64,000 nucleotides of DNA, taken from NCBI GenBank assembly GCA_004322045.1, contig SCRN01000040.1:1-64000 (forward strand), written 5' to 3'. Positions 1-64,000 of the stretch are shown here, piece after piece. The notes under the pieces were generated by a model. The model was not told where the DNA came from and made no database searches. It worked only from the letters and a program-made list of their open reading frames with translations. How positions within the stretch are numbered: position 1 is the stretch's first letter; every line of letters begins with the position of its first letter. The position numbers and the translations under genes were made by a program. Source of the DNA: Paraburkholderia sp. (GTDB lineage Bacteria; Pseudomonadota; Gammaproteobacteria; Burkholderiales; Burkholderiaceae).

Positions 1-334
1 GGCCGTCGATGCGCACGGGGCCAGCGAGGATCGAGCGCCATGACGCGGCCGTGGTGCGCAGGCGCATACCGCTTTCGATCTGGGTCGAACAGGCCCGCAG
101 CCGCCGCCCGTCTTCGGTGCGGATCCAGCAATCCTGACAGGCGCCGATGAGACACAATCCCGCGCGCGGTTCGCCGCTGAAGTCGGAGACGCGCAGCGCA
201 TGGCGCTTGGTCAGGATCGCCGTGAGCACGGTATCGCCCTCGAGCGCGCTCGCCGGCAGGCCATCGAGCGTGAAGAAAACGGGTGCGCGTTGGACTTCGG
301 CCAGACGTACCAGTTGCCCCGCATCATGCGACAT
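1..334 (-). CDS. (2Fe-2S)-binding protein, partial
   Basis: This is the N-terminal ~111 residues of a small ferredoxin-like protein; the C-terminus lies outside the window. It starts at ATG 332-334. A C-x4-C-x2-C cluster (within GLCLIGACQDC) followed by a further Cys (RACS) is the plant-type 2Fe-2S ligand pattern. Small proteins of this type are usually electron-transfer subunits of FAD-dependent amine, opine or hydroxyproline dehydrogenases. It is read in the same direction as the ABC transporter genes upstream of it, which suggests a shared catabolic operon. The exact substrate cannot be seen here. Confidence 0.8.
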   Translation of the reverse strand, partial: MSHDAGQLVRLAEVQRAPVFFTLDGLPASALEGDTVLTAILTKRHALRVSDFSGEPRAGLCLIGACQDCWIRTEDGRRLRACSTQIESGMRLRTTAASWRSILAGPVRIDG

Positions 335-336
335 AT

Positions 337-349
337 TTAGGTATCCTAA
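337..349. promoter_or_regulatory. Palindrome upstream of the 2Fe-2S gene
   Basis: The sequence TTAGGTATCCTAA is a perfect 5-3-5 inverted repeat immediately upstream of the 2Fe-2S start codon, in the 51-nt gap after the permease gene. It is a plausible operator or part of a translation start region. No binding factor can be assigned. Confidence 0.3.
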
Positions 350-385
350 CTATAGATAGGCTGTGCGACGAGCGCGCCCGCTCCC

Positions 386-1180
386 TCAGTGCTGCCCGAT
401 CAGAATGCGATTCAAGCCGTATGCGCGGTCGAGCAGCAACATGGCGGCGGCCGTGACGAAAATGACGAGCGTCGACACCGACGCCATCATCGGATCGATC
501 GATTCGGTCGCGTACATGTACATACGAACGGGCAACGTGACCGTCTGCGGCGAGGTGACGAAGATCGACATCGTCAGTTCGTCGAAGCTGTTGATGAATG
601 CGAGCAGCCATCCGCCCGTGATGCCCGGTACGATCATCGGCAGCGTGATGCGCCGAAACGTCGTCCATGCGCTGGCACCGAGCGATTGCGCCGCGTGCTC
701 CACGCTGCGATCGAGGCCAGTGGCGGCGGCGAGCACGAGCCGCAGCACGAACGGTGTGACGATCACCGTATGGGCGAGTACGAGCCAAGCGAAGGAACCC
801 GTTGCGCCGATCAAGGCGAAAAAGCGCAGCAGCGCGATGCCGAGCACGAGCCCGGGAATGACGAGCGGCGAGAGCAGCAGTGCGTTCAGGAAGTCCCGGC
901 CCGGAAAGCGTGCGCGCGCGATCGCCAGCCCCGCGGGCAAAGCGAGGGCGAGCGAGAGTGTGGCGGAAACGAAGGCGAGCTTGATGCTCGTGAAGAAGGC
1001 CGTAATGAAATCCGGGTAGTTCATGATCGCGCGAAACCAGCGCAACGAGATGCCGTGCGTGGGCAAGGTCAGCGTTTCGTCGGGCGTGAACGCGACCAGT
1101 ACGACGATGATGAGCGGAGCCAACACGAACGCGATGACGAGCGCGTGAAAGGCGAGGGCGAAAGGGCCGTTGCGTCGCAT
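386..1180 (-). CDS. ABC transporter permease, PotC-like
   Basis: This 264-residue inner-membrane permease has about six hydrophobic segments and the binding-protein-dependent transport EAA loop (AAQSLGASAWTTFRRITLP, residues ~160-180), which contacts the ATPase. The family (spermidine/putrescine type, second permease) forms a heterodimer with the permease encoded just upstream (gap 15 nt). It is part of a leftward ATPase-permease-permease operon. The substrate is not identifiable; polyamine, opine or an amino-acid derivative are all possible. No substrate-binding protein gene is visible in the window. Confidence 0.88.
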   Translation of the reverse strand: MRRNGPFALAFHALVIAFVLAPLIIVVLVAFTPDETLTLPTHGISLRWFRAIMNYPDFITAFFTSIKLAFVSATLSLALALPAGLAIARARFPGRDFLNALLLSPLVIPGLVLGIALLRFFALIGATGSFAWLVLAHTVIVTPFVLRLVLAAATGLDRSVEHAAQSLGASAWTTFRRITLPMIVPGITGGWLLAFINSFDELTMSIFVTSPQTVTLPVRMYMYATESIDPMMASVSTLVIFVTAAAMLLLDRAYGLNRILIGQH

Positions 1181-1195
1181 GTCGATTTCCTTGGC

Positions 1196-2119
1196 TCAAC
1201 CCATGCTGCGGCCGTAACGGCGTTCGAGCATGCGGTAGTAGGTGAGCATGATGACGAGGTTGGCGACGAGCAGCAGTAGCGCGATGCACGCTCCGAGCGG
1301 CCAGTTGAGCGAGCCGAGGAATTGGTCGTACACGGCGGTCGCGGCGACCTTCAGGCGCCGTCCCCCGAGCAAGCCGGGAATTGCGAATGCGCTCGCCGAC
1401 AACCCAAACACCATGAGGCTGCCGGACAACACGCCCGGCATGACTTGCGGCAGCACGATGCGGCGCAGCGTGGTGGCCGGCGAGGCCATCAGCGAAAGCG
1501 CGGCTTGCTCCGTCTGCGGGTCGAGCTTTTGCAACGCAGTCCAGACCGGAATCACCATGAACGGCAGCATCACGTGAACGAGCGCGATGACGATCGCGAA
1601 CGTCGTGTATTCGAGCTTGAAGGGGCCGAGGCCAATCAGGCCGAACGCTTGATTGACGATGCCCGCCGTGCCGAGCAGCATGCTCCAGCCGAACGCGCGC
1701 ACGACCACCGAGACGAGCAGCGGTGCGAGGATCACGAGCAAGAAAGCGGAGCGCCACGGGTCGCGCATCTTCGACAGTACATAGGCTTCCGGCGCGCCGA
1801 TGGCGACACATAGGAGCGTCGTGATCGCGGCGATGCCGAACGTGCGCAGGAAGATCGTTTGGTAATAAGGCGAAGTCAATACATTGGCGTAGTTGTCGAA
1901 TTGGAAGGCCGCGATCGGCCCGCTTGCCGGATCGAATCGATAGAACGTCAAGACGAGCGTCATCGCGAGCGGCACGAGCACGAGCGTGGCGAACAGCGCA
2001 AAGGCCGGAGCGGCGAGTAGCCACATCGGCAGATACGCGCGCCACGGCACCCGGATGCGGGCGAGCGCCGGCGACGATCCGGCCGTGCGGGCGGCTGCGT
2101 CGAGTGTCGCATTAGCCAT
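1196..2119 (-). CDS. ABC transporter permease, PotB-like
   Basis: This 307-residue membrane permease of the spermidine/putrescine family has six predicted transmembrane segments and the EAA loop (AALSLMASPATTLRRIVLP). The ATG at 2117-2119 overlaps the stop of the upstream ATPase gene, so the two are translationally coupled; an ATG nine bases earlier (2128) is possible but has poorer ribosome-site spacing. It pairs with the permease at 386-1180. Confidence 0.88.
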   Translation of the reverse strand: MANATLDAAARTAGSSPALARIRVPWRAYLPMWLLAAPAFALFATLVLVPLAMTLVLTFYRFDPASGPIAAFQFDNYANVLTSPYYQTIFLRTFGIAAITTLLCVAIGAPEAYVLSKMRDPWRSAFLLVILAPLLVSVVVRAFGWSMLLGTAGIVNQAFGLIGLGPFKLEYTTFAIVIALVHVMLPFMVIPVWTALQKLDPQTEQAALSLMASPATTLRRIVLPQVMPGVLSGSLMVFGLSASAFAIPGLLGGRRLKVAATAVYDQFLGSLNWPLGACIALLLLVANLVIMLTYYRMLERRYGRSMG

Positions 2120-3200
2120 GGCGTGCATCCCTCGCGACGAAGCGCACGGCTTCGCTCTTCCAATCGATGCCGACGGTGTCGCCTTCCGCGAGCGGCTCGT
2201 CGCCTTCGTTCTGACAGCACACGAGGATTTCGCCCAGGCGGCAATCGACGCGGTACAACCACTGGCTGCCGAGGAAGAAGCGGCTCGAGATCGTGGCGGG
2301 CAAACGGCCGCCGCCGGATGCGTTCAGACGAACCTTCTCCGGCCGGATGCATATCGTGACGGCATCGCCGATCGCCGGCCTGTCGCGCTGCAGCGAATGC
2401 GGGCCGTGACCGATATCGATGCGCTCGGCGCCGAGATCGATCTGCGTGCGCGCGTCGTCGGCCGCAACGACGGTGCCCGAGAACAAGTTGGCTTTGCCGA
2501 TGAACTCCGAGACGAAACGATTTTCCGGGCGCTCGTAAGCGCGATACGGCGTATCGACTTGCGTGATGCGGCCGGCCTCCATGACGACGACGCGGTCGCT
2601 GATCGAGAGCGCCTCCGATTGATCGTGCGTGACCATGATCGTCGTCGTGCCGATGCGCCGTTGAATCGCGCGCAGCTCGAATTGCATTTCCTCGCGCAGC
2701 TTGGCGTCGAGATTGGACATCGGCTCGTCGAGCAAGAGCACGGGCGGCGTGATGACGATCGCTCGCGCCAGCGCGACGCGCTGACGCTGCCCGCCCGAAA
2801 GCTCGCGCGGAAAGCGCTGCGCGAGCGCTTCGAGCCGCACGAGTGCAAGCGCCTCGCGCACGCGCTCGTCGCTTTCCTTTTTGCTCACGCGCCGCATTTC
2901 CAAGCCGAAGCTCACGTTTTGGGCGACCGTCATGTGGGGAAACAGCGCATAACTTTGGAAGACGATACCCAGGCCGCGCTGGTTCGGTTTCATCTCGGTG
3001 ATGTCGCGGCCGTCGAGCACGATGCGCCCACTCGTCGTCTGCACGAAACCGGCGATCATCTGCAGCGTGGTGGTCTTGCCGCAGCCCGAGGGGCCGAGCA
3101 AGGAGACGAATTCGCCTTTTTCCACCGACAGATTCAGATCGGTGACCGCGTGCATGGCGCCGAACGACTTCGAAACGTCGGCAAGCGTGAGGAACGACAT
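2112..3200 (-). CDS. ABC transporter ATP-binding protein, PotA-like
   Basis: This 362-residue cytoplasmic ATPase has Walker A GPSGCGKTT (near residue 40), signature LSGGQRQRVALARA, Walker B LLLDEPMSNLD and a C-terminal TOBE-type domain, as in PotA/PotG. The start at 3198-3200 follows an AGGAG site. It is the first gene of the leftward operon and faces an IclR regulator across a ~300 bp divergent promoter region, which suggests control by that regulator. Confidence 0.92.
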   Translation of the reverse strand: MSFLTLADVSKSFGAMHAVTDLNLSVEKGEFVSLLGPSGCGKTTTLQMIAGFVQTTSGRIVLDGRDITEMKPNQRGLGIVFQSYALFPHMTVAQNVSFGLEMRRVSKKESDERVREALALVRLEALAQRFPRELSGGQRQRVALARAIVITPPVLLLDEPMSNLDAKLREEMQFELRAIQRRIGTTTIMVTHDQSEALSISDRVVVMEAGRITQVDTPYRAYERPENRFVSEFIGKANLFSGTVVAADDARTQIDLGAERIDIGHGPHSLQRDRPAIGDAVTICIRPEKVRLNASGGGRLPATISSRFFLGSQWLYRVDCRLGEILVCCQNEGDEPLAEGDTVGIDWKSEAVRFVARDARHG

Positions 3201-3508
3201 GGTCCGGCTCCTGGGAAGCGATGGCCCGGCGAGTGTGATGGGGCGTCGGGTCTCTAAGGCTGGATGGATTCTGTCCAGCCATATAAGGCGAGTCAATTTA
3301 GAATTCCGCTAGACGGGAAGAATATCTAAAACATTCCATTGCGCGAAATCAATCTGCGAAAAACATGGCAACCTATTTCACGCCGTGTGGCGAGGGTTTG
3401 CCCTGAGTTCTTTCTGACGTCAAGGCAAAGGGCGCAAAAAGCTGCGATACTCCCGGCAAGAATGGTTCCGGGAAAACCTTCCGTTGAATGAAACTCGAGG
3501 ATCGGCAT
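3201..3508. promoter_or_regulatory. Divergent regulatory region, ABC operon / IclR gene
   Basis: This ~308 bp region lies between the divergently transcribed ATPase and IclR genes. It holds no convincing gene. An AT-richer stretch around 3280-3360 is the likely site of both promoters and of IclR binding. No specific operator could be defined by eye. Confidence 0.45.
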
Positions 3509-4396
3509 ATGGGCGTTAGGGCAGCGCGAAGCGATACGGGCGGGACCAGCGAGGAGCAGGGCGGCGCCGACGCACCCAACATCGGTATGTTGCCGCGCGC
3601 ATTTGCGCTCGTCCGGGCGCTGGCGGCGCTGCAGGCCAGCGGTGCGCGCGTTACCCAGCTTGCGAAAGCCGTCGGTCTCACCCAAGGCACGACGCATCGG
3701 ATCTTGCGCGCGCTGATCGCCGAGGGCATGGTCGAGCAGGACGAGCGTTCGAAGCTCTATCGGCTCGGCGTCGATTTCTTCGCATTGGCGGCGCAGGCGG
3801 GCAACCCCGGGGGGCTGCGCAATCTGTGCCGGCCCGCGTTGTTGCGATTATGCGCGAGCCTGGGCGAGACGATCTTCCTGCTGGCCAAGAGCGGCTTCGA
3901 TGCGGTGTGCCTCGATCTGTGCGAAGGGCCGTTCCCGATCCGCTCGTTCACGAACGATGTGGGCGGACGGATCGCGCTTGGCGTCGGGCAGGGCAGCCTC
4001 GCCATCCTCGCGTTCGTGCCCGAGGCCGAACGTGAGGAGATCATCCGTTTCAATGTGCCGCGCATTCGCGGTTACGGCATGCTCGACGAAGTGTATCTGC
4101 GCACGGAAATCGAACGGGTGCGCCAACTCGGCTATGCCGCGCGCAATAGCGGCGTGCTCGAGGGCATGGCCGGCGTGGCGGTGCCGATTCTCGACCGCAC
4201 CGGCACGGCCGTTGCGGCGCTGAGCGTCGGCACGCTCGCGTCGCGGCTCGGCGACGATCGGCTGCCGATGGTGGTGGAACTGCTTAGGCGCCAAGCAGAG
4301 GCGATCGGCCCGCTGACCAATCCGTTCGACGCCGCACTCAAGCGGCGGCCCGCGCACGGTCTCGTTGCGCCGCCCGAAGGCGAGCGCGTCGCGTAA
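3509..4396 (+). CDS. IclR-family transcriptional regulator
   Basis: This 295-residue regulator has an N-terminal winged helix-turn-helix (about residues 20-85, including VTQLAKAVGLTQGTTHRILR) and a C-terminal IclR effector-binding domain (about 105-280). ATG 3509 is preferred over 3488 because GAGGA lies at proper spacing. It sits divergently from the ABC transporter operon and is probably its local regulator. IclR proteins typically control catabolic operons by binding small aromatic or organic-acid ligands; the ligand here is unknown. Confidence 0.9.
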   Translation: MGVRAARSDTGGTSEEQGGADAPNIGMLPRAFALVRALAALQASGARVTQLAKAVGLTQGTTHRILRALIAEGMVEQDERSKLYRLGVDFFALAAQAGNPGGLRNLCRPALLRLCASLGETIFLLAKSGFDAVCLDLCEGPFPIRSFTNDVGGRIALGVGQGSLAILAFVPEAEREEIIRFNVPRIRGYGMLDEVYLRTEIERVRQLGYAARNSGVLEGMAGVAVPILDRTGTAVAALSVGTLASRLGDDRLPMVVELLRRQAEAIGPLTNPFDAALKRRPAHGLVAPPEGERVA

Positions 4397-4471
4397 TTCG
4401 CGCCGGCCGCGGCAATGCAGACGCCGAAGTCCGGTAAACTCACGCCTTTCGCTCGCATTTTGCCGCGCTAT

Positions 4472-5170
4472 ATGACCCAAGACGAACTCAAACAATTGGT
4501 CGGCCAAGCCGCCGCCGACCATGTGCACGCCCATGTTGCCGAAGGCGCCGTGATCGGCGTCGGCACCGGCTCGACGGCAAACTGCTTCATCGATGCGCTG
4601 GCGGCGCACAAGCATCGCTACCGCGGCGCGGTCTCGAGCTCCGTTGCCACCACGGCGCGGCTGCAGCAGCATGGCATTCAGGTGTTCGATCTCAATGAAA
4701 TCGAATCGCTGCCCGTTTATGTCGACGGCGCCGATGAGATCGATCCGGCCGGCGCCATGATCAAAGGCGGCGGCGGAGCGCTCACGCGCGAGAAGATCGT
4801 CGCCTCGGTCGCAGAAGTTTTCGTCTGCATCGCCGATGCCTCCAAGCGCGTGCCCGTGCTCGGTGGTTTTCCCCTGCCGGTGGAAGTCGTGCCCATGGCG
4901 CGCACGGCCATCGGGCGGAGGCTGGCGGCGCTTGGCGGCGTGCCTGTCCTGCGCGTGACGCAGGACGGCGCACCTTACATCACCGACAACGGCAACGAAA
5001 TCCTCGACGTCAAAAGTCTCGCGATCGACAACCCGTGCGCGTTCGAAACGACCGTGAACGGCTGGCCCGGCGTGGTCACCGTGGGCTTGTTTGCGAGCCG
5101 CGGCGCCGATCTTTGCTTGCTCGGCACCGAGCGCGGCGTCGAAACCATCGATTTTCGCGCGGGCCGCTAA
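4472..5170 (+). CDS. rpiA: Ribose-5-phosphate isomerase A
   Basis: This 232-residue enzyme interconverts ribose 5-phosphate and ribulose 5-phosphate in the non-oxidative pentose phosphate pathway. Diagnostic motifs are [12 protein letters not shown] (phosphate loop, near residue 28), VDGADEID (near 82) and [11 protein letters not shown] (near 96), which carry the catalytic acid and lysine. Length matches the family. The start MTQDELK follows a short intergenic region after the IclR gene. The gene appears monocistronic. Confidence 0.97.
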
Positions 5171-5310
5171 CGGTTAAAGCCGGGACCGATTTTTGCCGTA
5201 GTCATGGCGGACTGAGCGTTCGTTGAAGTCGATCGAACCACCAAGATCGGCCAACCAATACTTAGTTGTCCGAAGCATTCGGCGCTCGCCCGCGCCGAAT
5301 GGGGCCGCGT

Positions 5311-6045
5311 TCAACTGATCGAATGGGTCTGACGCAGGCTTGGCAGGAGGCGGTCGAATTCTCGCTTCACGAGCCCGTAGCACTCGCAGGCGCGCGATTC
5401 GAGACCCTTGCGATCGAGCACCTTGATATGGCCGCGGCTGTGGTGGATCAATCCTTGATCGTGCAGTTTGCCCGCGGCTTCCGTGATCCCTTCTCGGCGT
5501 ACCCCGAGCATGTCGGCGATCAGTTGTTGCGTGACGGCCAGATCGTCCGTCGCCGCGCGATCGATTTCGATCAAGAGCCACCGGCACAATTGCTTGCTCA
5601 ACGAATGGTGGCGATTGCACGCGGCCGTTTGCGCGACCTGCGTGAGCAGCGCTTGCATGTAGAGCAGCATCAAACGGCGCAGCAAGTCCGAGCGCGCGAT
5701 CTCTTGCTTGAGCTGTTGCGCGCTCATCCGATAGGCGAAGCCCGAGCATTGCACTTGGACGCGGCTTGGCATCGTCTCGCCGCCCGTCAGTACTTGAACG
5801 CCGGTCATGCCTTCTCGCCCTACGGCGGCGAGTTCTACCGAGCCGCCGTCTTCCATCATCGAGAGCACAGAGATGATGGCGGTCGTCGGGAAGTAGACGT
5901 GATGGATTTTATGGCCGCAATCGCAGAGCAATTGTTCGGTGCGCAGATGGACCAACTCGAGGTGCGGCGTCAGCGCTTGCCATTCGTGCGGCGGCAATGC
6001 GCCGAGCAGATGATTGCCGTGGAGATCGGATTGTAGCGTCAACAT
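5311..6045 (-). CDS. Crp/Fnr-family transcriptional regulator
   Basis: This 244-residue protein has an N-terminal cyclic-nucleotide-binding-type beta-barrel (about residues 15-135) and a C-terminal HTH (about 160-220; LAVTQQLIADMLGVRREGIT). The barrel keeps only a loose version of the cAMP site and lacks the four-cysteine Fnr cluster, so the effector is unclear. ATG 6043-6045 follows a GAGGACC site. It is convergent with rpiA. Such proteins in Burkholderiaceae often respond to redox or stress signals, but that is family inference only. Confidence 0.85.
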   Translation of the reverse strand: MLTLQSDLHGNHLLGALPPHEWQALTPHLELVHLRTEQLLCDCGHKIHHVYFPTTAIISVLSMMEDGGSVELAAVGREGMTGVQVLTGGETMPSRVQVQCSGFAYRMSAQQLKQEIARSDLLRRLMLLYMQALLTQVAQTAACNRHHSLSKQLCRWLLIEIDRAATDDLAVTQQLIADMLGVRREGITEAAGKLHDQGLIHHSRGHIKVLDRKGLESRACECYGLVKREFDRLLPSLRQTHSIS

Positions 6046-7185
6046 GGTCGGTCCTCGTTTTGGCTGCCGCGTCGCGCGATGCTTGCTCGACTTGATGCGG
6101 CTTCTCGTTACTGGGCCGGTTCCCGCCTGCATCGACATGAAGCCCGGATACCCGGCTCTTCATTCGTCGTTATCTCGATGCTTGCGTCCCGGCGTCTTTG
6201 GCCCTTCTCCCTGACCGTGGCGGCTTCTGTGCGGAAGCGCTCGGTTGCGCCCAATACTGCGAGGATCATGCCAAGCGCTGTTGCGAGGGGCCTTGACGCC
6301 GTCCCTGCCGTGTTGCAGCGCACCCGCTTTAGGTGACCTCTCCTTTTTGTTTCAAATCTGAAAAACCTAACGCAGCCTTTCAACTCCTTTCGAATCACTT
6401 TCAAATGTTCGCTTTAACTCATTGATCAGCTTGGTTTTTGGGAAGGGAGAGGAACAGCGGACATGCATACGAGCGCGAAGTGAACGACGAGTCGCCAGCG
6501 GGCGGCGGTGCGGGCAACGGCTTCAGTTGTGTCGGTGCATCAATGCGTGCGGCTGCGGTGCCCTGCCGCAGTGCGCGCCGCTGTTGCCCGATGCAGCGCG
6601 GTTCCCGACTCGGGTGTTTAAAACGATAAGCGCTGACGTCGGACGCAAGATCCGAATCGTGCTGCGGCGATGCGGTCTATGAGCCCCTCGGGACGCTCGA
6701 ACGATGGCACCTGTCGGAAATGAATCATTGTTGAGACATGGCCGCGTGAGCGTGTCGCTGCGTAGTTACCCTGGCGGCGCGCGAACCTTCGACCTCGGTG
6801 CGATGCCGAACAGTCATACCGTTGCGCGCGACGTACCGTGCACTCATGGCGATTCGTCGTACGTTGTTTCGGACACCGAAACGATTCGCTCATGGCTGAA
6901 GCAATGCGAAGTAATGCGAAGTGCGGTGCGGTACGGGTCGTAAGCGGCGTTCGTACGAAATTGTGTAGGCGTCCGAAGCAATTGCCGGCGGTTGGCAGGG
7001 CCTTGGACGGTGGCCCAACGTGCGCGCAGCTAGCATCCGTTTCATCAGAGGGATAACCCTGTTCAGGCCTTTCCCAATGGCGCGCCGCGGCGGAACCAAG
7101 CACCGTATCGTTTGTCGGCTGCGGTTGGCGGGCGGTGCGCAATGAAACAGGCAAAGGAGCGTCGGACGGCGCATCGGGGGGAGTT
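6046..7185. other. Long intergenic region without a convincing gene
   Basis: About 1.1 kb lies between the divergent Crp-type and GntR-type regulator genes. Open frames on both strands are short, arginine/cysteine-rich and look like GC-rich shadows. An AT-rich patch at ~6335-6430 (runs of T and TTTCAA words) is a candidate promoter region for the Crp-type gene. No structured RNA or repeat was recognised. Confidence 0.5.
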
Positions 7186-7902
7186 ATGGAGCAGGGCAAA
7201 GACCGTTCGCTGGTGAGCAAGGTGATGGATGGGCTCGTTAGCGGCATCGTCGAAGAGAAGTACGGCGCAATTTTGCCGCCGCAAGACGTGCTGTCCAAGG
7301 AGTTCGACGTCAGCCGCACGGTCATGCGCGAAGCGCTTTCCATGCTGCTTGCCCGCGACATGCTCGACGTCAGGCCGAAGGTGGGCACGCGCATCAGGCC
7401 GATGCGCGACTGGCGCATGATCGACGAGGACGTCGTCAATTGGCGCTTTCGCGCCAAGCCCGATCCGCAGTTCATGCGCGATGTGATCGAGTTCCGGATG
7501 CTGATCGAGCCGCGCGCGGCGGCCCAGGCGGCAGCGCGCGCGAGCGTGTCGGAAGTGGCCGCGATTCGTGAGGCCTTTGAAGTGTTTAAAACGCTCGCGC
7601 CGGGCGATGCGGGCTATCAGGCGGCCGACGAAATGTTGCATACACGCATCGTTCACGCAAGCGGCAACCAGTTCTTCCAGCAGATGGCCGCGATCATCCG
7701 CGGGGCGTTGACGGCCACGCATCCAATGCTCAGCCAAAAGCCGGGCGCCTGGGAGATCTCGGTGCGCACGCACGAGCGGCTCGTCGAAGCTATCGAGCGG
7801 CGCGATCCCAAGGAGGCCGAAGCCGCGGCGCTCGCGGTCATCGACTTCGCCGCCGACGAGATCAGCCGCGAGTTTTCGGTGGAAATGCCGAGTCGCAGGT
7901 AG
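7186..7902 (+). CDS. FadR-subfamily GntR regulator
   Basis: This 238-residue regulator has an N-terminal GntR winged helix (about residues 8-75; PPQDVLSKEFDVSRTVMREA) and an all-helical FCD effector domain (about 95-225) with the metal/ligand residues of the family (D..R near EFRMLIEPRAA, and later H residues). The start 7186 is set by a strong GGGGGGAG site; the upstream in-frame start at 7135 lacks one. Relatives often control sugar-acid (galactonate or gluconate) catabolism. Its target is not evident here. Confidence 0.88.
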   Translation: MEQGKDRSLVSKVMDGLVSGIVEEKYGAILPPQDVLSKEFDVSRTVMREALSMLLARDMLDVRPKVGTRIRPMRDWRMIDEDVVNWRFRAKPDPQFMRDVIEFRMLIEPRAAAQAAARASVSEVAAIREAFEVFKTLAPGDAGYQAADEMLHTRIVHASGNQFFQQMAAIIRGALTATHPMLSQKPGAWEISVRTHERLVEAIERRDPKEAEAAALAVIDFAADEISREFSVEMPSRR

Positions 7903-7920
7903 CGGTTCTCTCATCGTATG

Positions 7921-7950
7921 AAAGACCGGCGGCATGTTGCGCCGGTCTTT
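7921..7950 (+). terminator. Rho-independent-like terminator after the GntR gene
   Basis: An AAAGACCGGC stem pairs with GCCGGTCTTT across a short loop, followed by a T-containing tail. It lies 19 nt after the GntR gene stop codon. Confidence 0.75.
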
Positions 7951-8143
7951 GCATTTGGTGGGAGTAATGTATCGATGATCTCGTGCTGCGCACATTCCCA
8001 CGCGTCACATTCCCTCGCCAAGCAAGGCGTGCGAGCCGAACGCATTCGTCTGCGCCGCGTCTTATGATCGCGGGTGGATCGACCACGGCTAGGGTCGGCT
8101 GCGGTCGATCTTTCTCTACGTCACGTTGACAAGGAATGCGGTT

Positions 8144-9121
8144 ATGAATGAGTTGGGAACCATCGGCTGGGGCATCGTCGGTGCGGGGCATATCGCGCAC
8201 CGCTTCGCTCAGGGCTTGAGGCACGTGCGCGATGCGCGGATCGCGCGGACGTGGTCGCGGCGCGCCGAAAGCGTCGATGCCTTCGTGCAGCGCTTTGGTG
8301 GAGCGGCATGCACCACGTTCGAAGAGGTGCTGGCAAGCGATGTCGATGCGCTCTACATCGCCACCCTCAACGATACGCATGCTCAGTTCGCGCGTGCGGC
8401 GCTCGCGGCGGGCAAGCACGTCCTGTGCGAAAAGCCCGCGACACTGAACGTGCGCGAGCTCGAAGCGGTGCTCGCGACGGCGCGCACCTCGGGGCGGCTT
8501 TTCATGGAAGCGATGAAGCCGCCTTTCTTTCCGCTCTATCGCAAGCTGCGCGAGCACCTCGCGAGCGACCCGATCGGCCCGGTGGGCCTCGTGCGCGCCG
8601 GTTGCTCGGTTGCCAACGTGCCGGCCGATCATCCGTCGTTTTCGTTGGCGCAAGGCGGTGGCGCTTTGCTCGATATCGGCATCTACGAAATGTTCCTTGC
8701 CGTCGACTGGCTCGGCGCGCCGCTCGAGGTTCAGACCTTCGGGCGTCTGGGCGCTTCGGGCGTCGATACGTTCGCGAGTGTGCATAGCCGCCACGAGGCG
8801 GGCATCGCGCAGCTCTTTTGCGGTCTGGACTTGGATGGCAAGGGCGACGCATTGCTGGCGGGGCCGCTCGGGCACGTCACGATTCACGAGAAATGGTGGA
8901 ATCCCGTGCGTGCGACCGTCAGTTATTGCGACGGCCGCGTCGTCGAATTGAACGAGCCGTTCGAAGGCGGCGGGCTGAACTACGAGACCGCGCACTTTTG
9001 CGAATTGATGCGTGCGGGCACACTGGAAAGCCCGATCATGACGCACGCGAAGTCGCGGCAAATGATCTCGATGACCGATTCGGCGCGCGCCGCGCTCGGG
9101 CTGAGGTTCACGGGAGAGTAG
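8144..9121 (+). CDS. Gfo/Idh/MocA-family oxidoreductase
   Basis: This 325-residue NAD(P)-dependent dehydrogenase has an N-terminal Rossmann fold with GIVGAGHIAHRF (residues ~9-20), the family EKP motif (CEKPATLN, near 95) and a C-terminal substrate domain. ATG 8144 follows AAGGA; a TTG at 8126 is less likely. The family oxidises or reduces sugars, inositols, dihydrodiols and related compounds. It lies downstream of the GntR regulator but is separated by a terminator, so co-regulation is uncertain. Confidence 0.88.
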   Translation: MNELGTIGWGIVGAGHIAHRFAQGLRHVRDARIARTWSRRAESVDAFVQRFGGAACTTFEEVLASDVDALYIATLNDTHAQFARAALAAGKHVLCEKPATLNVRELEAVLATARTSGRLFMEAMKPPFFPLYRKLREHLASDPIGPVGLVRAGCSVANVPADHPSFSLAQGGGALLDIGIYEMFLAVDWLGAPLEVQTFGRLGASGVDTFASVHSRHEAGIAQLFCGLDLDGKGDALLAGPLGHVTIHEKWWNPVRATVSYCDGRVVELNEPFEGGGLNYETAHFCELMRAGTLESPIMTHAKSRQMISMTDSARAALGLRFTGE

Positions 9122-9259
9122 CGGCGGCGGTGTTACGATGCGGCGTTGCGCCGGCGGCGGCGTCGTGATCGGGAGCAGCATCGGCGTCGCTATCCGATCC
9201 GGGCAAGCCCAACTGCCGGCGGCGTCACGTGCAAGATCGTCCAATGAGGAGCAGCTCGT

Positions 9260-9955
9260 ATGTCCAAGCATCTCGCCAATCTATGGCGTTCGAACAAGAA
9301 CCTAGTGGCCTTTTTGTTCCTGATGGTGCTGTTTCGCAGCGCCATCGCCGATTGGAACGTGGTTCCGACCGGCTCGATGTTGCCGACGATCCGCATCGGC
9401 GATCGCATCTTCGTCGACAAGATGGCGTATGACCTGCGCGTGCCGCTCACGCACATCACCCTCGCGCATCTGGGCGACCCGCAGCGCGGCGACATCGTCA
9501 CGATCGATTCCGCCGCCGCGCACGAACTGCTCGTCAAGCGCGTGGTCGGGGTGCCTGGCGACACCGTCGCCTTGCGCGAGAACGTGTTGTACGTCAACGG
9601 CGTGCGCGCCGATTACCGGCCGCTCGCGCGCGCGCCGATGCCCGATGCCGCGTCCGACGACGTGCGTTATTTGACGGAGCGTTTCGACGGCGTCTCGCAC
9701 ATCGTGCGGTTATCGGAGACGGCGCCGAGCCCGCGCAGTTCGTTTGGGCCCGTGACCGTGCCGGCGGGCGAATATCTGATGCTCGGGGATAACCGCGACG
9801 ACAGCGCCGATTCTCGCTACTTTGGCTTCGTCCCGCGCAAAGAGGTGATGGGTCGTGCGCGCAACGTGGCGTTTTCTCTCGATCCGACGCGGCTTTACCT
9901 GCCGCGCTTGAGCCGCTTCGGCGCGGCGCTCGATCAGCCACTCGCCGCAAACTGA
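9260..9955 (+). CDS. lepB: Signal peptidase I
   Basis: This 231-residue inner-membrane protease cleaves signal peptides from exported proteins. It has one N-terminal transmembrane segment (about 15-28), the catalytic serine in PTGSM (Ser39), the catalytic lysine in LVKRVVGVPGD (Lys93) and the conserved LGDNRDDSADSR box. It is shorter than the principal LepB of betaproteobacteria (~300 residues) and is not next to lepA or rnc, so it is probably an accessory signal peptidase. Confidence 0.92.
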   Translation: MSKHLANLWRSNKNLVAFLFLMVLFRSAIADWNVVPTGSMLPTIRIGDRIFVDKMAYDLRVPLTHITLAHLGDPQRGDIVTIDSAAAHELLVKRVVGVPGDTVALRENVLYVNGVRADYRPLARAPMPDAASDDVRYLTERFDGVSHIVRLSETAPSPRSSFGPVTVPAGEYLMLGDNRDDSADSRYFGFVPRKEVMGRARNVAFSLDPTRLYLPRLSRFGAALDQPLAAN

Positions 9956-9982
9956 ATAACTGAATTCGCGGCTATCTAGAGA

Positions 9983-10006
9983 GCGGCGGCTCGACCGAGC
10001 CGCCGC
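9983..10006. terminator. Bidirectional hairpin between convergent genes
   Basis: A perfect 11-bp GC-rich inverted repeat (GCGGCGGCTCG and its complement) with a 2-nt spacer lies between the convergent lepB and permease genes. It has no clear T-run, so its termination efficiency is uncertain. Confidence 0.55.
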
Positions 10007-10012
10007 GCCCGA

Positions 10013-10672
10013 TCAATGCCGGGTGGGCAAGGCGAGGCGCCGCTCGTAACTGCGCTGCACCCATTCGAGCACCTGGCACAGCACCCAATAGACGGCAGCC
10101 GCGGCCAGATAGAGCGGCAGCGGTTGATAGGTCGATGCGATGATTTCCTGTGCGCTGCGCAGCAGTTCGGTCACGGTGATCACCGAGACGAGCGACGTAT
10201 CCTTGATGAGGCTGATCAAGCTGTTCGACAGGCTCGGCACGGCGATGCGCAGCGCTTGCGGCGCGATCACGTAGCGCAGTGTCTGGCGGCGCGAGAGCCC
10301 CAGGCTATATGCCGCGAGCCATTGGCCTCGATGAATGCCGTTGATGGCGCCGCGCATGCTTTCCGACAGATACGCGGCCACGTTCGCCGACAGCGCGATC
10401 ACGCCGGCCGGGGTCGGGTCCAGCGAGATGCCGACGCTCGGCAGCCCGTAATACACCACGAAGATTTGTACGAGCAGCGGGGTGCCGCGCATCAAGCTCA
10501 CATAGGCCCGCGCAATCCAATTGAGTGGCTTGCTGTGGCTGATGCCCATCAAGGCGAGGAAGACAGCGGCGATGAGCCCGAAGATCATTGACAGCACGGC
10601 GAACTTGACCGTCAAGACTGCGCCCTGCGCGAGCACAGGCATCGATTGGACGAGCAGGGTGGTGGTGGACAT
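10013..10672 (-). CDS. Polar amino-acid ABC transporter permease (cystine type)
   Basis: This 219-residue inner-membrane permease of the His/Glu/Gln/cystine family has four to five hydrophobic segments and an EAA-like loop (AYSLGLSRRQTLRYVIAPQAL). Overall it resembles YecS/TcyL. The cognate binding protein lies 188 nt upstream in the same direction. No ATPase gene is adjacent, so the ATP-binding subunit must be encoded elsewhere. Confidence 0.88.
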   Translation of the reverse strand: MSTTTLLVQSMPVLAQGAVLTVKFAVLSMIFGLIAAVFLALMGISHSKPLNWIARAYVSLMRGTPLLVQIFVVYYGLPSVGISLDPTPAGVIALSANVAAYLSESMRGAINGIHRGQWLAAYSLGLSRRQTLRYVIAPQALRIAVPSLSNSLISLIKDTSLVSVITVTELLRSAQEIIASTYQPLPLYLAAAAVYWVLCQVLEWVQRSYERRLALPTRH

Positions 10673-10797
10673 GATTTTTGTTAATGAGGACAGCTAACGA
10701 GTCGACCGGCACGACGTGCGTGCGCGAGCGCACATGATATACGCGACGAAAACAGCGTGTTGGATCGTTGCACGTGTTCACGCGGCACCAAAGCAAA

Positions 10798-10822
10798 GGG
10801 CGGCATCTGTGCGATGCCGCCC
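10798..10822 (-). terminator. Attenuator-like hairpin between binding protein and permease
   Basis: A 10-bp stem (GGGCGGCATC and its complement) with a 5-nt loop follows the binding-protein stop codon. Such intercistronic hairpins commonly let the binding protein be made in excess over the permease. Confidence 0.6.
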
Positions 10823-10860
10823 CTGTGCCAGCGCTCATACGGCGTGCGCCAATGTGCGCG

Positions 10861-11661
10861 TTACTTGCTCGCGGGCTTCGTGACGTCTGTGCCGAACCAC
10901 TTGTCCGAGATCTTCGCGAACGTGCCGTCCGCTTCGAGTTGCGTCATGGCGTCGTCGATCGCTTTCGCGAACTTCGGATTACCCTTCTTGAACGGGATCG
11001 CCGAGGGGTTGCCGGTGCCGACCATCGAGCCGGCGCGAAGCGGCAACTGCGAGTTCTTCATCAGATACGCCAGCATGAGCTTGTCGTTCAACGCGGCGTC
11101 GAGGCGTCCGGCTGCGAGATCGCGCAGATATTCGGGCGCACCGGGATAGGTTTTGACATCGATGCCGGGCACCGATTTCGCCATATCCATGTAGTTCGTG
11201 CCCAGGCCCACGCCAAGCTTCTTGCCCTTCAAGTCTTCGAGCGACTTGAACTGACGGTCATCGTCCTTGCGCTGAATCAGCTCGGCGCCCGAATAGGTGT
11301 AAGCCGGAGAAAAGTCGAGCACTTGCTTGCGCGCGTCGGTCACGCCCACCTGGTTGACGATCACGTCGAACTTGCCCGCTTGCAAGCCCGCAATGATGCC
11401 GCTCCATTCCGTCGTGATGAACTCGGGCTTCACGCCAAGCTTGGCCGCAACGGCCTTGGCGATGTCGACATCGAAGCCGACCAACTCGCCCGTCTTTGCA
11501 TCCTTCGAGTTGAACGGCGGGAACGTCCCCTCCAGGCCGATGCGCAGCGTGCCGCGCGCTTTGACTTGATCGAGCAGGTCTTCGGCGTGCGCCGTGGCCG
11601 CGAAGCAGGTCAAGCCGATCAGGCCTGCTGTGAGGATCTTTTTTAGCGATGCGAACTTCAT
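10861..11661 (-). CDS. Amino-acid (cystine-type) ABC transporter binding protein
   Basis: This 266-residue periplasmic binding protein has a Sec signal peptide (residues 1-26, cleavage after ATAHA) and an SBP_bac_3 fold: LRIGLEGTFPPF, ELVGFDVDIAKAVA, and FDVIVNQVGVTDAR. It is close in style to FliY/TcyJ, the L-cystine-binding protein. ATG 11659-11661 has an AAGGAG site. It feeds the permease encoded downstream at 10013-10672. Confidence 0.92.
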   Translation of the reverse strand: MKFASLKKILTAGLIGLTCFAATAHAEDLLDQVKARGTLRIGLEGTFPPFNSKDAKTGELVGFDVDIAKAVAAKLGVKPEFITTEWSGIIAGLQAGKFDVIVNQVGVTDARKQVLDFSPAYTYSGAELIQRKDDDRQFKSLEDLKGKKLGVGLGTNYMDMAKSVPGIDVKTYPGAPEYLRDLAAGRLDAALNDKLMLAYLMKNSQLPLRAGSMVGTGNPSAIPFKKGNPKFAKAIDDAMTQLEADGTFAKISDKWFGTDVTKPASK

Positions 11662-11758
11662 GGTTTTGGTTCTCCTTGGAAAGCTCCCCGATGGGCTTTC
11701 ACGCGTGCAGCAATGATAGCGAAACACCCATCGCCCGAAAAATATCGTTTGTTTATGT

Positions 11759-12796
11759 CTATATGCGCGGTGCGTGCGCGATGGCGTCGATGCATTCGCC
11801 GATGAGCGCCGGGCCGCGATAGATGAAGCCCGTGTAAACCTGCACGAGCGAAGCGCCGGCTGCGAGCTTGGCGAGCGCATCTTCGCCCGAGAACACGCCC
11901 CCCACGCCGATGATCGCTACCGCGTCGCCCACTTGCGCGCGCAGCTTGGCGATCACCGCATTGGACGCGTCGAAGACGGGTTTGCCCGACAGGCCGCCCG
12001 TCTCGTTCGCATAGGCCATGCCCGCGACGGCCGAGCGCGAGAGCGTCGTATTGGTCGCAATCACGCCTTCGATGCCGTGGCGCAGCAGCGTGTCGGCGAT
12101 CGCTTTGATTTGCTCGTCGTCCAGATCCGGCGCGATCTTCAGTGCGAGCGGCACGAGCTTGCCATGCAGATCGGCCAAGCGCTGCTGCTTCTCCTTCAGT
12201 GCACTGATCAGCGCATCGAGCTCGTCGGCGCCTTGCAACTGCCGCAAGTTTTTCGTATTGGGCGACGAGATGTTGATCGTCACATAGCTTGCGAACGGGT
12301 AGACGCGTTCGAGGCAGTAGAGATAGTCGTCGGCCGCGCGTTCGATCGGCGTATCGGCATTCTTGCCGATGTTCAGCCCGAGCGGGCCGCGATAGCGCGC
12401 CGCTTGGACGTTCTTGACGAACTGATCGACGCCGCCGTTGTTGAAACCCATCCGATTGATCAGCGCCCCGGCTTCGGGTAGCCGAAAAATGCGCGGACGC
12501 GGGTTGCCCGATTGTGCGCGCGGCGTGACGGTGCCCACTTCGATGAAGCCGAAGCCGAGCGCCGCGAGACCGTCGATGCAGGCGCCATCCTTGTCGAGCC
12601 CTGCCGCGAGGCCGATCGGATTGCGAAAGGCGATGCCCATGACGGTGCGCGGCAGATCCGGCACGTGTGGCGCAAGCAGCCGGGCGAGCCCGGTGCGGCC
12701 GGCTGCGCCGAGCGCGCGGAGCGTGAGATGGTGGGCGTCTTCCGCATCCATGCGAAAGAGGCCAGCGCGCACGAGCGGATAAAGGGAACTGAGCAC
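11759..12796 (-). CDS. pyrD: Dihydroorotate dehydrogenase (quinone), class 2
   Basis: This 345-residue FMN enzyme oxidises dihydroorotate to orotate with ubiquinone in pyrimidine synthesis and is membrane-associated. Class 2 features are the N-terminal helical extension ([18 protein letters not shown]), [10 protein letters not shown] (FMN), the NISSPNT motif with the catalytic serine nearby, and [13 protein letters not shown] (phosphate binding). Translation starts at GTG 12796, which matches the conserved N-terminus of the family. Confidence 0.96.
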
Positions 12797-12939
12797 GGAT
12801 GGGGCAGGTGGGAAAATGGGAACCCGCCATTTTAACGGGTTCGGCGGGGCCGGTCGCCGTTAGCGCCGCAGGCCGCTGCGCCCGGCGGGATCGAGGCGCG
12901 AGCCGGAACCGGTCTCACGGAAGCGACGCCCAGCGTGCA

Positions 12940-13734
12940 TCATGTTCCGGCGCCGCCCGCCGCGGCGGGACCGGGACCTGGAGCGGGCAGCGGCCCCCAA
13001 TCTCCGTCGACGAGCCCTTCGAGTGGGTGGAAGTTCGCTTTATAGGCCATCTTCGCGCTCTCCCGAATCCAATAGCCGAGGTAGACATGCGGAAGCCCCA
13101 AGCTTTTCGCTTGCTCGATCTGCCACAGGATGTTGTAGGTGCCGTAGCTCGCATGGTCCGCTTCGGGTTCGAAGAACGTATAGACCGACGACAGGCCGTC
13201 GCCCAGGATGTCGATCATGCTGACCATGCGCAGCACGCCGGCGTCGTTCGGAGCGTCGAGCGGCTCCCGGAATTCGACGAGCCGCGAATTGATTCGGCTA
13301 TGCAGAAGGAACTGCTCGTATTGGTCGCGGCTGTCGCGATCCATGCCGCCACCGGCGTGCCGCGCTGCTTGATAACGCATATAGAGCACGTAATGCTCTT
13401 CCTCGTAATGCAACGGCGCGACCGTCGCGACGAGCGTTGCGTGTCGCTTCCAGACGCGCCGCTGCGTGCGGTTCGGCATGAACGCCGCGACGGGCACGCG
13501 CACGGGCACGCACGCGCGGCAGCCCTCGCAGTACGGCCGGTAAGTGAAGACGCCGGAGCGCCGAAAGCCGGCCTTGACGAGTTCGGTATAGACGTCGGAG
13601 TTGATGAGATGGCTCGGGGTCGCCACCTGCGAGCGTGCGATGCGGCCTTCCAAATAGCTGCAAGGATAGGGCGCGGTCGCGTAGAACTGCAGTGCGGAAA
13701 GCGGTGAAAGCGGCAGCTCATTCGGGTGAGTCAT
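12940..13734 (-). CDS. bpt: Aspartate/glutamate leucyltransferase Bpt
   Basis: This 264-residue enzyme transfers leucine from Leu-tRNA to N-terminal Asp/Glu of proteins, marking them for ClpAP (N-degron pathway). It carries the ATE-type N-terminal cysteine region ([17 protein letters not shown], near residues 66-82) and a C-terminal GNAT-like half ([19 protein letters not shown]). The C-terminus ends in a Gly/Pro/Ala-rich tail. It is followed on the same strand by pyrD and preceded by aat. Confidence 0.95.
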
Positions 13735-13801
13735 TGGCGGCTCTCAAAGCATTGTTTCTTGCATGCCGCATCGATCGTGGGCGAGCGGTGCGAGCGTCCT
13801 T

Positions 13802-14539
13802 CTACGCCCCATGCGGCAAGACTTCGGCGAGCGCCGTCTTGTCGAAGCGCCACGGAATCGGGGCTGCGCTCACAGCGCTGCGCACGTGGGCGACGAACGT
13901 CTTGCGCGCGATCTCGCGTCCGCCAAGGGAAGCCAAATGCGGCGTATTCTGCTGGCAGTCTATCATTTCTATTTCGTGACGGCGCAGGTGCCCGGCGAGC
14001 GCGGCCAGCGCGATTTTCGATGCATCGCTCACTTGCGCGAACATCGATTCGCCGAAGAACATCGCGCCTAGCGATACGCCGTACAGGCCGCCCACGCGAT
14101 CGCCATCGAGCCAGGTTTCGACGCTGTGCGCATGGCCCGCGCGGTGCAAGGATGCGTAAGCATCGACGATTTCTGCCGTGATCCAGGTGCCGCGTTGGCC
14201 GCGGCGGGGCGCTTGCGCGCAATTGCGCATGACCGCCGAGAAATCGGCGTCGACGCGAACCTCCCAGCGCGGATCGCTCAGCACGCGCCGGAGCGTTTTA
14301 CGAAACGAGGGTGACACCTTGAACTCGCGCGGCAGCAATACCATACGCGGGTCGGGACTCCACCAAAGCACGGGCTGGCCGTCCGAGTACCACGGGAAGA
14401 TGCCTTGCCGGTACGCATCGACCACCCGCCAGGGCAGCAAGTCGGAGCTTGCGGCGAGCAAGCCGGGTGCGCCGCTTTCGTGGCCGAGCGCACGCTCGAC
14501 GGGCGGGAATGGGTCGTCAGGGCCGAGCCAGGGGACCAT
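13802..14539 (-). CDS. aat: Leucyl/phenylalanyl-tRNA-protein transferase
   Basis: This 245-residue enzyme adds Leu or Phe to N-terminal Arg/Lys of proteins, creating ClpS/ClpAP degrons. Motifs include [20 protein letters not shown] and [17 protein letters not shown] (donor tRNA site). The start ATG 14537-14539 lacks a good ribosome site; the upstream open frame overlaps the NUDIX gene and is not needed. It lies 67 nt before bpt, so the two transferases are probably co-expressed. Confidence 0.95.
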
Positions 14540-14558
14540 GCGAGGAGCTTGGGCGCGG

Positions 14559-15104
14559 TTAGCCGTCGCGCAGCGACCGGAAAATGTCGCCCGTATGCAG
14601 CCCGTAGTTGCCGGCGGAGCGATCGGCAAAGAAAAAGCGCAACGTCTGGCCGACCGTCGGGAATGCGATGTCTTCCCACGGAATTTCGCTTTCGTCGAAC
14701 AGGCGCACTTCGAGACTCTCTTCGCCGGCCGCGATGTCGATGTCGAGCAGCCGGGCAAGATAGAACAGATGCACTTGATGGACGTGAGGCACGTTCAAGA
14801 GCGAGAACAAATGCTGCACTTCCACGCGGGCGCCGGCCTCTTCGAGCGTTTCGCGCGCGGCGGCCTCAGCCGTCGTTTCGCCCATTTCCATGAAACCGGC
14901 CGGCAGCGTCCAGTAGCCGTAGCGCGGTTCGATCGCACGCCGGCAGAGCAGCACCTTCTCTTCCCAAACGGGCACGGTGCCCACGACGTTGCGAGGATTC
15001 TGATAATGCACGGCGCCGCAGCTTTCGCAGACGAATCGCTCGCGGTTGTCGCCGGGCGGAATGCGTAAGCTGACTGCTTGACCGCAGACGGAACAGAATT
15101 TCAT
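14559..15104 (-). CDS. NUDIX hydrolase with N-terminal zinc ribbon
   Basis: This 181-residue protein has two CxxC pairs forming a zinc ribbon (residues ~4-7 and 26-29) and a complete NUDIX box ([20 protein letters not shown], near 70-90). The architecture resembles NudC-type NADH pyrophosphatase relatives but is shorter, so it is best called a NUDIX hydrolase acting on a nucleoside diphosphate derivative. It lies 19 nt upstream of aat. Confidence 0.9.
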
Positions 15105-15201
15105 AGGAAGTGCGTGGAACGGAGTGATGCGAGTGTATCACCGGGCGCGCGCGATGCTGAGCCGGGCGCAATCTTCGGACGCTGCGCCGGGTTCGGTGCA
15201 C

Positions 15202-15227
15202 GAAAAAGCCGGGCGCACGGCCCGGCT
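15202..15227 (-). terminator. Terminator after the MFS carrier operon
   Basis: Read leftward, AGCCGGGC pairs with GCCCGGCT across a short loop and is followed by a run of five T. It lies just downstream of the 43-residue small gene. Confidence 0.75.
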
Positions 15228-15255
15228 CGTGATGCGATGGACTGCTTGGCCGCGC

Positions 15256-15387
15256 TTAGCCGAACAGTTTCATCGCTTGCCTGAGCGTGTTGACGACGCC
15301 CCAAGTCAACGGAATGAGCACATAGGCCCAAAAAACGACGAGGCTGACGGCGCTCGTTCGGCGCGGGGTTTGCGTGGCGTGTTCCAT
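15256..15387 (-). CDS. Small membrane partner of the MFS carrier
   Basis: This 43-residue protein starts at ATG 15385-15387. It has a charged N-terminus (MEHATQTPRRTS) and a single transmembrane helix (AVSLVVFWAYVLIPLTWGVV), ending NTLRQAMKLFG. It is encoded 9 nt after the OFA-family carrier. Similar tiny proteins follow oxalate/formate-type carriers in related genomes and are annotated as an MFS small subunit; the role is unproven. Confidence 0.8.
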   Translation of the reverse strand: MEHATQTPRRTSAVSLVVFWAYVLIPLTWGVVNTLRQAMKLFG

Positions 15388-15396
15388 GATATCTCC

Positions 15397-16788
15397 TTAG
15401 CGCTCCGCCGCGACTTGAGCGTCGCTCATGTGATGCTTTGCGTCGACGCGTTTGACGAGCAGATTGCAGACGAAGCCGACGATCAGCAGCGCCGTCATGA
15501 TGTGCACCGTCATCGTATAGGCATCGGCCTTGGCCACGCCGTGCGCGACTTCATAGGCGCGGATGTAGTTGACGAGCACGGGACCGGCCACGCCCGCGGC
15601 GGCCCAGGCGGTCAACAGCCGTCCGTGAATGCCGCCGACGAAGGCGGTGCCGAACAAATCGGCCAGATAGGCGGGCACCGTCGAAAAGCCGCCGCCGTAC
15701 ATCGACAAAATCACGCAGTAAGACAGCACGAAGAGCGCGATATTGCCCGAGGTCGCAAAGCTCGGCACGAGGTAATAGAGCACGGCGCCGAGCACGAAGA
15801 ACACGGAGTAGGTGTTCTTGCGTCCGAGCTTATCGGACGAGGACGCCCAGACGAACCGCCCGCCCATGTTGAACAGCGAGAGCAGGCCGACGAAGCCTGC
15901 AGCGGCGGCCGGCGTCACCGTATTCTTGAAGCTTTCCTGAATCATGACCGACGCCTGGCCCAGAATGCCGATGCCGGCCGTCACGTTCAAGAAGAGCACG
16001 AGCCATACGAGATAGAACTGGGGGGTAGTCAGCGCGCGATCGATGTGAACGTGATTGCGCGTGATCATTTTGTGCGACGTGTCGGGCGGCACCCAGCCGG
16101 CCGGCTTCCAGTCGGGCGCGGGCACCCGAATGGCCAGCGCGCCGATCGTCATCGAGATGAAATAGGCGATGCCGAGCACGACGAACGTCTCTGCCACGCC
16201 CACGCTCGTTGCACTCTTGAAGTGGTTCATCAATGCAACGGAAAGGGGCGCGGCGATCATCGCGCCGCCGCCGAAACCCATGATCGCCATGCCGGTCGCC
16301 ATGCCGCGGCGATCGGGGAACCAGCGGATCAGCGTCGAAACCGGCGAGACGTAGCCGAGCCCGAGCCCGATGCCGCCGATGACCCCATAGCCCAAATACA
16401 GCAGCACGATCTGATGCAGCCAGACGCCGAGCGCCGAGATCAAGAAGCCGCCGCCGAAGCAGCACGCCGCGGTAAACATCGTGCGGCGCGGACCCACGTG
16501 TTCGAGCCACTTGCCTGCAAACGCCGCCGATAGGCCGAGGAAGACGATCGCGAGCGAAAAAATCCAGCCGAGCGTCGTCAGCGACCAGTCGCCAGGCGCC
16601 GATTGGGTGATGCCGATGACTTTCGTCAGCGGGCCGTTGAATACCGAGAATGCGTACGCTTGGCCGATACACAGATGCACGGCCAGCGCGGCGGGAGGGA
16701 CCATCCAGCGCGAGAACCCGGGCGCGGCGACAGTCGCTTGCTTCGAAAAAAATGGCGGCGAGCCGGCGAAGCCGGTTGATTCGGTCAT
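15397..16788 (-). CDS. OFA-family MFS transporter (oxalate/formate antiporter type)
   Basis: This 463-residue twelve-helix carrier has CIGQAYAFSVFNGPL in helix 1, the MFS loop motif in the N-half and a second in the C-half (GRFVWASSSDKLGRK). OFA members exchange oxalate for formate or take up monocarboxylates. ATG 16788 is chosen; in-frame GTG 16797 and TTG 16809 are alternatives. It forms an operon with the 43-residue gene downstream. Confidence 0.88.
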   Translation of the reverse strand: MTESTGFAGSPPFFSKQATVAAPGFSRWMVPPAALAVHLCIGQAYAFSVFNGPLTKVIGITQSAPGDWSLTTLGWIFSLAIVFLGLSAAFAGKWLEHVGPRRTMFTAACCFGGGFLISALGVWLHQIVLLYLGYGVIGGIGLGLGYVSPVSTLIRWFPDRRGMATGMAIMGFGGGAMIAAPLSVALMNHFKSATSVGVAETFVVLGIAYFISMTIGALAIRVPAPDWKPAGWVPPDTSHKMITRNHVHIDRALTTPQFYLVWLVLFLNVTAGIGILGQASVMIQESFKNTVTPAAAAGFVGLLSLFNMGGRFVWASSSDKLGRKNTYSVFFVLGAVLYYLVPSFATSGNIALFVLSYCVILSMYGGGFSTVPAYLADLFGTAFVGGIHGRLLTAWAAAGVAGPVLVNYIRAYEVAHGVAKADAYTMTVHIMTALLIVGFVCNLLVKRVDAKHHMSDAQVAAER

Positions 16789-17215
16789 GCTGCTCACTGA
16801 GGTCTCCAAGTCATGTCGTTATCGCTGATCGGCAGCCGGCAAGGCGAGTTGCGCGGTCCCTGCGCGGCCATTTAATCTTACTTTTCGGATGCCGCGTGCT
16901 CAACGATAGGGGCGGCAGCCAGGGCACGCAATAGGAAAGGCGAATGCATAAAGGGTTGCGACCGATGCCGTGCCGATAAATGGGATGTGTCGGGTAGGGT
17001 GCCGGCGCGGGCAGGAGCGTCTTGCTCCGCGCGACGCGTGCAAAAAAGGCGCGCAAAAACAAAAAGCCCGATCCTGATGGGATCGGGCTTCGATGTGCTG
17101 CCGTTCACTACGGTGTTCTTCTCACGCAGACGACGAGGACTTGAGCCTACACGTCGTCGATCTTCATGCTGCTTGGCGTGTTTCGGCGCTTCGTTCTTGA
17201 TGCTGCGAGGCGCTT
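16789..17215. other. Intergenic region between MFS carrier and tRNA-fMet
   Basis: About 430 bp with no convincing gene. It holds the promoter region of the MFS carrier near 16800-16950 and the tRNA terminator at 17061-17089. Confidence 0.5.
17061..17089 (-). terminator. Terminator downstream of tRNA-fMet
   Basis: Read leftward, a stem of AGCCCGATCC with its complement and a 4-nt loop is followed by a T-run. It lies about 125 nt after the tRNA. Confidence 0.75.
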
Positions 17216-17292
<77 letters not shown>

Positions 17293-17577
17293 TCCGTCGA
17301 AAGATGAGAGTATAGGGGAAACCATAACCGCGTGCAACCGATATCGTCGGCCGTGACCAAACATTCGGCGGGTTTGCGAGCGCTGCGGCCGCATGCCTAC
17401 GCTAGAATCGGCTCGCAGTGGCCGTACCGTGCGCGGGTTTGAACCGGCTGCCACGTGGCCACGTGGCAGCGTCGGTGCGAACGGACTATGCGGCGCCGTC
17501 CGGTCGGCACGATGCGTGCGGGCGATGCGGTCCTTTTGCGTCTTCTTTTCCTTCGTTGCTTTTTCGTTTCCTTGCCT

Positions 17578-18075
17578 ATGAATCTCGATCACGATCTGCA
17601 AGCCATCGCCAAACAGGAGCATACGCTTGTCTTCCCGCGTTTCGACGCCGCGCGCGCGTGGCAGCTCGGGACGTTTCTGCGCGAGTTGGCCATTGCGCGC
17701 GGCCATGCGATCGCCATCGACGTTCGCACGTTTGGGCTGCCGCTGTTCTTCAGCGCGCTTGATGGCACCGCGCCGGACAATTCGGCCTGGGTGCGGCGCA
17801 AGAGCGGCGTCGTCGCGCATTTCCGGCGCAGTTCGTATGCCGTCGGCCTGCGCTTGCAGCAGAGCGGTTCGACGTTGGCGGACAAATATGGTTTGCCGCC
17901 TGCCGACTACGCCGCGGCCGGCGGCTCGTTCCCGATCACGCTGGCGGGCCTGGGCGTCATCGGCGCCGTGACGGTGTCGGGCTTGACGCAACGCGCCGAT
18001 CACGAGCTCGTCGTCGAAGCGCTGTGCGCCGAACTCGAGCACGATTTCGCCGATCTCGCGCTCGACAAGGCCTGA
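17578..18075 (+). CDS. UPF0303 / heme-degrading-domain family protein
   Basis: This 165-residue protein belongs to the UPF0303 (YBR137W-like, HbpS-related) family. Visible conserved stretches are [27 protein letters not shown] and [21 protein letters not shown]. Members form oligomers, and some bind heme or assist protein targeting; the function here is unknown. It starts at ATG 17578 and its stop lies 3 nt before the SMR transporter start. Confidence 0.8.
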
Positions 18076-18078
18076 GCG

Positions 18079-18417
18079 ATGGGCGGTTCCGCATATATCT
18101 GGCTGGCAGTGGCGATCGTCGCCGAAGTGGTCGGCACGTCGGCGCTTCGCGCCTCCGAGGGCTTCACCCGCCTTGCGCCGGCGCTCGTCGTCGCGGGCGG
18201 ATACGCGCTCGCTTTCTATTGCCTGTCGATGACCTTGAAGACGATGCCCGTCGGTATCGTCTATGCCATTTGGTCGGGGGTCGGCATCGTGCTCATCACG
18301 CTCGTGGCGATGGTCCTTTATCGCCAAGTGCCCGACCTCGCGGCCGTGGCCGGACTGTCGCTGATCGTCGCCGGAGTCGTCGTGCTCAACCTCTTTTCGG
18401 ATATGCAAGCGCACTGA
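18079..18417 (+). CDS. SMR-family multidrug/cation exporter
   Basis: This 112-residue four-helix membrane protein has the SMR-defining glutamate in helix 1 (LAVAIVAEVVGTSALR) and the conserved YAIWSGVGIVLITL in helix 3. EmrE-type proteins exchange protons for quaternary ammonium compounds or guanidinium. It is tightly downstream of the UPF0303 gene, suggesting an operon. Confidence 0.9.
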   Translation: MGGSAYIWLAVAIVAEVVGTSALRASEGFTRLAPALVVAGGYALAFYCLSMTLKTMPVGIVYAIWSGVGIVLITLVAMVLYRQVPDLAAVAGLSLIVAGVVVLNLFSDMQAH

Positions 18418-18511
18418 GCGCGCGGCTCGTCGTTCGCGGGGCCGATCGGCGCCCCGCGGGCAGCGAGCCCGTGCTACCTTGTGCGCTTCTCGACTTTCTC
18501 GTACGTCGCTC

Positions 18512-19639
18512 ATGCCCACGCCCGAACCGATGCCCGTCGACATCGACGAAGTGCGCACACGTGTCGAAAATCGGATTGGCTTCATCGAACTGAATCGACC
18601 GCAAGCGCTCAACGCACTATCTCTTCCGATGATTGGAGCGATGCAGGCTGCGCTCGACGCTTGGCGCGACGATCCGCGCGTGCTGGCGGTTCTCGTGCGC
18701 AGCCTGCATCCGCGCGCGTTCTGCGCCGGCGGCGACGTGCGGTACTTCTATGAGGCGGGACGGCGGGGCGATCTCGCAGGACGCGATGCGTTCTTCGTCG
18801 GCGAATACACGCTCGATCACGCCATCTTCGCTTACGGCAAGCCCTACATTGCGCTGATGGAAGGCGTGGTCATGGGCGGCGGCATGGGCATCTCGCAAGG
18901 CGCGCATCGCACGGGCGGGCTGCGCATCGTCAGCGAAACGACCAAGATGGCGATGCCCGAAACGCGGATCGGTTTGTTTCCCGATGTCGGCGCGGGCTGG
19001 TTTCTCGCGCGCACGCCCGGCGCGATCGGCCGCTATCTCGCCGTCACCGGGGCGACGATCGATGCCGCGGATGCGCTCTACGCCGGACTGGCCGATGCCT
19101 ACCTCGATACGGCGGCGATACCGCGGCTCATCGCGGCGCTCGGGACAACGCACTTCGAGGACAAGCATGACGTGCTGGCTTGCGTCGAGCGCTTCACGAG
19201 CATGACCGAGCCGGCTGCGAGCGCGCTTTCGCTGGCCGCGATACGGCCTTGGATCGACCGGCATTTCGGCCATGCCGACGTTGCCGGCATCATCGCATCG
19301 CTCGAAGGGGAGCGTGAGAGCGCTGCGCACACGTGGGCGCAAGAGACGATCGCCGCGATGCGCGAGCGCTCGCCGCTGTCGATGGCCGTGGCGCTCGAGG
19401 TCGTCGCGCGCGCGGAGGGGCCGATGTCCGATTGCTTGCGGCGCGATCTCGATTTGACCCGCTCGATGTTCGATTACGGCGACGTGATCGAAGGCGTGCG
19501 CGCGCGTATCGTCGACAAAGACAATCGCCCCGTATGGCGTATCGCAAACATCGAGGATGTCACGCGCGCCGAAGTGGAGCATATGTTCGTGAGCCCTTGG
19601 ACGCCCGAGACCCATCCATTGCGCCATCTTGTCGGATGA
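18512..19639 (+). CDS. Enoyl-CoA hydratase/isomerase, 3-hydroxyisobutyryl-CoA hydrolase type
   Basis: This 375-residue crotonase-fold protein has the oxyanion-hole motifs AFCAGGDVRYFYE and EGVVMGGGMGISQGAHR, and the hydrolase-type glutamate region MPETRIGLFPDVGAGWFLAR. Length and C-terminal extension match 3-hydroxyisobutyryl-CoA hydrolase (valine degradation) more than plain enoyl-CoA hydratase. The start is taken as ATG 18512. Confidence 0.87.
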   Translation: MPTPEPMPVDIDEVRTRVENRIGFIELNRPQALNALSLPMIGAMQAALDAWRDDPRVLAVLVRSLHPRAFCAGGDVRYFYEAGRRGDLAGRDAFFVGEYTLDHAIFAYGKPYIALMEGVVMGGGMGISQGAHRTGGLRIVSETTKMAMPETRIGLFPDVGAGWFLARTPGAIGRYLAVTGATIDAADALYAGLADAYLDTAAIPRLIAALGTTHFEDKHDVLACVERFTSMTEPAASALSLAAIRPWIDRHFGHADVAGIIASLEGERESAAHTWAQETIAAMRERSPLSMAVALEVVARAEGPMSDCLRRDLDLTRSMFDYGDVIEGVRARIVDKDNRPVWRIANIEDVTRAEVEHMFVSPWTPETHPLRHLVG

Positions 19640-19666
19640 GGCGGGGCCGGGCCACTGCGCTCGGCC

Positions 19667-20095
19667 TTAGCTTTCGTCCAGCGCCGGGCTCATGAAGGCG
19701 CGCATGAACACGAGCGCGCCCCAGCCCCACATGGCGTTCGCTGCAAAGCCTACGGCCAGGCGCGGCAACATGTTGCCGCTCGGCCAGATGCCGCGCGCCG
19801 GGTCGATCATGAAGACGCGCGCCGCCGTCAAGACGATGCCGCCGAAGACGAAAGCCTGAACCCACGGGGCGGCGCGTTCGGGCGAGACGCGCAGCAGCCA
19901 CGCCATCAGTACGGCACACACCGCGCTCCAAATGGCATTCGCAATGAATTCGGGCATGCCGAGCGGCATGAATGGCTCTGTCGAAAAGCCTGTTGCATCG
20001 ATTAACCCAGCGGCGTGCAGCAAGGCGAGCGTCGCTTCGCGAAAAAAGAGCGCGGCGAGAAAACCCGAAACGAACGGCAGAATGATTTTTTGCAT
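19667..20095 (-). CDS. Membrane protein of unknown function
   Basis: This 142-residue protein starts MQKIILPFVSGFL and has about four hydrophobic segments, including IWSAVCAVLMAWLLRV and WVQAFVFGGIVLTAARVFM. It is convergent with the crotonase gene. I do not recognise a family with a known function. Confidence 0.65.
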   Translation of the reverse strand: MQKIILPFVSGFLAALFFREATLALLHAAGLIDATGFSTEPFMPLGMPEFIANAIWSAVCAVLMAWLLRVSPERAAPWVQAFVFGGIVLTAARVFMIDPARGIWPSGNMLPRLAVGFAANAMWGWGALVFMRAFMSPALDES

Positions 20096-20290
20096 GGAGT
20101 GCGGTGCGAGGGTTCGGCGGCGGACCGCGCGAAGGGGCGCGGCCCGCTCGAGCGGACGCGCTCGCCAATTCGGAACGAGCGACATTATAGGCGGACCTGC
20201 CGGCAACGCTGCCGGTGCTAGGCGCACGTGCGGCGAACCGCCGGGAAAGTGCTACATTGGATTGCGATAGCCAGCGAAAAGGAGCGGGCC

Positions 20291-20488
20291 ATGTCCAAAT
20301 CCTTGAGTCCGGAAGCCATCGAAGCGCTGCGGCGCTTGAACGAGGTCGGCATTGGCCAGGCGCCGCCGCTCGTCTCGACATCGATTGCCGCCGAATTGCT
20401 CGGTGCGGGGCTTGCCGACGAAAACGGCAACGGCGCAATCGAGATCACGTGCGACGGCCGAAAGTATTTGTCCGGCGATTGCGATTAG
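20291..20488 (+). CDS. Small hypothetical protein
   Basis: This 65-residue soluble protein has the start MSKSLSPEAIEALRRL preceded by an AAGGAG site and ends GRKYLSGDCD. The sequence looks like a small winged or helical domain. Function unknown. Confidence 0.6.
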   Translation: MSKSLSPEAIEALRRLNEVGIGQAPPLVSTSIAAELLGAGLADENGNGAIEITCDGRKYLSGDCD

Positions 20489-20541
20489 CGAAGCCGGCGC
20501 TTGGCAATGCGCGTCTGTCCGTCTGTCATTCGGAGGGCACG

Positions 20542-20802
20542 ATGGAACCGAATGGAATCGACATGGGCGATTACGTCGAGCGTTACTGCTCGTTTACGCT
20601 CGAAGTCGCCATCGAGCAGGGCATGGCCGGGATCAAGTCGCACTATCGGGTATGGCGCGACAACGAGGTGGCATTGGATTGGCATCTCGTGTCCAGCGAC
20701 GACACCTGGCCGACCGAGCGGCGTGCTGCGCAGCATGCGCTCGACGCGGCGCGCGCCGCCGTCGAGGCTGAACTGGCCTGCGCGTGGCCGCGCCCGCAGT
20801 AA
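20542..20802 (+). CDS. Small hypothetical protein
   Basis: This 86-residue acidic protein begins MEPNGIDMGDYVERY and follows a GGAGG site. Hydrophobic and charged residues are arranged as in a small alpha/beta domain. It lies 53 nt after the 65-residue gene, possibly in one transcript. Function unknown. Confidence 0.6.
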   Translation: MEPNGIDMGDYVERYCSFTLEVAIEQGMAGIKSHYRVWRDNEVALDWHLVSSDDTWPTERRAAQHALDAARAAVEAELACAWPRPQ

Positions 20803-20916
20803 AAAGCGCTTGCGCACGATGCCACGCCCATTGCGCCCCGGGGCCGTCCTGGTTTGTCCCGGTTTGTCCCGGTTCACCCCGGCATCGGGCCGGGTGTGGA
20901 TGCGAGCAGGGGCGAA

Positions 20917-22182
20917 TCAGGTCGTCGAGGGCTTGTGCGCCGGCTCTGCCGCTTCGTCATCGAACGCCTCGCGCGTCTCCGGCAAGGCCACCCAAACGAG
21001 TAGCACCGCCAGTGCGCCTGCCGCGGCGAGGCCGATGAAGCTCACCGTGTTGCCGAAACGGTCGGCCACGAACCCGGCCGCGAGTGTGCTTAGTGTTGCG
21101 CCGATACCTGCCGTGAGCCCGAACAGCCCGATGCACAGGTTGTAGTGGCCTTTGCCGCCGGCGACGTCGGCCGCGATCAGCGGCAGCATGACGCCGAAGA
21201 CCGCCGCGCTGATGCCGTCGAACAGTTGCACCGGCGCCAGCAAGTAGGGGCTCGAGATGCCCGCGAATAGCAGGGCTCGGATGGGCAATGCGGCAAATCC
21301 CGCGATAAGAAGCGGGCGCCGTCCCCAGCGCTCGGCTGAGCGTCCCACCCATGGCGACAACGCCGCGACTACCATCTGCGGCACGATGATGCAGGCCGCG
21401 ATCACCAGTTGAACGTTATCGCTCATGTGCGCGGTGACCTCGCCGGCGGCCAGATTGAGCATCGCCGCGTTCGACAGGTGAAAGAGTGCGATGCAAGCGG
21501 CGAAGACGAGCACGCGCCGATCGCGCAGCAACGAGGCGATGCTTTCTCGATGCTGCGGTTGCGCGAGCGGGGGCGGCGCCGCGGCGCGCTCGCGTGCGGC
21601 CGTGATCGCCGCACGGCCGGTGTCTTCGATCATCGACAGTGCGATGATGGCCGGCACCGTGAGCGCCGCCGTCAGCCAGAACACGGCGCGTGCGGATGAA
21701 TATTCCCCGAACGCGCCCATCGCCGCCGCCGCGAAGGCGCTGCCGATCGAGGCGAAGCGCGCGTTGCGGCCGAGCCGATCCCCTAGCGCCCGGTGACCGA
21801 CGAGCGCGAACGAAATGGCTGCGATGGCCGGTGTGAGCATGCAACTCGCGAAGCCGTGAAAGAGCTCGGCGGCGAGCACGGGCAGCAGCGTGGGGCTGGC
21901 GGCGAGCAGCAGCGCACAGGCGGCGATCGCAATGATCGCGGCCGCGCCCGCGGCTTTCTTGTTGCGCAGTGCATCGATGAGCGCCCCGGCCGGCACCTGG
22001 CTCAACATGGCCGTGGCGGTGCCTACGCTCAAGGCGACGCCGATTTCGCCCTGGGTCCACTTGTTGGCCGTCAGATACGACGCAATGAATGGCCCGAACC
22101 CTGTCTGCACATTGGCGAGAAAGAAGTTCAACCAGTCGAGCGCGCGAAGACTTCGAGAAATTGCCATCGGCGCGTTCGTCAT
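20917..22182 (-). CDS. MFS transporter
   Basis: This 421-residue twelve-helix carrier has MFS-type N- and C-halves (helix 2-3 region AGALIDALRNKKAAG and later GRSAERWGRRPLLIAG). The substrate is not predictable. Its ATG overlaps the TGA of the preceding lipoprotein gene, so the two are translationally coupled. Confidence 0.85.
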   Translation of the reverse strand: MTNAPMAISRSLRALDWLNFFLANVQTGFGPFIASYLTANKWTQGEIGVALSVGTATAMLSQVPAGALIDALRNKKAAGAAAIIAIAACALLLAASPTLLPVLAAELFHGFASCMLTPAIAAISFALVGHRALGDRLGRNARFASIGSAFAAAAMGAFGEYSSARAVFWLTAALTVPAIIALSMIEDTGRAAITAARERAAAPPPLAQPQHRESIASLLRDRRVLVFAACIALFHLSNAAMLNLAAGEVTAHMSDNVQLVIAACIIVPQMVVAALSPWVGRSAERWGRRPLLIAGFAALPIRALLFAGISSPYLLAPVQLFDGISAAVFGVMLPLIAADVAGGKGHYNLCIGLFGLTAGIGATLSTLAAGFVADRFGNTVSFIGLAAAGALAVLLVWVALPETREAFDDEAAEPAHKPSTT

Positions 22183-23156
22183 CGAGTGGGGTGAGCGGCG
22201 GAAGCGGCTGCAGCGGCCGGAGCCGGTGCGACAGCCCGCGCCGGTTGATTCGGCAGATAAGGCGGCGCTGCATCGACCTGGGCATCGGACAGGTCCGTTT
22301 GCAGCGAAAGCTCGTCGCCCTTGGCGACGACACGCAGGGCCGCCCAGTCCGCGGCGATGCTGCGGCGCTCATGGATCAGACTGCCGACGTCGACCACGGC
22401 CGCTTGCGGCTCGCCATGGTTGTCGATCAGTACATCGATGACGCGTCCGACGCGCGCACCATTGGCTCGCTCGGCCGTCGCATCGATCACACCGAGCAAG
22501 TGCGCATCGTTCGCGCCTGCTGCGGCGGCTTTGCCGCTCGCTTTATCTTTCGGCTTTGACGACGCGGCCGCGGGCGGTTCGCCGCGCGGGATCGAGAGCG
22601 TGATTGGCGCCTTTTTCTGCGCAGCGTCGAACTTGAAGTCGGTCCACGGGAAGCGCATTTTGCGATCGCCGATGCCGAGGAACCCTGCCAGATTGACGAG
22701 CATCTCCTGCGGCTTGCCGGCTGCATCGATGAACATGTCGATCGCGCGGCCGATGACTTTGCCATCGGGGCGCTGCACGCGCGCGTCGAGCAAGCTGTGT
22801 GTATCGGCGGGTGCGAGTGTGCGCGTCGTGATCAGTCGCGGCTGCACGGGCGGTGGCGTTTGCGGCGGTGGCGGTGCGGGGCGAGGCCTGCGCGGCGACC
22901 GATAAACAGGCTTGGGCGCGGGGTGCCTGGGTTCCGTCGTTTCGTGCGGCGGCGCGACGACGACGGGGGCCGAAGCCTGGGCTTCGGATGCGGGAGCGGG
23001 TGGTGCTTCCTCGACAGGCGCAGGCTCGGGGACGGGCTGCTCGGCCTGCGTGGCCGGGGGCGGCGCGAACCAGGTGCTGCAGCCGGCGAGCGAGGCCAGC
23101 AACAAAACGAGCAGGGCGCGCCTGGTGAGGCACTGACGGGACGATCCGTCGTTCAT
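22179..23156 (-). CDS. PRC-barrel domain lipoprotein
   Basis: This 325-residue protein has a lipoprotein signal (LLASLAGC, lipidated Cys near residue 26), a long Pro/Ala-rich linker (about 30-110) and two PRC-barrel-like modules (VIGRAIDMFIDAAGKPQEML and RVGRVIDVLIDNHGEPQAAV). It is probably anchored in the cell envelope. ATG 23154-23156 has an AAGGAG site. It is coupled to the MFS gene downstream. Confidence 0.8.
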   Translation of the reverse strand: MNDGSSRQCLTRRALLVLLLASLAGCSTWFAPPPATQAEQPVPEPAPVEEAPPAPASEAQASAPVVVAPPHETTEPRHPAPKPVYRSPRRPRPAPPPPQTPPPVQPRLITTRTLAPADTHSLLDARVQRPDGKVIGRAIDMFIDAAGKPQEMLVNLAGFLGIGDRKMRFPWTDFKFDAAQKKAPITLSIPRGEPPAAASSKPKDKASGKAAAAGANDAHLLGVIDATAERANGARVGRVIDVLIDNHGEPQAAVVDVGSLIHERRSIAADWAALRVVAKGDELSLQTDLSDAQVDAAPPYLPNQPARAVAPAPAAAAASAAHPTR

Positions 23157-23377
23157 CGACTCAAGCTCCTTATCCGTGGCAGGCGCGGCAGTGCTGTTGC
23201 GCGCCGCGCGTTTTCGCGGGGCCTCCATTCTAGCCGGGACGCTTGCGAAGGCGTGGGCCGATATCGGCGGGCCGGTTCGGCGTCGTCCGGGACGAGCGGC
23301 TAGGATGGCAGCTCGGACGGCGGCCCGCGCAACCGGGCCGATGCGGTAAAATTGCGAACTTGCCGTTTGAGCCGTCG

Positions 23378-24406
23378 ATGCCGTCCGAGCCGTCTTTCAT
23401 TTCCGCCATGCCGCTTCCCCTCCGCCCCAGTCCGCGCCGCGTTTGCGTGGCCCCCATGATGGACTGGACCGATCGTCACTGTCGTTACTTCCATCGGCTC
23501 ATCTCGCGCCATACGTGGCTTTACACCGAGATGGTGACGACCGGCGCGCTGTTGTTCGGCGATGTCGGGCGCCACCTCGCTTTCACCGCCGAGGAAGCGC
23601 CCGTCGCGCTGCAGCTGGGCGGCAGCGAGCCCGACGATCTCGCGCGTGCGGCCAAGCTGGGCCAAGCGTGGGGCTACGACGAAATCAACTTGAACTGCGG
23701 GTGCCCATCGGAGCGCGTGCAGCGCGGCGCGTTCGGCGCGTGTTTGATGAACGAGCCGCAGCTCGTCGCCGATTGCGTGCGCGCGATGCGCGACGCCGTC
23801 TCCATTCCCGTCACGGTCAAGCATCGGATCGGCGTGGATGCCGTCGAGGATTACGCGTTCGCTCGCGACTTCGTCGGAACCATCGCCGAGGCTGGTTGCG
23901 AAGTGTTCATCGTGCACGCGCGCAATGCCATTTTGAAGGGACTGTCGCCGAAAGAGAACCGCGAGATTCCGCCGCTGAAGTACGACTATGCGTATCGGCT
24001 CAAGCGCGATTTTCCCGCGCTGGAAATCGTCATCAACGGCGGCGTCAAAACGCTCGATGAAGTTGAGCTTCATCTGCAGCACGTCGACGGTGTGATGCTC
24101 GGTCGCGAGGCCTATCACAACCCGTTCCTGCTCGCCGAGGTCGATGCGCGATTCTATGGCGGCGCGGCGGCGCCAACGCGTGAAGAAGTCGAAATGGCGC
24201 TGATCGAATATTGTGCGCGGGAGTTGGCGCGGGGGACGTTCCTTGGGGCCATCACGCGTCACGCGCTTGGGCTCTATCGTGGTGCGGCGGGCGCGCGCGG
24301 CTGGCGGCGCGTGCTTTCCGACAACAAGCGCCTTGCGGCCGGCGATCTGGCGATTTTCGATGAAGCGCGCCGTTACTTGCGCGAGCCGTCGGAAATAATC
24401 GGCTAA
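23378..24406 (+). CDS. dusA: tRNA-dihydrouridine synthase A
   Basis: This 342-residue FMN enzyme reduces uridines 20/20a in tRNA D-loops. Motifs include VAPMMDWTDRHCRYFHR (N-terminus), INLNCGCPSERVQRGAFGACLM with the catalytic Cys, VKHRIGVD, FIVHARNA, and INGGVKTLDEV. Start ATG 23378 or 23408 are both possible. It lies just upstream of tRNA-His. Confidence 0.95.
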   Translation: MPSEPSFISAMPLPLRPSPRRVCVAPMMDWTDRHCRYFHRLISRHTWLYTEMVTTGALLFGDVGRHLAFTAEEAPVALQLGGSEPDDLARAAKLGQAWGYDEINLNCGCPSERVQRGAFGACLMNEPQLVADCVRAMRDAVSIPVTVKHRIGVDAVEDYAFARDFVGTIAEAGCEVFIVHARNAILKGLSPKENREIPPLKYDYAYRLKRDFPALEIVINGGVKTLDEVELHLQHVDGVMLGREAYHNPFLLAEVDARFYGGAAAPTREEVEMALIEYCARELARGTFLGAITRHALGLYRGAAGARGWRRVLSDNKRLAAGDLAIFDEARRYLREPSEIIG

Positions 24407-24488
24407 GGGGGCTAGGCAAGCAGCATTTCTGTTCGTATAATCTCGCTTCTTCGTTGGTCACGCCGGCGTAAGAACGTGTCGTACAGTG

Positions 24489-24564
24489 GTGGCTGTAGCT
24501 CAGTTGGTAGAGTCCAGGATTGTGATTCCTGTCGTCGTGGGTTCGAGTCCCATCAGCCACCCCA
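24489..24564 (+). tRNA. tRNA-His (anticodon GTG)
   Basis: A cloverleaf with acceptor GTGGCTG/CAGCCAC, anticodon loop TTGTGAT and encoded CCA. A G immediately upstream (24488) can supply the G-1 typical of tRNA-His. It is the likely integration target of the prophage: the integrase gene lies 80 nt downstream and converges on it. Confidence 0.95.
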
Positions 24565-24643
24565 ATAAAATCAAGTAGTTACTGCTTCAATTCCCCTCGT
24601 TGTTACAGCTTTTGGAAGATGAGATTCCAATTTTTGGAAGATC
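24530..24643. other. Predicted attL region with arm-type repeats
   Basis: The 3' half of tRNA-His is followed by an AT-richer segment with two direct copies of TTTTGGAAGAT (24610-24620 and 24632-24642), 22 bp apart and abutting the integrase stop. This fits a core att site in the tRNA 3' end with integrase arm sites. The matching attR is outside the window, so the core cannot be delimited. Confidence 0.55.
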
Positions 24644-24644
24644 A

Positions 24645-25766
24645 TCAGCGGGTGGCGCGCACCTTGCGCTGCCGGCGCCGGTCGTAGACCGTTCGTACCA
24701 TCCGCTCGTCCGAATGCCCGGTTGCGTCAATCAGACGTTCATCTCCCTCGTCGCTTCGATCAGTAACAGCCGTCGGACGCATGTCTGCGAGCGTGAACCG
24801 CTCGAAGGCGATTTCGCGTTTCTTCGCTTCTTCCTCGCAATAGGTCATCAAACGGGACCAGTTCGTATTCCAGCCGCTCCGCGTATAGGGTTGCCCGGAC
24901 GTGTTGCCGAAAATATAGAGACTCGTCGTGCGTTGGATTGATAGCGCCTCGTCGATCACGCTGCGGAGCTCCGGCGACCATTCGACGAGCTTCTCGCGCT
25001 GCATGTGGCCGCCCTTGCGTTTCCCGACGGGCACCCTTACGCCGGCATCGCCGATCGCTTGCCGGCGCAGCTCCCTCATTTCAGTCGGCCGACTGACGGT
25101 CAAATAGGCCGCTTTTGCACACAGCGCCGCAATCACGTAGGCCGATGTCGACTCCTTGCCGTCGGTGCTTCGCCGCGATCTTGCGATCTCAATCGCTAGG
25201 TCGAGCTCATGCAGCTGCACGACCTTTTGGCGCGGGCGCGTCGGGTTGTATTTAATGCCGCGGCATGGGTTCACCTCGAGCTCGCCGCGACGACGACCGT
25301 ACTCGAGCACGGCCGAGAGAAGGGCGATCTCCTTGTTGGCCTTCGCCGGTGCGCCCTGGCTCGCGCGTTTGTCCAGATACCCATAGACGTGCTTCGGCTT
25401 GATCGCTGTCGGTGCAAGCTTCCCGAACACTTTGATGAGCGGCTTCGATTCGCGCTCGTTCTCGTCGAGCGTGATTTGGGCCTTGCGCATTTCGCTGTCG
25501 ACGGGCATTTCATCCTGCCACTTGAAGTAGCGCTCAAAGAGGGCTGCGACTGTGCCCGGCTCTATGGCATCGCCGTTCAAAGCCTCGGCGCGCTCGATCG
25601 CCTGCTTCCTGATCTCGGCGATGGCCTCCTTGTTCTGTGCCGGGGCTGAAAGCCGGAACGCCCATTTCCCGTTCGGTAGCTTATAGGCGAAACTGACCTT
25701 GTGCTTGCCGTAGCGGGGGTATAGCCGAAACGGTAGGCCGTCCGGCGATTTGCGTCGTCCAATCAT
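24645..25766 (-). CDS. Tyrosine-type phage integrase
   Basis: This 373-residue site-specific recombinase has an N-terminal arm-binding region, a SAM-like core-binding domain (about 90-170) and a C-terminal catalytic domain. Visible catalytic elements are Arg in TVSRPTEMREL, Arg in LADMRPTA (the usual HxLR is DMR here), His in ATGHSDERMV and the nucleophile Tyr in RTVYDRR. It is the leftmost prophage gene beside tRNA-His. Confidence 0.95.
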   Translation of the reverse strand: MIGRRKSPDGLPFRLYPRYGKHKVSFAYKLPNGKWAFRLSAPAQNKEAIAEIRKQAIERAEALNGDAIEPGTVAALFERYFKWQDEMPVDSEMRKAQITLDENERESKPLIKVFGKLAPTAIKPKHVYGYLDKRASQGAPAKANKEIALLSAVLEYGRRRGELEVNPCRGIKYNPTRPRQKVVQLHELDLAIEIARSRRSTDGKESTSAYVIAALCAKAAYLTVSRPTEMRELRRQAIGDAGVRVPVGKRKGGHMQREKLVEWSPELRSVIDEALSIQRTTSLYIFGNTSGQPYTRSGWNTNWSRLMTYCEEEAKKREIAFERFTLADMRPTAVTDRSDEGDERLIDATGHSDERMVRTVYDRRRQRKVRATR

Positions 25767-25990
25767 GTGTCGAGTGCTGCAAAGTCGGGTTCTTGTTCTG
25801 TGATCGCGGCGACAGGCACCGCGCCGTTCATTCGTGCTTCGTAATATTCACGCGTGACGAGCGGCACGCCTGCTAGGTTGGCCGCATATGGCCAGCGATT
25901 TCGCTCGAGCCAGCGCTTCATGCATGTGAGGCTTCGCGGCTGACAACCGACCAATTCAGCGAGCTCGTCGCGCGTGAGATATCTGCTCAT
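25763..25990 (-). CDS. DUF4224 / excisionase-like protein
   Basis: This 75-residue protein begins MSRYLTRDELAELVGCQ, a short helix-turn-helix domain typical of DUF4224 genes placed just before phage integrases. By position it is probably the recombination directionality factor. It overlaps the integrase start by 4 nt. Confidence 0.8.
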   Translation of the reverse strand: MSRYLTRDELAELVGCQPRSLTCMKRWLERNRWPYAANLAGVPLVTREYYEARMNGAVPVAAITEQEPDFAALDT

Positions 25991-26226
25991 AACTTCACCG
26001 ATACATATTTCGTGGCCACGGCCACCTCGGTTGTGTGGTGATACTGCAGAACAATTGTCACGCCGTGCCCGATGTCCAGCGCCCGGCCACGCTCGTTCAT
26101 TTCATTGAGCGGCCGGTTATGCATCGACGTGCCCAACTCGCTGACGATGATCGCGAGCAGTTCGGGGCGCCCCTGGAGCTCGTGCAGGAAATCGTGATTG
26201 ATTTCGATAAGGGTTCTGGTACTCAT
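25987..26226 (-). CDS. Phage hypothetical protein
   Basis: This 79-residue protein begins MSTRTLIEINHDFLHEL and has a C-terminal beta-rich part. The ATG overlaps the TGA of the upstream gene, and its stop overlaps the next start. It is part of the leftward early operon. Function unknown. Confidence 0.7.
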   Translation of the reverse strand: MSTRTLIEINHDFLHELQGRPELLAIIVSELGTSMHNRPLNEMNERGRALDIGHGVTIVLQYHHTTEVAVATKYVSVKL

Positions 26227-26984
26227 GCCGTGCTCCCCGTGGGCTCGTTTTCCTTGAAGATATCGAGCGCCTCGTCGCAGTGCTTCAGGAGCCGCTCTAC
26301 TTGAACGCGCAGATCCTTTACTCCACCGTACGTTTGGCAGACGCCTAGCTGCATGACTGCCCGGACGGCGCGCCCGATATGCTCGTCGTTCCACGAGTTG
26401 ATCTTCACGCCTGAGATGCGCTCAATCTCATCGACGGATTTTTTCAGCTCAGCGTAATGGCGTGTACGGTGCTCGATTTCGCGCGCGATACGAGATTCGT
26501 CACCCTCACGCAGACGTGCAACTTCAGCTGCGACCGAGGCTCCCACCTCGCCGGCGTCGAGCTCGCTCGCGCGACGGAGCATGGCTGCGACAAACTCGCG
26601 CGTTACGGTCTTCGCGCTCAACTTCGGCGCGGCGATGATCTGCCTGATCTTGCCGCCCGGCTGCGCTTCGAAGTGCCCCCAGGTTGGCGGCAGCTCGCCG
26701 GGCGCGATCGTGGCCGCCGGCGCGACAATCCACCAGCGATCGCAGTACTGCTGCACCGGTGCTGACTTCTCGGGGTTCTTCAGTTCGCGGAGCCAATCCG
26801 ACCGGCTAACCTTGATCTCGAAGCCATGGATCTCGAGCCCGCGTGATGGAAAGAGGTTGATTGCCACCGCGTCGGCCCAGCGCCGATGACGTGCGCCAGT
26901 GGCATCCGCCACTTCGAAAAATAGCGCCCATTCTGGTCCACAGAACCTCGCACGTAGCGCAGCCTTCACGTCGCTTGTCTTCAC
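26223..26984 (-). CDS. Phage protein with nuclease-like N-terminal domain
   Basis: This 253-residue protein has an N-terminal region (residues ~35-90) with D..E-x-K spacing (GLEIHGFEIKVSRSDWLRE, then WWIVAP) that resembles PD-(D/E)xK nuclease folds of the MmcB type. The C-terminal half is helical. A GTG start overlaps the upstream stop. The nuclease assignment is inference; no activity can be claimed. Confidence 0.6.
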   Translation of the reverse strand: MKTSDVKAALRARFCGPEWALFFEVADATGARHRRWADAVAINLFPSRGLEIHGFEIKVSRSDWLRELKNPEKSAPVQQYCDRWWIVAPAATIAPGELPPTWGHFEAQPGGKIRQIIAAPKLSAKTVTREFVAAMLRRASELDAGEVGASVAAEVARLREGDESRIAREIEHRTRHYAELKKSVDEIERISGVKINSWNDEHIGRAVRAVMQLGVCQTYGGVKDLRVQVERLLKHCDEALDIFKENEPTGSTA

Positions 26985-27616
26985 GCCGCTCTCCGAAATT
27001 CAACGACCCACACCCAAGGGTTTGCGTCCCAGCCGTAGCCACGCGCAGCGTTGAGGCTGTCCCACAGTTCCCGATATTTGGCGACGCAACCTTCGATCGG
27101 ATCGACGCGCCAGGCGGCTCGCCTTGGATCGCGGATGCCCTCTGCGATCGCGTCTTCCCAATCGATCTCCTGCAATCGCTCGACGCGCACGCAGGTCACT
27201 TCGAGTGTGATGCGCGACGCCGCGCGCGGCATGTGAATGCTTGGACGCCATTGGCGGCGGATGCCATCAGGCGATCGCTCAAGATCCGGGCCGAGTGGAT
27301 CGTCGAGGTAATCGGCGCGGTAGAAAACCGTGCAATCAGGCTCGTATGGGCCGAGAGGATGGTTGTCGTGCTGCCACGTCTCGCGTACGTACAGCCGATC
27401 GGCGACCTCGCCATATGGGCACGGATAAGCCCAATCAAGCAGCGCATCGCCGTCGAACGCCCAATAGTGTTCTCGGGGATCGGGATGGTGGAACGTGATG
27501 ACGTCACGCGTCGCTTCGGGCGGCTGCGGTTTCATGATGCGCCGCGTCTGCGTCTTGCGGCCGTCGAGTAGCGCGCGAACCATATCGCCGCTGAAAAGGA
27601 TAGGGCGTTCTTTCAT
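26981..27616 (-). CDS. Phage ASCH-like protein
   Basis: This 211-residue protein starts MKERPILFSGDMVRALLDGR and continues with KTQTRRIMKPQP, a motif shared by many phage ASCH/PUA-like proteins. RLYVRETWQ and the terminal WVVEFRR also fit. The family may bind RNA or modified nucleotides. It is coupled to both neighbours by overlaps. Confidence 0.7.
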   Translation of the reverse strand: MKERPILFSGDMVRALLDGRKTQTRRIMKPQPPEATRDVITFHHPDPREHYWAFDGDALLDWAYPCPYGEVADRLYVRETWQHDNHPLGPYEPDCTVFYRADYLDDPLGPDLERSPDGIRRQWRPSIHMPRAASRITLEVTCVRVERLQEIDWEDAIAEGIRDPRRAAWRVDPIEGCVAKYRELWDSLNAARGYGWDANPWVWVVEFRRAA

Positions 27617-27954
27617 CGCGTCCTCGCCATCAACGCCAGCTGCATTCGCGTGCGCATCTCGGCGTCGTAGCCGGTTAGCACGCCATCGAGTCGAACGTGT
27701 ACGGGCGCCGTCGCGATTGTCGGGTCGTGCTTTTCGGTCGATTTGGGCTTCATGAAGCCGAAGGTCTTGTCGATGCACCGACGGCGCTCGAGGATGCCCT
27801 TGTGGTGCATGTCGTTGAGGGTCGGCCGCGTCAGCTGCGGGCGAATGCCGAACCACCTTGCGACGTCGGTGACGGTATAGATGACGCCCGGTGTCATGCG
27901 GTCGAGCACCGCGGAGATCGTCAGCTCGATGATTGGTTTGCGCGGGGTCCTCAT
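27613..27954 (-). CDS. Small winged-helix-like phage protein
   Basis: This 113-residue protein starts MRTPRKPIIELTI. Residues ~15-60 (VIYTVTDVARWFGIRPQLTR) look like a winged helix, suggesting a DNA-binding role. It overlaps its upstream neighbour by 4 nt. Confidence 0.6.
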   Translation of the reverse strand: MRTPRKPIIELTISAVLDRMTPGVIYTVTDVARWFGIRPQLTRPTLNDMHHKGILERRRCIDKTFGFMKPKSTEKHDPTIATAPVHVRLDGVLTGYDAEMRTRMQLALMARTR

Positions 27955-28868
27955 GCTCGCTTCCCACCCGCTGCAGCGCGGTCGATGCGCTCGATTTCGG
28001 CGAGGATCAGCGCGCCAGCTTTGATGAGTGCACGACGGGGGCTTGTTGGCTTCCACCACTTCTCGGACCACGGCCAGATGTCAGGCGAACGTGCATAAAA
28101 CGCCGCGCCGCTGTTGATTGTGCGGCTTGTGTAGTCGGCTACAGCGAGGGCATAAGCAGCGCCAGCTTGAGCGAGTTGACCGTCTATGTATCCGTCATCG
28201 CGTGTCGGTGCGAACCCTTCGAGTTCGACCTGGCGGCGGCGCTCTGCCAGCACATCCCGCACCGCCTCGCTCATCGTTGGGGCAGTGGCGAGTGCGGCGC
28301 GGGCGGGTGCCTCATCGCTCCATTTCGGGAGCGGTTGCCAGCCGATGATTTCGTCACCGTCATTGCAAACCTTCTCGTAGACGTACGAGTACTCTCCGCT
28401 CATGTCTATGCCCTGCACGAACCACCCTGTTCGGCCTTTTGCTTCCTCATCTTCGTTGTCATCGATATATGCGTTCGCGTAATAGGCGGCGAACACGAAT
28501 ATTTTGCTCGGATCGTGCGCGCGACGGCATGCGACGTTGAACTCTTTGCTGTCGCCCCGTTTAACGGGCGGCTCGCCGGTTTGCCAATCCGCCTGCTCGT
28601 CCACCACCTCCCGCCTATCAGCAGGTCCCGAAAGTGCTGCACGAAAGGCGTTGCGTAGAACATTCACCGCTCCGTGAATGTTTTCTTCATGCTTGGTCTG
28701 AATGCCGGCGATTTGGAGAACAAGTCCGCGCAGCGTCGCGTCGTCGGGCATCCCCCCCTCAGCAGGCGCAGCGCTGGCGGCAAGCAGCTTGCGAATAATC
28801 GCAGCGTCGCTCTCTGCGAGCTGGCGCCCCATTTCTTCGGCCTCCGCCCGTTCCTCTTTAGTTAGCAT
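27951..28868 (-). CDS. Phage hypothetical protein
   Basis: This 305-residue protein has a charged N-terminal helix (MLTKEERAEAEEMGRQLAES), a middle part like phage DUF551-type modules (GWFVQGIDMSGEYSYVYEK), and a C-terminal module (VRDVLAERRRQVELEGF ... WPWSEKWWKPTSPRRALIKA) that recurs in many phage early proteins. Its ATG lies inside the end of the reverse transcriptase gene, with GGAGGAG as its ribosome site. Confidence 0.65.
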   Translation of the reverse strand: MLTKEERAEAEEMGRQLAESDAAIIRKLLAASAAPAEGGMPDDATLRGLVLQIAGIQTKHEENIHGAVNVLRNAFRAALSGPADRREVVDEQADWQTGEPPVKRGDSKEFNVACRRAHDPSKIFVFAAYYANAYIDDNEDEEAKGRTGWFVQGIDMSGEYSYVYEKVCNDGDEIIGWQPLPKWSDEAPARAALATAPTMSEAVRDVLAERRRQVELEGFAPTRDDGYIDGQLAQAGAAYALAVADYTSRTINSGAAFYARSPDIWPWSEKWWKPTSPRRALIKAGALILAEIERIDRAAAGGKRA

Positions 28869-30205
28869 TTATGGCTCCTCCGATAGGTTTGGGTGAATTG
28901 TTTGTTGACGGTGTACCCGCGGTCTCGCAAGACGTTCGCGAGGTTTGCTCTGTCGTAATGGCTTGCCGACGCTTGGCGCAGCAGCCCGAAGTAGGAGTTC
29001 GCGACAGGCATCAATTCGCCGGCCGGTGTCACCGATACGCGCCGCAAGCCTTCGGAAAATGTCCTCCGGCGCGTGTAGCGGCGCCACGGTTTGATGACCT
29101 GGCCAACGAAATCGACGCCCCGCTCGATCGGCTGAAGGATCGTCTTGCGCGGATTTATCTGGACGCCGAGCCGCTTGGGCAAGAAGCCGGTCACGTCGGC
29201 GAGCATTTCGTTCAGCCGCACCGCCGATTCATGCAGGAAAAGGAAGTCGTCCACATATCGGATGTAATGGCGCGCACCGAGCACATGCTTCGCGCGCTGG
29301 TCCAAAACATCGAGGTAGACGTTCGCAAAGAACTGACTTGACAGGTTTCCGATTGGGAGCCCCATATAGGGTTCCTGCTCGAGCAGACGCTTGTGTCGAG
29401 GAACGAGTTGCATCATTGCCGGATCACCGCGGTATTCGAAGTCGGTGCGCGGATCGTGCATCAGCACGAGTTCGGTCAGCTCGCGCCAGAACGGTTCGGA
29501 GATCTTCGAGAGCAACAATTCGCGCAGGATGCGCTTGTCGATGCTTACGAAGAAGTTCGCTAGATCGCACTTCAGGTAATACGCCGGCCGCGTCCAGTTC
29601 TGCGTAATCGAGCGAATCTTTGCCTCGAGGCGCGCGGCCGCATATAGCGTTCCGCGCCCCTTGATGCAAGCGCACGAATCGGCGATGAATGAGCGTTCGA
29701 AGCACGTCCCGATCCGGTTGTAGATCAGGTGATGCACGATACGATCGCGAAACGCAGCCGCCCATACTTCGCGTGGCTTCGGTCGCGTGATGACGAAGCA
29801 CTTCGAGCGGCCCGGCGTATAGCTGCCGTCGACCAGCTCGTCGTAGAGTCGGCGCAAGTTGCCTTCGAGCCGCATCTCGAATGCAAGCGCCGCATTGCTG
29901 TTTCGCTTCGTCCGCCGGCAGTCGAGGTAAGCCTCGACTAGCTCGGCGAACGAGAATGGCCCTCGATCTGCGGACGGCTCGGGCACGGAACCGGTTGTTC
30001 TGTTGGTTGTTGTTCTGGTTGCCGTTGTTGAAGTTCTGATACCAAGCCCAGCCGGAAATATCGTGCTATCTACGTCGCCCGACCGATTGCTCAGCCGAGA
30101 AACTGCGCTGGACCTATCCGCACTCCGGCGGTCGGTTTCCTCATTGCGCATGGCGGTGGCCTTGTGAGCCAGCGGCACGACCAGATTGAAAGATCGCTCA
30201 GCCAT
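28862..30205 (-). CDS. DGR-type reverse transcriptase
   Basis: This is an RNA-directed DNA polymerase of the diversity-generating retroelement class. The core starts at SFAELVEAYLDCRRTKR. It has the DGR-typical PFRD-like block (AAAFRDRIVHHLIYNRI), the YLKCDLANFFVSIDK catalytic block, GLPIGNLSSQFFANVYLD (the DGR form of motif 4) and the YVDD active site at 29246-29257. The family copies the template RNA with random errors at adenines. Start: ATG 30205 overlaps the avd stop and has GGAGGT upstream, which makes 447 residues with TR inside the frame. GTG 29986, just after the adenine-rich part of TR, would give 374 residues and contain the whole conserved core. Confidence 0.93.
   Translation of the reverse strand: MAERSFNLVVPLAHKATAMRNEETDRRSADRSSAVSRLSNRSGDVDSTIFPAGLGIRTSTTATRTTTNRTTGSVPEPSADRGPFSFAELVEAYLDCRRTKRNSNAALAFEMRLEGNLRRLYDELVDGSYTPGRSKCFVITRPKPREVWAAAFRDRIVHHLIYNRIGTCFERSFIADSCACIKGRGTLYAAARLEAKIRSITQNWTRPAYYLKCDLANFFVSIDKRILRELLLSKISEPFWRELTELVLMHDPRTDFEYRGDPAMMQLVPRHKRLLEQEPYMGLPIGNLSSQFFANVYLDVLDQRAKHVLGARHYIRYVDDFLFLHESAVRLNEMLADVTGFLPKRLGVQINPRKTILQPIERGVDFVGQVIKPWRRYTRRRTFSEGLRRVSVTPAGELMPVANSYFGLLRQASASHYDRANLANVLRDRGYTVNKQFTQTYRRSHKC
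29966..30056 (-). repeat. DGR template repeat (TR), 91 nt
   Basis: In the sense direction (leftward) TR contains a run of AAC codons bounded by constant ends TCCGGCTGGGCTTGG and CGTGCCCGAGCCGTCCGCAG. It has 27 adenines. It aligns without gaps to VR1 and VR2, and every mismatch is at a TR adenine. It lies between avd and the conserved part of the reverse transcriptase, the usual DGR order. Confidence 0.96.
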
Positions 30206-30575
30206 GGGAGCCTTGACCTCCATGGAGCGGGCGATTAGCTGCGGACTTCTTCCACCCGGTGGCCTGCTTCCCGATGCTGGTCGTTTGCTCGACGGCGTTT
30301 GCGTAGACGTCGCGCGAAATCATGCGCTTGTCCATGCCGAGACGAAGAATCAGCTCGATCACCTGCACGCGCTCGAGCAGCTCGTCCAGGTGAGGCGACT
30401 TATCGGCGGCGACGTTGGCGCGGAACACGAGAATCGTGATCTCGACGGACTCGTCCATCATGCGCTTACCCATGTTGCCCTTGGTATCGCGCGGCATGTT
30501 TTTGACGGCGCCCATCACCACATCGAACAGCTTGTAAGCCGCCTTGTAGATCGGGAGTTGGGTGTGAATGGCCAC
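30198..30575 (-). CDS. avd: Avd-like accessory variability determinant
   Basis: This 125-residue basic, all-helical protein (LPIYKAAYKLFDVVMGAVKN, then MMDESVEITILVFRANVA, then LLERVQVIELILRLG) fits the four-helix bundle of DGR accessory proteins. In the Bordetella phage system Avd binds the reverse transcriptase and template RNA and is essential for mutagenic retrohoming. It starts at GTG 30575, 15 nt after target gene 1. Assignment rests on fold pattern and position. Confidence 0.88.
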   Translation of the reverse strand: MAIHTQLPIYKAAYKLFDVVMGAVKNMPRDTKGNMGKRMMDESVEITILVFRANVAADKSPHLDELLERVQVIELILRLGMDKRMISRDVYANAVEQTTSIGKQATGWKKSAANRPLHGGQGSHG

Positions 30576-30590
30576 GGTGGATTTAAATGA

Positions 30591-31055
30591 TTAAATTACC
30601 GAAGGAATAAATCTGCGGACGGCTCGGGCACGGAACCGGTCGCTCTGCCGGTAGTTGCCCTGGTAGCCGTCGTAGAAGTACTGACACCAAGCCCAGCCGG
30701 AGTTCTCCTCATACGCTTCGCCGGACCAATACCAAGCGGCCTCGAACTCGCCTTTTAGGTTGGCGAACAGGAGCGATTGCTCGCGCCGCGTCGGAAGATC
30801 ACCTCCGCGCTCAGCGGCCCATTCCTTTGCGTCCGACCAGGTGATCTCCTCGACATCTGCCGGAAGCAAAATCACGTAGTGACTGAGCGTGCCGTCGTCG
30901 TTGAAGATCGGGCCCGCCACGCGCTCGCCGGCCGCAAGCGGAATCGTCACCGCATCGATGTGGTACTCCGTTGCCTTGGGCTGATTTTTGAATTGCTCGA
31001 TCAAGGTGGCGATGCGTGATTGCTCGGCCTCGATATGTTCAAGCGTGATCGTCAT
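30591..31055 (-). CDS. DGR target protein 1 (C-type-lectin/DUF1566-like)
   Basis: This 154-residue protein has a helical N-terminus (residues 1-30) and a C-terminal domain of the DUF1566/C-type lectin kind: TWSDAKEWAAERGGDLPTRREQ, then WYWSGEAYEENSGWAW and the closing RFRARAVRR. The last third is VR1, in which 11 residues are variable and displayed on the lectin scaffold. No signal peptide or transmembrane segment is visible. ATG 31055 follows GAGGA. The ligand is unknown. Confidence 0.9.
   Translation of the reverse strand: MTITLEHIEAEQSRIATLIEQFKNQPKATEYHIDAVTIPLAAGERVAGPIFNDDGTLSHYVILLPADVEEITWSDAKEWAAERGGDLPTRREQSLLFANLKGEFEAAWYWSGEAYEENSGWAWCQYFYDGYQGNYRQSDRFRARAVRRFIPSVI
30611..30701 (-). 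repeat. DGR variable repeat VR1, 91 nt
   Basis: VR1 occupies the 3' end of target gene 1. Numbering TR 1-91 in the sense direction, it differs at 17, 22, 28, 31, 37, 43, 44, 49, 53, 54, 59 and 61: twelve changes, all from A (seven or more to G, the rest to T). Resulting variable residues are C, Y, Y, D, Y, G, N, Y, R, S, D. There are no indels, and the constant 3' segment is identical to TR. Confidence 0.96.
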
Positions 31056-31085
31056 TGCAATCCTCGATTGGAAATGGATGAATGG

Positions 31086-31451
31086 TTAAATCGACAATCT
31101 GCGGACGGCTCGGGCACGGAACCGGCCGAGCTGTCGGTCGTAGTCCTGGCTGCCGTAGAGGAAGTCCTGAAACCAAGCCCAGCCGGAATAGCCGGGATCG
31201 GTATCGGGCGTGTTCGACCAGTACGCAGCCGCTTTGAACTGCTCGCGATGCTGCTCATAGGCGATGATGAGTTCTGCGCGCGTTAGTAAGTCGCCGCCGA
31301 TGCTCTTCGCCCAATCCATCTGCTCTTGCCACGATGCGCCGTCGTTGTCTCCGGGGAGCATGATCGTATGTGTGACTTCGCCGTTGGCGTTCACGAATCC
31401 GCCGAGGTAGATCTCGCCGTCAGCGAGCGGCGGCAATTGAATCTGCTGCAT
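31086..31451 (-). CDS. DGR target protein 2 (C-type-lectin/DUF1566-like)
   Basis: This 121-residue paralogue of target 1 starts MQQIQLPPLADGEIYLGGF with AGGAG upstream. It lacks the N-terminal helix of target 1. The shared domain includes SWQEQMDWAKSIGGDLLTRAE, AAAYWSNTPD and the closing RFRARAVRR, with VR2 as its C-terminal third. No secretion signal is visible. It lies 30 nt before target 1 in the same operon. Confidence 0.9.
   Translation of the reverse strand: MQQIQLPPLADGEIYLGGFVNANGEVTHTIMLPGDNDGASWQEQMDWAKSIGGDLLTRAELIIAYEQHREQFKAAAYWSNTPDTDPGYSGWAWFQDFLYGSQDYDRQLGRFRARAVRRLSI
31097..31187 (-). repeat. DGR variable repeat VR2, 91 nt
   Basis: VR2 ends target gene 2. Relative to TR it differs at 17, 22, 28, 29, 31, 38, 43, 46, 49, 53, 58, 59, 61 and 62: fourteen changes, all at A (to G, T or C). 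Variable residues are F, D, L, Y, S, D, Y, D, R, L, G. The set differs from VR1, so the two were mutagenised independently. Confidence 0.96.
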
Positions 31452-31494
31452 GGTTTCTCCTAGAAAAAGTGCTGCGAGTGGTAAGCGGACGGCG

Positions 31495-31899
31495 TTATGC
31501 TGTCGATTCCGTATCGCCTCGGGCATCAGCGCCGGTGATGCGTTTCTGCATTTCAGTGAGCTCGGTACGAGCGACATTCCACCAGTTGGCGCCATGCTTC
31601 AGCACAAGCGTTATGAACCAATGGAGAACGACCGCTTGCTCGTCTTCGGCCTTGGTTTTGATATCGGTGCCGGCTTCCCGCATAACCTGCGCATCTTCAT
31701 CCTCGAACTGGAGGGCGGCGCGGTTGTGCAACTTCTCGACGAGCTTGGCCGTGTCGCCGGCCGGCTCGTAATAGGCTTCAGCGAAACGCTGCAGGGCTGC
31801 GAAGCTACCGCTGACGCTCCGGTATTCCTCGCGCCCAATCTTGCCGTTCAGGAGCACGGTAAGGCCGGCATCATGTGCCAGCAGTGCTATGTCTTTCAT
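31495..31899 (-). CDS. Phage hypothetical protein
   Basis: This 134-residue mostly helical protein starts MKDIALLAHDAGLTVLLNG and has an acidic, amphipathic C-terminal helix ending in an Asp/Glu-rich tail. Its ATG overlaps the stop of the ParB-like gene. Function unknown. It lies 43 nt before the DGR targets. Confidence 0.7.
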   Translation of the reverse strand: MKDIALLAHDAGLTVLLNGKIGREEYRSVSGSFAALQRFAEAYYEPAGDTAKLVEKLHNRAALQFEDEDAQVMREAGTDIKTKAEDEQAVVLHWFITLVLKHGANWWNVARTELTEMQKRITGADARGDTESTA

Positions 31900-33557
31900 G
31901 CTGCGGCTCCTGTCGGATATGGCCAGTCGGGATTGGTGGCGTTGTATTGTTCGGCCGGCGACATTTCCACCGCTGCTTTTTTGGGCTTTGCAGCCTTCTT
32001 TGCCGCCGGCGCCTTCGGTTTGGCTTTTGCCTTCACCGTGGCTTTTCGCTCGGCATCGACTTCCTTGCGAATGGCGGCGGGATCGAGGCCGCGATGGCGC
32101 GCGATCGCCTCGAGCAGATCCGGTTTCCCATTGCTGTAGGTCGCCGAGACTGACTCGTTGATTAGGGCAACGTCCATGAGCAAGAGGCTGATCGCGGCGG
32201 GGTCGGCGGCCTCCAGCTCGTCGAGCTTCTTCGCGAAATCTGCCTCGCTGAGCGGCTTTTGGTCCCAACCTTGCAGCTTTGTGAGCCGCTTTTGGTTCTC
32301 GCTCCAAAGGCGCGTATAGAAGGCGAGCGCGACGACCTTGAGGTCCATGCCGTCGAGCCCCGACGATGCGTATGCGGCGCGCACGCCGGCGAATAGGCGG
32401 CCGCGATAGGCGTCTTCCGCCTTCTTCTTCGCATCCTCGCGCGCGTTCGGGTTGGATGATGACGAACGCTGTAGCTCGATGCCCTTGTCCGCAAGCAGCT
32501 TCTTGAGATCGGCCCGCGGGACGACGTCAATAAACTTCTTTTCGTGCGGGTCCTCGAGCACGGCCGCGACCTTGGCACCTTTAGCGCCGACGAGTTGCCG
32601 GTAGGTTCGATATTTCGGATCCGCAGCGCAATGGGAATCGAGGTCGATATAGTCGCCCTTGAGGGCACCATAACGGTCGGGCTTGATCTTCTTGGCCTCG
32701 GCCCCGGCGATCACCGTGCGGCCGGCAGCTTCCGCCTCAGCGCGCTTTTGTGCGGCCGCGGCCTCGCGCTTCTTTGCGAAGCAGCTCGGATCCGTACAAA
32801 TGTTCTTGCCGTCGATATCGCCGAATAGATCAGGGGCACTACCGGTGCGCTTTGGACACGGGCCGCAGGCGCCGGCGGCGGCCACAAGTGACGCTTCCGA
32901 GGTCTTGAAAGGTGCTTGGTCAAGTCGCAGCATGAAACGCTGCTGGAGGATCCGCGACGCCTCGCGCGGCGTCGCGACATCTTCACCGAATGACGGCCGC
33001 GTGATTTCCTTGACTGCCTCGTCCTGCAGCTCGACGGGCATGCGCGCAATCATCAGCGCCGTTCGATCGACGAGCTTTCCGTCGAAGAATGCATTGCGGG
33101 CTGATTCCGTGAGCGAGCATAATTTCAGTCGCCGGCGGATGTACGACGGTTCTTCGCTGACCTCATCGGCGATCTGTTCAGCGGTCCAGCCGCGCTTGAA
33201 AAGAACCTCGTAAGCATCCGCCTCCTCGAGAGGGTGGAGATCTTCCCGCTTGAGGTTCTCGATGATCTGAAGGTGCAAGACCTCGTCGTCCGATAGGTCT
33301 TTCACAAGCACAGGCACTTCATTTAGCTCGGCCGAGCACGCGGCGCGATATCGGCGCTCGCCGGCGACGATCTCGTAAAAGTCGGGTTCACCGGGCCATG
33401 GCCGAACGAGCAACGGTTGCATGACGCCATGCTTTTGTACGCTCGCGGTCATTTCGCGGTGCACCGCCTCCGCGAAGCGTTTCCGCGGATTCGTTGGCGA
33501 CGGGCGCAGTACCGCGCGCCGCAGGCTCGAAGGTATCGTTGTCGGAACGGTGGACAT
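31896..33557 (-). CDS. ParB/RepB/Spo0J-like DNA-binding protein
   Basis: This 553-residue protein has an N-terminal ParB/Srx domain (NPRKRF, then VAGERRYRAA near residue 70), a central HTH (GWTAEQIADEVSEEPSYIRR), a cysteine pair region (CGPCPKRTG ... CTDPSCFAKK) and a Lys/Ala-rich C-terminus. Similar proteins occur on plasmids and phages without a ParA partner and may bind or nick DNA rather than partition it. No parA or parS is visible here. Confidence 0.82.
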   Translation of the reverse strand: MSTVPTTIPSSLRRAVLRPSPTNPRKRFAEAVHREMTASVQKHGVMQPLLVRPWPGEPDFYEIVAGERRYRAACSAELNEVPVLVKDLSDDEVLHLQIIENLKREDLHPLEEADAYEVLFKRGWTAEQIADEVSEEPSYIRRRLKLCSLTESARNAFFDGKLVDRTALMIARMPVELQDEAVKEITRPSFGEDVATPREASRILQQRFMLRLDQAPFKTSEASLVAAAGACGPCPKRTGSAPDLFGDIDGKNICTDPSCFAKKREAAAAQKRAEAEAAGRTVIAGAEAKKIKPDRYGALKGDYIDLDSHCAADPKYRTYRQLVGAKGAKVAAVLEDPHEKKFIDVVPRADLKKLLADKGIELQRSSSSNPNAREDAKKKAEDAYRGRLFAGVRAAYASSGLDGMDLKVVALAFYTRLWSENQKRLTKLQGWDQKPLSEADFAKKLDELEAADPAAISLLLMDVALINESVSATYSNGKPDLLEAIARHRGLDPAAIRKEVDAERKATVKAKAKPKAPAAKKAAKPKKAAVEMSPAEQYNATNPDWPYPTGAAA

Positions 33558-33563
33558 GGCTGA

Positions 33564-34007
33564 TTAGTGGGTCGTGGGCTTGGAATTGGTCGCGGAGATC
33601 TCGATCTCGAACGCGGCCGGGAGCCAGCTGAGAACGGACTCCGCGGCTTCTTTGGCGGCGCGGATCTGCTCGGCCTCTTGCCGCTCGATCTCGCGATGGA
33701 GGATTCGCAGCGCGTCAAGGCAACCAGGGTCGCGACGCGGGTCGTCGAGCCAAACTGCCGTCCATTGCCCCTCGCCGAAGCGGCGATTGAAGCCGATGAA
33801 TGCGCTTTCACGGGTGCCGGCTACGAGAACCGCGTTGCTGCCTGTCGCATCGCATTCCTGAATGCAGCACATAGCGAAGGGAGCGTAGGGGAGCGTCCAG
33901 TCGTCAAAATGGGTGATGGCGGCGGGCTTGCCATCGTCCGCGAGCGCGAAGATTGCGTGTTGCCGATCGCTCGGCCGCGTGTCGTTGAAAACGTAGATGA
34001 TCTTCAT
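33564..34007 (-). CDS. Phage hypothetical protein
   Basis: This 147-residue protein begins MKIIYVFNDTRPSDRQHAIF and has a helical, charged C-terminal third. Its ATG overlaps the TGA of the 55-residue gene upstream. Function unknown. Confidence 0.65.
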   Translation of the reverse strand: MKIIYVFNDTRPSDRQHAIFALADDGKPAAITHFDDWTLPYAPFAMCCIQECDATGSNAVLVAGTRESAFIGFNRRFGEGQWTAVWLDDPRRDPGCLDALRILHREIERQEAEQIRAAKEAAESVLSWLPAAFEIEISATNSKPTTH

Positions 34008-34171
34008 TTCGACTTCCTCTTTGAGAGACGTCGGCCGCGATGCTCGGCGGCGCGGATGTGAGCTCGAATCAATCGATGGGCGGCGCGTAGATCGATGCTG
34101 TGGCCCTGCAGGTCAACCAGAACCTGCCATGCGGTAGGCGTGTCGGCGCGTCGCCGGCGCGCGGCTGCCAT
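34004..34171 (-). CDS. Small basic phage protein
   Basis: This 55-residue Arg/Lys-rich protein starts MAAARRRRADTPTAWQ. Its stop overlaps the next start (AATGA) and its start overlaps the upstream stop (TAATG), which supports real translation. Possibly nucleic-acid binding from composition. Function unknown. Confidence 0.65.
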   Translation of the reverse strand: MAAARRRRADTPTAWQVLVDLQGHSIDLRAAHRLIRAHIRAAEHRGRRLSKRKSK

Positions 34172-34872
34172 TAGTCGCTGCGGCCGCGGTAGTAGGTGTC
34201 GATGTTGTCTTCATTGCCATCGACGATCAGCTTCGTGCCGGCGGCATACATCTGGAAAAGGCGGTGTTCGAAGTTGAACAACGGGCCGATGAAAAGGGCC
34301 TTCTTTGGATCCAAGTCGCCGATCTTGAGGCTATAGACGTGCCCGATGTCGGTCGTTGCAATCTGGTATTTGCACGAGTACTTCGATTTGTCTTCTTCGC
34401 GATCCAGAAAGATGTGGTGGTATCCCGCAACGTTTCCGCCACCCTCGACGATTAGCGTAATACGCTCGCTGCTGTCATCGCATGAGCAGCCATATCGCTC
34501 GCTTTCATATTTCACGAAATCGGAGACCAACTCGGACAATTTGATTTCGGCCGGAGCGGGCGCCAAGAGGGCTGCCAACTGCTTTTCGACGTGCTTCGCG
34601 ATCGAATCTTCCGCGAGCTGACTGACCTGGTTGCGGATCGTCTTCAGGATGAAATCGTTGTAGCCCGGCAGCCCGAGATTTGAAAAATCGATCTGCATGG
34701 CATTCTTCACGTGCTCACCCAACGCCTGACCGAATTGGGAATATGAGCGCAAGTGCTCGTTGATGATCGATGCGACGGTCTTGGTCAGGTTTTCTTCGAT
34801 TGCTTTCTCGATCACGCCAGACGCAACGATGTTCGCGAATGCGTTGCCGACGGCTTGTTGAAGTTGTTCCAT
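34171..34872 (-). CDS. Phage hypothetical protein
   Basis: This 233-residue protein starts MEQLQQAVGNAFANIVAS after a GAGGATG site. The N-terminal 120 residues are helical; the C-terminal half is beta-rich (ERITLIVEGGGNVAGYHHIF). Function unknown. Confidence 0.65.
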   Translation of the reverse strand: MEQLQQAVGNAFANIVASGVIEKAIEENLTKTVASIINEHLRSYSQFGQALGEHVKNAMQIDFSNLGLPGYNDFILKTIRNQVSQLAEDSIAKHVEKQLAALLAPAPAEIKLSELVSDFVKYESERYGCSCDDSSERITLIVEGGGNVAGYHHIFLDREEDKSKYSCKYQIATTDIGHVYSLKIGDLDPKKALFIGPLFNFEHRLFQMYAAGTKLIVDGNEDNIDTYYRGRSD

Positions 34873-34992
34873 ATCATCCTCACGGAAAAAGCGGGGCGCC
34901 AGACGGGCCGCCCGCTGAAAGCACACGGCTACGGGGATAGCCAGCGTGAGACCACTTGAAAGCGCGCCCTGAATTCGGCGCGGCTAATTCGG

Positions 34993-35436
34993 TCAGGCGC
35001 CGACGGCGCGCTCGACGTTGATGGAGTCGAGGAATTCGAGAAGGCGAGACGTTTCTTCGCGGCTGAGCTTGATCTCTTTACTGCCCTTCGAGACGGTCAC
35101 CTGACCATTCGAAAAGAATCCGAAGTGGCAGCGAGCCTCATTCGTCGAAGACTCGTCAGCCGTCGCAATGGTGCGGGGAGTGCGAGGAGCACGCGAAAGC
35201 AAGACAATCCGGCCATCGCTCGCGTCGACGAGCGACTGCGCAGGGAAGTAGATGAAAACATCACGGCCGCTGCCTTCGGACTTCTTCTTGTCACGCTTTA
35301 CGCGCCCAGCGTCGATATATGATTTGAGACGCGATTGCACGTCTTCAGCAGTCATATCGAGCTCGTCACCAATCTCGGCCGCCGTAAAGCCCGGGTGGTC
35401 GACGATCGTTTGCAGAATCTTTTCAATGGAGGCCAT
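34993..35436 (-). CDS. Winged-helix phage protein
   Basis: This 147-residue protein has an N-terminal winged helix (ILQTIVDHPGFTAAEIGDEL, then VQSRLKSYIDAGRVKRDKKK) and a C-terminal part of ~50 residues (VTVSKGSKEIKLSREETSRL). Probably a DNA-binding regulator of the early operon; target unknown. Confidence 0.65.
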   Translation of the reverse strand: MASIEKILQTIVDHPGFTAAEIGDELDMTAEDVQSRLKSYIDAGRVKRDKKKSEGSGRDVFIYFPAQSLVDASDGRIVLLSRAPRTPRTIATADESSTNEARCHFGFFSNGQVTVSKGSKEIKLSREETSRLLEFLDSINVERAVGA

Positions 35437-35442
35437 GGCGGC

Positions 35443-35709
35443 TCACTCCTCATCTAAATCGTTGGCGGCGCGCCGCTTGATATCGACGACTCCGTCGAAG
35501 CCAAGCGATGACTGCACGGACGTGTGTTGCCGAGGACGCAGTGCCACGCGGCGCGCCTTCGGATTTGGGTGAAGCTGCGCGCGCACAGCCGCCTGAACGG
35601 CGGCGCGCAGCGCGGGATTCGAAAGTGCCTCCTCTGGCGCGCCCGCACCCAATGTCGCGCACGCAGGGGCGAGCAGCTCATCAGGAAGGCGGGTCGGCGT
35701 CGCGCGCAT
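35443..35709 (-). CDS. Phage hypothetical protein
   Basis: This 88-residue protein starts MRATPTRLPDELLAPACATL and ends in an acidic tail. It lies 1 nt from the gene upstream and 6 nt from the gene downstream. Function unknown. Confidence 0.55.
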   Translation of the reverse strand: MRATPTRLPDELLAPACATLGAGAPEEALSNPALRAAVQAAVRAQLHPNPKARRVALRPRQHTSVQSSLGFDGVVDIKRRAANDLDEE

Positions 35710-35710
35710 T

Positions 35711-35926
35711 TCAGAAGACCTCGGCCGCCTTCGGCGCATAGAGGTGCGAGAGGCCCGCGCCGTCCGCGAGCGCTTTCGCGATGTCCGGATGATCTTGCTG
35801 AAGTCCACCGCAAAGGTGCGCGATAAAGTCGCTGGCCTGATAGCGCCCGGGGTATTTCGCGGCACTTTCCCCAGCTCGCGCAATGCATGCGAGGAGCATT
35901 GGAACCCGCACGGTCAATCGCGCCAT
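35711..35926 (-). CDS. Phage hypothetical protein
   Basis: This 71-residue protein starts MARLTVRVPMLLACIARAGE, with GGGGAG upstream. A short helical protein, part of the early leftward operon. Function unknown. Confidence 0.6.
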   Translation of the reverse strand: MARLTVRVPMLLACIARAGESAAKYPGRYQASDFIAHLCGGLQQDHPDIAKALADGAGLSHLYAPKAAEVF

Positions 35927-35928
35927 GA

Positions 35929-36018
35929 TCAGACTCCCCAGACGAAACGTCGTATGCAGCGATGGCAATTGCCGGCTGCGTGCGCAGGCTGACGGCAATG
36001 CGCGCATGTATAGGCCAT
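35929..36018 (-). CDS. 29-residue zinc-ribbon-like microprotein
   Basis: The open frame encodes MAYTCAHCRQPAHAAGNCHR and nine further residues, with two CxxC pairs (CAHC and CHRC) that could bind one zinc. The ATG overlaps the stop of the upstream gene (TGATG) and the TGA is 2 nt before the next ATG. The tight packing supports translation. Function unknown. Confidence 0.5.
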   Translation of the reverse strand: MAYTCAHCRQPAHAAGNCHRCIRRFVWGV

Positions 36019-36161
36019 CACATGCACCTCGCATAAACACAGGCGAGATCGCTCGCGGCGGCGTGCTGCGTGTAGTCCCACATCCCATGTCCGAGCAGAT
36101 AGAGGAAGAAGACGCCCAACGCGGCGAGCGCGTTGCGCATGATTTCAAGCGCCTTCTTCAC
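36018..36161 (-). CDS. 47-residue membrane microprotein
   Basis: It starts at GTG 36161, overlapping the upstream TGA. It has a basic N-terminus (KKALEIMRN) and one transmembrane helix (ALAALGVFFLYLLGHGMWDY). Small membrane proteins are common in phage early operons (lysis timing, exclusion), but no role can be assigned. Confidence 0.55.
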   Translation of the reverse strand: MKKALEIMRNALAALGVFFLYLLGHGMWDYTQHAAASDLACVYARCM

Positions 36162-36391
36162 CGTGCACCACCGATGGACACGTAAGCGAAATTGCGAGCG
36201 GTGGCCGGCGTCATGTATGCGCTTCCGATTTGAATGCGGGGACGAATGCCTCGGCTCTTGAGCGCGGCTTTAGCCACTTTCTGGCGACGCTCGGTCCGTG
36301 CACGAAGCGCGCCGAGCTCAGACTCGAGCAACTCAGCGCGCGTAAGCTGCACGCCCGTAACGATGCGACGAAGATCAATCATTTTTTGCAT
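36158..36391 (-). CDS. Phage hypothetical protein
   Basis: This 77-residue protein starts MQKMIDLRRIVTGVQL. It has a coiled-coil-like middle segment (RAELLESELGALRARTERRQ) and a short C-terminal beta part. It starts 1 nt after the end of the upstream gene. Function unknown. Confidence 0.55.
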   Translation of the reverse strand: MQKMIDLRRIVTGVQLTRAELLESELGALRARTERRQKVAKAALKSRGIRPRIQIGSAYMTPATARNFAYVSIGGAR

Positions 36392-36392
36392 C

Positions 36393-36539
36393 TCAGCCCC
36401 CGAAGAACACGTTGACGGCATCGGGCCCAAAAGTGACGATCGCGATCAAGCAGGCGATTGCTGCAGCCGCGAAGCCGCAATACATCCCGACGAGCATCGA
36501 ATGCCGCTTGACGTCTTGATGCGTTGGATGCCTTTTCAT
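36393..36539 (-). CDS. 48-residue membrane protein
   Basis: It starts MKRHPTHQDVKRHSMLV and has one or two hydrophobic stretches (GMYCGFAAAAIACLIAIVTF). It lies 11 nt after the first gene of the operon. Function unknown. Confidence 0.5.
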   Translation of the reverse strand: MKRHPTHQDVKRHSMLVGMYCGFAAAAIACLIAIVTFGPDAVNVFFGG

Positions 36540-36550
36540 CGCGATCCCGT

Positions 36551-36736
36551 TCAGTGGGTCCTGGTAGCGACGCAACGTCCGGCCGAGAAAGCGGCGATGA
36601 CGGCGGCGCGCCGATCGCAGGTTGCGAGCGCAGTCAGATTGAGAACCTGAAGCGATCGGCCGACGGCGACGACGAAACGGATATGGCCGTCGAGCGAGCG
36701 ATGAGCTGCCTTTCTGTTGGCCTTACGCACGTTCAC
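36551..36736 (-). CDS. First gene of the leftward early operon
   Basis: This 61-residue protein starts at GTG 36736 behind a GGAG site. The N-terminus is basic (NVRKANRKAAHR), which in this position recalls small PL-transcribed proteins such as antiterminators. There is no similarity I can name, so the role is inference only. Confidence 0.5.
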   Translation of the reverse strand: MNVRKANRKAAHRSLDGHIRFVVAVGRSLQVLNLTALATCDRRAAVIAAFSAGRCVATRTH

Positions 36737-36768
36737 TTTCGTCTCCGTTGGCGCCTGCGATGGGCTGA

Positions 36769-36797
36769 ATAATACGAACGTAGTTTATCGACGTCAA
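36769..36797 (-). promoter_or_regulatory. Predicted leftward early promoter (PL)
   Basis: Read leftward, TTGACG (36792-36797) and TATTAT (36769-36774) are spaced by 17 bp, a strong sigma-70 pattern. Operator-like palindromes overlap both boxes. It would drive the leftward operon that includes the DGR and runs to the integrase. Confidence 0.78.
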
Positions 36798-36809
36798 TAC
36801 GTCTGTATT
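36771..36809. promoter_or_regulatory. Repressor operators at PL
   Basis: Two 14-bp palindromic sites of the type AATACG-nn-CGTATT occur at 36771-36784 and 36796-36809, centred 25 bp apart and overlapping the -10 and -35 boxes. The same motif occurs twice at the repressor/cro divide, which argues for one regulator. Confidence 0.78.
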
Positions 36810-36901
36810 GTTGCGACTAAAATTTTTCCTATCGTGCGGCGCGATCGGATAGTTTTACGGGGAATGCGGCAACCGAGGAAGGAGTGGTCGCCGCCTAGAA
36901 G

Positions 36902-37123
36902 CTACAAGCCGCGCCGCGCGTTGAGCGTCCGCGCTGCTTCGGTAAGGTCGAAGAGGGTTTCCAGATATCCGTCTTGCCACAGGTCTCCCATACTTTCAAA
37001 GAGCCTGCGACCGTCTCCTTGCATCAATAGCAACATGCTGCTGGCCCCGAGTAGCTTCCGCGAGATTTGATCGCGAACATCCAGTTCCTCTGCGGGCGGC
37101 TTCTGACCTTCTTTTGCCTGCAT
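36902..37123 (-). CDS. Phage hypothetical protein
   Basis: This 73-residue helical protein starts MQAKEGQKPPAEELDVRDQI, with GGAGA upstream. It lies between PL and the immunity region, read leftward. Function unknown. Confidence 0.6.
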   Translation of the reverse strand: MQAKEGQKPPAEELDVRDQISRKLLGASSMLLLMQGDGRRLFESMGDLWQDGYLETLFDLTEAARTLNARRGL

Positions 37124-37218
37124 GACTTCTCCGTTTACGTGTGATTGCGGTCCGCCCCCGGCCCCGGGGTGCGCAGTCCGACCGCACGAAGGAAAATGCC
37201 TCATTCCACGCTAAACGG

Positions 37219-37410
37219 TTACTTCGTTTGATTCGCCAACGACTTGCTCGAAGATGACGAGCCGGTGTCGACCCCAATCGACCGAAAGTGTTCCTTCAGG
37301 ATGGCGATGATCTGGCCGTTCATCGAACGATTGTTGTCACGCGCATCGGCAGCCAGAGCATCCCGGATTTCCACTGGGAGCCGCAGCTGCATCTTCACCT
37401 CGTGTTTCAT
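37219..37410 (-). CDS. Arc-type ribbon-helix-helix protein
   Basis: This 63-residue protein has the Arc-like pattern VKMQLRLPVEIRDALAADA then RSMNGQIIAIL, and ends in a Ser-rich tail. It starts at ATG 37410, directly behind GGAGG. Arc/Mnt proteins are dimeric DNA-binding repressors. It is divergent from another RHH gene at 37526, so the gap between them may be their shared operator. Confidence 0.8.
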   Translation of the reverse strand: MKHEVKMQLRLPVEIRDALAADARDNNRSMNGQIIAILKEHFRSIGVDTGSSSSSKSLANQTK

Positions 37411-37525
37411 TGTCGCCTCCAAACCCGAGTCTTTGAGACATCGAAAAGAAGCATATTGTGACCTCTATTTGAAGGCAATACTAGAGCAGTGGCTTAATAG
37501 GTGCATGGTCGGTAGAATTCGCCGA

Positions 37526-37894
37526 ATGACCAAGCCAGACGATTTCGTCAAGACCGCGCTACGCCTGCCACGAGACCTTCGGGATGAACTGAAGGAGTCG
37601 GCCGCGTCCGCTGGCCGATCGATGAACGATGAGATCGTTGCTCGAGCGCGACTGCAGCCTCAATCCGTCGCAGCTACAGCGATTTTGAACAAGATTGAGC
37701 TTTATGAAACGCAGATCAGAGAAGCTGAGAAACGACGCATGGAATCGCTCTGGCGCATGGTCGAGCGCCTGTCAGCTGTCATAGGCCGCGCTGAGCCGCT
37801 GGTGCAAGCGTCCCAAGGGCAGGGCAAGGAAGAAGTGCTCCGCGAAATCGAAGTCACTAGAGAGCTGGTCAAAGCATTGAGTGATTATCGGTAG
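37526..37894 (+). CDS. Arc-type ribbon-helix-helix protein with coiled coil
   Basis: This 122-residue protein has an N-terminal RHH (FVKTALRLPRDLRDELKES, then GRSMNDEIVARA) and a long C-terminal coiled coil (IELYETQIREAEKRRMES). ATG 37526 or 37505 are possible. It is convergent with the repressor gene and probably acts in lysogeny control. Confidence 0.78.
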   Translation: MTKPDDFVKTALRLPRDLRDELKESAASAGRSMNDEIVARARLQPQSVAATAILNKIELYETQIREAEKRRMESLWRMVERLSAVIGRAEPLVQASQGQGKEEVLREIEVTRELVKALSDYR

Positions 37895-37909
37895 GAAATC
37901 CCCACCAAA

Positions 37910-38338
37910 CTACCGGCGCCGCCGCGGGGGCTCGGAACTGGCTAGCATCGCACCAATTGAAGCGACCAGCATGCGCCGCCGAGCGTCGTCGATCTTGTCG
38001 ATGTTTTTCAGTTCGACAATGATCGTGCGCATCTCGCCGCTGACTCCCTCCAGCGAGAACATCATGTCCGGCTCATAGGAGCCCTGATTCGGGGGCGCCT
38101 GGACCCCATGCGCCGCATTCCAAACATCGAATGGCACGTCGCTTTCTTCGTCGGTGAGCCACTCGACCGTCACTCCAAGTGCGCGAGCGATTTCCGGCAG
38201 CTTCTGCGGTCGCTTAGTGCGCCCGCTCTCCAGATGGCCGACCGCGCCCTGCGTGACGCCGGCTCTGTCCGCAAGCTCATCTTGCGTCCAGCCGTGCGCC
38301 TCTCGCGCATCCCTGATCTTTGTGCCGATATTAGCCAT
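37910..38338 (-). CDS. XRE-family phage repressor (CI-like)
   Basis: This 142-residue protein has an N-terminal HTH_3 domain (IRDAREAHGWTQDELADRAGVTQGAVGHLESG) and a short C-terminal region without a LexA/S24 protease domain, so induction by RecA cleavage is not expected. It starts at ATG 38338 with no obvious ribosome site, as in leaderless repressor messages. It is divergent from the Cro-like gene, and four matching operators flank the region. Confidence 0.85.
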   Translation of the reverse strand: MANIGTKIRDAREAHGWTQDELADRAGVTQGAVGHLESGRTKRPQKLPEIARALGVTVEWLTDEESDVPFDVWNAAHGVQAPPNQGSYEPDMMFSLEGVSGEMRTIIVELKNIDKIDDARRRMLVASIGAMLASSEPPRRRR

Positions 38339-38362
38339 GTATTGATTGTCGCCTATCGTCAG

Positions 38363-38405
38363 GCTACGTTCGTATTGCATGTTGACTGAACAATACGAAC
38401 GTATT
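38363..38405. promoter_or_regulatory. Repressor operators at the repressor/cro divide
   Basis: Two 14-bp sites related to AATACG-nn-CGTATT occur at 38363-38376 (inverted orientation) and 38392-38405, centred 29 bp apart. They lie upstream of and inside the predicted PR spacer, as expected for control of both divergent transcripts. Confidence 0.78.
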
Positions 38406-38410
38406 AAAGT
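38382..38410 (+). promoter_or_regulatory. Predicted rightward early promoter (PR)
   Basis: TTGACT (38382-38387), a 17-bp spacer and TAAAGT (38405-38410) precede the Cro-like start at 38418. The -10 box is weak. An operator occupies the spacer. Confidence 0.6.
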
Positions 38411-38417
38411 CGCGGCC

Positions 38418-38648
38418 ATGGAAGCCATCGATCTGATCCGCGAGCTGAGGCGTCTGGGCCTTACTCAACAATCCATAGCCAAACGCAGCGGGCTGTCCCA
38501 AGGCGCGATCAGTCACATCGAGACCGGCCGTCGCAAAAACGTGTTTGCTGTCACGCGAGACAAACTTGCCGCTTTGCTTCACGAGGTGACGTCGGAGGTA
38601 GCGGCAGACGAGCGTGCTAGTGGCGCGATGGCACGAGAGGGCACCTGA
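38418..38648 (+). CDS. Cro-like XRE DNA-binding protein
   Basis: This 76-residue protein is a single HTH domain (LIRELRRLGLTQQSIAKRSG, then SQGAISHIETGRRKN). It is divergent from the CI-like repressor and the first gene of the rightward early operon, so it is probably the Cro counterpart. ATG 38418 is chosen; an ATG at 38379 would place the operator within the coding region. Confidence 0.8.
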   Translation: MEAIDLIRELRRLGLTQQSIAKRSGLSQGAISHIETGRRKNVFAVTRDKLAALLHEVTSEVAADERASGAMAREGT

Positions 38649-38649
38649 C

Positions 38650-39096
38650 ATGCGCGCCTTCAAGTCGATGTTCATCCGAGAGCGCGGCCGCCTGCGTAGG
38701 CGGTGGCGAGACGCCGAAGGGCGGCGCGCTCGAGCAACAGTCCTCAAAGCTGACGCACTCAATGCGCTCCAGCGGGAGGTGGCTACGAACGATCTTCTAG
38801 TCGACGCTGGCTTGATGTCGATCGAGGAGCACTTCCGGGAAAAGCAACGCGATATCGGTGCCGCCGATGACTGGGATGAGTTGCTCAGGCAGCGGCAGCG
38901 CGAAATTGCGGCATTGCGCGCTCGGTTCGCGAAGCCCAGTGACGACGAGCGGTCAAAAAGGGCGCTTCGCGACTTCTTCGTCGCGACAGCTAGGTCTTTC
39001 GGATCAGTGTCATCAGAGCGGCAAATTTCTCCAATTGTTCGCGCATTGCGTCGATTGCTTCCTCGGAGTTGGTCGTGGCCAAGAAGTGCGAGATAG
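38650..39096 (+). CDS. Phage hypothetical protein
   Basis: This 148-residue, strongly basic and helical protein starts MRAFKSMFIRERGRLRRRWR, next to the Cro-like stop. Its last ~35 codons overlap a gene on the other strand and look less protein-like (RSWSWPRSAR), so the C-terminus may be incidental. Function unknown. Confidence 0.55.
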   Translation: MRAFKSMFIRERGRLRRRWRDAEGRRARATVLKADALNALQREVATNDLLVDAGLMSIEEHFREKQRDIGAADDWDELLRQRQREIAALRARFAKPSDDERSKRALRDFFVATARSFGSVSSERQISPIVRALRRLLPRSWSWPRSAR

Positions 39097-39223
39097 CTTC
39101 CTCCGACTGCTCGCGCATGTCGCGCTCGACGCGGTCGAACGTAAGTTTGTCGAGGTTTCTCAGAATGCAGGCCAATAGAACGCTGTTGCCTTGCACGATG
39201 CCCGATAGCTTTTCGATGTTCAT
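38990..39223 (-). CDS. Antisense small protein in the rightward operon
   Basis: This 77-residue helical protein (MNIEKLSGIVQGNSVLLACI, then MREQLEKFAALMTLIRKT) is encoded opposite to its neighbours and overlaps the end of the 38650 gene. Regular hydrophobic spacing suggests a real protein. A 10-bp inverted repeat flanks its upstream region (39224-39291). Function unknown. Confidence 0.5.
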   Translation of the reverse strand: MNIEKLSGIVQGNSVLLACILRNLDKLTFDRVERDMREQSEEAISHFLATTNSEEAIDAMREQLEKFAALMTLIRKT

Positions 39224-39317
39224 GAGGGTTCCCCTTTGTTCGGAAAAGGTTGGTGTCGGAACCGCCGATTCTAAACGGGGAGGGAACCCTCACCCCAATT
39301 TGCACGAGGTGCGCTGA

Positions 39318-39578
39318 GTGAAGCCGCGTTTGTTGCATTCCGTCATCGACGACATCTTGGCCGCGGCTGAGCAGTGGCCCGAGCTCGCGGCCGACATCCT
39401 GCATTTCGTGTTCGATGCCACTCACGACGTTCGACCGCACCTCTATTGCGAACAGACGTCGTGCGTGGCCGACTCGTCGGTCGTCGTTGAAACGCTGGCG
39501 GCTGATCGTCTCGTGCAGTTCGCGCACGCAGTTACCAGGGGTTTCATTCCTCACGTTATGCCGGCTGGCGGCGCGTAG
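39318..39578 (+). CDS. Phage hypothetical protein
   Basis: This 86-residue protein starts at GTG 39318 (KPRLLHSVIDDILAAAEQW) and is mostly helical. Function unknown. The 39224-39317 gap upstream carries a long-range inverted repeat. Confidence 0.5.
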   Translation: MKPRLLHSVIDDILAAAEQWPELAADILHFVFDATHDVRPHLYCEQTSCVADSSVVVETLAADRLVQFAHAVTRGFIPHVMPAGGA

Positions 39579-39618
39579 TTCGCAAATCACGATTTCGAAT
39601 CCCTAGAAGAGGTTAGTA

Positions 39619-39840
39619 ATGCGTCGTGCTCAATTTCGCAATGAAGTCAAAACGAGGCTGCCAGATCGCACCTACAGCGGCCTGCAGGCGTTCAAGCGCT
39701 TGCATGGCATCGAGAGCGATTCGGCGGCGCTATGCCGACTAGCGGATCTGCAGTTGTTCGGCACAGTCGGCAATTTGCCGGTGAATTTGCTCGACGTCAG
39801 TGTCGAAGCGCCCCAAAGCGGCCTGGTTTGTCCCGCATGA
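39619..39840 (+). CDS. Small RHH-like phage protein
   Basis: This 73-residue protein starts MRRAQFRNEVKTRLPDRTYS after AGAGG. Its beta-strand-helix pattern resembles a ribbon-helix-helix DNA-binding domain. The stop overlaps the next ATG. Confidence 0.6.
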   Translation: MRRAQFRNEVKTRLPDRTYSGLQAFKRLHGIESDSAALCRLADLQLFGTVGNLPVNLLDVSVEAPQSGLVCPA

Positions 39841-40052
39841 AGGGCGATACCACGCAAGTCGAGGTTTCGCTTCCAGCGGTTGAAGCGGCAGATCTGGCGG
39901 TGCAGGCGGCGCGTGAGGGCGTATCAGCTCCGGATCTGCTCGGATATCACGTGCTTCGCAGTGCCTACGGCTCGCTGCATCCGCTGGTGCACGAGTTCGA
40001 ATCGCGGCCCAAGTTGGGACGCGCAGGGCAGATCACGGACGACAAGGAGTAG
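39837..40052 (+). CDS. Phage hypothetical protein
   Basis: This 71-residue protein starts MKGDTTQVEVSLPAVEAADL. Its ATGA overlap with the preceding gene indicates coupling. Function unknown. Confidence 0.6.
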   Translation: MKGDTTQVEVSLPAVEAADLAVQAAREGVSAPDLLGYHVLRSAYGSLHPLVHEFESRPKLGRAGQITDDKE

Positions 40053-40054
40053 CG

Positions 40055-40138
40055 ATGCATCTCATGACGATGATGTACCTGGGCGCGCTGATCACCTTCA
40101 TTGGCTGGATCAACTGGGCGACGACGGGGCGCGCATGA
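40055..40138 (+). CDS. 27-residue membrane microprotein
   Basis: It encodes MHLMTMMYLGALITFIGWIN and seven further residues, essentially one transmembrane helix. An AAGGAG site at ideal spacing and an ATGA overlap with the next gene support translation. Function unknown. Confidence 0.55.
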   Translation: MHLMTMMYLGALITFIGWINWATTGRA

Positions 40139-40443
40139 ACGTCAAGCCCGGCGACATCGCGCGGATAGTCGACAGCCGCACGCCGAACGACGGCGCGATC
40201 GTACTCGTTGAACGCGCGGACCCGCAAACCGCCGCGGAATGCGGACTGCATTGGTGGATCGTGCGCGGAAAAGCGCTTGCGGGCTACCGCAACACGCCTT
40301 GGCCGACGTTGGTCACGGACGAAGTGACGGTACCGGACCAATGCCTGCGCCGCATCGACCCGGGCCAAAACACGCGCGACGAGCGCGAGCTGCTCGGGCA
40401 CGTCCCACCCATTCCCGTGGAGAACGCATGTCACACCACCTGA
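40135..40443 (+). CDS. Phage hypothetical protein (KPGDIA family)
   Basis: This 102-residue protein starts MNVKPGDIARIVDSRTPNDG, a beta-barrel-like N-terminus. A paralogue of the same kind is at 43160-43429 (MNCKPGDLAIVIRGL). The shared start suggests an SH3-like fold. Function unknown. Confidence 0.6.
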   Translation: MNVKPGDIARIVDSRTPNDGAIVLVERADPQTAAECGLHWWIVRGKALAGYRNTPWPTLVTDEVTVPDQCLRRIDPGQNTRDERELLGHVPPIPVENACHTT

Positions 40444-40688
40444 CGAACCAGGCATGGGAAGTCGAGCTCCGCTCGAACCAAAAGATCGTCTTCCTCGCGC
40501 TCGCGCATCTGAGCCAGCTAAGCACCCAAGAGTCGACGCCCACCGTGCGCCGGCTTGCGTTCATGTGTGGCCTATCGGATAGCGGCGTGCGCGATCAGCT
40601 CCAGCAGCTCATCGAGGCACGTCTCGTCGAGCGCATCGCCACTGCGGACGGCGCCGGCTTTCGGATCTATCTCGGCAGCCGGTCGTGA
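40428..40688 (+). CDS. Helix-turn-helix phage protein
   Basis: This 86-residue winged-helix protein starts MSHHLTNQAWEVELRSNQKI and contains TPTVRRLAFMCGLSDSGVRD. The N-terminus resembles phage replication initiators of the O/DnaD kind, but it is only the DNA-binding half. It may act with the 42063 gene. Confidence 0.65.
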   Translation: MSHHLTNQAWEVELRSNQKIVFLALAHLSQLSTQESTPTVRRLAFMCGLSDSGVRDQLQQLIEARLVERIATADGAGFRIYLGSRS

Positions 40689-41032
40689 CCTCGAGCATCC
40701 CGCCGCTCATTTCTTCGCAGCGCTTTCTGGACGCACGCGTCGTCGCTGAAAAGGCTGCGCGCTTTTCCGTTTTCGTCGTGCGCGTGGCCGAAGTGACGCT
40801 CCGAGGGACGCAGTACCGGATCCTCACCGATGGTCATCACAACCTGGCAGCAGCTCGGCGAGCGGGCGTCGAGCCGGACTGGCGCGGCCCGAGCAACAAG
40901 TGGCGGCGCATTCAGGCGCGCACTAAGCCGGCGGTATTCGAGATGTTCCTGATTAACAACCTGACGGATTCCGATTGGTACTTCGTAGATACGGGCGACG
41001 TAGTCGCCGAACTATTGCCCGTCGCAAGGTGA
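40685..41032 (+). CDS. ParB-like phage protein
   Basis: This 115-residue protein contains YRILTDGHHNLAAARRAG, similar to the catalytic loop of ParB/Srx-fold nucleases. It starts at GTG 40685, overlapping the previous stop. Nuclease or DNA-binding function is inferred from this motif only. Confidence 0.55.
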   Translation: MTSSIPPLISSQRFLDARVVAEKAARFSVFVVRVAEVTLRGTQYRILTDGHHNLAAARRAGVEPDWRGPSNKWRRIQARTKPAVFEMFLINNLTDSDWYFVDTGDVVAELLPVAR

Positions 41033-41036
41033 CTAC

Positions 41037-41429
41037 ATGAACATCGACACGATCCTTGCAGATATCAAACGCGTTCGCGATGAGATCGAGCGTTCGGCGC
41101 CCACCGTCCGACCGATGCGCCTCCTCGAGAGCGAACTATGTGTGCGCAACAGCGATCGGCCGCGGCGAGTCCATCACCGCCGTCGCGGAATGACGGCGGC
41201 GTACCACCATCGCATTCAAAAGAAATGGGTGAAGCGGTTCGGGTTCGAGCTCGAATACACCGCCTACCAGATCGATCCTAGCGCGATGGGGATGCCTGGC
41301 GAGCCGTATCTCTGCGTGCATCCGGTCATCGCGATGCGAATGCGCGCTCGAGGAGTTCCCGCTCCGTCACCCAGTCGCTCACACCCTCTCAGCCCATCGC
41401 AACGCGATTTGCTGGGATTGTGGCTGTGA
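41037..41429 (+). CDS. Phage hypothetical protein
   Basis: This 130-residue protein starts MNIDTILADIKRVRDEIERS. A middle part (AYHHRIQKKWVKRFGFELEY) recurs in phage early proteins. Function unknown. Confidence 0.55.
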   Translation: MNIDTILADIKRVRDEIERSAPTVRPMRLLESELCVRNSDRPRRVHHRRRGMTAAYHHRIQKKWVKRFGFELEYTAYQIDPSAMGMPGEPYLCVHPVIAMRMRARGVPAPSPSRSHPLSPSQRDLLGLWL

Positions 41430-41452
41430 CCATCCATATCGAGGACAGATAT

Positions 41453-41713
41453 ATGAGCGACGTCCGACAACTGCAAGCGCGGCAAGAAACCACGCGGCCC
41501 GCGCCGAAGCGCATCGTGCGCCCATGCGAGTGGGGACTGTTCAATGCGGTCAATGCACTCGAAACGCAGTTGGGTTCCGTCGAGGCATACAACCGACTGT
41601 GCGACGCAGCCCGCGATTTGAAGGCGAAGATCGATGCCGGCCATGGGAAGGCTCAACACCCAATGTGGGCCACCGATCCCGCCATGATCTATCCAGCTGG
41701 ATGGCGCCCATGA
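41453..41713 (+). CDS. Phage hypothetical protein
   Basis: This 86-residue protein starts MSDVRQLQARQETTRPAPKR after AGGA; a GTG at 41420 is an alternative. The helical core is GLFNAVNALETQLGSVEAYN. Its stop overlaps the next ATG. Function unknown. Confidence 0.6.
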   Translation: MSDVRQLQARQETTRPAPKRIVRPCEWGLFNAVNALETQLGSVEAYNRLCDAARDLKAKIDAGHGKAQHPMWATDPAMIYPAGWRP

Positions 41714-42066
41714 CGGTCTACGTCGACGACATGTACCAGACCGAGTTCGGCCGCTACGGGCGCATGAAGATGAGCCACATGATCGCGAACACGTCGGTCG
41801 AGCTGCTCGCGATGGCGAAGACGATCGGCGTGCAAAAGCGCTGGCTGCAGCACGCCGGCGAGGCTGGCGAGCATTTCGATATCGCAAAGTGCAAGCGGGA
41901 TCTCGCGATCGCCGCGGGCGCGGTGCCGATCACGATTCGCCAATGCTCCGCTATGTGCGCGCGGCGGCGCGTTACTGGAGATCTCGGCTCGCCTGACGGA
42001 GCTGAGCAGTGGCTTGCGGCCTATGCGAGCCGGCGCCGCGCTCCCGAGACGGAGGGCCGTCCATGA
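41710..42066 (+). CDS. DUF4031 domain protein
   Basis: This 118-residue protein starts MTVYVDDMYQTEFGRYGRMK, the signature of DUF4031, a small family common in phages and plasmids. The later HFDIAKCKRDLAIAAGAVPI fits the family. Biochemical role unknown. The stop overlaps the replication gene start. Confidence 0.75.
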   Translation: MTVYVDDMYQTEFGRYGRMKMSHMIANTSVELLAMAKTIGVQKRWLQHAGEAGEHFDIAKCKRDLAIAAGAVPITIRQCSAMCARRRVTGDLGSPDGAEQWLAAYASRRRAPETEGRP

Positions 42067-43163
42067 GCGTGAAGGTTATGACGGCGGTATTCGAGCGCTA
42101 TCCGGAGGGCGGCGGCGAGATGCTGCTAGCGCTGGCCCTCGCCGACCACGCTGACGACGACGGCACGCATATCTTCCCGAGCGTCGCCACGATGGCCAAG
42201 AAGACGCGCCAATCGCGTCGCGCGGTGCAATACCAGCTCGAGAAGATGCAGGAGTGCGGTTGGCTCATCCTGGTCAAGGCGGCGCGTGGCGGACGGCCGG
42301 AGAAGGGTGCAACGATGGGCGGCAAACCGGCCGAATACCGCATCAGTGCCGAATGGATAAAGGGTGCAGAAATTGCACCCAATTTGCCCGCTAAGCCCGA
42401 GCGGAAAAAGGGTGAAAAATCTGCACCCAATAAATCTGTGGACAACTTGGAAAAGGGTGCAGAAGTTGCACCCAATAACTCGGGAAATGGGTGCAATCCA
42501 CGACAGAAAAGGGTGCAATCTGGAGCAGAAAAGGGTGCAAAGCTTTTGCACCCTACCCATCAGTTAACCGTCATAGAACCATCAGCAGCAGCAACGCACG
42601 CGAGTGGCAATGTGGAAAAGCCGCCGGCTGCTGCTGCCGATGGTCAAAAGCCGACCGTCAAAACCGAGAGCGAGCTCGCCGATCAGCTGGTCGAGTTGGA
42701 GCGAGGCAGGGGCAAGCAGCTGACCGTCGACCCGACGAAAGACCGGATCCACCTGCTGACGTGGGTCGGCAAAGGCGTGACGGCCGACCAGCTGCGAGCG
42801 GCGCATGCCCTCGCCGTGGCGGCGCGCGGCCGAGACACCGATGCGCGGCCGACGTATGCCGGGTTCGTGACGCAGTTCATCGCCGAGGCGCAGGGGGGCA
42901 GCGCGCCGGCGGCGGGTGTCCCCGACGAATGGTACGAGAACGGCTCGGACATCGAGGCGAAGGGCAAGGAACTCGGTATTCGGCCGCGCAAGCCCGATGA
43001 GCCCCTACCGCTGTACCGAGTGCTCGTTGCACGGGCTGCGGGGAAGGGGCCGTGGATCGACTACGTACTTCGCGACGCGCAGCGGTCGGGCTCCGAGCAG
43101 TACTTCAAATTCGTCGTCGACACGTTCGGCGAGGCCCTTCTACCAGCGGACTTCTACGCATGA
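42063..43163 (+). CDS. Phage replication initiator-like protein (O-type)
   Basis: This 366-residue protein has an N-terminal winged helix (residues ~1-75; FPSVATMAKKTRQSRRAVQY, QECGWLILVKAARGGRPEKG) like lambda O-type and DnaD-like initiators. A low-complexity middle region (about 85-165) is encoded by the iterons, with repeated KGAEIAPN-type units. The C-terminal part (about 215-366) probably contacts the host helicase or loader. No adjacent phage helicase is visible, so host DnaB is probably used. Confidence 0.75.
   Translation: MSVKVMTAVFERYPEGGGEMLLALALADHADDDGTHIFPSVATMAKKTRQSRRAVQYQLEKMQECGWLILVKAARGGRPEKGATMGGKPAEYRISAEWIKGAEIAPNLPAKPERKKGEKSAPNKSVDNLEKGAEVAPNNSGNGCNPRQKRVQSGAEKGAKLLHPTHQLTVIEPSAAATHASGNVEKPPAAAADGQKPTVKTESELADQLVELERGRGKQLTVDPTKDRIHLLTWVGKGVTADQLRAAHALAVAARGRDTDARPTYAGFVTQFIAEAQGGSAPAAGVPDEWYENGSDIEAKGKELGIRPRKPDEPLPLYRVLVARAAGKGPWIDYVLRDAQRSGSEQYFKFVVDTFGEALLPADFYA
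42303..42553. repeat. Iteron cluster, predicted phage origin
   Basis: The 7-mer GGGTGCA or its complement occurs at least ten times in 250 bp inside the initiator gene, four times as head-to-head pairs: 42362-42380, 42410-42428 (one half degenerate), 42455-42473 and 42533-42553. Single copies are at 42305, 42489 and 42511. Iterons inside the initiator gene are the arrangement of lambda ori in gene O. Confidence 0.78.
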
Positions 43164-43429
43164 ACTGCAAACCGGGCGATCTAGCCATCGTGATCCGCGG
43201 ATTGACGCATCCGTCGCCGAATGTGGGCCGCGTTGTCGAGGTTGTGTCGAGATTCGCCGATCACGAGTCGCTCGGCGCTTGCTGGTACTGCAAATCCAGG
43301 CAAGCCGTGAAAGTTCGTACGTCTCGTGGAGACGAGCCCGCGACGGAGTTTTGGGCGCCTGATGCATGGCTACGACCGGTGAGCGGTCTGCCGCTGCATG
43401 ACGAGCAGCTCGATGAGGTGCCAGCGTGA
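43160..43429 (+). CDS. Phage hypothetical protein (KPGDLA family)
   Basis: This 89-residue protein starts MNCKPGDLAIVIRGLTHPSP and is a likely paralogue of the 40135 gene. An ATGA overlap links it to the initiator gene. Function unknown. Confidence 0.6.
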   Translation: MNCKPGDLAIVIRGLTHPSPNVGRVVEVVSRFADHESLGACWYCKSRQAVKVRTSRGDEPATEFWAPDAWLRPVSGLPLHDEQLDEVPA

Positions 43430-43602
43430 ACCCCTATGACCCGGTGGAAGGCTTTCCCGGGCCCGCGCAGATGATGCCGGGCGAGATCTTCTTCGCTGCG
43501 GAGCCGGCCCCGTTCGAGGAATTCCAGCGAGAAATGATGCGGCTTATCGCCAGCTGTTTCCCTCGCCTTCGGACCGTGGAGTCAGGAGGTGCACCGGAAT
43601 GA
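43426..43602 (+). CDS. Phage hypothetical protein
   Basis: This 58-residue protein starts at GTG 43426 (MNPYDPVEGFPGPAQMMPGE), overlapping the upstream stop, and its own stop overlaps the next ATG. Function unknown. Confidence 0.55.
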   Translation: MNPYDPVEGFPGPAQMMPGEIFFAAEPAPFEEFQREMMRLIASCFPRLRTVESGGAPE

Positions 43603-44237
43603 GCAAAGGCACCATTCGTCTTCCCGAGAGCGCGATCGCCGACGGCCGTGTCGGTACCGCGCGGATTCGCGAACAAATCGCGGGTGCGGCGGCGCGTCTC
43701 AATTCCGCCGATGCAACCCCAATGGATGCGACGCTGCGCATGATCGCCGGCAATCTCGGCATCCCATACGACCAGATGAAAGCAGCTTGGTCGCCGACGG
43801 ACAATGAATCGCTATCCGCGTTGAAGCTGCGCGGAGACTTGGCGAATGCGCGCTGGGTTAATCCGGAACGGACCCCCGCCGAATCGCCGATCGAGCGTAT
43901 GCAGCAGCTCGGCAGACTTCCGCGCGGAAAGATGAACAAGACCGAGGCCGCGTACGCGCTGCAGCTCGAGGCGGAACTGCAGGCCGGTCAGATCCTCTGG
44001 TACCGCTTCGAGGCGATCAAGCTGCGCCTCGCCGACAACACCTTCATCACGATCGATTTCCCCGTCATCACGGCTGCCGGTCAGCTCGAATTTCGGGAGG
44101 TGAAGGGCCGATGGACGGACGACGCGCGCGCGAAGACAAAGATCGCCGCGGCGCAATATCCCTTTCGATTTCTCGCCATTCAGCGCGACGGCCGCCATGG
44201 CTGGCGCATTGAAGACCTGACCAGCCGCAGCTGGTGA
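43599..44237 (+). CDS. DUF1064 nuclease-like protein
   Basis: This 212-residue protein has a C-terminal DUF1064 domain (about residues 105-212): WYRFEAIKLRLADNTFITID, then LEFREVKGRW (E-x-K), DDARAKTKIAAAQYPFRFLA. The fold is of the PD-(D/E)xK/T7 endonuclease I-like class, and members are thought to process recombination intermediates. The N-terminal ~100 residues are unassigned. Confidence 0.75.
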   Translation: MSKGTIRLPESAIADGRVGTARIREQIAGAAARLNSADATPMDATLRMIAGNLGIPYDQMKAAWSPTDNESLSALKLRGDLANARWVNPERTPAESPIERMQQLGRLPRGKMNKTEAAYALQLEAELQAGQILWYRFEAIKLRLADNTFITIDFPVITAAGQLEFREVKGRWTDDARAKTKIAAAQYPFRFLAIQRDGRHGWRIEDLTSRSW

Positions 44238-44258
44238 ATTCCCCCTAGGAGATCCCGC

Positions 44259-44420
44259 ATGTTCAAGAACAACCGATCAACTTCGATGCCTCGCGGCCTG
44301 CACCGCCCGCACATCGGCGAAAAGGAGCAAACGCGCGCGCAACGCAGCTACATGGAGCCGAACCACCCGAACGGCAAGCCGCGAAGCGCGCCGATCTTGC
44401 AACAACGCGCCAAAGCATAG
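44259..44420 (+). CDS. Small phage hypothetical protein
   Basis: This 53-residue basic, Pro/Arg-rich protein starts MFKNNRSTSMPRGLHRPHIG after AGGAG. Likely disordered. Function unknown. Confidence 0.5.
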   Translation: MFKNNRSTSMPRGLHRPHIGEKEQTRAQRSYMEPNHPNGKPRSAPILQQRAKA

Positions 44421-44482
44421 CGGCGGCGCGAGACGGACCCGCCGGCGCTCGCCGGTAAAACCCCAACCTGGAGCACTTTGAA

Positions 44483-44755
44483 ATGCCCGTACGCGCGAAA
44501 TTCATGTTGTCGGAAGTGACGACGAACTCCTACAACCCTGCCGCGAAGAAATTCAAGTTCACGGCTCAATACGATCCGTCCATTCCGGAAGATCAGCGTT
44601 TCCAGAAAGCCACGCCTTGGGGCGAATTCGAGATGCAGGTCGACAACCCGGCGGCGGCCGTGCAATTCGAACTCGGCAAGCAGTACTACATCGACTTCAC
44701 GCCGGCCGACATTCCCGCTGCGGCGCAAGAAGGCGCCAACGCCACCCAAGGCTGA
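44483..44755 (+). CDS. Phage hypothetical protein
   Basis: This 90-residue beta-rich protein (MPVRAKFMLSEVTTNSYNPA; AKKFKFTAQYDPSIPEDQRF) starts after GGAG. Small proteins of this pattern recur in betaproteobacterial phages; no function is known. Confidence 0.65.
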   Translation: MPVRAKFMLSEVTTNSYNPAAKKFKFTAQYDPSIPEDQRFQKATPWGEFEMQVDNPAAAVQFELGKQYYIDFTPADIPAAAQEGANATQG

Positions 44756-44770
44756 TCGAGGGCGGCGCGC

Positions 44771-45097
44771 ATGCGGATCTATCTCGCTGGCCCGATGACG
44801 GGCTACGACCAGTTGAACTTCCCTCGATTTCACACGGAAGCGGGGCGGCTGCGCGAACTCGGGTTCACGGTGATCAATCCGGCCGAAATCAATTCGGACG
44901 CGTCAAAGAGCTGGCGGGAATGCATGCGCGCCGATATTCGCGAGCTGGTCACCTGCGACGCGATCGCGCTGTTGCCCGGGTGGGAGCGCTCGCGCGGCGC
45001 CGCGCTCGAACACCACATCATGACTACCCTCGGCTTGGCCGTCTTCACGGTCGACGAGCTCGTCGATTTGCAGGCGAAGAGGGTTGCATGCATTTGA
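44771..45097 (+). CDS. DUF4406 nucleoside deoxyribosyltransferase-like protein
   Basis: This 108-residue protein has MRIYLAGPMTG at its start and RADIRELVTCDAIALLPGW, then GAALEH, the conserved pattern of the DUF4406/nucleoside 2-deoxyribosyltransferase superfamily. It may modify or hydrolyse nucleotides. Catalysis is not demonstrated. Confidence 0.78.
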   Translation: MRIYLAGPMTGYDQLNFPRFHTEAGRLRELGFTVINPAEINSDASKSWRECMRADIRELVTCDAIALLPGWERSRGAALEHHIMTTLGLAVFTVDELVDLQAKRVACI

Positions 45098-45441
45098 CGT
45101 TTGTTCTCCCACCAGGGTATCGGCGCCACGGTGTGCTCCAGCAGGATTGTGCCGTTTCATCGGTGGAGCTCGAGGCGCACGAGCTCATGCTCGTCAGCGC
45201 GGCCCGGATGAAATGGCGCGGCCGCCAACGGCGGCAGTACTGCGCGCCGAAGATCGCGGCCCTTGTCTGGTTGCCGGATTGGATCACGGCACCGGCCGGC
45301 ACCCACGTCGATATGCTCGGCCGCATTTTGTTGGACGTCCCCGGCGCATTCAACCGTCGGCGATTGCCCGAGTTCCCCGCGGGCTGCAGGCGCCTCGAAT
45401 GGGCGGCGGGTGAATGGAGACCGGTCAATGCTGAGGCGTAA
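45088..45441 (+). CDS. Phage hypothetical protein
   Basis: This 117-residue protein starts MHLTFVLPPGYRRHGVLQQD, overlapping the previous gene by 10 nt and the next by 14 nt. Function unknown. Confidence 0.6.
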   Translation: MHLTFVLPPGYRRHGVLQQDCAVSSVELEAHELMLVSAARMKWRGRQRRQYCAPKIAALVWLPDWITAPAGTHVDMLGRILLDVPGAFNRRRLPEFPAGCRRLEWAAGEWRPVNAEA

Positions 45442-45850
45442 GAAGCCACTGCAGAGAACCGCATTCGCTCCGAAGCAGGGCGGATCGTCGCTGCTCCGCA
45501 CGACGTCGCTAAAGCGGTCTCCATTCAAGCGCAAAGCCAGGAAGAAGCGGGCCTGGCATGACAAACGGATGCTCGACGCGTGCCGCGGGCAGATCTGCTA
45601 CCTGCGTGTGCCGGGTACCTGTCCACGCCGCAATCCCGAAGAAACGATCGTGCCTTGTCATAGCAACTTCAGTGAGCACGGAAAGAGCGGCGCGCGAAAG
45701 GCAGACGACAAATTCACCGTCCCCGGATGCATGTGGTGCCACGCATGGCTCGATGCTGGCGGCGCGTCATTCGAACAGAAGCATGACATATGGTGCCGCG
45801 CCTACTGCGAATGGTCCGAAGTCCGTGACGGCGAAGCAAAGGAGGGATAG
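45428..45850 (+). CDS. DUF1364 (YbcN-like) protein
   Basis: This 140-residue protein has a basic N-terminus and the DUF1364 core: CRGQICYLRVPGTC, then CHSN, then CMWCHAWLDAG, with Cys/His spacing like HNH-type zinc modules. The lambdoid relative YbcN is linked to recombination/replication (Nin region). Same regional position as ninG-type genes of lambda. Confidence 0.75.
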   Translation: MLRRKKPLQRTAFAPKQGGSSLLRTTSLKRSPFKRKARKKRAWHDKRMLDACRGQICYLRVPGTCPRRNPEETIVPCHSNFSEHGKSGARKADDKFTVPGCMWCHAWLDAGGASFEQKHDIWCRAYCEWSEVRDGEAKEG

Positions 45851-45852
45851 GG

Positions 45853-46461
45853 ATGTGCGAGCCTAATAGGTCGAGCAATGACTGGACGCCCGAGGAGGAC
45901 GCAACGCTCAGGCGCCTGTGGCTTGCGTTCGTGCCCACCAAAAAGATCGTCGAACAGCTGCCCGGGCGAACGTATGCCTCGATCGCCAAGCGCCGCGGAA
46001 AGCTGAATCTGCCGAAGCGGTCGGGCGCTGGCGTAAGCCCGATGGAGCGCCCGGAAATGCAGCAGCTCTGGAAGGCTCTCAAAAAGCATAAAGCCACGCG
46101 CGCGCAGTTGGCGAAGCGAGCCGACGTCGTACCCGCGACGGTCAGCAAGTTTGTGAAGCTGTTCCGTTCGCAATTTCATGTATGCGGGTGGGTGAAAGCA
46201 GATCCGAATGGCGATTATGCGGAGGTGCTTAAGGCCGGCCCTGGGAAGGACGCCCCTAAACCAGCGCCGGCATCGGCCTCCGAGCGGTGCCACCAATGGT
46301 GGGAACGATGCAAGCGCGAACGGCCGCTCGATGCTGGCAGGCGGCTCGCCAGGGATGCCGTGCGGCGCCGGGAGCGGGAAGGCAAGTTGGTGCGACGAGA
46401 TGCGGCCGCCGTCGCACTGTTCGGCAAGGATGGCTTGTCCGGGCCCGCAAATGACGGCTGA
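45853..46461 (+). CDS. Myb/SANT-like DNA-binding phage protein
   Basis: This 202-residue protein has an N-terminal SANT/Myb-like or GcrA-like domain (DWTPEEDATLRRLWLAFVPT, then RTYASIAKRRGKLNL) and a second helical domain. Probably a transcription regulator in the lambda Nin-like region. Confidence 0.65.
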   Translation: MCEPNRSSNDWTPEEDATLRRLWLAFVPTKKIVEQLPGRTYASIAKRRGKLNLPKRSGAGVSPMERPEMQQLWKALKKHKATRAQLAKRADVVPATVSKFVKLFRSQFHVCGWVKADPNGDYAEVLKAGPGKDAPKPAPASASERCHQWWERCKRERPLDAGRRLARDAVRRREREGKLVRRDAAAVALFGKDGLSGPANDG

Positions 46462-46645
46462 GCTGGAATGGTGGGAATACAGCGATCCGCTCAGAGTGCT
46501 CGAGCGGCGCGAGAACGAACGATGCACCGGTTGCGCGCACGCGGTAGCGCGAGAGGATCCGTTCGGCGGCGTGCGCATGGTATGTCGAAAAGGAAAGAAG
46601 TACGGGAAACGCTGCAGGCAATACAAAGGACCGAACAATGATTGA
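46451..46645 (+). CDS. Small cysteine-containing phage protein
   Basis: This 64-residue protein starts MTAELEWWEYSDPLRVLERR and has CTGC and two later Cys, a possible zinc site. It overlaps both neighbours. Function unknown. Confidence 0.6.
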   Translation: MTAELEWWEYSDPLRVLERRENERCTGCAHAVAREDPFGGVRMVCRKGKKYGKRCRQYKGPNND

Positions 46646-47324
46646 TACCGAAGAGAGGCTGTTTCGCACCCCGCAAGAGGCGTTGGTGTTCGCGTTCAAC
46701 TACAGCATGCAGCAACAGGGGCGCCCGCTCGCGGATCGGCTTGCATCGCCTGCCGCACGAACAGGCAAGGGGCTGAGTGGAAACGACGGCGCCGGTCAGG
46801 CGGGCATGATTCGGCGTGAGCTCGAGCAGCTATCTGCAACTGATCGGGCTGTACTGATTGCGCGGTACGCGCCGCGTTCAATGCCATGCGCATGTGGTCG
46901 CGCGTGCTGTTCGCACCATATGCCTAATCCAGAATATGCGGCGGCAATAACGGAGCTGACGCGTCTAGCGCAGTCATTGTTTTCGGGGCGCCTCTCGAAT
47001 TACCAATTGCGCCGTGCCCTTGTTGAGAAGGCTTTGGGCGTGAAAGTGACCATCAAAGCGATCGCCGATAAGTGCGAAGTGGCAGAGAAGACGGCGGATG
47101 CGCATTGGCGAACCATCCGCGATTGGATTGGGGGACAGCCAAAGAAAAAGGCCAAGAAGGAGGCAAAGCGAGCCCGGGTAGCGGCGGGGTCAGCAGCTGC
47201 GGACATTTCGGAGGACGTCGACGGTGACGGTGGCGAGATGCGGACGGCGATCGACGGTATTGAATCGGCGGCGCGCAAGCGGGCGGACGACCTACTCTCA
47301 GGGTTGCCGTTCATTCGCTCTTGA
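46638..47324 (+). CDS. Q-like late regulator candidate
   Basis: This 228-residue protein has a CACGRACC segment with a downstream His (near residues 85-93, possible zinc), a helical core (RRALVEKALGVKVTIKAIAD, HTH-like) and a Lys-rich linker followed by an acidic tail. Its place just upstream of a strong promoter and immediate terminator fits a late antiterminator of the Q class. Sequence alone does not prove this. Confidence 0.5.
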   Translation: MIDTEERLFRTPQEALVFAFNYSMQQQGRPLADRLASPAARTGKGLSGNDGAGQAGMIRRELEQLSATDRAVLIARYAPRSMPCACGRACCSHHMPNPEYAAAITELTRLAQSLFSGRLSNYQLRRALVEKALGVKVTIKAIADKCEVAEKTADAHWRTIRDWIGGQPKKKAKKEAKRARVAAGSAAADISEDVDGDGGEMRTAIDGIESAARKRADDLLSGLPFIRS

Positions 47325-47334
47325 GTTGCGATCC

Positions 47335-47362
47335 TTGACTTTTCCGATTTCGACCGTAAAAT
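47335..47362 (+). promoter_or_regulatory. Predicted late promoter (PR'-like)
   Basis: TTGACT (47335-47340), a 16-bp spacer and TAAAAT (47357-47362) form a strong sigma-70 promoter 11 nt after the Q-like gene. A small hairpin (GACACT/AGTGTC) lies just downstream at about 47374-47392. Confidence 0.7.
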
Positions 47363-47396
47363 ACGCTCCAATCTGACACTGTGAATAAGTGTCTCC

Positions 47397-47430
47397 AAAG
47401 CCCCGACTTGAATCCAAGCGGGGCTTTTTT
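47397..47430 (+). terminator. Terminator directly after the late promoter (tR'-like)
   Basis: A GCCCCG stem with its complement and a T-run (TTTTTT) ends ~60 nt after the predicted start of transcription, before the first late gene. This arrangement implies that late transcription needs antitermination. Confidence 0.75.
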
Positions 47431-47453
47431 GTTTTCTGCTGAGGCTCGTCCCG

Positions 47454-47705
47454 ATGGCCAAACCCGCTTCGAAGGCTGCTGCGCCGAAGGGCGTACGCCC
47501 GAAGCTCGGGCAGCCCGTCATCATTAGATATCGCTTCGTGAAGCCCAACACGGTTGGCATCATCGTTGGTCTCTACGAATCCGATACGGATGACGTCATC
47601 GTGCAGGCGTTTCCCATCGATCGCGAATCGATGCAAATTCCGGCGATTCCGTTCTATAACGCCGAACCGGACGACGATGTTCAATCGGCCGTATGGGCTG
47701 CCTAA
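47454..47705 (+). CDS. Phage hypothetical protein, first late gene
   Basis: This 83-residue protein has a Lys/Ala-rich N-terminus and then a beta-rich part (QPVIIRYRFVKPNTVGIIVG). It is the first gene after the late terminator. Function unknown. Confidence 0.6.
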   Translation: MAKPASKAAAPKGVRPKLGQPVIIRYRFVKPNTVGIIVGLYESDTDDVIVQAFPIDRESMQIPAIPFYNAEPDDDVQSAVWAA

Positions 47706-47726
47706 GTCTTCCCGATCGCGCTACGC

Positions 47727-48437
47727 ATGTTCTCGATATCTGTGCGAGCGGACTTCCAGGCCGCAGCCCGGGGGCTGAATGCCCTCGAGAAGAAACAACT
47801 ACCTTTCGCGACCGCGACGGCGCTGACTTCGCTGGCGAAGCTGGCTCAGGCGGCCGAGAAGAAGGCCCTGCCGCAAATATTCGATAGGCCCACACCGTTC
47901 ACGATCAATTCGATTGGCGTGAAGGGGGCGCGAAAGGCATCGCTCGTTGCGATTGTCTTCGTGAAGGACATCGCGGCCGCATATCTTGCGCCCTTCGAGT
48001 TCGGTGGCCCGCACAAGCTGATTGGCTCGGGGCGAACGTGGTTGAACCCGAAAAACATGGCGCTCCTTAATCAATACGGAAACTTTGATAAGTCGGCGCT
48101 CAAGCGCCTTGCTGCGAAGCCCGACGTATTTATCGGATCCGTTACTTTCAGGAAGAGCGGGCAGACTGTAAGCGGCCTGTGGCAACGACCGCAAGTCGGG
48201 CAGAGAACGTGGGTGCGCGGCCGAAATCGGCGCACGTATGGAACTAAGGGCAACACACAGAACGTCGTTGGGGGCATCAGAACCGGACTGCGTTTATTGG
48301 TTCGATTCGGGGATGCTCAGCCGGTGAGGCAGCATCTCGATTTTGGCGCCCGCGCTGAGGCCGTCGTGAAGGCAAACGTCAATGCGGAGTTTGCAAAGGC
48401 ATTGGCGAGGGCGATCGCAACTGCGAAGCGAAAGTGA
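47727..48437 (+). CDS. Phage morphogenesis protein of unknown role
   Basis: This 236-residue basic protein has an N-terminal helical region (AARGLNALEKKQLPFATATA) similar to minor tail gpZ/tail completion proteins placed near phage head genes, and a beta-rich remainder. The tail-completion suggestion is weak. It lies before the cos region. Confidence 0.55.
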   Translation: MFSISVRADFQAAARGLNALEKKQLPFATATALTSLAKLAQAAEKKALPQIFDRPTPFTINSIGVKGARKASLVAIVFVKDIAAAYLAPFEFGGPHKLIGSGRTWLNPKNMALLNQYGNFDKSALKRLAAKPDVFIGSVTFRKSGQTVSGLWQRPQVGQRTWVRGRNRRTYGTKGNTQNVVGGIRTGLRLLVRFGDAQPVRQHLDFGARAEAVVKANVNAEFAKALARAIATAKRK

Positions 48438-48740
48438 TGCTGCCGCCGCGAGTGGTTCGCTTAAGCGCGCTGCGTTATGCATTGACTAGCACGACGCCAA
48501 TGACTGGCGTCGGTGCCGGTGCGCCGTCCTGCAGCCCAATCGAGACAAGCACCGACGTGGTGCGCCGTCCGCACCAAAGGTGGGAAACCTCGGAGGGTGT
48601 GCACCGGAGTTGGGCCAGGGTCCTTCCTGCGCCCTTCCAAGAACACGGGCACTGCGCGCGCCCGTTCTTACCGTTCTTTTGAGAAAAAAAATCGCGTTAC
48701 ACGTTACACGCTGGTGACGTGGCGCGTGGCGCAAACCCTT
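48438..48740. other. Candidate cos region
   Basis: This ~300-bp non-coding stretch lies upstream of the small terminase gene. It holds a long inverted repeat (48639-48669, AAGAAC..GGGC with GCCCGTTCTT), an A-run near 48684 and the first two of five CGTTACAC sites. A frame open at 48434-48682 is rich in Arg/Pro/Thr and is judged non-coding. Confidence 0.5.
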
Positions 48741-48810
48741 ATGGCTACTGGCGAGATTGGTGTAACGCGAAAAAAGCGCGGCGTTACACCGAGCGCGGGG
48801 AGCGTTACAC
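48695..48810. repeat. Five CGTTACAC sites, candidate terminase binding sites
   Basis: CGTTACAC occurs at 48695-48702, 48702-48709, 48782-48789 and 48803-48810, and inverted at 48760-48767. They flank the small terminase start codon. In lambda, terminase-binding R sites lie in the equivalent position. Confidence 0.6.
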
Positions 48811-49394
48811 CAGCGACGATCGGCAAGGCTGCACTGTGCGCAGCGCTCTGCTGGACGCGACCGCGTCTCGATCGGAGGCTTGAGAGTGATGGCTCGTTTC
48901 CGGTGGCGAAGCGCGGCACACGCGCCGGTGGTTGGGAGTTCGATCTCGCGGCCGTGCGTACCTACCTCGGCGCCGAGCTGCCGGTCGATTCACAGGAAGA
49001 GTCAGCTGCGCCCCTGAAGTCGAAGCCGGAGGGGCGTGCACCAATCGACGCGCGTACGCCGTTCGCGGAGCCGAAGTTCACTGTCGTGCCGCCTGCCGGC
49101 GTCGAGCCGGTTGTGCACAGCGGAGAGCAGACGGCACGGCAGCGGCGCGATCTCGTGCAAGCAGAGATCCTCGAGGACAAGCTGCGGCGCGACCGCGGTG
49201 AGCTCGTGCAGGTAGAGGTAATGCGTCAGGTGCTAAACACAATGCTCGCGCACCTCGGTAAAGGTCTCGACAGGTTGTCAGACCAGGTCGTCGAGCGATG
49301 CCGGTTGCCGGAGGAATACGCCGACCAGATACGGGTGGTGACCGACGATCTGCGTCGCACGATGGTCGACGAACTACGCGTGCTGTTGGGGTAG
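48741..49394 (+). CDS. Terminase small subunit (DUF1441/Nu1-like)
   Basis: This 217-residue protein has an N-terminal winged helix-like part (IGKAALCAALCWTRPRLDRR, then FPVAKRGTRAGGWEFDLAAV) of the DUF1441 family, and a C-terminal coiled region for large-subunit contact. Small terminases recognise packaging sites on phage DNA. It directly precedes the large subunit. Confidence 0.85.
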   Translation: MATGEIGVTRKKRGVTPSAGSVTPATIGKAALCAALCWTRPRLDRRLESDGSFPVAKRGTRAGGWEFDLAAVRTYLGAELPVDSQEESAAPLKSKPEGRAPIDARTPFAEPKFTVVPPAGVEPVVHSGEQTARQRRDLVQAEILEDKLRRDRGELVQVEVMRQVLNTMLAHLGKGLDRLSDQVVERCRLPEEYADQIRVVTDDLRRTMVDELRVLLG

Positions 49395-49398
49395 CACG

Positions 49399-51498
49399 AT
49401 GTTCGAACAGGAATACGCGGATCCTTACCAGGTCGCGCGCGAGTCGCTCAGCTCGCTGGTGCCGCCCGAGCGGCAGACGGTCGCCGAATACGCGGTGCTG
49501 TATCGCCATCTATCGAATCAGGGCGGCGGCTACGTGGGCCGCTGGCATCATGAGAAAGCGCCATATGTCGTCGCGCCGATGGAGACGCTCACGCGTCTCG
49601 ATTATCTGACGACCGTCGTAGTCGGTCCCGGACAGTCCGCTAAAACTGAGATCGCGCAAAACTGGATGCTCAAGTCGGTCTCGAACGATCCGGCTGACAT
49701 GCTGTGGTACATGCAGACCGACCCCGGCCTTGAGTCATTCGTTAAGAGCCGGATCAACCCGATGATCGATTCGCATCCCGAGATGGCGAAGCGGCTCGGG
49801 TCGAGGCCAATCGATGATTCGCTCCACTTCAAGCGATTCGACGGCATGCGCATCGAGTTCCTTTCGGCGTCGCACAACAATGTCATCAATAAGTCGGCGC
49901 CGCGCATCGTTGCCGACGAGACGGACGCTTACGACCCGTCGCTCGGCGATATCAAGACGCTGCTCGACGTTCGGCGCCAGACGTTCGGACGCCAGTCGAT
50001 GTTGCTGGCGATGAGCCATCCGGACCGCGCGCGCGGCCTCGTTCCTGATCGTGACTGGTCGGCAGGGATTATGGCGATGTATGCCGACAGCGATCGCCGC
50101 ATCTGGTATTGGCCATGCCCTCACTGCGGTGCCTGGTCGAGCCCGGTACCGATCGCCGCGCGATACATGGCGCTGCAGTATGACGAGACGCAGTCGCTCG
50201 ACGAAATCGAGAAGAACGCGCGGCTCGTGTGCCCAGTGAATGGTTGTCTCGTCGATGACGGCGAGCGGCGTGCGATGAATATAGCTGCGTTTCGCTCGCC
50301 GTTTGGCGGATGGATCGGCGACGGACAGGAGATTTCTCAGGACGGTGTTGTGACCGGCGAACTGGTCGCGCGTAAGACTGCCGGCTTCTGGATCGTCGGT
50401 GCGATGTCACCGTTCATTCTCGGCGGAATCGGAGGACTCGCGCGTGCGAAGGTAAAGGCCGAACGCGAGTTCGAGATGAGCGGCGATGACATGGCGATTC
50501 GCCAGGTCATGGTTAAGCAGTTCGGTTTCCCTTACGCGGCTGCGCGCGGCGTTGGCTCGATCGACGCCAATGTGCTGGCCGAGCGCGCTGATTCAGAGTT
50601 GAAGCTGAGTGTGGTGCCAGATGGAGTGCGCTTCCTCACGGCAGCCGTCGACTGCCAGATCGCACACTTTGAGTGGCTCGTGCGCGGTTGGGGCGTCGAC
50701 GGCGAGAGCTGGGTAATCGATAAGGGACGCATACCTGGCGATCCGGCTACGTCTGCGGAGGACTGGGATCAGATCATCGACTTGATCAAACGTGCTTATC
50801 CGCTCGCGGACGGTTCTGGTCGTGCGATGCCGATCCGCGCGTTGGGATTCGACAGCTACGGTCAGCCTGGTGTTACTCAGCAGGCTTATGCGGCCTGGCG
50901 CCGCTGGAAAAAGGCGGGTCTCGCACGTTTGATCGGGAAGATCGCCGGCCGCGACGCGTGGACGGTCATCCCGACGAAGGGTGCCGACAAGCTCGCCGCG
51001 CCGCGCTTGATGGTTGTCTATCCCGACACATCGCGCAAAGCGAACCGCGCGGCCTCGAGCGGTGATGTGCCGGTGGCGCGGTTCAATCCGAACTTGTTCA
51101 AGGACGATCTAGCCGGCCAGCTGCAACTGGCCGAGCCCGGCAAGTTGTATGTCCATTTCCCGCATGCGCTTCGATCGCCGGAGCAGCCGCACGTCTGGTT
51201 CGAACAGCTCACGTCCGAGACGCGCTTAAAGAACGGGTCATGGGAGAAAAGCGCTGCCGGGCGACGAAACGAGGCGCTCGATTTGATGGTGCTTACGCAT
51301 ATGCTCGCGCAGCTGCATGGCCTCAATCGAATCTCATGGGATAAGCCGCCGTCCTGGGCAAAGCCGTGGGACACCAACTCGTCCCTTGTCGCTGCCGCTG
51401 CTGTGGTCAGCTCAAGTTTATCCGCTTCGACTGGCACGCCGGCGCCGCAAAAGGCGTCAGGCGAAAAGAAGAAATCTGCAGTTCACCGATACCGATAG
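49399..51498 (+). CDS. Terminase large subunit (lambda gpA family)
   Basis: This 699-residue packaging motor has an ATPase domain with Walker A-like VVGPGQSAKT (residues ~74-83) and Walker B RIVADETDAY (near 169), a zinc-like CPHC...C pair, and a C-terminal nuclease domain (AAVDCQ, then LGFDSYGQPG, and EALDLMVL). Lambda gpA relatives cut at cos. Starts 5 nt after the small subunit. Confidence 0.95.
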   Translation: MFEQEYADPYQVARESLSSLVPPERQTVAEYAVLYRHLSNQGGGYVGRWHHEKAPYVVAPMETLTRLDYLTTVVVGPGQSAKTEIAQNWMLKSVSNDPADMLWYMQTDPGLESFVKSRINPMIDSHPEMAKRLGSRPIDDSLHFKRFDGMRIEFLSASHNNVINKSAPRIVADETDAYDPSLGDIKTLLDVRRQTFGRQSMLLAMSHPDRARGLVPDRDWSAGIMAMYADSDRRIWYWPCPHCGAWSSPVPIAARYMALQYDETQSLDEIEKNARLVCPVNGCLVDDGERRAMNIAAFRSPFGGWIGDGQEISQDGVVTGELVARKTAGFWIVGAMSPFILGGIGGLARAKVKAEREFEMSGDDMAIRQVMVKQFGFPYAAARGVGSIDANVLAERADSELKLSVVPDGVRFLTAAVDCQIAHFEWLVRGWGVDGESWVIDKGRIPGDPATSAEDWDQIIDLIKRAYPLADGSGRAMPIRALGFDSYGQPGVTQQAYAAWRRWKKAGLARLIGKIAGRDAWTVIPTKGADKLAAPRLMVVYPDTSRKANRAASSGDVPVARFNPNLFKDDLAGQLQLAEPGKLYVHFPHALRSPEQPHVWFEQLTSETRLKNGSWEKSAAGRRNEALDLMVLTHMLAQLHGLNRISWDKPPSWAKPWDTNSSLVAAAAVVSSSLSASTGTPAPQKASGEKKKSAVHRYR

Positions 51499-51500
51499 CC

Positions 51501-51770
51501 ATGGCCACAACCGATCTTAGCTCGCCGCTGTACGGCATGACCGATTCGCAGCTGCAGGCAGCGCTTGCGGCCGCGCAACAAGCGTATATCGACCTGCGTA
51601 CGGGTGATAAGGCAGTAACGGTCGCTTATGCGCAGGGCGATGGCACGAAGAATGTGACGTTTCAACCGACGAATATGGTCGCGGTCCAACGGTTCATTCT
51701 TCAGCTGCAGGCTGCCCTCAACCCAGGCGTGAAGATCTGCACGCGCCGTCGCATGGTGCCGTTGTTCTAA
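51501..51770 (+). CDS. Head-tail joining protein (gpW-like)
   Basis: This 89-residue protein shows the gpW pattern: QLQAALAAAQQAYIDLRTGD and VTFQPTNMVAVQRFILQLQA. gpW stabilises packaged heads at the portal. The stop overlaps the portal gene start by one base. Confidence 0.85.
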   Translation: MATTDLSSPLYGMTDSQLQAALAAAQQAYIDLRTGDKAVTVAYAQGDGTKNVTFQPTNMVAVQRFILQLQAALNPGVKICTRRRMVPLF

Positions 51771-53422
51771 TGACGAGCGCGACCACTCTGGTCGACGCGA
51801 GCGGTCGACCGCTGCGCGCTCGAGCAGATACGGGCGCTGGGCCTGGCAGCCTCGCGAATAACGTCGGCCGTGGCTTTTTCCCGTATCAGGCAGCCGACTG
51901 GCAGACACAGGAAATGGGAGCGTGGCTCCCATGGATCCGCTCCCCCGATGCCGAGATCAACCAGTTTCGCGACCGCATGGTCGCGCGCTCGCGAGATCAG
52001 GTCCGCAACGACGGCCGATCGAGCGGCGGTATTACCCGGATCCTCGATAACGCCGTCGGCGCGTCTCTGCGGCTGTCCGCTGCGCCCGACTATCGCGCTC
52101 TCGCGGAGATCAGCGGGGCCGCATTCGATATCACATGGGCGAACGAATTCCGGCGCGCCGTGGAAGCACGTTGGCGCCTGTTTTCGAACGACTTGGGCCG
52201 TTACAACGACGTTTCGCGTCAGCTCACGGTCTCACAGCAACTTCGCCTTGCTCTTAGGCACAAGCTGATCGACGGTGAGGATCTTGTAGTCAACTACTGG
52301 CTGCCCGAGCGCATAGGTCGCGGCGCCGCTCGCTACGCAACTGCATATCTCGTCGTCGACCCCGACCGTCTGTCCAACCCGAATCAGATGGTCGACACGC
52401 GATATATGCGCAACGGCGTCGAGATCGACGATAACGGCGTACCGATCGCGTATCACATCCGCAAGGCCCATCAGAACGACTGGTACAACTCGGTCGAAAG
52501 CATGATCTGGGAGCGCGTCGAACGGGAAGACGACGACGGCTGGCTTCGCGTGATCCATGACTTTGAGCGCGAGCGGGCGGGCCAGAACCGTGGCATTGGT
52601 GTTTTTATTCCGGTCCTGGCCCACGCGAAGATGCTGGCTCGCTACTACGGAATCGAATTGCAGGCGGCCGCGCTCGCAGCGTCCATCGGCACATATGTTA
52701 CGAGCCCATACGATCCCGCAGAAGCAATGGACGCGGTGGGCGGCGATTCGGAGTTGGGCTTCTATCAGGGGTTGCGCGCGGAATGGAATGATGAGCGGCC
52801 CGCCATGTTTAACGGCGTGAGGGTGCCCGCGCTCGCGCCGGGCGAGGACATCAAGGCGCTGACGTCTGAGCATCCCCATAACGGATTTACCGAGTTCGTG
52901 CATGAGATGCAGGGATACGTGGCATCGGCGCTCGGGATCTCGCTCGAACAGGTTACGCAGGACTGGTCGAGGAGCAACTATTCAAACATGCGCGGATCCC
53001 TGCTGGAGAGCTGGAAGACGCTGATTCGACGCCGCTTGGAATTCTCTGCGGGCACTGCATCGCCGATGTATTCGGTGTGGCTCCGCGAATCAATGGAAAA
53101 CGGCGAGCTTCCACTTCCTAATGGCGCGCCCGATTTCCTCGAGGGGGCGACCGCCTATGCCGCGTGCTCGTGGCTCGGGCCGGGGCGGGGCTGGGTCGAC
53201 CCCGTCAAGGAGCCCCAGGGCTCCATCCTGAAGATGGACGCTGCGCTCACCACCCTCAAACAGGAATGCGCCGAGCAGGGCGGCGACTGGGAAGAGTGGC
53301 TAGATCAACGCCAGATCGAAATCCAGGGATTCCGCGAGCGCAATATTCCGCTGCCTGAGTGGGGCGGCAGCGAGATGGCGACTCGCACCGATGAACCTCC
53401 CCAGGAGCCGCAAGCAGCATGA
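51770..53422 (+). CDS. Portal protein (lambda gpB family)
   Basis: This 550-residue portal subunit includes typical blocks: WLPWIRSPDAEINQFRDRMV, RNDGRSSGGITRILDNAVGA, and the ALGISLEQVTQDWSRSNYSN block. Twelve copies form the DNA entry channel. It overlaps the protease gene start. Confidence 0.95.
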   Translation: MTSATTLVDASGRPLRARADTGAGPGSLANNVGRGFFPYQAADWQTQEMGAWLPWIRSPDAEINQFRDRMVARSRDQVRNDGRSSGGITRILDNAVGASLRLSAAPDYRALAEISGAAFDITWANEFRRAVEARWRLFSNDLGRYNDVSRQLTVSQQLRLALRHKLIDGEDLVVNYWLPERIGRGAARYATAYLVVDPDRLSNPNQMVDTRYMRNGVEIDDNGVPIAYHIRKAHQNDWYNSVESMIWERVEREDDDGWLRVIHDFERERAGQNRGIGVFIPVLAHAKMLARYYGIELQAAALAASIGTYVTSPYDPAEAMDAVGGDSELGFYQGLRAEWNDERPAMFNGVRVPALAPGEDIKALTSEHPHNGFTEFVHEMQGYVASALGISLEQVTQDWSRSNYSNMRGSLLESWKTLIRRRLEFSAGTASPMYSVWLRESMENGELPLPNGAPDFLEGATAYAACSWLGPGRGWVDPVKEPQGSILKMDAALTTLKQECAEQGGDWEEWLDQRQIEIQGFRERNIPLPEWGGSEMATRTDEPPQEPQAA

Positions 53423-54303
53423 GCAACTATCCGCATCTCGCAACGCGGCTATTCAATACGCCTATCGCGATCGCACCGCAGAAAGCAGAGATCGTGATGG
53501 CTGCGCTGGCGGACCGCTTTGGCGTCGCGAAACTGTTTCGTGCATCGGGCGATGTCGTTGTGCTCGCCGACGGCGGCGCGAAAGCATTTCTCGATGGAGC
53601 CGCCAGCGATAGCCGCGCAGACTATCGTCCGTACGAGGTCATCGCCGGCGTCGCGATCATCCCGATCGAGGGCACGCTCGTGCAGAAGCTTGGCGAGATG
53701 CGTCCCTACAGTGGCATGACCGGGTACGACGGGATCCGCGCAAACCTGAGCATGGCGATGAACGATGAGGGCGTGCGCGCGATCGTGCTCGATATCGACT
53801 CACCGGGCGGCGAGGTCGCGGGCTGTTTCGATCTTGTCGACGCGATCTATCAGGCGAGCGGGACGAAACCTATCTGGGCGATCCTCACCGAGCATGCGTT
53901 CTCCGCTGCGTACGCGATCGCGAGTGCCGCATCGCGAATCATCGTGCCTCGCACGGGCGGCACCGGCAGCGTCGGCGTGATCTGCATGCATGTCGACTTC
54001 TCGCAGGCGTTATCCAAAGCCGGCATCGAAGTGACGCTGATTCATTACGGTGCGAAGAAGGCCGACGGCAGCGACATGAAGCCTCTATCCAAAGACGCTC
54101 TTGCGCGTTATCAGGCGGATGTCGATGCGATGGGCGAGCTCTTCGTCGAGACCGTCGCGCGCAACCGCAATCTTTCTCCTGCCAAGGTGCGTGCCACCGA
54201 GGCGGGCACCTTTCTGGGCGCCGCCGGCGTCGAGATCGGCTTCGCCGATGCCGTCATGGCGCCGGACGAAGCCTTTGCGTCCTTGCTCGACGAGCTGGGC
54301 TGA
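53419..54303 (+). CDS. S49 (ClpP-fold) head maturation protease
   Basis: This 294-residue SppA/S49 peptidase has GVAIIPIEGTLVQKLG, IDSPGGEVAG and the serine in TEHAFSAAYAIASAA (Ser162), with a later lysine (KKADGSDMKPLSKDAL). It corresponds to lambda gpC. Unlike lambda, no in-frame scaffold is fused to the C-terminus; a separate scaffold-like gene follows. Confidence 0.92.
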   Translation: MSNYPHLATRLFNTPIAIAPQKAEIVMAALADRFGVAKLFRASGDVVVLADGGAKAFLDGAASDSRADYRPYEVIAGVAIIPIEGTLVQKLGEMRPYSGMTGYDGIRANLSMAMNDEGVRAIVLDIDSPGGEVAGCFDLVDAIYQASGTKPIWAILTEHAFSAAYAIASAASRIIVPRTGGTGSVGVICMHVDFSQALSKAGIEVTLIHYGAKKADGSDMKPLSKDALARYQADVDAMGELFVETVARNRNLSPAKVRATEAGTFLGAAGVEIGFADAVMAPDEAFASLLDELG

Positions 54304-54327
54304 TTCCCCCACCAACAGGGCCATCAA

Positions 54328-54930
54328 ATGAGTAACTTGCTTCGCAATCTGACCTCGCGTGGGCTGAGCTTCAGCCATCTCGCGAAAGTGCCGGCACGCG
54401 CCGGCGACGATACGCCGCCAGCGGACGACAAAGACGGCAAGAAGGGCAAAGCCGAAGGCGATGATCAGGAGAACAACGATCAGGACCGCGATAACGGCGA
54501 TAGCAAGAAGGGCAAAGCGGGCGACGATACGCCGCCAGCGGACGACAAGGATGGCAAGAAGAGCAAAGCCGAAGGCGATGACAAGGATCCGGACGCTGAC
54601 GATGACGACGACGAGGAAGAGATGCGCGGCAGCAGCGCATCCGCTAAGGCGCGTCGTCGCGAGCGTATGCGTTGCGCAACGATCATGGGCTCGGCCGCCG
54701 CTGGGAAGAATCCGGTGCTCGCCGCAAACCTCGCATTCAACACCGCGATGACTCGTAAGGAAGCGCTCGCGGTCCTGGAAGGCACGCCGGCTCCAGCTGC
54801 AGCGGCACCGGCCGCGCGCCGCAATCCGCAGCTCGGCGCTGGCGGTGAGCGCGGTGTGAGCTCCGAGCAGGCAATCCAGGCGAGCTGGGATACCGCGATG
54901 GAAAAAGCCCGTCCCAACCGCCGGCGTTAA
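54328..54930 (+). CDS. Scaffold-like acidic repeat protein
   Basis: This 200-residue protein has an internal tandem duplication of an Asp/Lys-rich unit (GDDTPPADDKDGKKGKAEGD, encoded near 54403 and 54523), a poly-Asp/Glu stretch and a basic helical C-terminus (ASAKARRRERMRCATIMGSA). Position between protease and decoration protein and the charge pattern suggest a head scaffold (Nu3-like). Confidence 0.6.
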   Translation: MSNLLRNLTSRGLSFSHLAKVPARAGDDTPPADDKDGKKGKAEGDDQENNDQDRDNGDSKKGKAGDDTPPADDKDGKKSKAEGDDKDPDADDDDDEEEMRGSSASAKARRRERMRCATIMGSAAAGKNPVLAANLAFNTAMTRKEALAVLEGTPAPAAAAPAARRNPQLGAGGERGVSSEQAIQASWDTAMEKARPNRRR

Positions 54931-54970
54931 TTCGCGATTCTTCGTCAATCCAATTCAGAGGTAGCAAATC

Positions 54971-55627
54971 ATGGCTCAAACCCCTCTCGTCGAAGGCCGC
55001 CACGATGGTGGCTTTCTGGTCAGCGAAGCCCGTGGCCATCGTTCTCGCGACCGCGGCACGCTCAGTGGTGCCGTGAAACACCAGGCGGGCACAGTGCTCG
55101 GAAAGAAAACAGGCGGCACGGCAGCGGCCGCAGCCAAAGCGGGCAACACCGGCAACGGTACGTTCACGCTCGACGCAACGACGCCCATCGTCGGCGGCGC
55201 GCAGGCCGGCGTCTACGTCGTGCGATGCACTGCGGCCGCTGCGAACAGCGGTACGTTCCGCGTATTCGATCCGACGGGCGACGTTATCGGCGACGTGGCG
55301 GTCGGCGCGACGTTCAACGATCAGATCAAGTTCGTGATCGCCGACGGCGCCACCGACTTCGCGGTCGGCGACGAGTTCGACGTTACCGTCTCGGTTCTGT
55401 CGAAGATCTACGTGCCGTTGAGTCTGACGGCAACGGACGGCTCGCAGATCGCTGCAGCTATTTCGTTCGCGAACGTCGACGCCACGCTCGCGGACCAGAC
55501 GGGTACCGTCGTGATGCGCGATTGCGAAGTGAACGGCTCGGAGCTCTTCTGGCCGACCGGAGCGACGACTGCACAGATCGCCACGGGCACCGCGCAGCTG
55601 GCAACCCTGGGAATCATCGTCCGCTGA
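54971..55627 (+). CDS. Head decoration protein (gpD-like) with inserted domain
   Basis: This 218-residue protein starts and ends like lambda gpD (SGAVKHQAGTVLGKKTGG and KIYVPLSLTATDGSQIAAAI, then VMRDCEVNGSELFWP). About 90 extra residues (~50-135; GNGTFTLDATTP ... GATDFAVGDEFDVTV) are inserted between. gpD trimers cap the capsid; the insert would be displayed outside. Confidence 0.88.
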   Translation: MAQTPLVEGRHDGGFLVSEARGHRSRDRGTLSGAVKHQAGTVLGKKTGGTAAAAAKAGNTGNGTFTLDATTPIVGGAQAGVYVVRCTAAAANSGTFRVFDPTGDVIGDVAVGATFNDQIKFVIADGATDFAVGDEFDVTVSVLSKIYVPLSLTATDGSQIAAAISFANVDATLADQTGTVVMRDCEVNGSELFWPTGATTAQIATGTAQLATLGIIVR

Positions 55628-55700
55628 TCTCCAGAAGTACTTCTCTTCAAAGGTAAATCTCGGCCGCGCAAGCGGCCATTATTATTTCTGGGAGCCAATA

Positions 55701-56738
55701 ATGGCCAGTTTGGACGTGTTTCATCAGGATGCGTTTTCGACCATCCAACTGACGACCGCGATCGAGAAAAAGCCCTTTCAACCGACGGGTCTCGGCGATC
55801 TGGATATCTTCGAACCGGACCCGATTCGAACGACGACTCTGGCGATCGAGCAGCGTCAAGGCAAGCTTGTCATCGTCCCTTTCAGCGAACGCGGTCAGGC
55901 GGGCACGCAGCGCACGACCGAACAGCGTGAAGCGCGCTACTTCAAGGTGCCGCGGATCATGCACGAGGACACGCTGTACGCGAACGAAATTCAGGACATC
56001 CGTGCTTTCGGTACCGAGTCGGAGTTGATGCAGGTGCAGGCGGAAGTCGCGCGTCGTCTCAACGGCCCGACGGGTCTCACGAGCAACATCGAATACACCT
56101 GGGAATATCACCGCTTGGCGGCGGTGCAGGGGATGCTGCTCGACGCGGATGGCTCTGTCAAATTCAACTTCTTCGACGAGTTCGGCATCACTCCCCCGAC
56201 GGAGGTGCCGTTCAATCTGGCTGCGGAGACGTCGAACAGCCTTCGTCCAATCATCAACGGCATCGTGCGTTCGATGGCGCGTAAGGCCCAAGGCGCGTTC
56301 CTTCCGACGACGAGGGTCTACGCTTTGTGCGGTGACCAGTTCTACGATGAGTTCACGAATCACCCGGACGTGATCCGTACGTTCCTGAACTGGTCTGCGG
56401 CCAAGGACCTTCGCGATGGCAGTCAAGGCGCGGCGTTTGAGGCGTTCCCATTCGCCGGCGCCATGTGGTCTAACTACCGGGGCTCGGACGACAACTCGAC
56501 CATCAAGATTCCCGACGACGAGGTCCATTTCTTTCCCGTGGGCGCGCCGGGAGTCTTCAAGGTTGCTTATGCGCCTGGCGAATCGTTCGAGTGGGTCAAT
56601 ACGCCGGGCAAACCGATGTATGTCATTCCGATCTTCGATCGCGATCGCAACTCGTGGTGGAAGATGGAGGTGTACAGCTATCCGCTGCACATCTGCACGC
56701 GGCCGGAGGTCCTGCAAAAGGGCCGCGCCGGCGCATAA
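55701..56738 (+). CDS. Major capsid protein (gpE family)
   Basis: This 345-residue HK97-fold capsid protein of the lambda gpE type starts MASLDVFHQDAFSTIQLTTA, with the later TEQREARYFKVPRIMHEDTL and GKPMYVIPIFDRDRNSWWKM. It is the main head shell subunit. Confidence 0.95.
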   Translation: MASLDVFHQDAFSTIQLTTAIEKKPFQPTGLGDLDIFEPDPIRTTTLAIEQRQGKLVIVPFSERGQAGTQRTTEQREARYFKVPRIMHEDTLYANEIQDIRAFGTESELMQVQAEVARRLNGPTGLTSNIEYTWEYHRLAAVQGMLLDADGSVKFNFFDEFGITPPTEVPFNLAAETSNSLRPIINGIVRSMARKAQGAFLPTTRVYALCGDQFYDEFTNHPDVIRTFLNWSAAKDLRDGSQGAAFEAFPFAGAMWSNYRGSDDNSTIKIPDDEVHFFPVGAPGVFKVAYAPGESFEWVNTPGKPMYVIPIFDRDRNSWWKMEVYSYPLHICTRPEVLQKGRAGA

Positions 56739-56741
56739 CCG

Positions 56742-57092
56742 ATGCCGTTCGATTGGCGTGCCGTCACTGACAAAGTGAACGGCATAGCGGTGAAGACGTT
56801 CGGCGAGGTCGAGCGGGTTCTATTCATGCCGGCATCGGGCGCCACGCCATATGCAGTGGACGGCATATTCGACGAAGCGTTTCTCGACCTCAGCGTCATC
56901 GATGGCGTGCAAGTCGCGACCGTTCAGCCGAGGCTTGGGATTCAGCTTTCGCAATTCACTGTTCCGCCCGCGCAGGACGATCAGTTGCAGCTGATCCGCA
57001 CCGGCGCAGTGTATGTGGTGCGCGAAGCGCGGCTCGATGGCTGGGGCGGCGGCGGCTTGATGCTTAATCTCGTGAGCGGCGGCAATGGCTGA
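56742..57092 (+). CDS. Head-tail joining protein (gpFII-like)
   Basis: This 116-residue beta-rich protein (VERVLFMPASGATPYAVDGI; QLQLIRTGAVYVVREARLDG) sits directly after the capsid gene, the place of head completion/neck proteins. Confidence 0.7.
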   Translation: MPFDWRAVTDKVNGIAVKTFGEVERVLFMPASGATPYAVDGIFDEAFLDLSVIDGVQVATVQPRLGIQLSQFTVPPAQDDQLQLIRTGAVYVVREARLDGWGGGGLMLNLVSGGNG

Positions 57093-57693
57093 TCCAACCG
57101 GGCGGTCGGCGATGCGCAAGCTGGTGGTCGCCGCGTTGCAAGCTGCAGCTGCCGCACCAACGATTCAGTCGCCGGGTGATTGGAGCGTGCCGCCGGCGAA
57201 GCTCCCGGCCATCCTGATCCGCTGCGGCGATGATCAAAAGACGTCTACGGGGCCCGACGGCGAGACGCAGTTCAACACCGACTTCGTGATTGAGATTCGG
57301 GGCATCGTCTCAGGGTCAACAGCGGACGCCGCGCAGGATGCGCTCGAGGATCTCGGCGCAACGATCGAAGATGTCGTGCTCCGCAACGTCGCAATTCGCG
57401 CGGTGACGCAGGACTTCCCTGTCATCGCCACTGCGACGGAGATCAAGGCTGAAGGGCAGAAGCATTTCGGCGCCGTCAGCATCGCGGTGCACTTCCAGAT
57501 CTACGAAGCGTTCGATCCGGACGTTACGACGAGCTTGAGTGAGATGGCCCTGACCGTTGATCTGCGGAATGTTTATGACCCTAGCGGTACATACGCCAAT
57601 CCGCCATTTCCCGATGCAGTCCAGCCAGCGCCGCGCACGTCGGGCCCCGACGGCCGCGCCGAGGGCGGCTTTGATATTGAACTTCCCCAATAG
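57085..57693 (+). CDS. Tail terminator/completion-like protein
   Basis: This 202-residue protein starts MADPTGRSAMRKLVVAALQA and has an alternation of strands and helices with VSIAVHFQIYEAFDPD. The pattern is like gpU/Mu gp37-type tail terminator proteins. It overlaps the previous gene by 8 nt. Confidence 0.6.
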   Translation: MADPTGRSAMRKLVVAALQAAAAAPTIQSPGDWSVPPAKLPAILIRCGDDQKTSTGPDGETQFNTDFVIEIRGIVSGSTADAAQDALEDLGATIEDVVLRNVAIRAVTQDFPVIATATEIKAEGQKHFGAVSIAVHFQIYEAFDPDVTTSLSEMALTVDLRNVYDPSGTYANPPFPDAVQPAPRTSGPDGRAEGGFDIELPQ

Positions 57694-57702
57694 GAGCGAC
57701 GC

Positions 57703-57897
57703 ATGTTGGTCAAACCCGCGCCGGGTCTGAAGATTCGCGACCCAGAACTGAAGGACCTGATCCCGGATGAAGGCCGGGAAGTGGCGGCCGACGACCTGTA
57801 TTGGCATCGTCGTTTGCGCGATGGTGACGTCGTGCTCGTTGAAACATCCGATGCGCCGGCGGAAGTGCAGCCAGCGCATAACCTCGGGAGCGAATAA
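57703..57897 (+). CDS. DUF2635 protein (Mu gp38-like)
   Basis: This 64-residue protein starts MLVKPAPGLKIRDPELKDLI and is typical of DUF2635 proteins encoded directly before Mu-type sheath genes. Function unknown, probably tail assembly. Confidence 0.8.
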   Translation: MLVKPAPGLKIRDPELKDLIPDEGREVAADDLYWHRRLRDGDVVLVETSDAPAEVQPAHNLGSE

Positions 57898-57899
57898 TC

Positions 57900-59396
57900 G
57901 TGGCCGTTCCGTTCAAAAACATCCCCTCGGGTGATCAGATCCGCGTCCCGCTGTTTTATGCGGAAGTCGACAACAGCCAGGCCAATACGGCGACGCAATC
58001 GCAGCGCGCGCTGATTATTGGCCAGATCACCGCGAGCGGTAGCGGGGTGGCCAACACCCCGACGATCTGCCAGGGCATCTCGGATGCGAAGACAGTGGGC
58101 GGCCCCGGCTCCATGCTCGCCCTGATGACCGCGGCATATCGCAACAGCGATAGTTTCGGCGAGGTCTGGTACTTGCCGCTGGCGGATGATGCGAGCGCCG
58201 TTGCGGCCACTGGCTCGATCAACTTCACCGCGATGGCGAGCGCAACCGGGGTGCTATTTCTCTATCTCGGCGGTCAGCTCGTCACCCAAACGGTCAATTC
58301 GTCGCTCACCCTCGCACAGATCGCCACCGCGTTGGCAGCGACAGTCAACGCGGCCACGGACTTGCCGGCAACGGCAGCTGTTGACGGCACGACGCCGAGC
58401 AAGGTGAACTTCACAGCGAAGAATAAGGGCCTCGCGGGCAACGACATCGATATCAGCGTCAACTATCGGGGCACGGCTAACGGGGAGGTGACGCCGGCCG
58501 GTCTCGCGTTCACGATCACCGCGATGAGCGGGGGGCTCGTCAATCCGGTTCTCACGACCGGGCTGGCGAACCTCGCCGACATGCCGTTCGACTTCGTTGC
58601 GATGCCCTATACCGACGCGACGTCGCTGGACGCGCTGAAGGCGTTTCTCAACGACCAGAACGGGCGCTGGGCGTGGTCGCAGGGCATCTATGGGCACTAT
58701 TTCGCGTTTTATCGCGGCACAGTTGGGGGACTCACAACCTTCGGTGTTACGCGAAACGACCAGCACGGAACGGTCATGGGCTTCAACGGCTCGCCATCGC
58801 CGGCCTGGATTGGTGCGGCTGATCTCTGTGGCGCAGCCGCGGTCGCACTGCGTGCCGATCCGGGGCTGCCGCTGCAAACCGTCGCGCTGTCGACATTCCT
58901 AGCCCCGCCGGTGGCGTCGCGCTTTGCGCTGACCGACCGCAACACGCTGCTTTTCGACGGCATCTCGACATTTACGGTTGCCGATGATGGCACCGTCGCG
59001 ATCGAGAATCTGATCACGACCTACCAGAAGAACGGCTTCGGCCAGCCGGACAACAGCTACCTGCAGGTCGAGACGATGTTCCTGCTGATGTACGTGATCC
59101 GGCGCCTGAAGGGCGTCGTCACGAGCAAATACGCTCGCAAGAAACTGGCGGCCAATGGCACGCGGTTCGCGCCGGGCGCGAACATCGTCACGCCCAATAT
59201 GATCCGCGCGGACCAGATCGCCGAGTATCAGGCGATGGAGTTCGAAGGATACGTGCAGAACAGTGAAGCGTTCGCAGCTGGCCTGATCGTCGAGCAGGAT
59301 GCGCAGAACCCGAGCCGGGTGAATGAGCTGTGGGATGGCGTCCTGATCGACGGTTTGCGGATCTTCGCGCTGCTCGCTCAGTTCCGCCTGCAATAA
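57900..59396 (+). CDS. Contractile tail sheath protein (Mu gpL-like)
   Basis: This 498-residue sheath subunit starts at GTG (MAVPFKNIPSGDQIRVPLFY). It has an inserted beta domain (about 105-205) and the conserved C-terminal handle (AAGLIVEQDAQNPSRVNELW). It shows that the tail is contractile (myovirus). Confidence 0.93.
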   Translation: MAVPFKNIPSGDQIRVPLFYAEVDNSQANTATQSQRALIIGQITASGSGVANTPTICQGISDAKTVGGPGSMLALMTAAYRNSDSFGEVWYLPLADDASAVAATGSINFTAMASATGVLFLYLGGQLVTQTVNSSLTLAQIATALAATVNAATDLPATAAVDGTTPSKVNFTAKNKGLAGNDIDISVNYRGTANGEVTPAGLAFTITAMSGGLVNPVLTTGLANLADMPFDFVAMPYTDATSLDALKAFLNDQNGRWAWSQGIYGHYFAFYRGTVGGLTTFGVTRNDQHGTVMGFNGSPSPAWIGAADLCGAAAVALRADPGLPLQTVALSTFLAPPVASRFALTDRNTLLFDGISTFTVADDGTVAIENLITTYQKNGFGQPDNSYLQVETMFLLMYVIRRLKGVVTSKYARKKLAANGTRFAPGANIVTPNMIRADQIAEYQAMEFEGYVQNSEAFAAGLIVEQDAQNPSRVNELWDGVLIDGLRIFALLAQFRLQ

Positions 59397-59454
59397 GCAG
59401 TTTTTCCGCCGGCATTGGTCGCCTTCGGGCGCCCACTTTTTTGTGAGTTCATAA

Positions 59455-59823
59455 ATGTCGAATACCACGAACCGCATTGCGGGGACGGCATATCTCGCTG
59501 TCGACGGCACCTCATACGCTGTTGCAGGTGACTTCGAGTATGACCCGAGCAGCGTTACGCGTGAGACGCTAGCCGGACAATCCGGCGTCGACGGCTTCAG
59601 CGAAAAGCCGAAGGCCGGTCAGATCAAGGCAACTCTGCGTGATATGGGCGGGTTGACGTTGGCGGCGATCAACGCAATGGATAACGTCACCGTGACCGTT
59701 GAGCTTGCGAATGGCAAGACTATCATTGGCCGGAATATGTGGACTGTCGATCCTCAGGGCGCGAAAGCGGAGGATGCGACCGTGCCGGTCACGTGGGAAG
59801 GTCCGAGCGTCTCGGAGCATTGA
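59455..59823 (+). CDS. Tail tube protein (Mu gpM-like)
   Basis: This 122-residue beta-barrel tube subunit (ARIAGTAYLAVDG-like start NRIAGTAYLAVDGTSYAVAG, then VTVELANGKTIIGRNMW) follows the sheath as in Mu. Confidence 0.88.
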   Translation: MSNTTNRIAGTAYLAVDGTSYAVAGDFEYDPSSVTRETLAGQSGVDGFSEKPKAGQIKATLRDMGGLTLAAINAMDNVTVTVELANGKTIIGRNMWTVDPQGAKAEDATVPVTWEGPSVSEH

Positions 59824-59826
59824 TAG

Positions 59827-60387
59827 ATGGATTCCACGAAGACGATCACGTTTCGCAAGCCGATCGCCGTCGGCGCCGGCGAAGGCGCCAAGACGTACGA
59901 ATCGGTCACGTTGCGCGAGCCGGTGGCCGGCGACTATGAAACGGCGGAGAAAAACGCGGGTAAGTGCGGCTTTCTCGTCGCCCTGATCGCGCTGATTTCT
60001 GGCGTGCCGATCGACGCAGTCGACCAGATGTTTGGCAGCCAGCTGGACGAAGCCGAAGACTATTTCGCGGCCTTCGCCGACGGCGTGAGCGACCAGGACA
60101 AGCGCAGCGAAGACGAGATGACGCTGCAGCTGCAGCACGCCGTGAAGCTCACGGACGATGACACGGGCCTCAACGCGGCTTCACTGGACCTTTGCGAGCC
60201 TACTAACCAGCAACGGCGCAAGGCTCGCGCAGCGGGCGGCCCGTTCGCGGCTTCGATCGCCCTGATTTCCGATGTCGCCAAGGTGCCCAAGAAAACGGTC
60301 CGCGCGATGTGCGCGCGCGACTTTCTGACGGCCGTCGGCTACTTCAACGGTTTTCAGATCGGGCGGCGGCCAGGCTCGGACGACTGA
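59827..60387 (+). CDS. Tail assembly chaperone (gp41-like)
   Basis: This 186-residue protein has an N-terminal gpE/gp41 module (KTITFRKPIAVGAGEGAKTY; VTLREPVAGDYETAEKNAG) and lies between the tube and tape measure genes. It overlaps a second open frame (60207-60563), as expected for chaperone pairs made by frameshifting. Confidence 0.82.
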   Translation: MDSTKTITFRKPIAVGAGEGAKTYESVTLREPVAGDYETAEKNAGKCGFLVALIALISGVPIDAVDQMFGSQLDEAEDYFAAFADGVSDQDKRSEDEMTLQLQHAVKLTDDDTGLNAASLDLCEPTNQQRRKARAAGGPFAASIALISDVAKVPKKTVRAMCARDFLTAVGYFNGFQIGRRPGSDD

Positions 60388-60563
60388 TCGCCGCCGATGC
60401 GACTTATGTGCCGGATGGGTGGGAGCAATGCATCGCCGATGCTGCCCACTTCTGGAACGTTCCCCCCTCCGCCATCTGGGCGATGACTTGGCCCGAAACA
60501 GAGTGGCATCTGACTGAAGCGCATCGCATCCGCAGCGCCACTGAAAAACCCTATGGCCAATAA
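60207..60563 (+). CDS. Frameshift extension of the tail chaperone
   Basis: The -1 frame is open from 60207 to 60563 and overlaps the chaperone gene by ~180 nt. It encodes a typical second-chaperone end (GWEQCIADAAHFWNVPPSAI, then WPETEWHLTEAHRIR). No canonical heptamer was identified in the overlap. A GTG at 60309 would allow separate translation. Confidence 0.6.
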   Translation, partial: PATAQGSRSGRPVRGFDRPDFRCRQGAQENGPRDVRARLSDGRRLLQRFSDRAAARLGRLIAADATYVPDGWEQCIADAAHFWNVPPSAIWAMTWPETEWHLTEAHRIRSATEKPYGQ

Positions 60564-62283
60564 GATTCAGTTCGTCATCACTGCCGTCGACCGCGCGACG
60601 TCTACCGTGCGGAAGGTCAAGGGTTCGATCGCTAGCACGGTCGCGCCGGTCACCGACCTCGCCAAATCGCTCGGCTCGCTTAGCCGAGAAACTGGTTTGT
60701 CGCGTCTGACGCGGGGACTAATGGGCGCGGCTCGAGCAGCTGGCTCGCTGGCGAGCAAATTGTTTTTGAAGGCGACGCCACTCGGCTTGCTCGGTGGCCT
60801 CGGCACCGTCGCGGGGCTGGGGGCGATTATTACTGGGTGGGGGCGCGCGGGCCAGGAGCTCGATCGCACGTCGTCGCTGCTTGGTGTCAACACCAATGAG
60901 CTGCAGCAATATCGCGGTGCCGCCAGGCTGGCGGGGCTGACGACGGAAAGCATGGACGCTTCCTTGGCGCAGCTCGGCGATACGATGCAGGGCGCGGTCA
61001 ACGGGCGCGCGCCCGAGGCGCTGGCACTCATGAGCGCGTGGCGAATCGGCCTGCATAAGACCGCCGACGGCGCAGTCGACACCTCGCGGGCACTGCTCGA
61101 CGTGTCAAAGGCGATCCAGTCGAATATGCGGGCAGGCGGGACGGTGCAATCGGCACGGCAGATTGCGCAGGCATTCGGAGTTGAGTCGTTACTGCCGCTG
61201 CTCATGAAGGGTCCGGCTGCGATCCAGGAATTGGTGCGGGAGTTCGATAACCTGCATGCGGCGATGGACGGTCAGGCGATCCGGCAAGCCGACGAATATG
61301 CCCAGAATATTTCCAAGCTCGAGATCTCGGTGGAATCGCTCCGCAACTCGCTTGGCAATGCGCTCATCCCGGTGCTGCAGCCGGCGATTCAGTTGATGAC
61401 TGAATGGCTCGCGGTGCCGGAAAACAAACAGAAGCTCATCGATGGCGTGGCAGGCGCGGTGCACTGGCTTTCCGACGAGGTGAAGAGCTTCGACTGGGAA
61501 AAGGCGAAGAAGGGCGTGAGCGAGTTCTTTGACCTCATCTCGCGCGCTTACGAGCTGCTGCAGAAAGTCGGACGAACGACCTCGAGCATCGGTGATGGGT
61601 TCGAGAGGATGGGGAACGCCCTGCGAGGCAATGGGCCAAGCACAAACGCCGAACTGGCGGCGGGCGTCAACGGCAACACAACGTCCGCAGTGCAATTCTT
61701 TGAATCACGGGGCTGGTCCCATGCGCAGGCTCTCGGCATTGCAGCCAACCTGCAGATGGAAAGCAAAGTCGACCCTGCTGCCGAGGGCGACAATGGACAG
61801 GCTTACGGGATTGCCCAATGGCATAAGGATCGGCAAGAGGCGTTCCGGAAGTGGGCCGGAAACTGGATCGGAAACTCTACGCTCGAGCAGCAGCTCGGCT
61901 TCGTGGATTACGAGCTGAAGCAAGGCGGTGAAAAACAGGCTGGCGCGGCGCTCGCCAACGCGAGCACGCCCGAGCAAGCCGCCAGCGTCGTTTCTCGCCT
62001 CTATGAGCGGCCGCAGGCGGCCGACGCCGAGGCAGCTAGCCGCGCTCAGTTAGCAAGCCGCCTAAGCGGCCTATACGGGCAATCAGGCGCTCCCGTCGCG
62101 CCGGCGAATCAGCCATATCAGGGTGATACCCAGGCGTCCCTGAGCCAGGGCGAATCGATCGTGAAAGTGGATATCCACTTGAAAGGCGCGCCGCACGGCA
62201 CGCGCACGTCCGTGAGCTCGTCGCGCAACGTCGATACCAACGTGCGCACTGGTTCGACCATGGATCTCGGAGCAGCAACATGA
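60553..62283 (+). CDS. Tail tape measure protein with lysozyme-type domain
   Basis: This 576-residue protein has a helical, Gly/Ala-rich N-terminal tape measure region with hydrophobic stretches (LASKLFLKATPLGLLGGLGT), and a C-terminal phage tail lysozyme domain (about residues 378-480; FFESRGWSHAQALGIAANLQ, then AYGIAQWHKDRQEAF). The latter would cut peptidoglycan during DNA injection. Confidence 0.9.
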   Translation: MANKIQFVITAVDRATSTVRKVKGSIASTVAPVTDLAKSLGSLSRETGLSRLTRGLMGAARAAGSLASKLFLKATPLGLLGGLGTVAGLGAIITGWGRAGQELDRTSSLLGVNTNELQQYRGAARLAGLTTESMDASLAQLGDTMQGAVNGRAPEALALMSAWRIGLHKTADGAVDTSRALLDVSKAIQSNMRAGGTVQSARQIAQAFGVESLLPLLMKGPAAIQELVREFDNLHAAMDGQAIRQADEYAQNISKLEISVESLRNSLGNALIPVLQPAIQLMTEWLAVPENKQKLIDGVAGAVHWLSDEVKSFDWEKAKKGVSEFFDLISRAYELLQKVGRTTSSIGDGFERMGNALRGNGPSTNAELAAGVNGNTTSAVQFFESRGWSHAQALGIAANLQMESKVDPAAEGDNGQAYGIAQWHKDRQEAFRKWAGNWIGNSTLEQQLGFVDYELKQGGEKQAGAALANASTPEQAASVVSRLYERPQAADAEAASRAQLASRLSGLYGQSGAPVAPANQPYQGDTQASLSQGESIVKVDIHLKGAPHGTRTSVSSSRNVDTNVRTGSTMDLGAAT

Positions 62284-63704
62284 ATATTGGCGGCGGCGCG
62301 GGCGCAGTGCTGGGCAGCATGTCTGGCATTTCCAATCTCGCCCAATCACTGTCGGCACGCCTGGGTGGTTCCATCGGCAGCTATTTCGAGCAGCTGCGGC
62401 CGGCGTCGTTTCGCGGCATGCAATTTGTCTCACTCGGTGCGGACGGCACCTTTGGCCGGCGCAATGCGCTCCATGAATATCCGAAGCGAGACACGCCATG
62501 GTCAGAGGACATGGGCCGCGCGGCTCGCCGGTTTCAGGTGACCGGTTACATCGTGGGGGATGACGTCATCCAGAAGCGCGACGTCATGATCAAGTTGTGC
62601 GAGACGGAGGATACCGGCGAGCTCGTGCATCCGACATATGGGCGTCGCACTGTCAGCCTGATGGAATTCAGAGTGATCGAACGCTGGGACAAAGCGCGCT
62701 ATTTCGAGCTCCAGTTCGATTTCGTCGAGAGCGGTGAAAGGGTTTTCCCGACTGCTGCGAATGCGACCACGAACCTCATCGCATCGGCGGTCAACGCGCT
62801 TGGCTTGTCCGCAGCAGCCGATTTCGCCTCCCGCGTACTCAATACCCTGTCCTACGGTGCCGCAGTCGTTGGCATGGCGGTGAACACCGCGCTGTCGTGG
62901 TACACGAATGCGAAAAACATCGTGGGCGATGCCCGGAACCTGGTTCGACTTGTCTTTAACCTGCCAGGCGCCTTCGGCCGATTTGCCGGGAGCGCGACGG
63001 TGCCTACCTTCAGCAAGTATCCCGGCGGCCCACGGGCGTCATCGCTCACTGTTGACGATCTCATCGAGCAGGCGACACAGGCGCGCACCGCAGTTTCGAC
63101 TGCGGCCAGCACACTCGCGACGGCAGCGGCCGCGCTCGGTACGAATTCGACGGCGGCTTTCGCCACGGCGGCGCAGGGCGTTGCAAGCGCCGTATTCGCG
63201 GCCGCGCCGGCGCCGGCGGATGCGATTCGGCTGTTGACCTCGCTGGCCACCTTCCAGCCGGCAACTCCTACCACTTCGTCGGTGATCGGCGTCGGAATGG
63301 CAACGATGCAATCTGCGTGTGGTGATTTGTTTCGGCGGGCCGCAATTGGATCTGCGGCGCTGGCAGCATCGCAATATCAGCCGACATCCGCGGACGATGC
63401 TGCGGCGATGCGCGACGCCTTGGCTGCGCTCATCGATAGCGAGATCGAGGTGGCAGGAAACCAAGGGGAAGACGGGACATACGGGGCGCTCCGATCGCTG
63501 CGCGCAGCTGTCGTCCAGGATTTGAACAAGCGGGGCGCCGGTCTGGCTTCGGTTAAGACGTTCAGCATGAAGGCGGGACTGCCGGCTTTAGTGCTCGCTC
63601 ATCGCCTATACCGGGATGCAGGACGCGCCGACGAGCTCGTCGCTCAGGTCGACCCGATCCACCCGGCTTTCATGCCCCTTAGCTTCCGCGCGCTTTCGTC
63701 CTGA
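62280..63704 (+). CDS. DNA circularisation/baseplate hub protein (Mu gpN-like)
   Basis: This 474-residue protein has the gpN N-terminal domain: LRPASFRGMQFVSLGADGTF, RRNALHEYPKRDTPWSEDMG and RRFQVTGYIVGDDV. The C-terminal part is Ala-rich and helical. Overlaps the tape measure gene. Confidence 0.9.
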   Translation: MNIGGGAGAVLGSMSGISNLAQSLSARLGGSIGSYFEQLRPASFRGMQFVSLGADGTFGRRNALHEYPKRDTPWSEDMGRAARRFQVTGYIVGDDVIQKRDVMIKLCETEDTGELVHPTYGRRTVSLMEFRVIERWDKARYFELQFDFVESGERVFPTAANATTNLIASAVNALGLSAAADFASRVLNTLSYGAAVVGMAVNTALSWYTNAKNIVGDARNLVRLVFNLPGAFGRFAGSATVPTFSKYPGGPRASSLTVDDLIEQATQARTAVSTAASTLATAAAALGTNSTAAFATAAQGVASAVFAAAPAPADAIRLLTSLATFQPATPTTSSVIGVGMATMQSACGDLFRRAAIGSAALAASQYQPTSADDAAAMRDALAALIDSEIEVAGNQGEDGTYGALRSLRAAVVQDLNKRGAGLASVKTFSMKAGLPALVLAHRLYRDAGRADELVAQVDPIHPAFMPLSFRALSS

Positions 63705-63706
63705 CC

Positions 63707-64000
63707 ATGGCAGACGACCTGACTCTGGTAATGGACGGCGTGAGCGTGTCCGGCTGGACAAAAATACGCGTCACTCGAGGTATCGAACGCCTTCCGAGCG
63801 ATTTCGATATCGAAATGACCGACCTGTACCCCGGCGACCTGAGCCAGGTGAGCGCTATTCCGGGGCAGGCCTGTCAGGTCGCGCTCGGCGGAGATGTGGC
63901 GATTACCGGATATGTCGACCGCGTCCACCCGGGTTTTGGTCGAGATTTCCATCGAATTCGCGTCGCGGGTCGTGGCAAATGTGAGGATCTGGTCGACTGC
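63707..64000 (+). CDS. Baseplate protein (Mu gpP/gp44-like), partial
   Basis: The first 98 residues are visible: MADDLTLVMDGVSVSGWTKI, then RGIERLPSDFDIEMTDLYPG and ITGYVDRVHPGF, the start of the gpD/gp44 baseplate hub family. The gene continues beyond the window. Confidence 0.88.
   Translation, partial: MADDLTLVMDGVSVSGWTKIRVTRGIERLPSDFDIEMTDLYPGDLSQVSAIPGQACQVALGGDVAITGYVDRVHPGFGRDFHRIRVAGRGKCEDLVDC

Follow-up and report, generated by a model that had tools for sequence, protein, structure and literature searches.

The RT-15 RNA as a probable 5' spacer clamping the template ends of a prophage diversity-generating retroelement

The window, a 64,000-nt stretch of a Paraburkholderia genome, includes a diversity-generating retroelement (DGR) housed in a 51-kb prophage. 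Sequence analysis confirmed a reverse transcriptase (RT), an accessory variability determinant (Avd), a 91-nt template repeat (TR) and two target genes, which run 5' to 3' on the minus strand as target 2, target 1, avd, TR and RT (Table 1). Together with two variable repeats (VR1 and VR2), these components bear out the complete DGR with two target genes proposed in the initial annotation. In the best reading of the locus, the DGR is part of a myophage-type prophage and diversifies two small proteins of C-type-lectin fold.

Table 1. Features of the DGR locus and its prophage (window coordinates)
Feature	Position	Strand	Remarks
Attachment copy at tRNA-His	24536-24564		
Prophage integrase	24645..25766	-	Adjoins tRNA-His; Pfam scores slightly below cut-offs
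DGR reverse transcriptase ORF	28862..30151	-	429 aa from the conserved AUG inside RT-15; PHROG 1423; PDB 8ub7
Clamp complement at TR 3' end (CAGAUCGAGGG)	29960..29970	-	Pairs with 30182-30192 at 10 positions, with one A.C mismatch
Template repeat (TR)	29966..30056	-	Gapless alignment with VRs; also open in another frame within the RT ORF
RT-15 structured RNA (Rfam RF03018)	30054..30236	-	168.5 bits, gathering score 82
RT-15 helix 3, 3' strand	30060..30066	-	3 nt upstream of TR
RT-15 helix 3, 5' strand	30175..30181	-	Immediately after the clamp strand
Clamp strand of RT-15 (CUUUCAAUCUG)	30182..30192	-	From pairing analysis
avd, accessory variability determinant	30198..30575	-	GTG start; Pfam bAvd 44 bits (cut-off 40); PHROG 3206
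Candidate target hairpin after VR1, weak	30581..30596	-	A+T-only 6-bp stem, 4-nt loop TCAT
Target gene 1	30591..31055	-	154 aa; C-type-lectin fold with N-terminal helix; model pLDDT 92.8
Variable repeat VR1	30611..30701	-	Gapless alignment with TR
Target gene 2	31086..31451	-	121 aa from an ATG with AGGAG upstream; Pfam and PHROG matches
Variable repeat VR2	31097..31187	-	Gapless alignment with TR

The gapless alignment of TR with both VRs was reproduced, including the earlier observation that every mismatch falls on a template adenine. VR1 and VR2 differ from TR at 12 and 14 positions, respectively, and 26/26 mismatches lie at a plus-strand T, which is a TR adenine on the minus strand. With adenine at 27 of the 91 TR positions, random placement would give this result with a chance of about 2e-14. 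The comparison of the TR end with the full genome, which had been suggested as a check, was run on the 6.0-Mb assembly using the 29-nt end shared by TR and VRs with at most three mismatches; it gave three matches, all at the DGR locus, and no further VR. In the wider RT-15 family the VRs do turn over: when near relatives that share their TR but not their VRs were compared (27 comparisons), 347 of the 364 VR differences fell on template adenines. Another 16 near-relative comparisons showed zero VR differences and probably involve duplicate records of one genome. PMC3240598 describes a G+C-rich hairpin with a GRNA loop after the VR of BPP-1-type DGRs. The window has a weak candidate after VR1, and no stem was seen on inspection of the VR2 flank, while best stems of at least 7 bp occur in 39 of 218 family VR flanks and in 6 of 218 flanks shuffled by single letters.

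The closest PDB sequence to the RT is the DGR reverse transcriptase of BPP-1 (8ub7, E 6e-33; the next match has E 4e-9), and in a tree that left out retron and group II RTs it groups with other DGR RTs. A retron identity was rejected, as the top NCBIfam retron model scored 43.1 bits, under its cut-off of 235. While Avd passes the Pfam threshold, the NCBIfam model DivGenRetAVD gave 49.4 bits, below the cut-off of 80, and a sequence search of the PDB returned no relatives of Avd. Taken together, the 8ub7 match, the Pfam bAvd and PHROG Avd assignments and the adenine-only mismatches support the earlier interpretation of the element as a DGR. The nearest PDB structure to the model of target 1 is the C-terminal domain of Lcl (8q4e), and in this predicted C-type-lectin fold the VR is placed at the C-terminus. 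Target 2 was assigned from PHROG matches and Pfam matches below cut-off only.

Between avd and TR lies RT-15, a structured RNA that stops at the 5' border of TR and overlaps the final 39 nt of avd; this element was absent from the initial annotation. RT-15 was above the gathering score in 8/8 first relatives as well, and in 129 of 140 loci its end falls between -5 and +1 nt from the TR start. In two loci, L062 and L067, a methyltransferase gene splits RT-15 and TR from the RT, and RT-15 remains with TR. In an alignment that had been fitted to the RT-15 model, 94.7% of the cells in RT-15 helices were paired against 83.4% after shuffling (0/500 shuffles reached that value), and both sides had changed in 46 of 55 pairs. 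In RT trees the RT-15 carriers form one clade with one loss. The exception is L040, absent from the first tree, which falls within the RT-15 clade yet lacks the RNA; a quick tree of 157 RTs requires two changes of the RT-15 label if L040 is counted and one if it is left out. By eye, L040 has a target-like ORF whose adenine-rich repeat is joined directly to the RT, which would fit recombination between VR and TR with loss of the intervening avd and RT-15. Within the genus, RT-15 was found in 2 of 11 genomes, namely the Paraburkholderia source and one other whose RT is 72% identical. While such a sparse distribution would fit a decayed relic, this seems unlikely for a DGR in which RT, avd and both target ORFs are open and both VRs depart from TR at template adenines only. 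We found no assigned role for RT-15, and no link between RT-15 and DGRs in the literature searched; an earlier mention is possible in Weinberg 2017, reportedly the source of RT-15, in Wu 2018, said to be a large DGR survey, or in Handa 2025, which reportedly gives the BPP-1 RNA structure.

Pairing analysis identified a strand of RT-15, immediately 5' of helix 3, that is complementary to the 3' border of TR, and we denote this pairing as the clamp. At clamp positions p4-p10, 617 of 777 combinations were paired, compared with 510.8 +- 8.2 in permutations (0/5000 as high) and 152-449 in slid registers. Position p7 was paired in 105 of 111 representatives via all pair types, whereas 500 simulations in which the two sides evolved independently on the tree gave a maximum of 88, and p7 remained paired although parsimony counts no fewer than 22 and 20 changes on its two sides. 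In the same tree-aware simulation, p5, p6, p8, p9 and p10 were not significant. Among the independent-pairs results listed, which do not extend to p6, supported pairs were too few for significance; the averages against pairing were 0.0 at p7, and in one test at p8 the pairs against outnumbered the pairs with. VR flanks pair less than TR flanks at p5 and p7-p10, for example 0.56 of 211 VR flanks against 0.95 of 111 TR flanks at p7 and 0.19 against 0.69 at p9, while p6, where the A.C mismatch of the window sits, is reversed (0.86 in VR and 0.63 in TR flanks). The clamp is present in the minimum-energy fold of the window itself, and at least six clamp pairs form in 66 of 111 such folds (45 of 111 lack them) compared with 96 of 333 with swapped flanks; no unusual folding energy was detected (z 0.09 and -0.12). 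One could suspect that the signal merely reflects shared ancestry or conserved CAGA/UCUG letters, considering that p1-p5 hardly vary in the family alignment and that p7 is the only single position with tree-level significance. We regard this as very improbable, since p7 stays paired despite its many changes with none of the 500 simulations matching it, and a separate sub-clade with other clamp letters still pairs (10/10 pairs in L069 and 8 consecutive pairs in L073). Comparative analysis shows that RT-15 covaries with the TR 3' border.

RT-15 is also connected with translation of the RT. The conserved RT domain runs from about 29965 down, and no in-frame ATG, GTG or TTG is present between TR and the RT domain in the window, a lack that had not been remarked on in the initial annotation. 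Besides the conserved AUG inside RT-15, in-frame starts are available at ATG 30205, ATG 30223 and GTG 29986, and it is possible that the RT starts at this GTG inside TR. Across family loci the RT frame mostly continues through TR. An in-frame ATG occurs within or 3' of TR in 79 of 138 loci, and the other 59 are all open to an in-frame ATG upstream of TR. The RT-15 AUG lies a multiple of three nucleotides ahead of the RT domain in 51/51 measurable loci of these 59, and in 36 of 58 measurable loci of the 79. RT ORFs that start before TR are annotated in DGR phages without RT-15 too. Given the conserved AUG and the frame often open to it, RT-15 might be only a leader that regulates RT translation, with a BPP-1-like priming spacer located 3' of TR within the RT codons. 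Conservation of codons 20-49 is indeed slightly above average (0.16 against 0.09), but residues 5-19 reach 0.041 and later blocks up to 0.219, so that no stand-out conservation marks the RT 5' end and a spacer concealed in RT codons is unsupported. Considering also that RT-15 pairs with the TR border and accompanies TR rather than the RT in L062 and L067, we judge the leader explanation unlikely. Slightly less unlikely, though still improbable, is a clamp that serves as a translational switch, masking or exposing the RT start with no role in reverse transcription. Since those 79 loci have an in-frame ATG within or 3' of TR, clamp pairing could touch initiation; however, the clamp is retained in L062 and L067 (9 and 8 pairs), where the methyltransferase gene follows TR and a separate ATG, about 1 kb off, belongs to the RT.

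We therefore favor, with a probability of roughly 80%, the reading that RT-15 acts as a spacer on the 5' side, clamping the template at its two ends and positioning reverse transcription, with a primer that we infer. At the sequence level, the RNA module consists of RT-15 followed by TR. Helix 3 closes the RT-15 domain and finishes, with its 3' strand, just before TR; the strand immediately 5' of this helix is paired with the 3' border of TR. A single 5' leader thus apparently holds the template ends side by side, with the template looped. Binding of this leader by RT and Avd may resemble their binding of the 3' spacer in BPP-1, and the clamp would bring the 3' end of TR to the active site. 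The cDNA would begin near the junction of clamp and helix 3, proceed 5' through TR with adenine errors and halt at helix 3, and the finished cDNA would replace VR1 or VR2; the priming and stop sites are proposed by analogy. Maintenance of the frame suggests that the RT is translated from the same RNA, starting inside RT-15, while in other members translation may begin inside or after TR. If the RT is made from the template RNA, one molecule could serve as messenger or as folded template, but could hardly do both together. More tentatively, and at somewhat less than even odds, the spacer may have shifted from 3' to 5' of TR, with the clamp strand marking the template end and supplying the priming hydroxyl at the helix-3 junction; the cDNA would then be joined to RNA 5' of TR in a retron-like manner, in an RNA that also codes for the RT.

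The spacer reading would give a function to RT-15, a family so far named just for its proximity to reverse transcriptases, and it implies that a DGR spacer may occupy either side of the template. It predicts that one helix sets the start site of mutagenic copying. The clamp model could be checked with a short RNA and two proteins, for which natural clamp variants provide a ready series.

Among known systems, the DGR of Burkholderia phage Magia (MT701587) is similar: its DNA is 79.7% identical across 93% of the 2.74-kb query, and it has the same order of targets, avd and RT, an RT-15 and two VRs. The Magia announcement, in its excerpted text, names the DGR and short target ORFs and does not mention the RNA element. 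The analogy to BPP-1 drawn in the initial annotation holds for RT homology, Avd and adenine mutagenesis, as does the order target-avd-TR-RT, but not for RNA architecture. In BPP-1, TR directly follows avd and a structured 144-nt spacer (RF03022, Phage_DGR) lies 3' of TR, whereas the window has a 183-nt RNA 5' of TR, the RT domain directly follows TR, and an Rfam search of the window found no RF03022; the arrangement is a mirror image. Positions 123-129 of the BPP-1 TR are able to pair with spacer positions 48-54, just before A56, the primer in BPP-1; the scan that yields this helix also yields others, among them an 8-bp helix with avd. The RT-15 and BPP-1 spacer RNAs both have UGGUC at the corresponding place, and 5 of 11 comparison phages have GGTC in their spacer. 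The covariance model found no homology between RT-15 and the BPP-1 spacer (2.6 bits over the spacer, E 1.9); the two are alike in position and the UGGUC motif only. Compared with the Rfam entry RF03018, which the window matches above the gathering score, the tie to TR and the covariation with its 3' border are new here. RT-14 (RF02921) in the DGR of Bacillus phage BalMu-1 is likewise an RT-associated RNA within a DGR, but it begins 3' of the detected TR end, as the BPP-1 spacer does. In retron msr-msd RNA, the structured part is 5' and the template 3', which is the order of RT-15 and TR, while the window, unlike a retron, has a DGR RT, Avd and VR targets.

The initial annotation described a complete diversity-generating retroelement (DGR) with two target genes, and this description held. 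The three 91-nt repeats, namely the template (TR) and its two variable copies (VR1 and VR2), were found at the claimed positions, with 12 and 14 mismatches to TR in VR1 and VR2, and 26/26 of these fall on template adenines. Among PDB sequences, the top match of the reverse transcriptase (RT) is 8ub7, the DGR RT of the reference Bordetella phage BPP-1; PHROG 1423 (reverse transcriptase) is a further RT match, and the accessory protein was identified as Avd. A genome-wide check of the shared TR end yielded no additional copy in the assembly at ≤3 mismatches. On the minus strand, the order of the whole DGR is target 2, target 1, avd, TR and RT. The structure of target 1 was predicted from 29 sequences, target 1 counted in, with a mean pLDDT of 92.8, and the model is similar to C-type lectins and to the C-terminal domain of Lcl. 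No virion-attachment domain was seen in target 1 or target 2, which adjoin a ParB-like gene. According to excerpts of earlier work, TR is intergenic in most cases (Roux 2021, PMC8144416) and DGRs with several targets are already known (PMC6642488). The DGR as such is ordinary.

Features of the DGR and its prophage (window coordinates unless stated)
Feature	Position	Strand	Remark
Integrase			adjoins tRNA-His
tRNA-His end, 29-bp exact repeat	24536-24564 and contig 75959-75987		
DGR	29-31 kb	-	strand opposite to structural genes
RT	28862-30151, counted from the RT-15 AUG	-	
TR	29966-30056	-	
RT-15 (Rfam RF03018)	30054-30236	-	avd last codons to TR border
Clamp	30182-30192 with 29960-29970	-	RT-15 strand with TR 3' border
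Helix 3 of RT-15	30175-30181 with 30060-30066	-	5' strand with 3' strand
avd	30198-30575	-	
Targets 1 and 2	30591-31451	-	strand opposite to structural genes
VR1, VR2	30611-30701, 31097-31187	-	
Terminase, portal, capsid, tail sheath, tape measure	49-62 kb	+	

With the tRNA-His-end repeats as bounds, the prophage is about 51 kb and extends past the window. Given the position and strand of the DGR, its targets are not adjacent to the tail genes. The closest phage record is Burkholderia phage Magia, and the attachment site of BPP-1 is likewise annotated as a His-tRNA.

The structured RNA RT-15 was searched for with our own covariance model, made from 8 members, in loci drawn from the best 80 of 565 and the best 80 of 543 RT relatives, from phage matches and from genome matches retrieved by RT-15 itself. 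The model located RT-15 in 65/100 loci, with a further match at E 0.06, and in 79/81 sources, among them the window; the remaining two sources are contigs that start within RT. Its spacing to TR was analyzed in 143 loci, omitting the cut locus L146; in 140, TR is no more than 120 nt away from where RT-15 ends, and in 129 of these this end falls at -5 to +1 nt relative to the TR start. No TR/VR pair was found in the other three (L060, L167 and L168). In two deep clade members, L070 and L073, RT-15 ends ~59-72 nt upstream of the detected TR start, and the TR of L073 was detected only in pieces. In L175, a weak additional RT-15-like match (741-883, 22.4 bits) lies 5' of the main match. TR and RT are split by a methyltransferase gene in L062 and L067, where RT has an ATG of its own and RT-15 still adjoins TR. 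RT-15 goes with the template rather than with RT. The two genes, named DNA methyltransferases by eye from motifs, differ (L062 2861-3816 versus L067 3421-4485), and that of L067 appears frameshifted. Across 99 distinct sequences, the 55 RT-15 model pairs were intact in 94.7% of cells and 46 had changes on both sides, in an alignment fitted to the model and containing its founders. A literature search, whose coverage did not extend to key works, returned no publication linking RT-15 with DGR templates.

A strand between the RT-15 5' hairpin and helix 3, denoted as the clamp strand, is complementary to the TR 3' border. Its register, set by flanking letters, was readable in 139/140 loci (L070 was dropped), giving 111 cluster representatives. 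Positions p4-p10 were paired in 617/777 cells, compared with 510.8 ± 8.2 for permuted TR borders (0/5000 as high), and sliding the register by 1 to 3 positions left just 152 to 449 paired cells. Position p7 was paired in 105/111 representatives (C-G 39, G-C 29, T-A 29, A-T 4, T-G 4), and its two sides underwent at least 22 and at least 20 changes along the RT tree. Simulated independent evolution of the two sides of p7 gave 48.3 ± 16.3 paired (maximum 88), and 0/500 runs reached the observed 105; p5, p6, p8, p9 and p10 singly showed no significance in this simulation. In the VR 3' flanks, a natural control, pairing was less at p5 and p7-p10 and more at p6. L069, from a separate sub-clade, pairs 10/10 with different letters. 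In the fold of the window RNA, the clamp forms with 10 pairs and one A.C mismatch and stacks immediately on helix 3; the opposite strand of this helix stops 3 nt short of TR. Across the family, at least 6 clamp pairs formed in 66/111 minimum-energy folds versus 96/333 with flanks swapped. As the clamp lies at the TR 3' border and helix 3 ends just before TR, RT-15 appears to hold both TR ends.

In a tree of 92 RTs, all 50 RT-15 carriers (16 chosen and 34 randomly sampled from 112 clusters; L040 absent) lie on the same side of a single branch (support 100/99; recovered in 100% of 200 bootstraps). In a rapid tree of 157 RTs, 114 of them from carriers, the RT-15 label changes two times if L040 is included and one time if it is left out. 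In L040 (4069-4489), the adenine-rich repeat of a lectin-like target ORF continues directly into RT, and both avd and RT-15 are missing from this junction; the arrangement resembles the outcome of a deletion that fused the target repeat to RT.

No in-frame ATG, GTG or TTG lies between TR and the RT domain in the window. Among 138 loci with RT adjoining TR, 59 lack an in-frame ATG within or downstream of TR, and all 59 (50 clusters) are open across TR to an upstream in-frame ATG, as are 35/35 loci (29 clusters) lacking ATG, GTG and TTG there. In the remaining 79, the frame reaches an upstream ATG in 47 loci, is open without one in 18 and is closed in 14. Measured from the conserved RT-15 AUG, the RT domain lies at a distance divisible by 3 in 51/51 measurable loci of the 59, over 10 lengths, and in 36/58 measurable loci of the 79. 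Within the final 95 nt of RT-15, stops occur in the RT frame in 0 of the 59 loci and in the other two frames in 59 and 52 loci; few pairs were available for a tree-based independent-pairs test of this frame relation. Because the frame is open and the AUG in phase, translation of the window RT likely starts within RT-15, judging from sequence; a start at a GTG inside TR is possible. In Vibrio phage VP58.5, ACA1 and phiARM81mr, the RT ORF is annotated from before TR without RT-15.

VRs turn over in this family, as read from sequence comparisons. L109 and L110, which share 200 identical bases upstream of the target 1 VR, have 10 VR differences, each at a template adenine, and phages Haboob and phPA-G show 13 and 12 VR differences, all on adenines. 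Overall, 347/364 differences in 27 comparisons fall on template adenines, with 16 further comparisons showing none. For the window strain, the TR/VR differences are the sole indication of DGR activity.

RT-15 was absent from all 11 comparison DGR phages. In the 10 with an annotated gene before TR, this gene ends within 64 nt of TR, and the interval between the end of the detected TR and the start or match of RT is ~100-190 nt. An excerpt on BPP-1 describes RT-Avd as recruited by the 3' spacer, an internal adenine of which primes cDNA at the TR 3' junction (PMC12875486). This spacer, 3' of TR, is Rfam RF03022; in Bacillus phage BalMu-1, the RNA 3' of the detected TR is Rfam RT-14 (L193 1998-2141), which thus may likewise be a DGR spacer, and the other 9 phages have no Rfam match 3' of TR. 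By analogy, we infer that RT-15 serves its clade as the spacer; cDNA would begin at the junction of clamp and helix 3, and helix 3 would end copying at the TR 5' border. In BPP-1, a pairing scan gives, among other short helices, a possible pairing of TR 123-129 with spacer 48-54, immediately before A56, the priming adenine. The RT-15 clamp strand with the subsequent UGGUC occupies the place equivalent to this TR-pairing spacer segment, from the opposite side.
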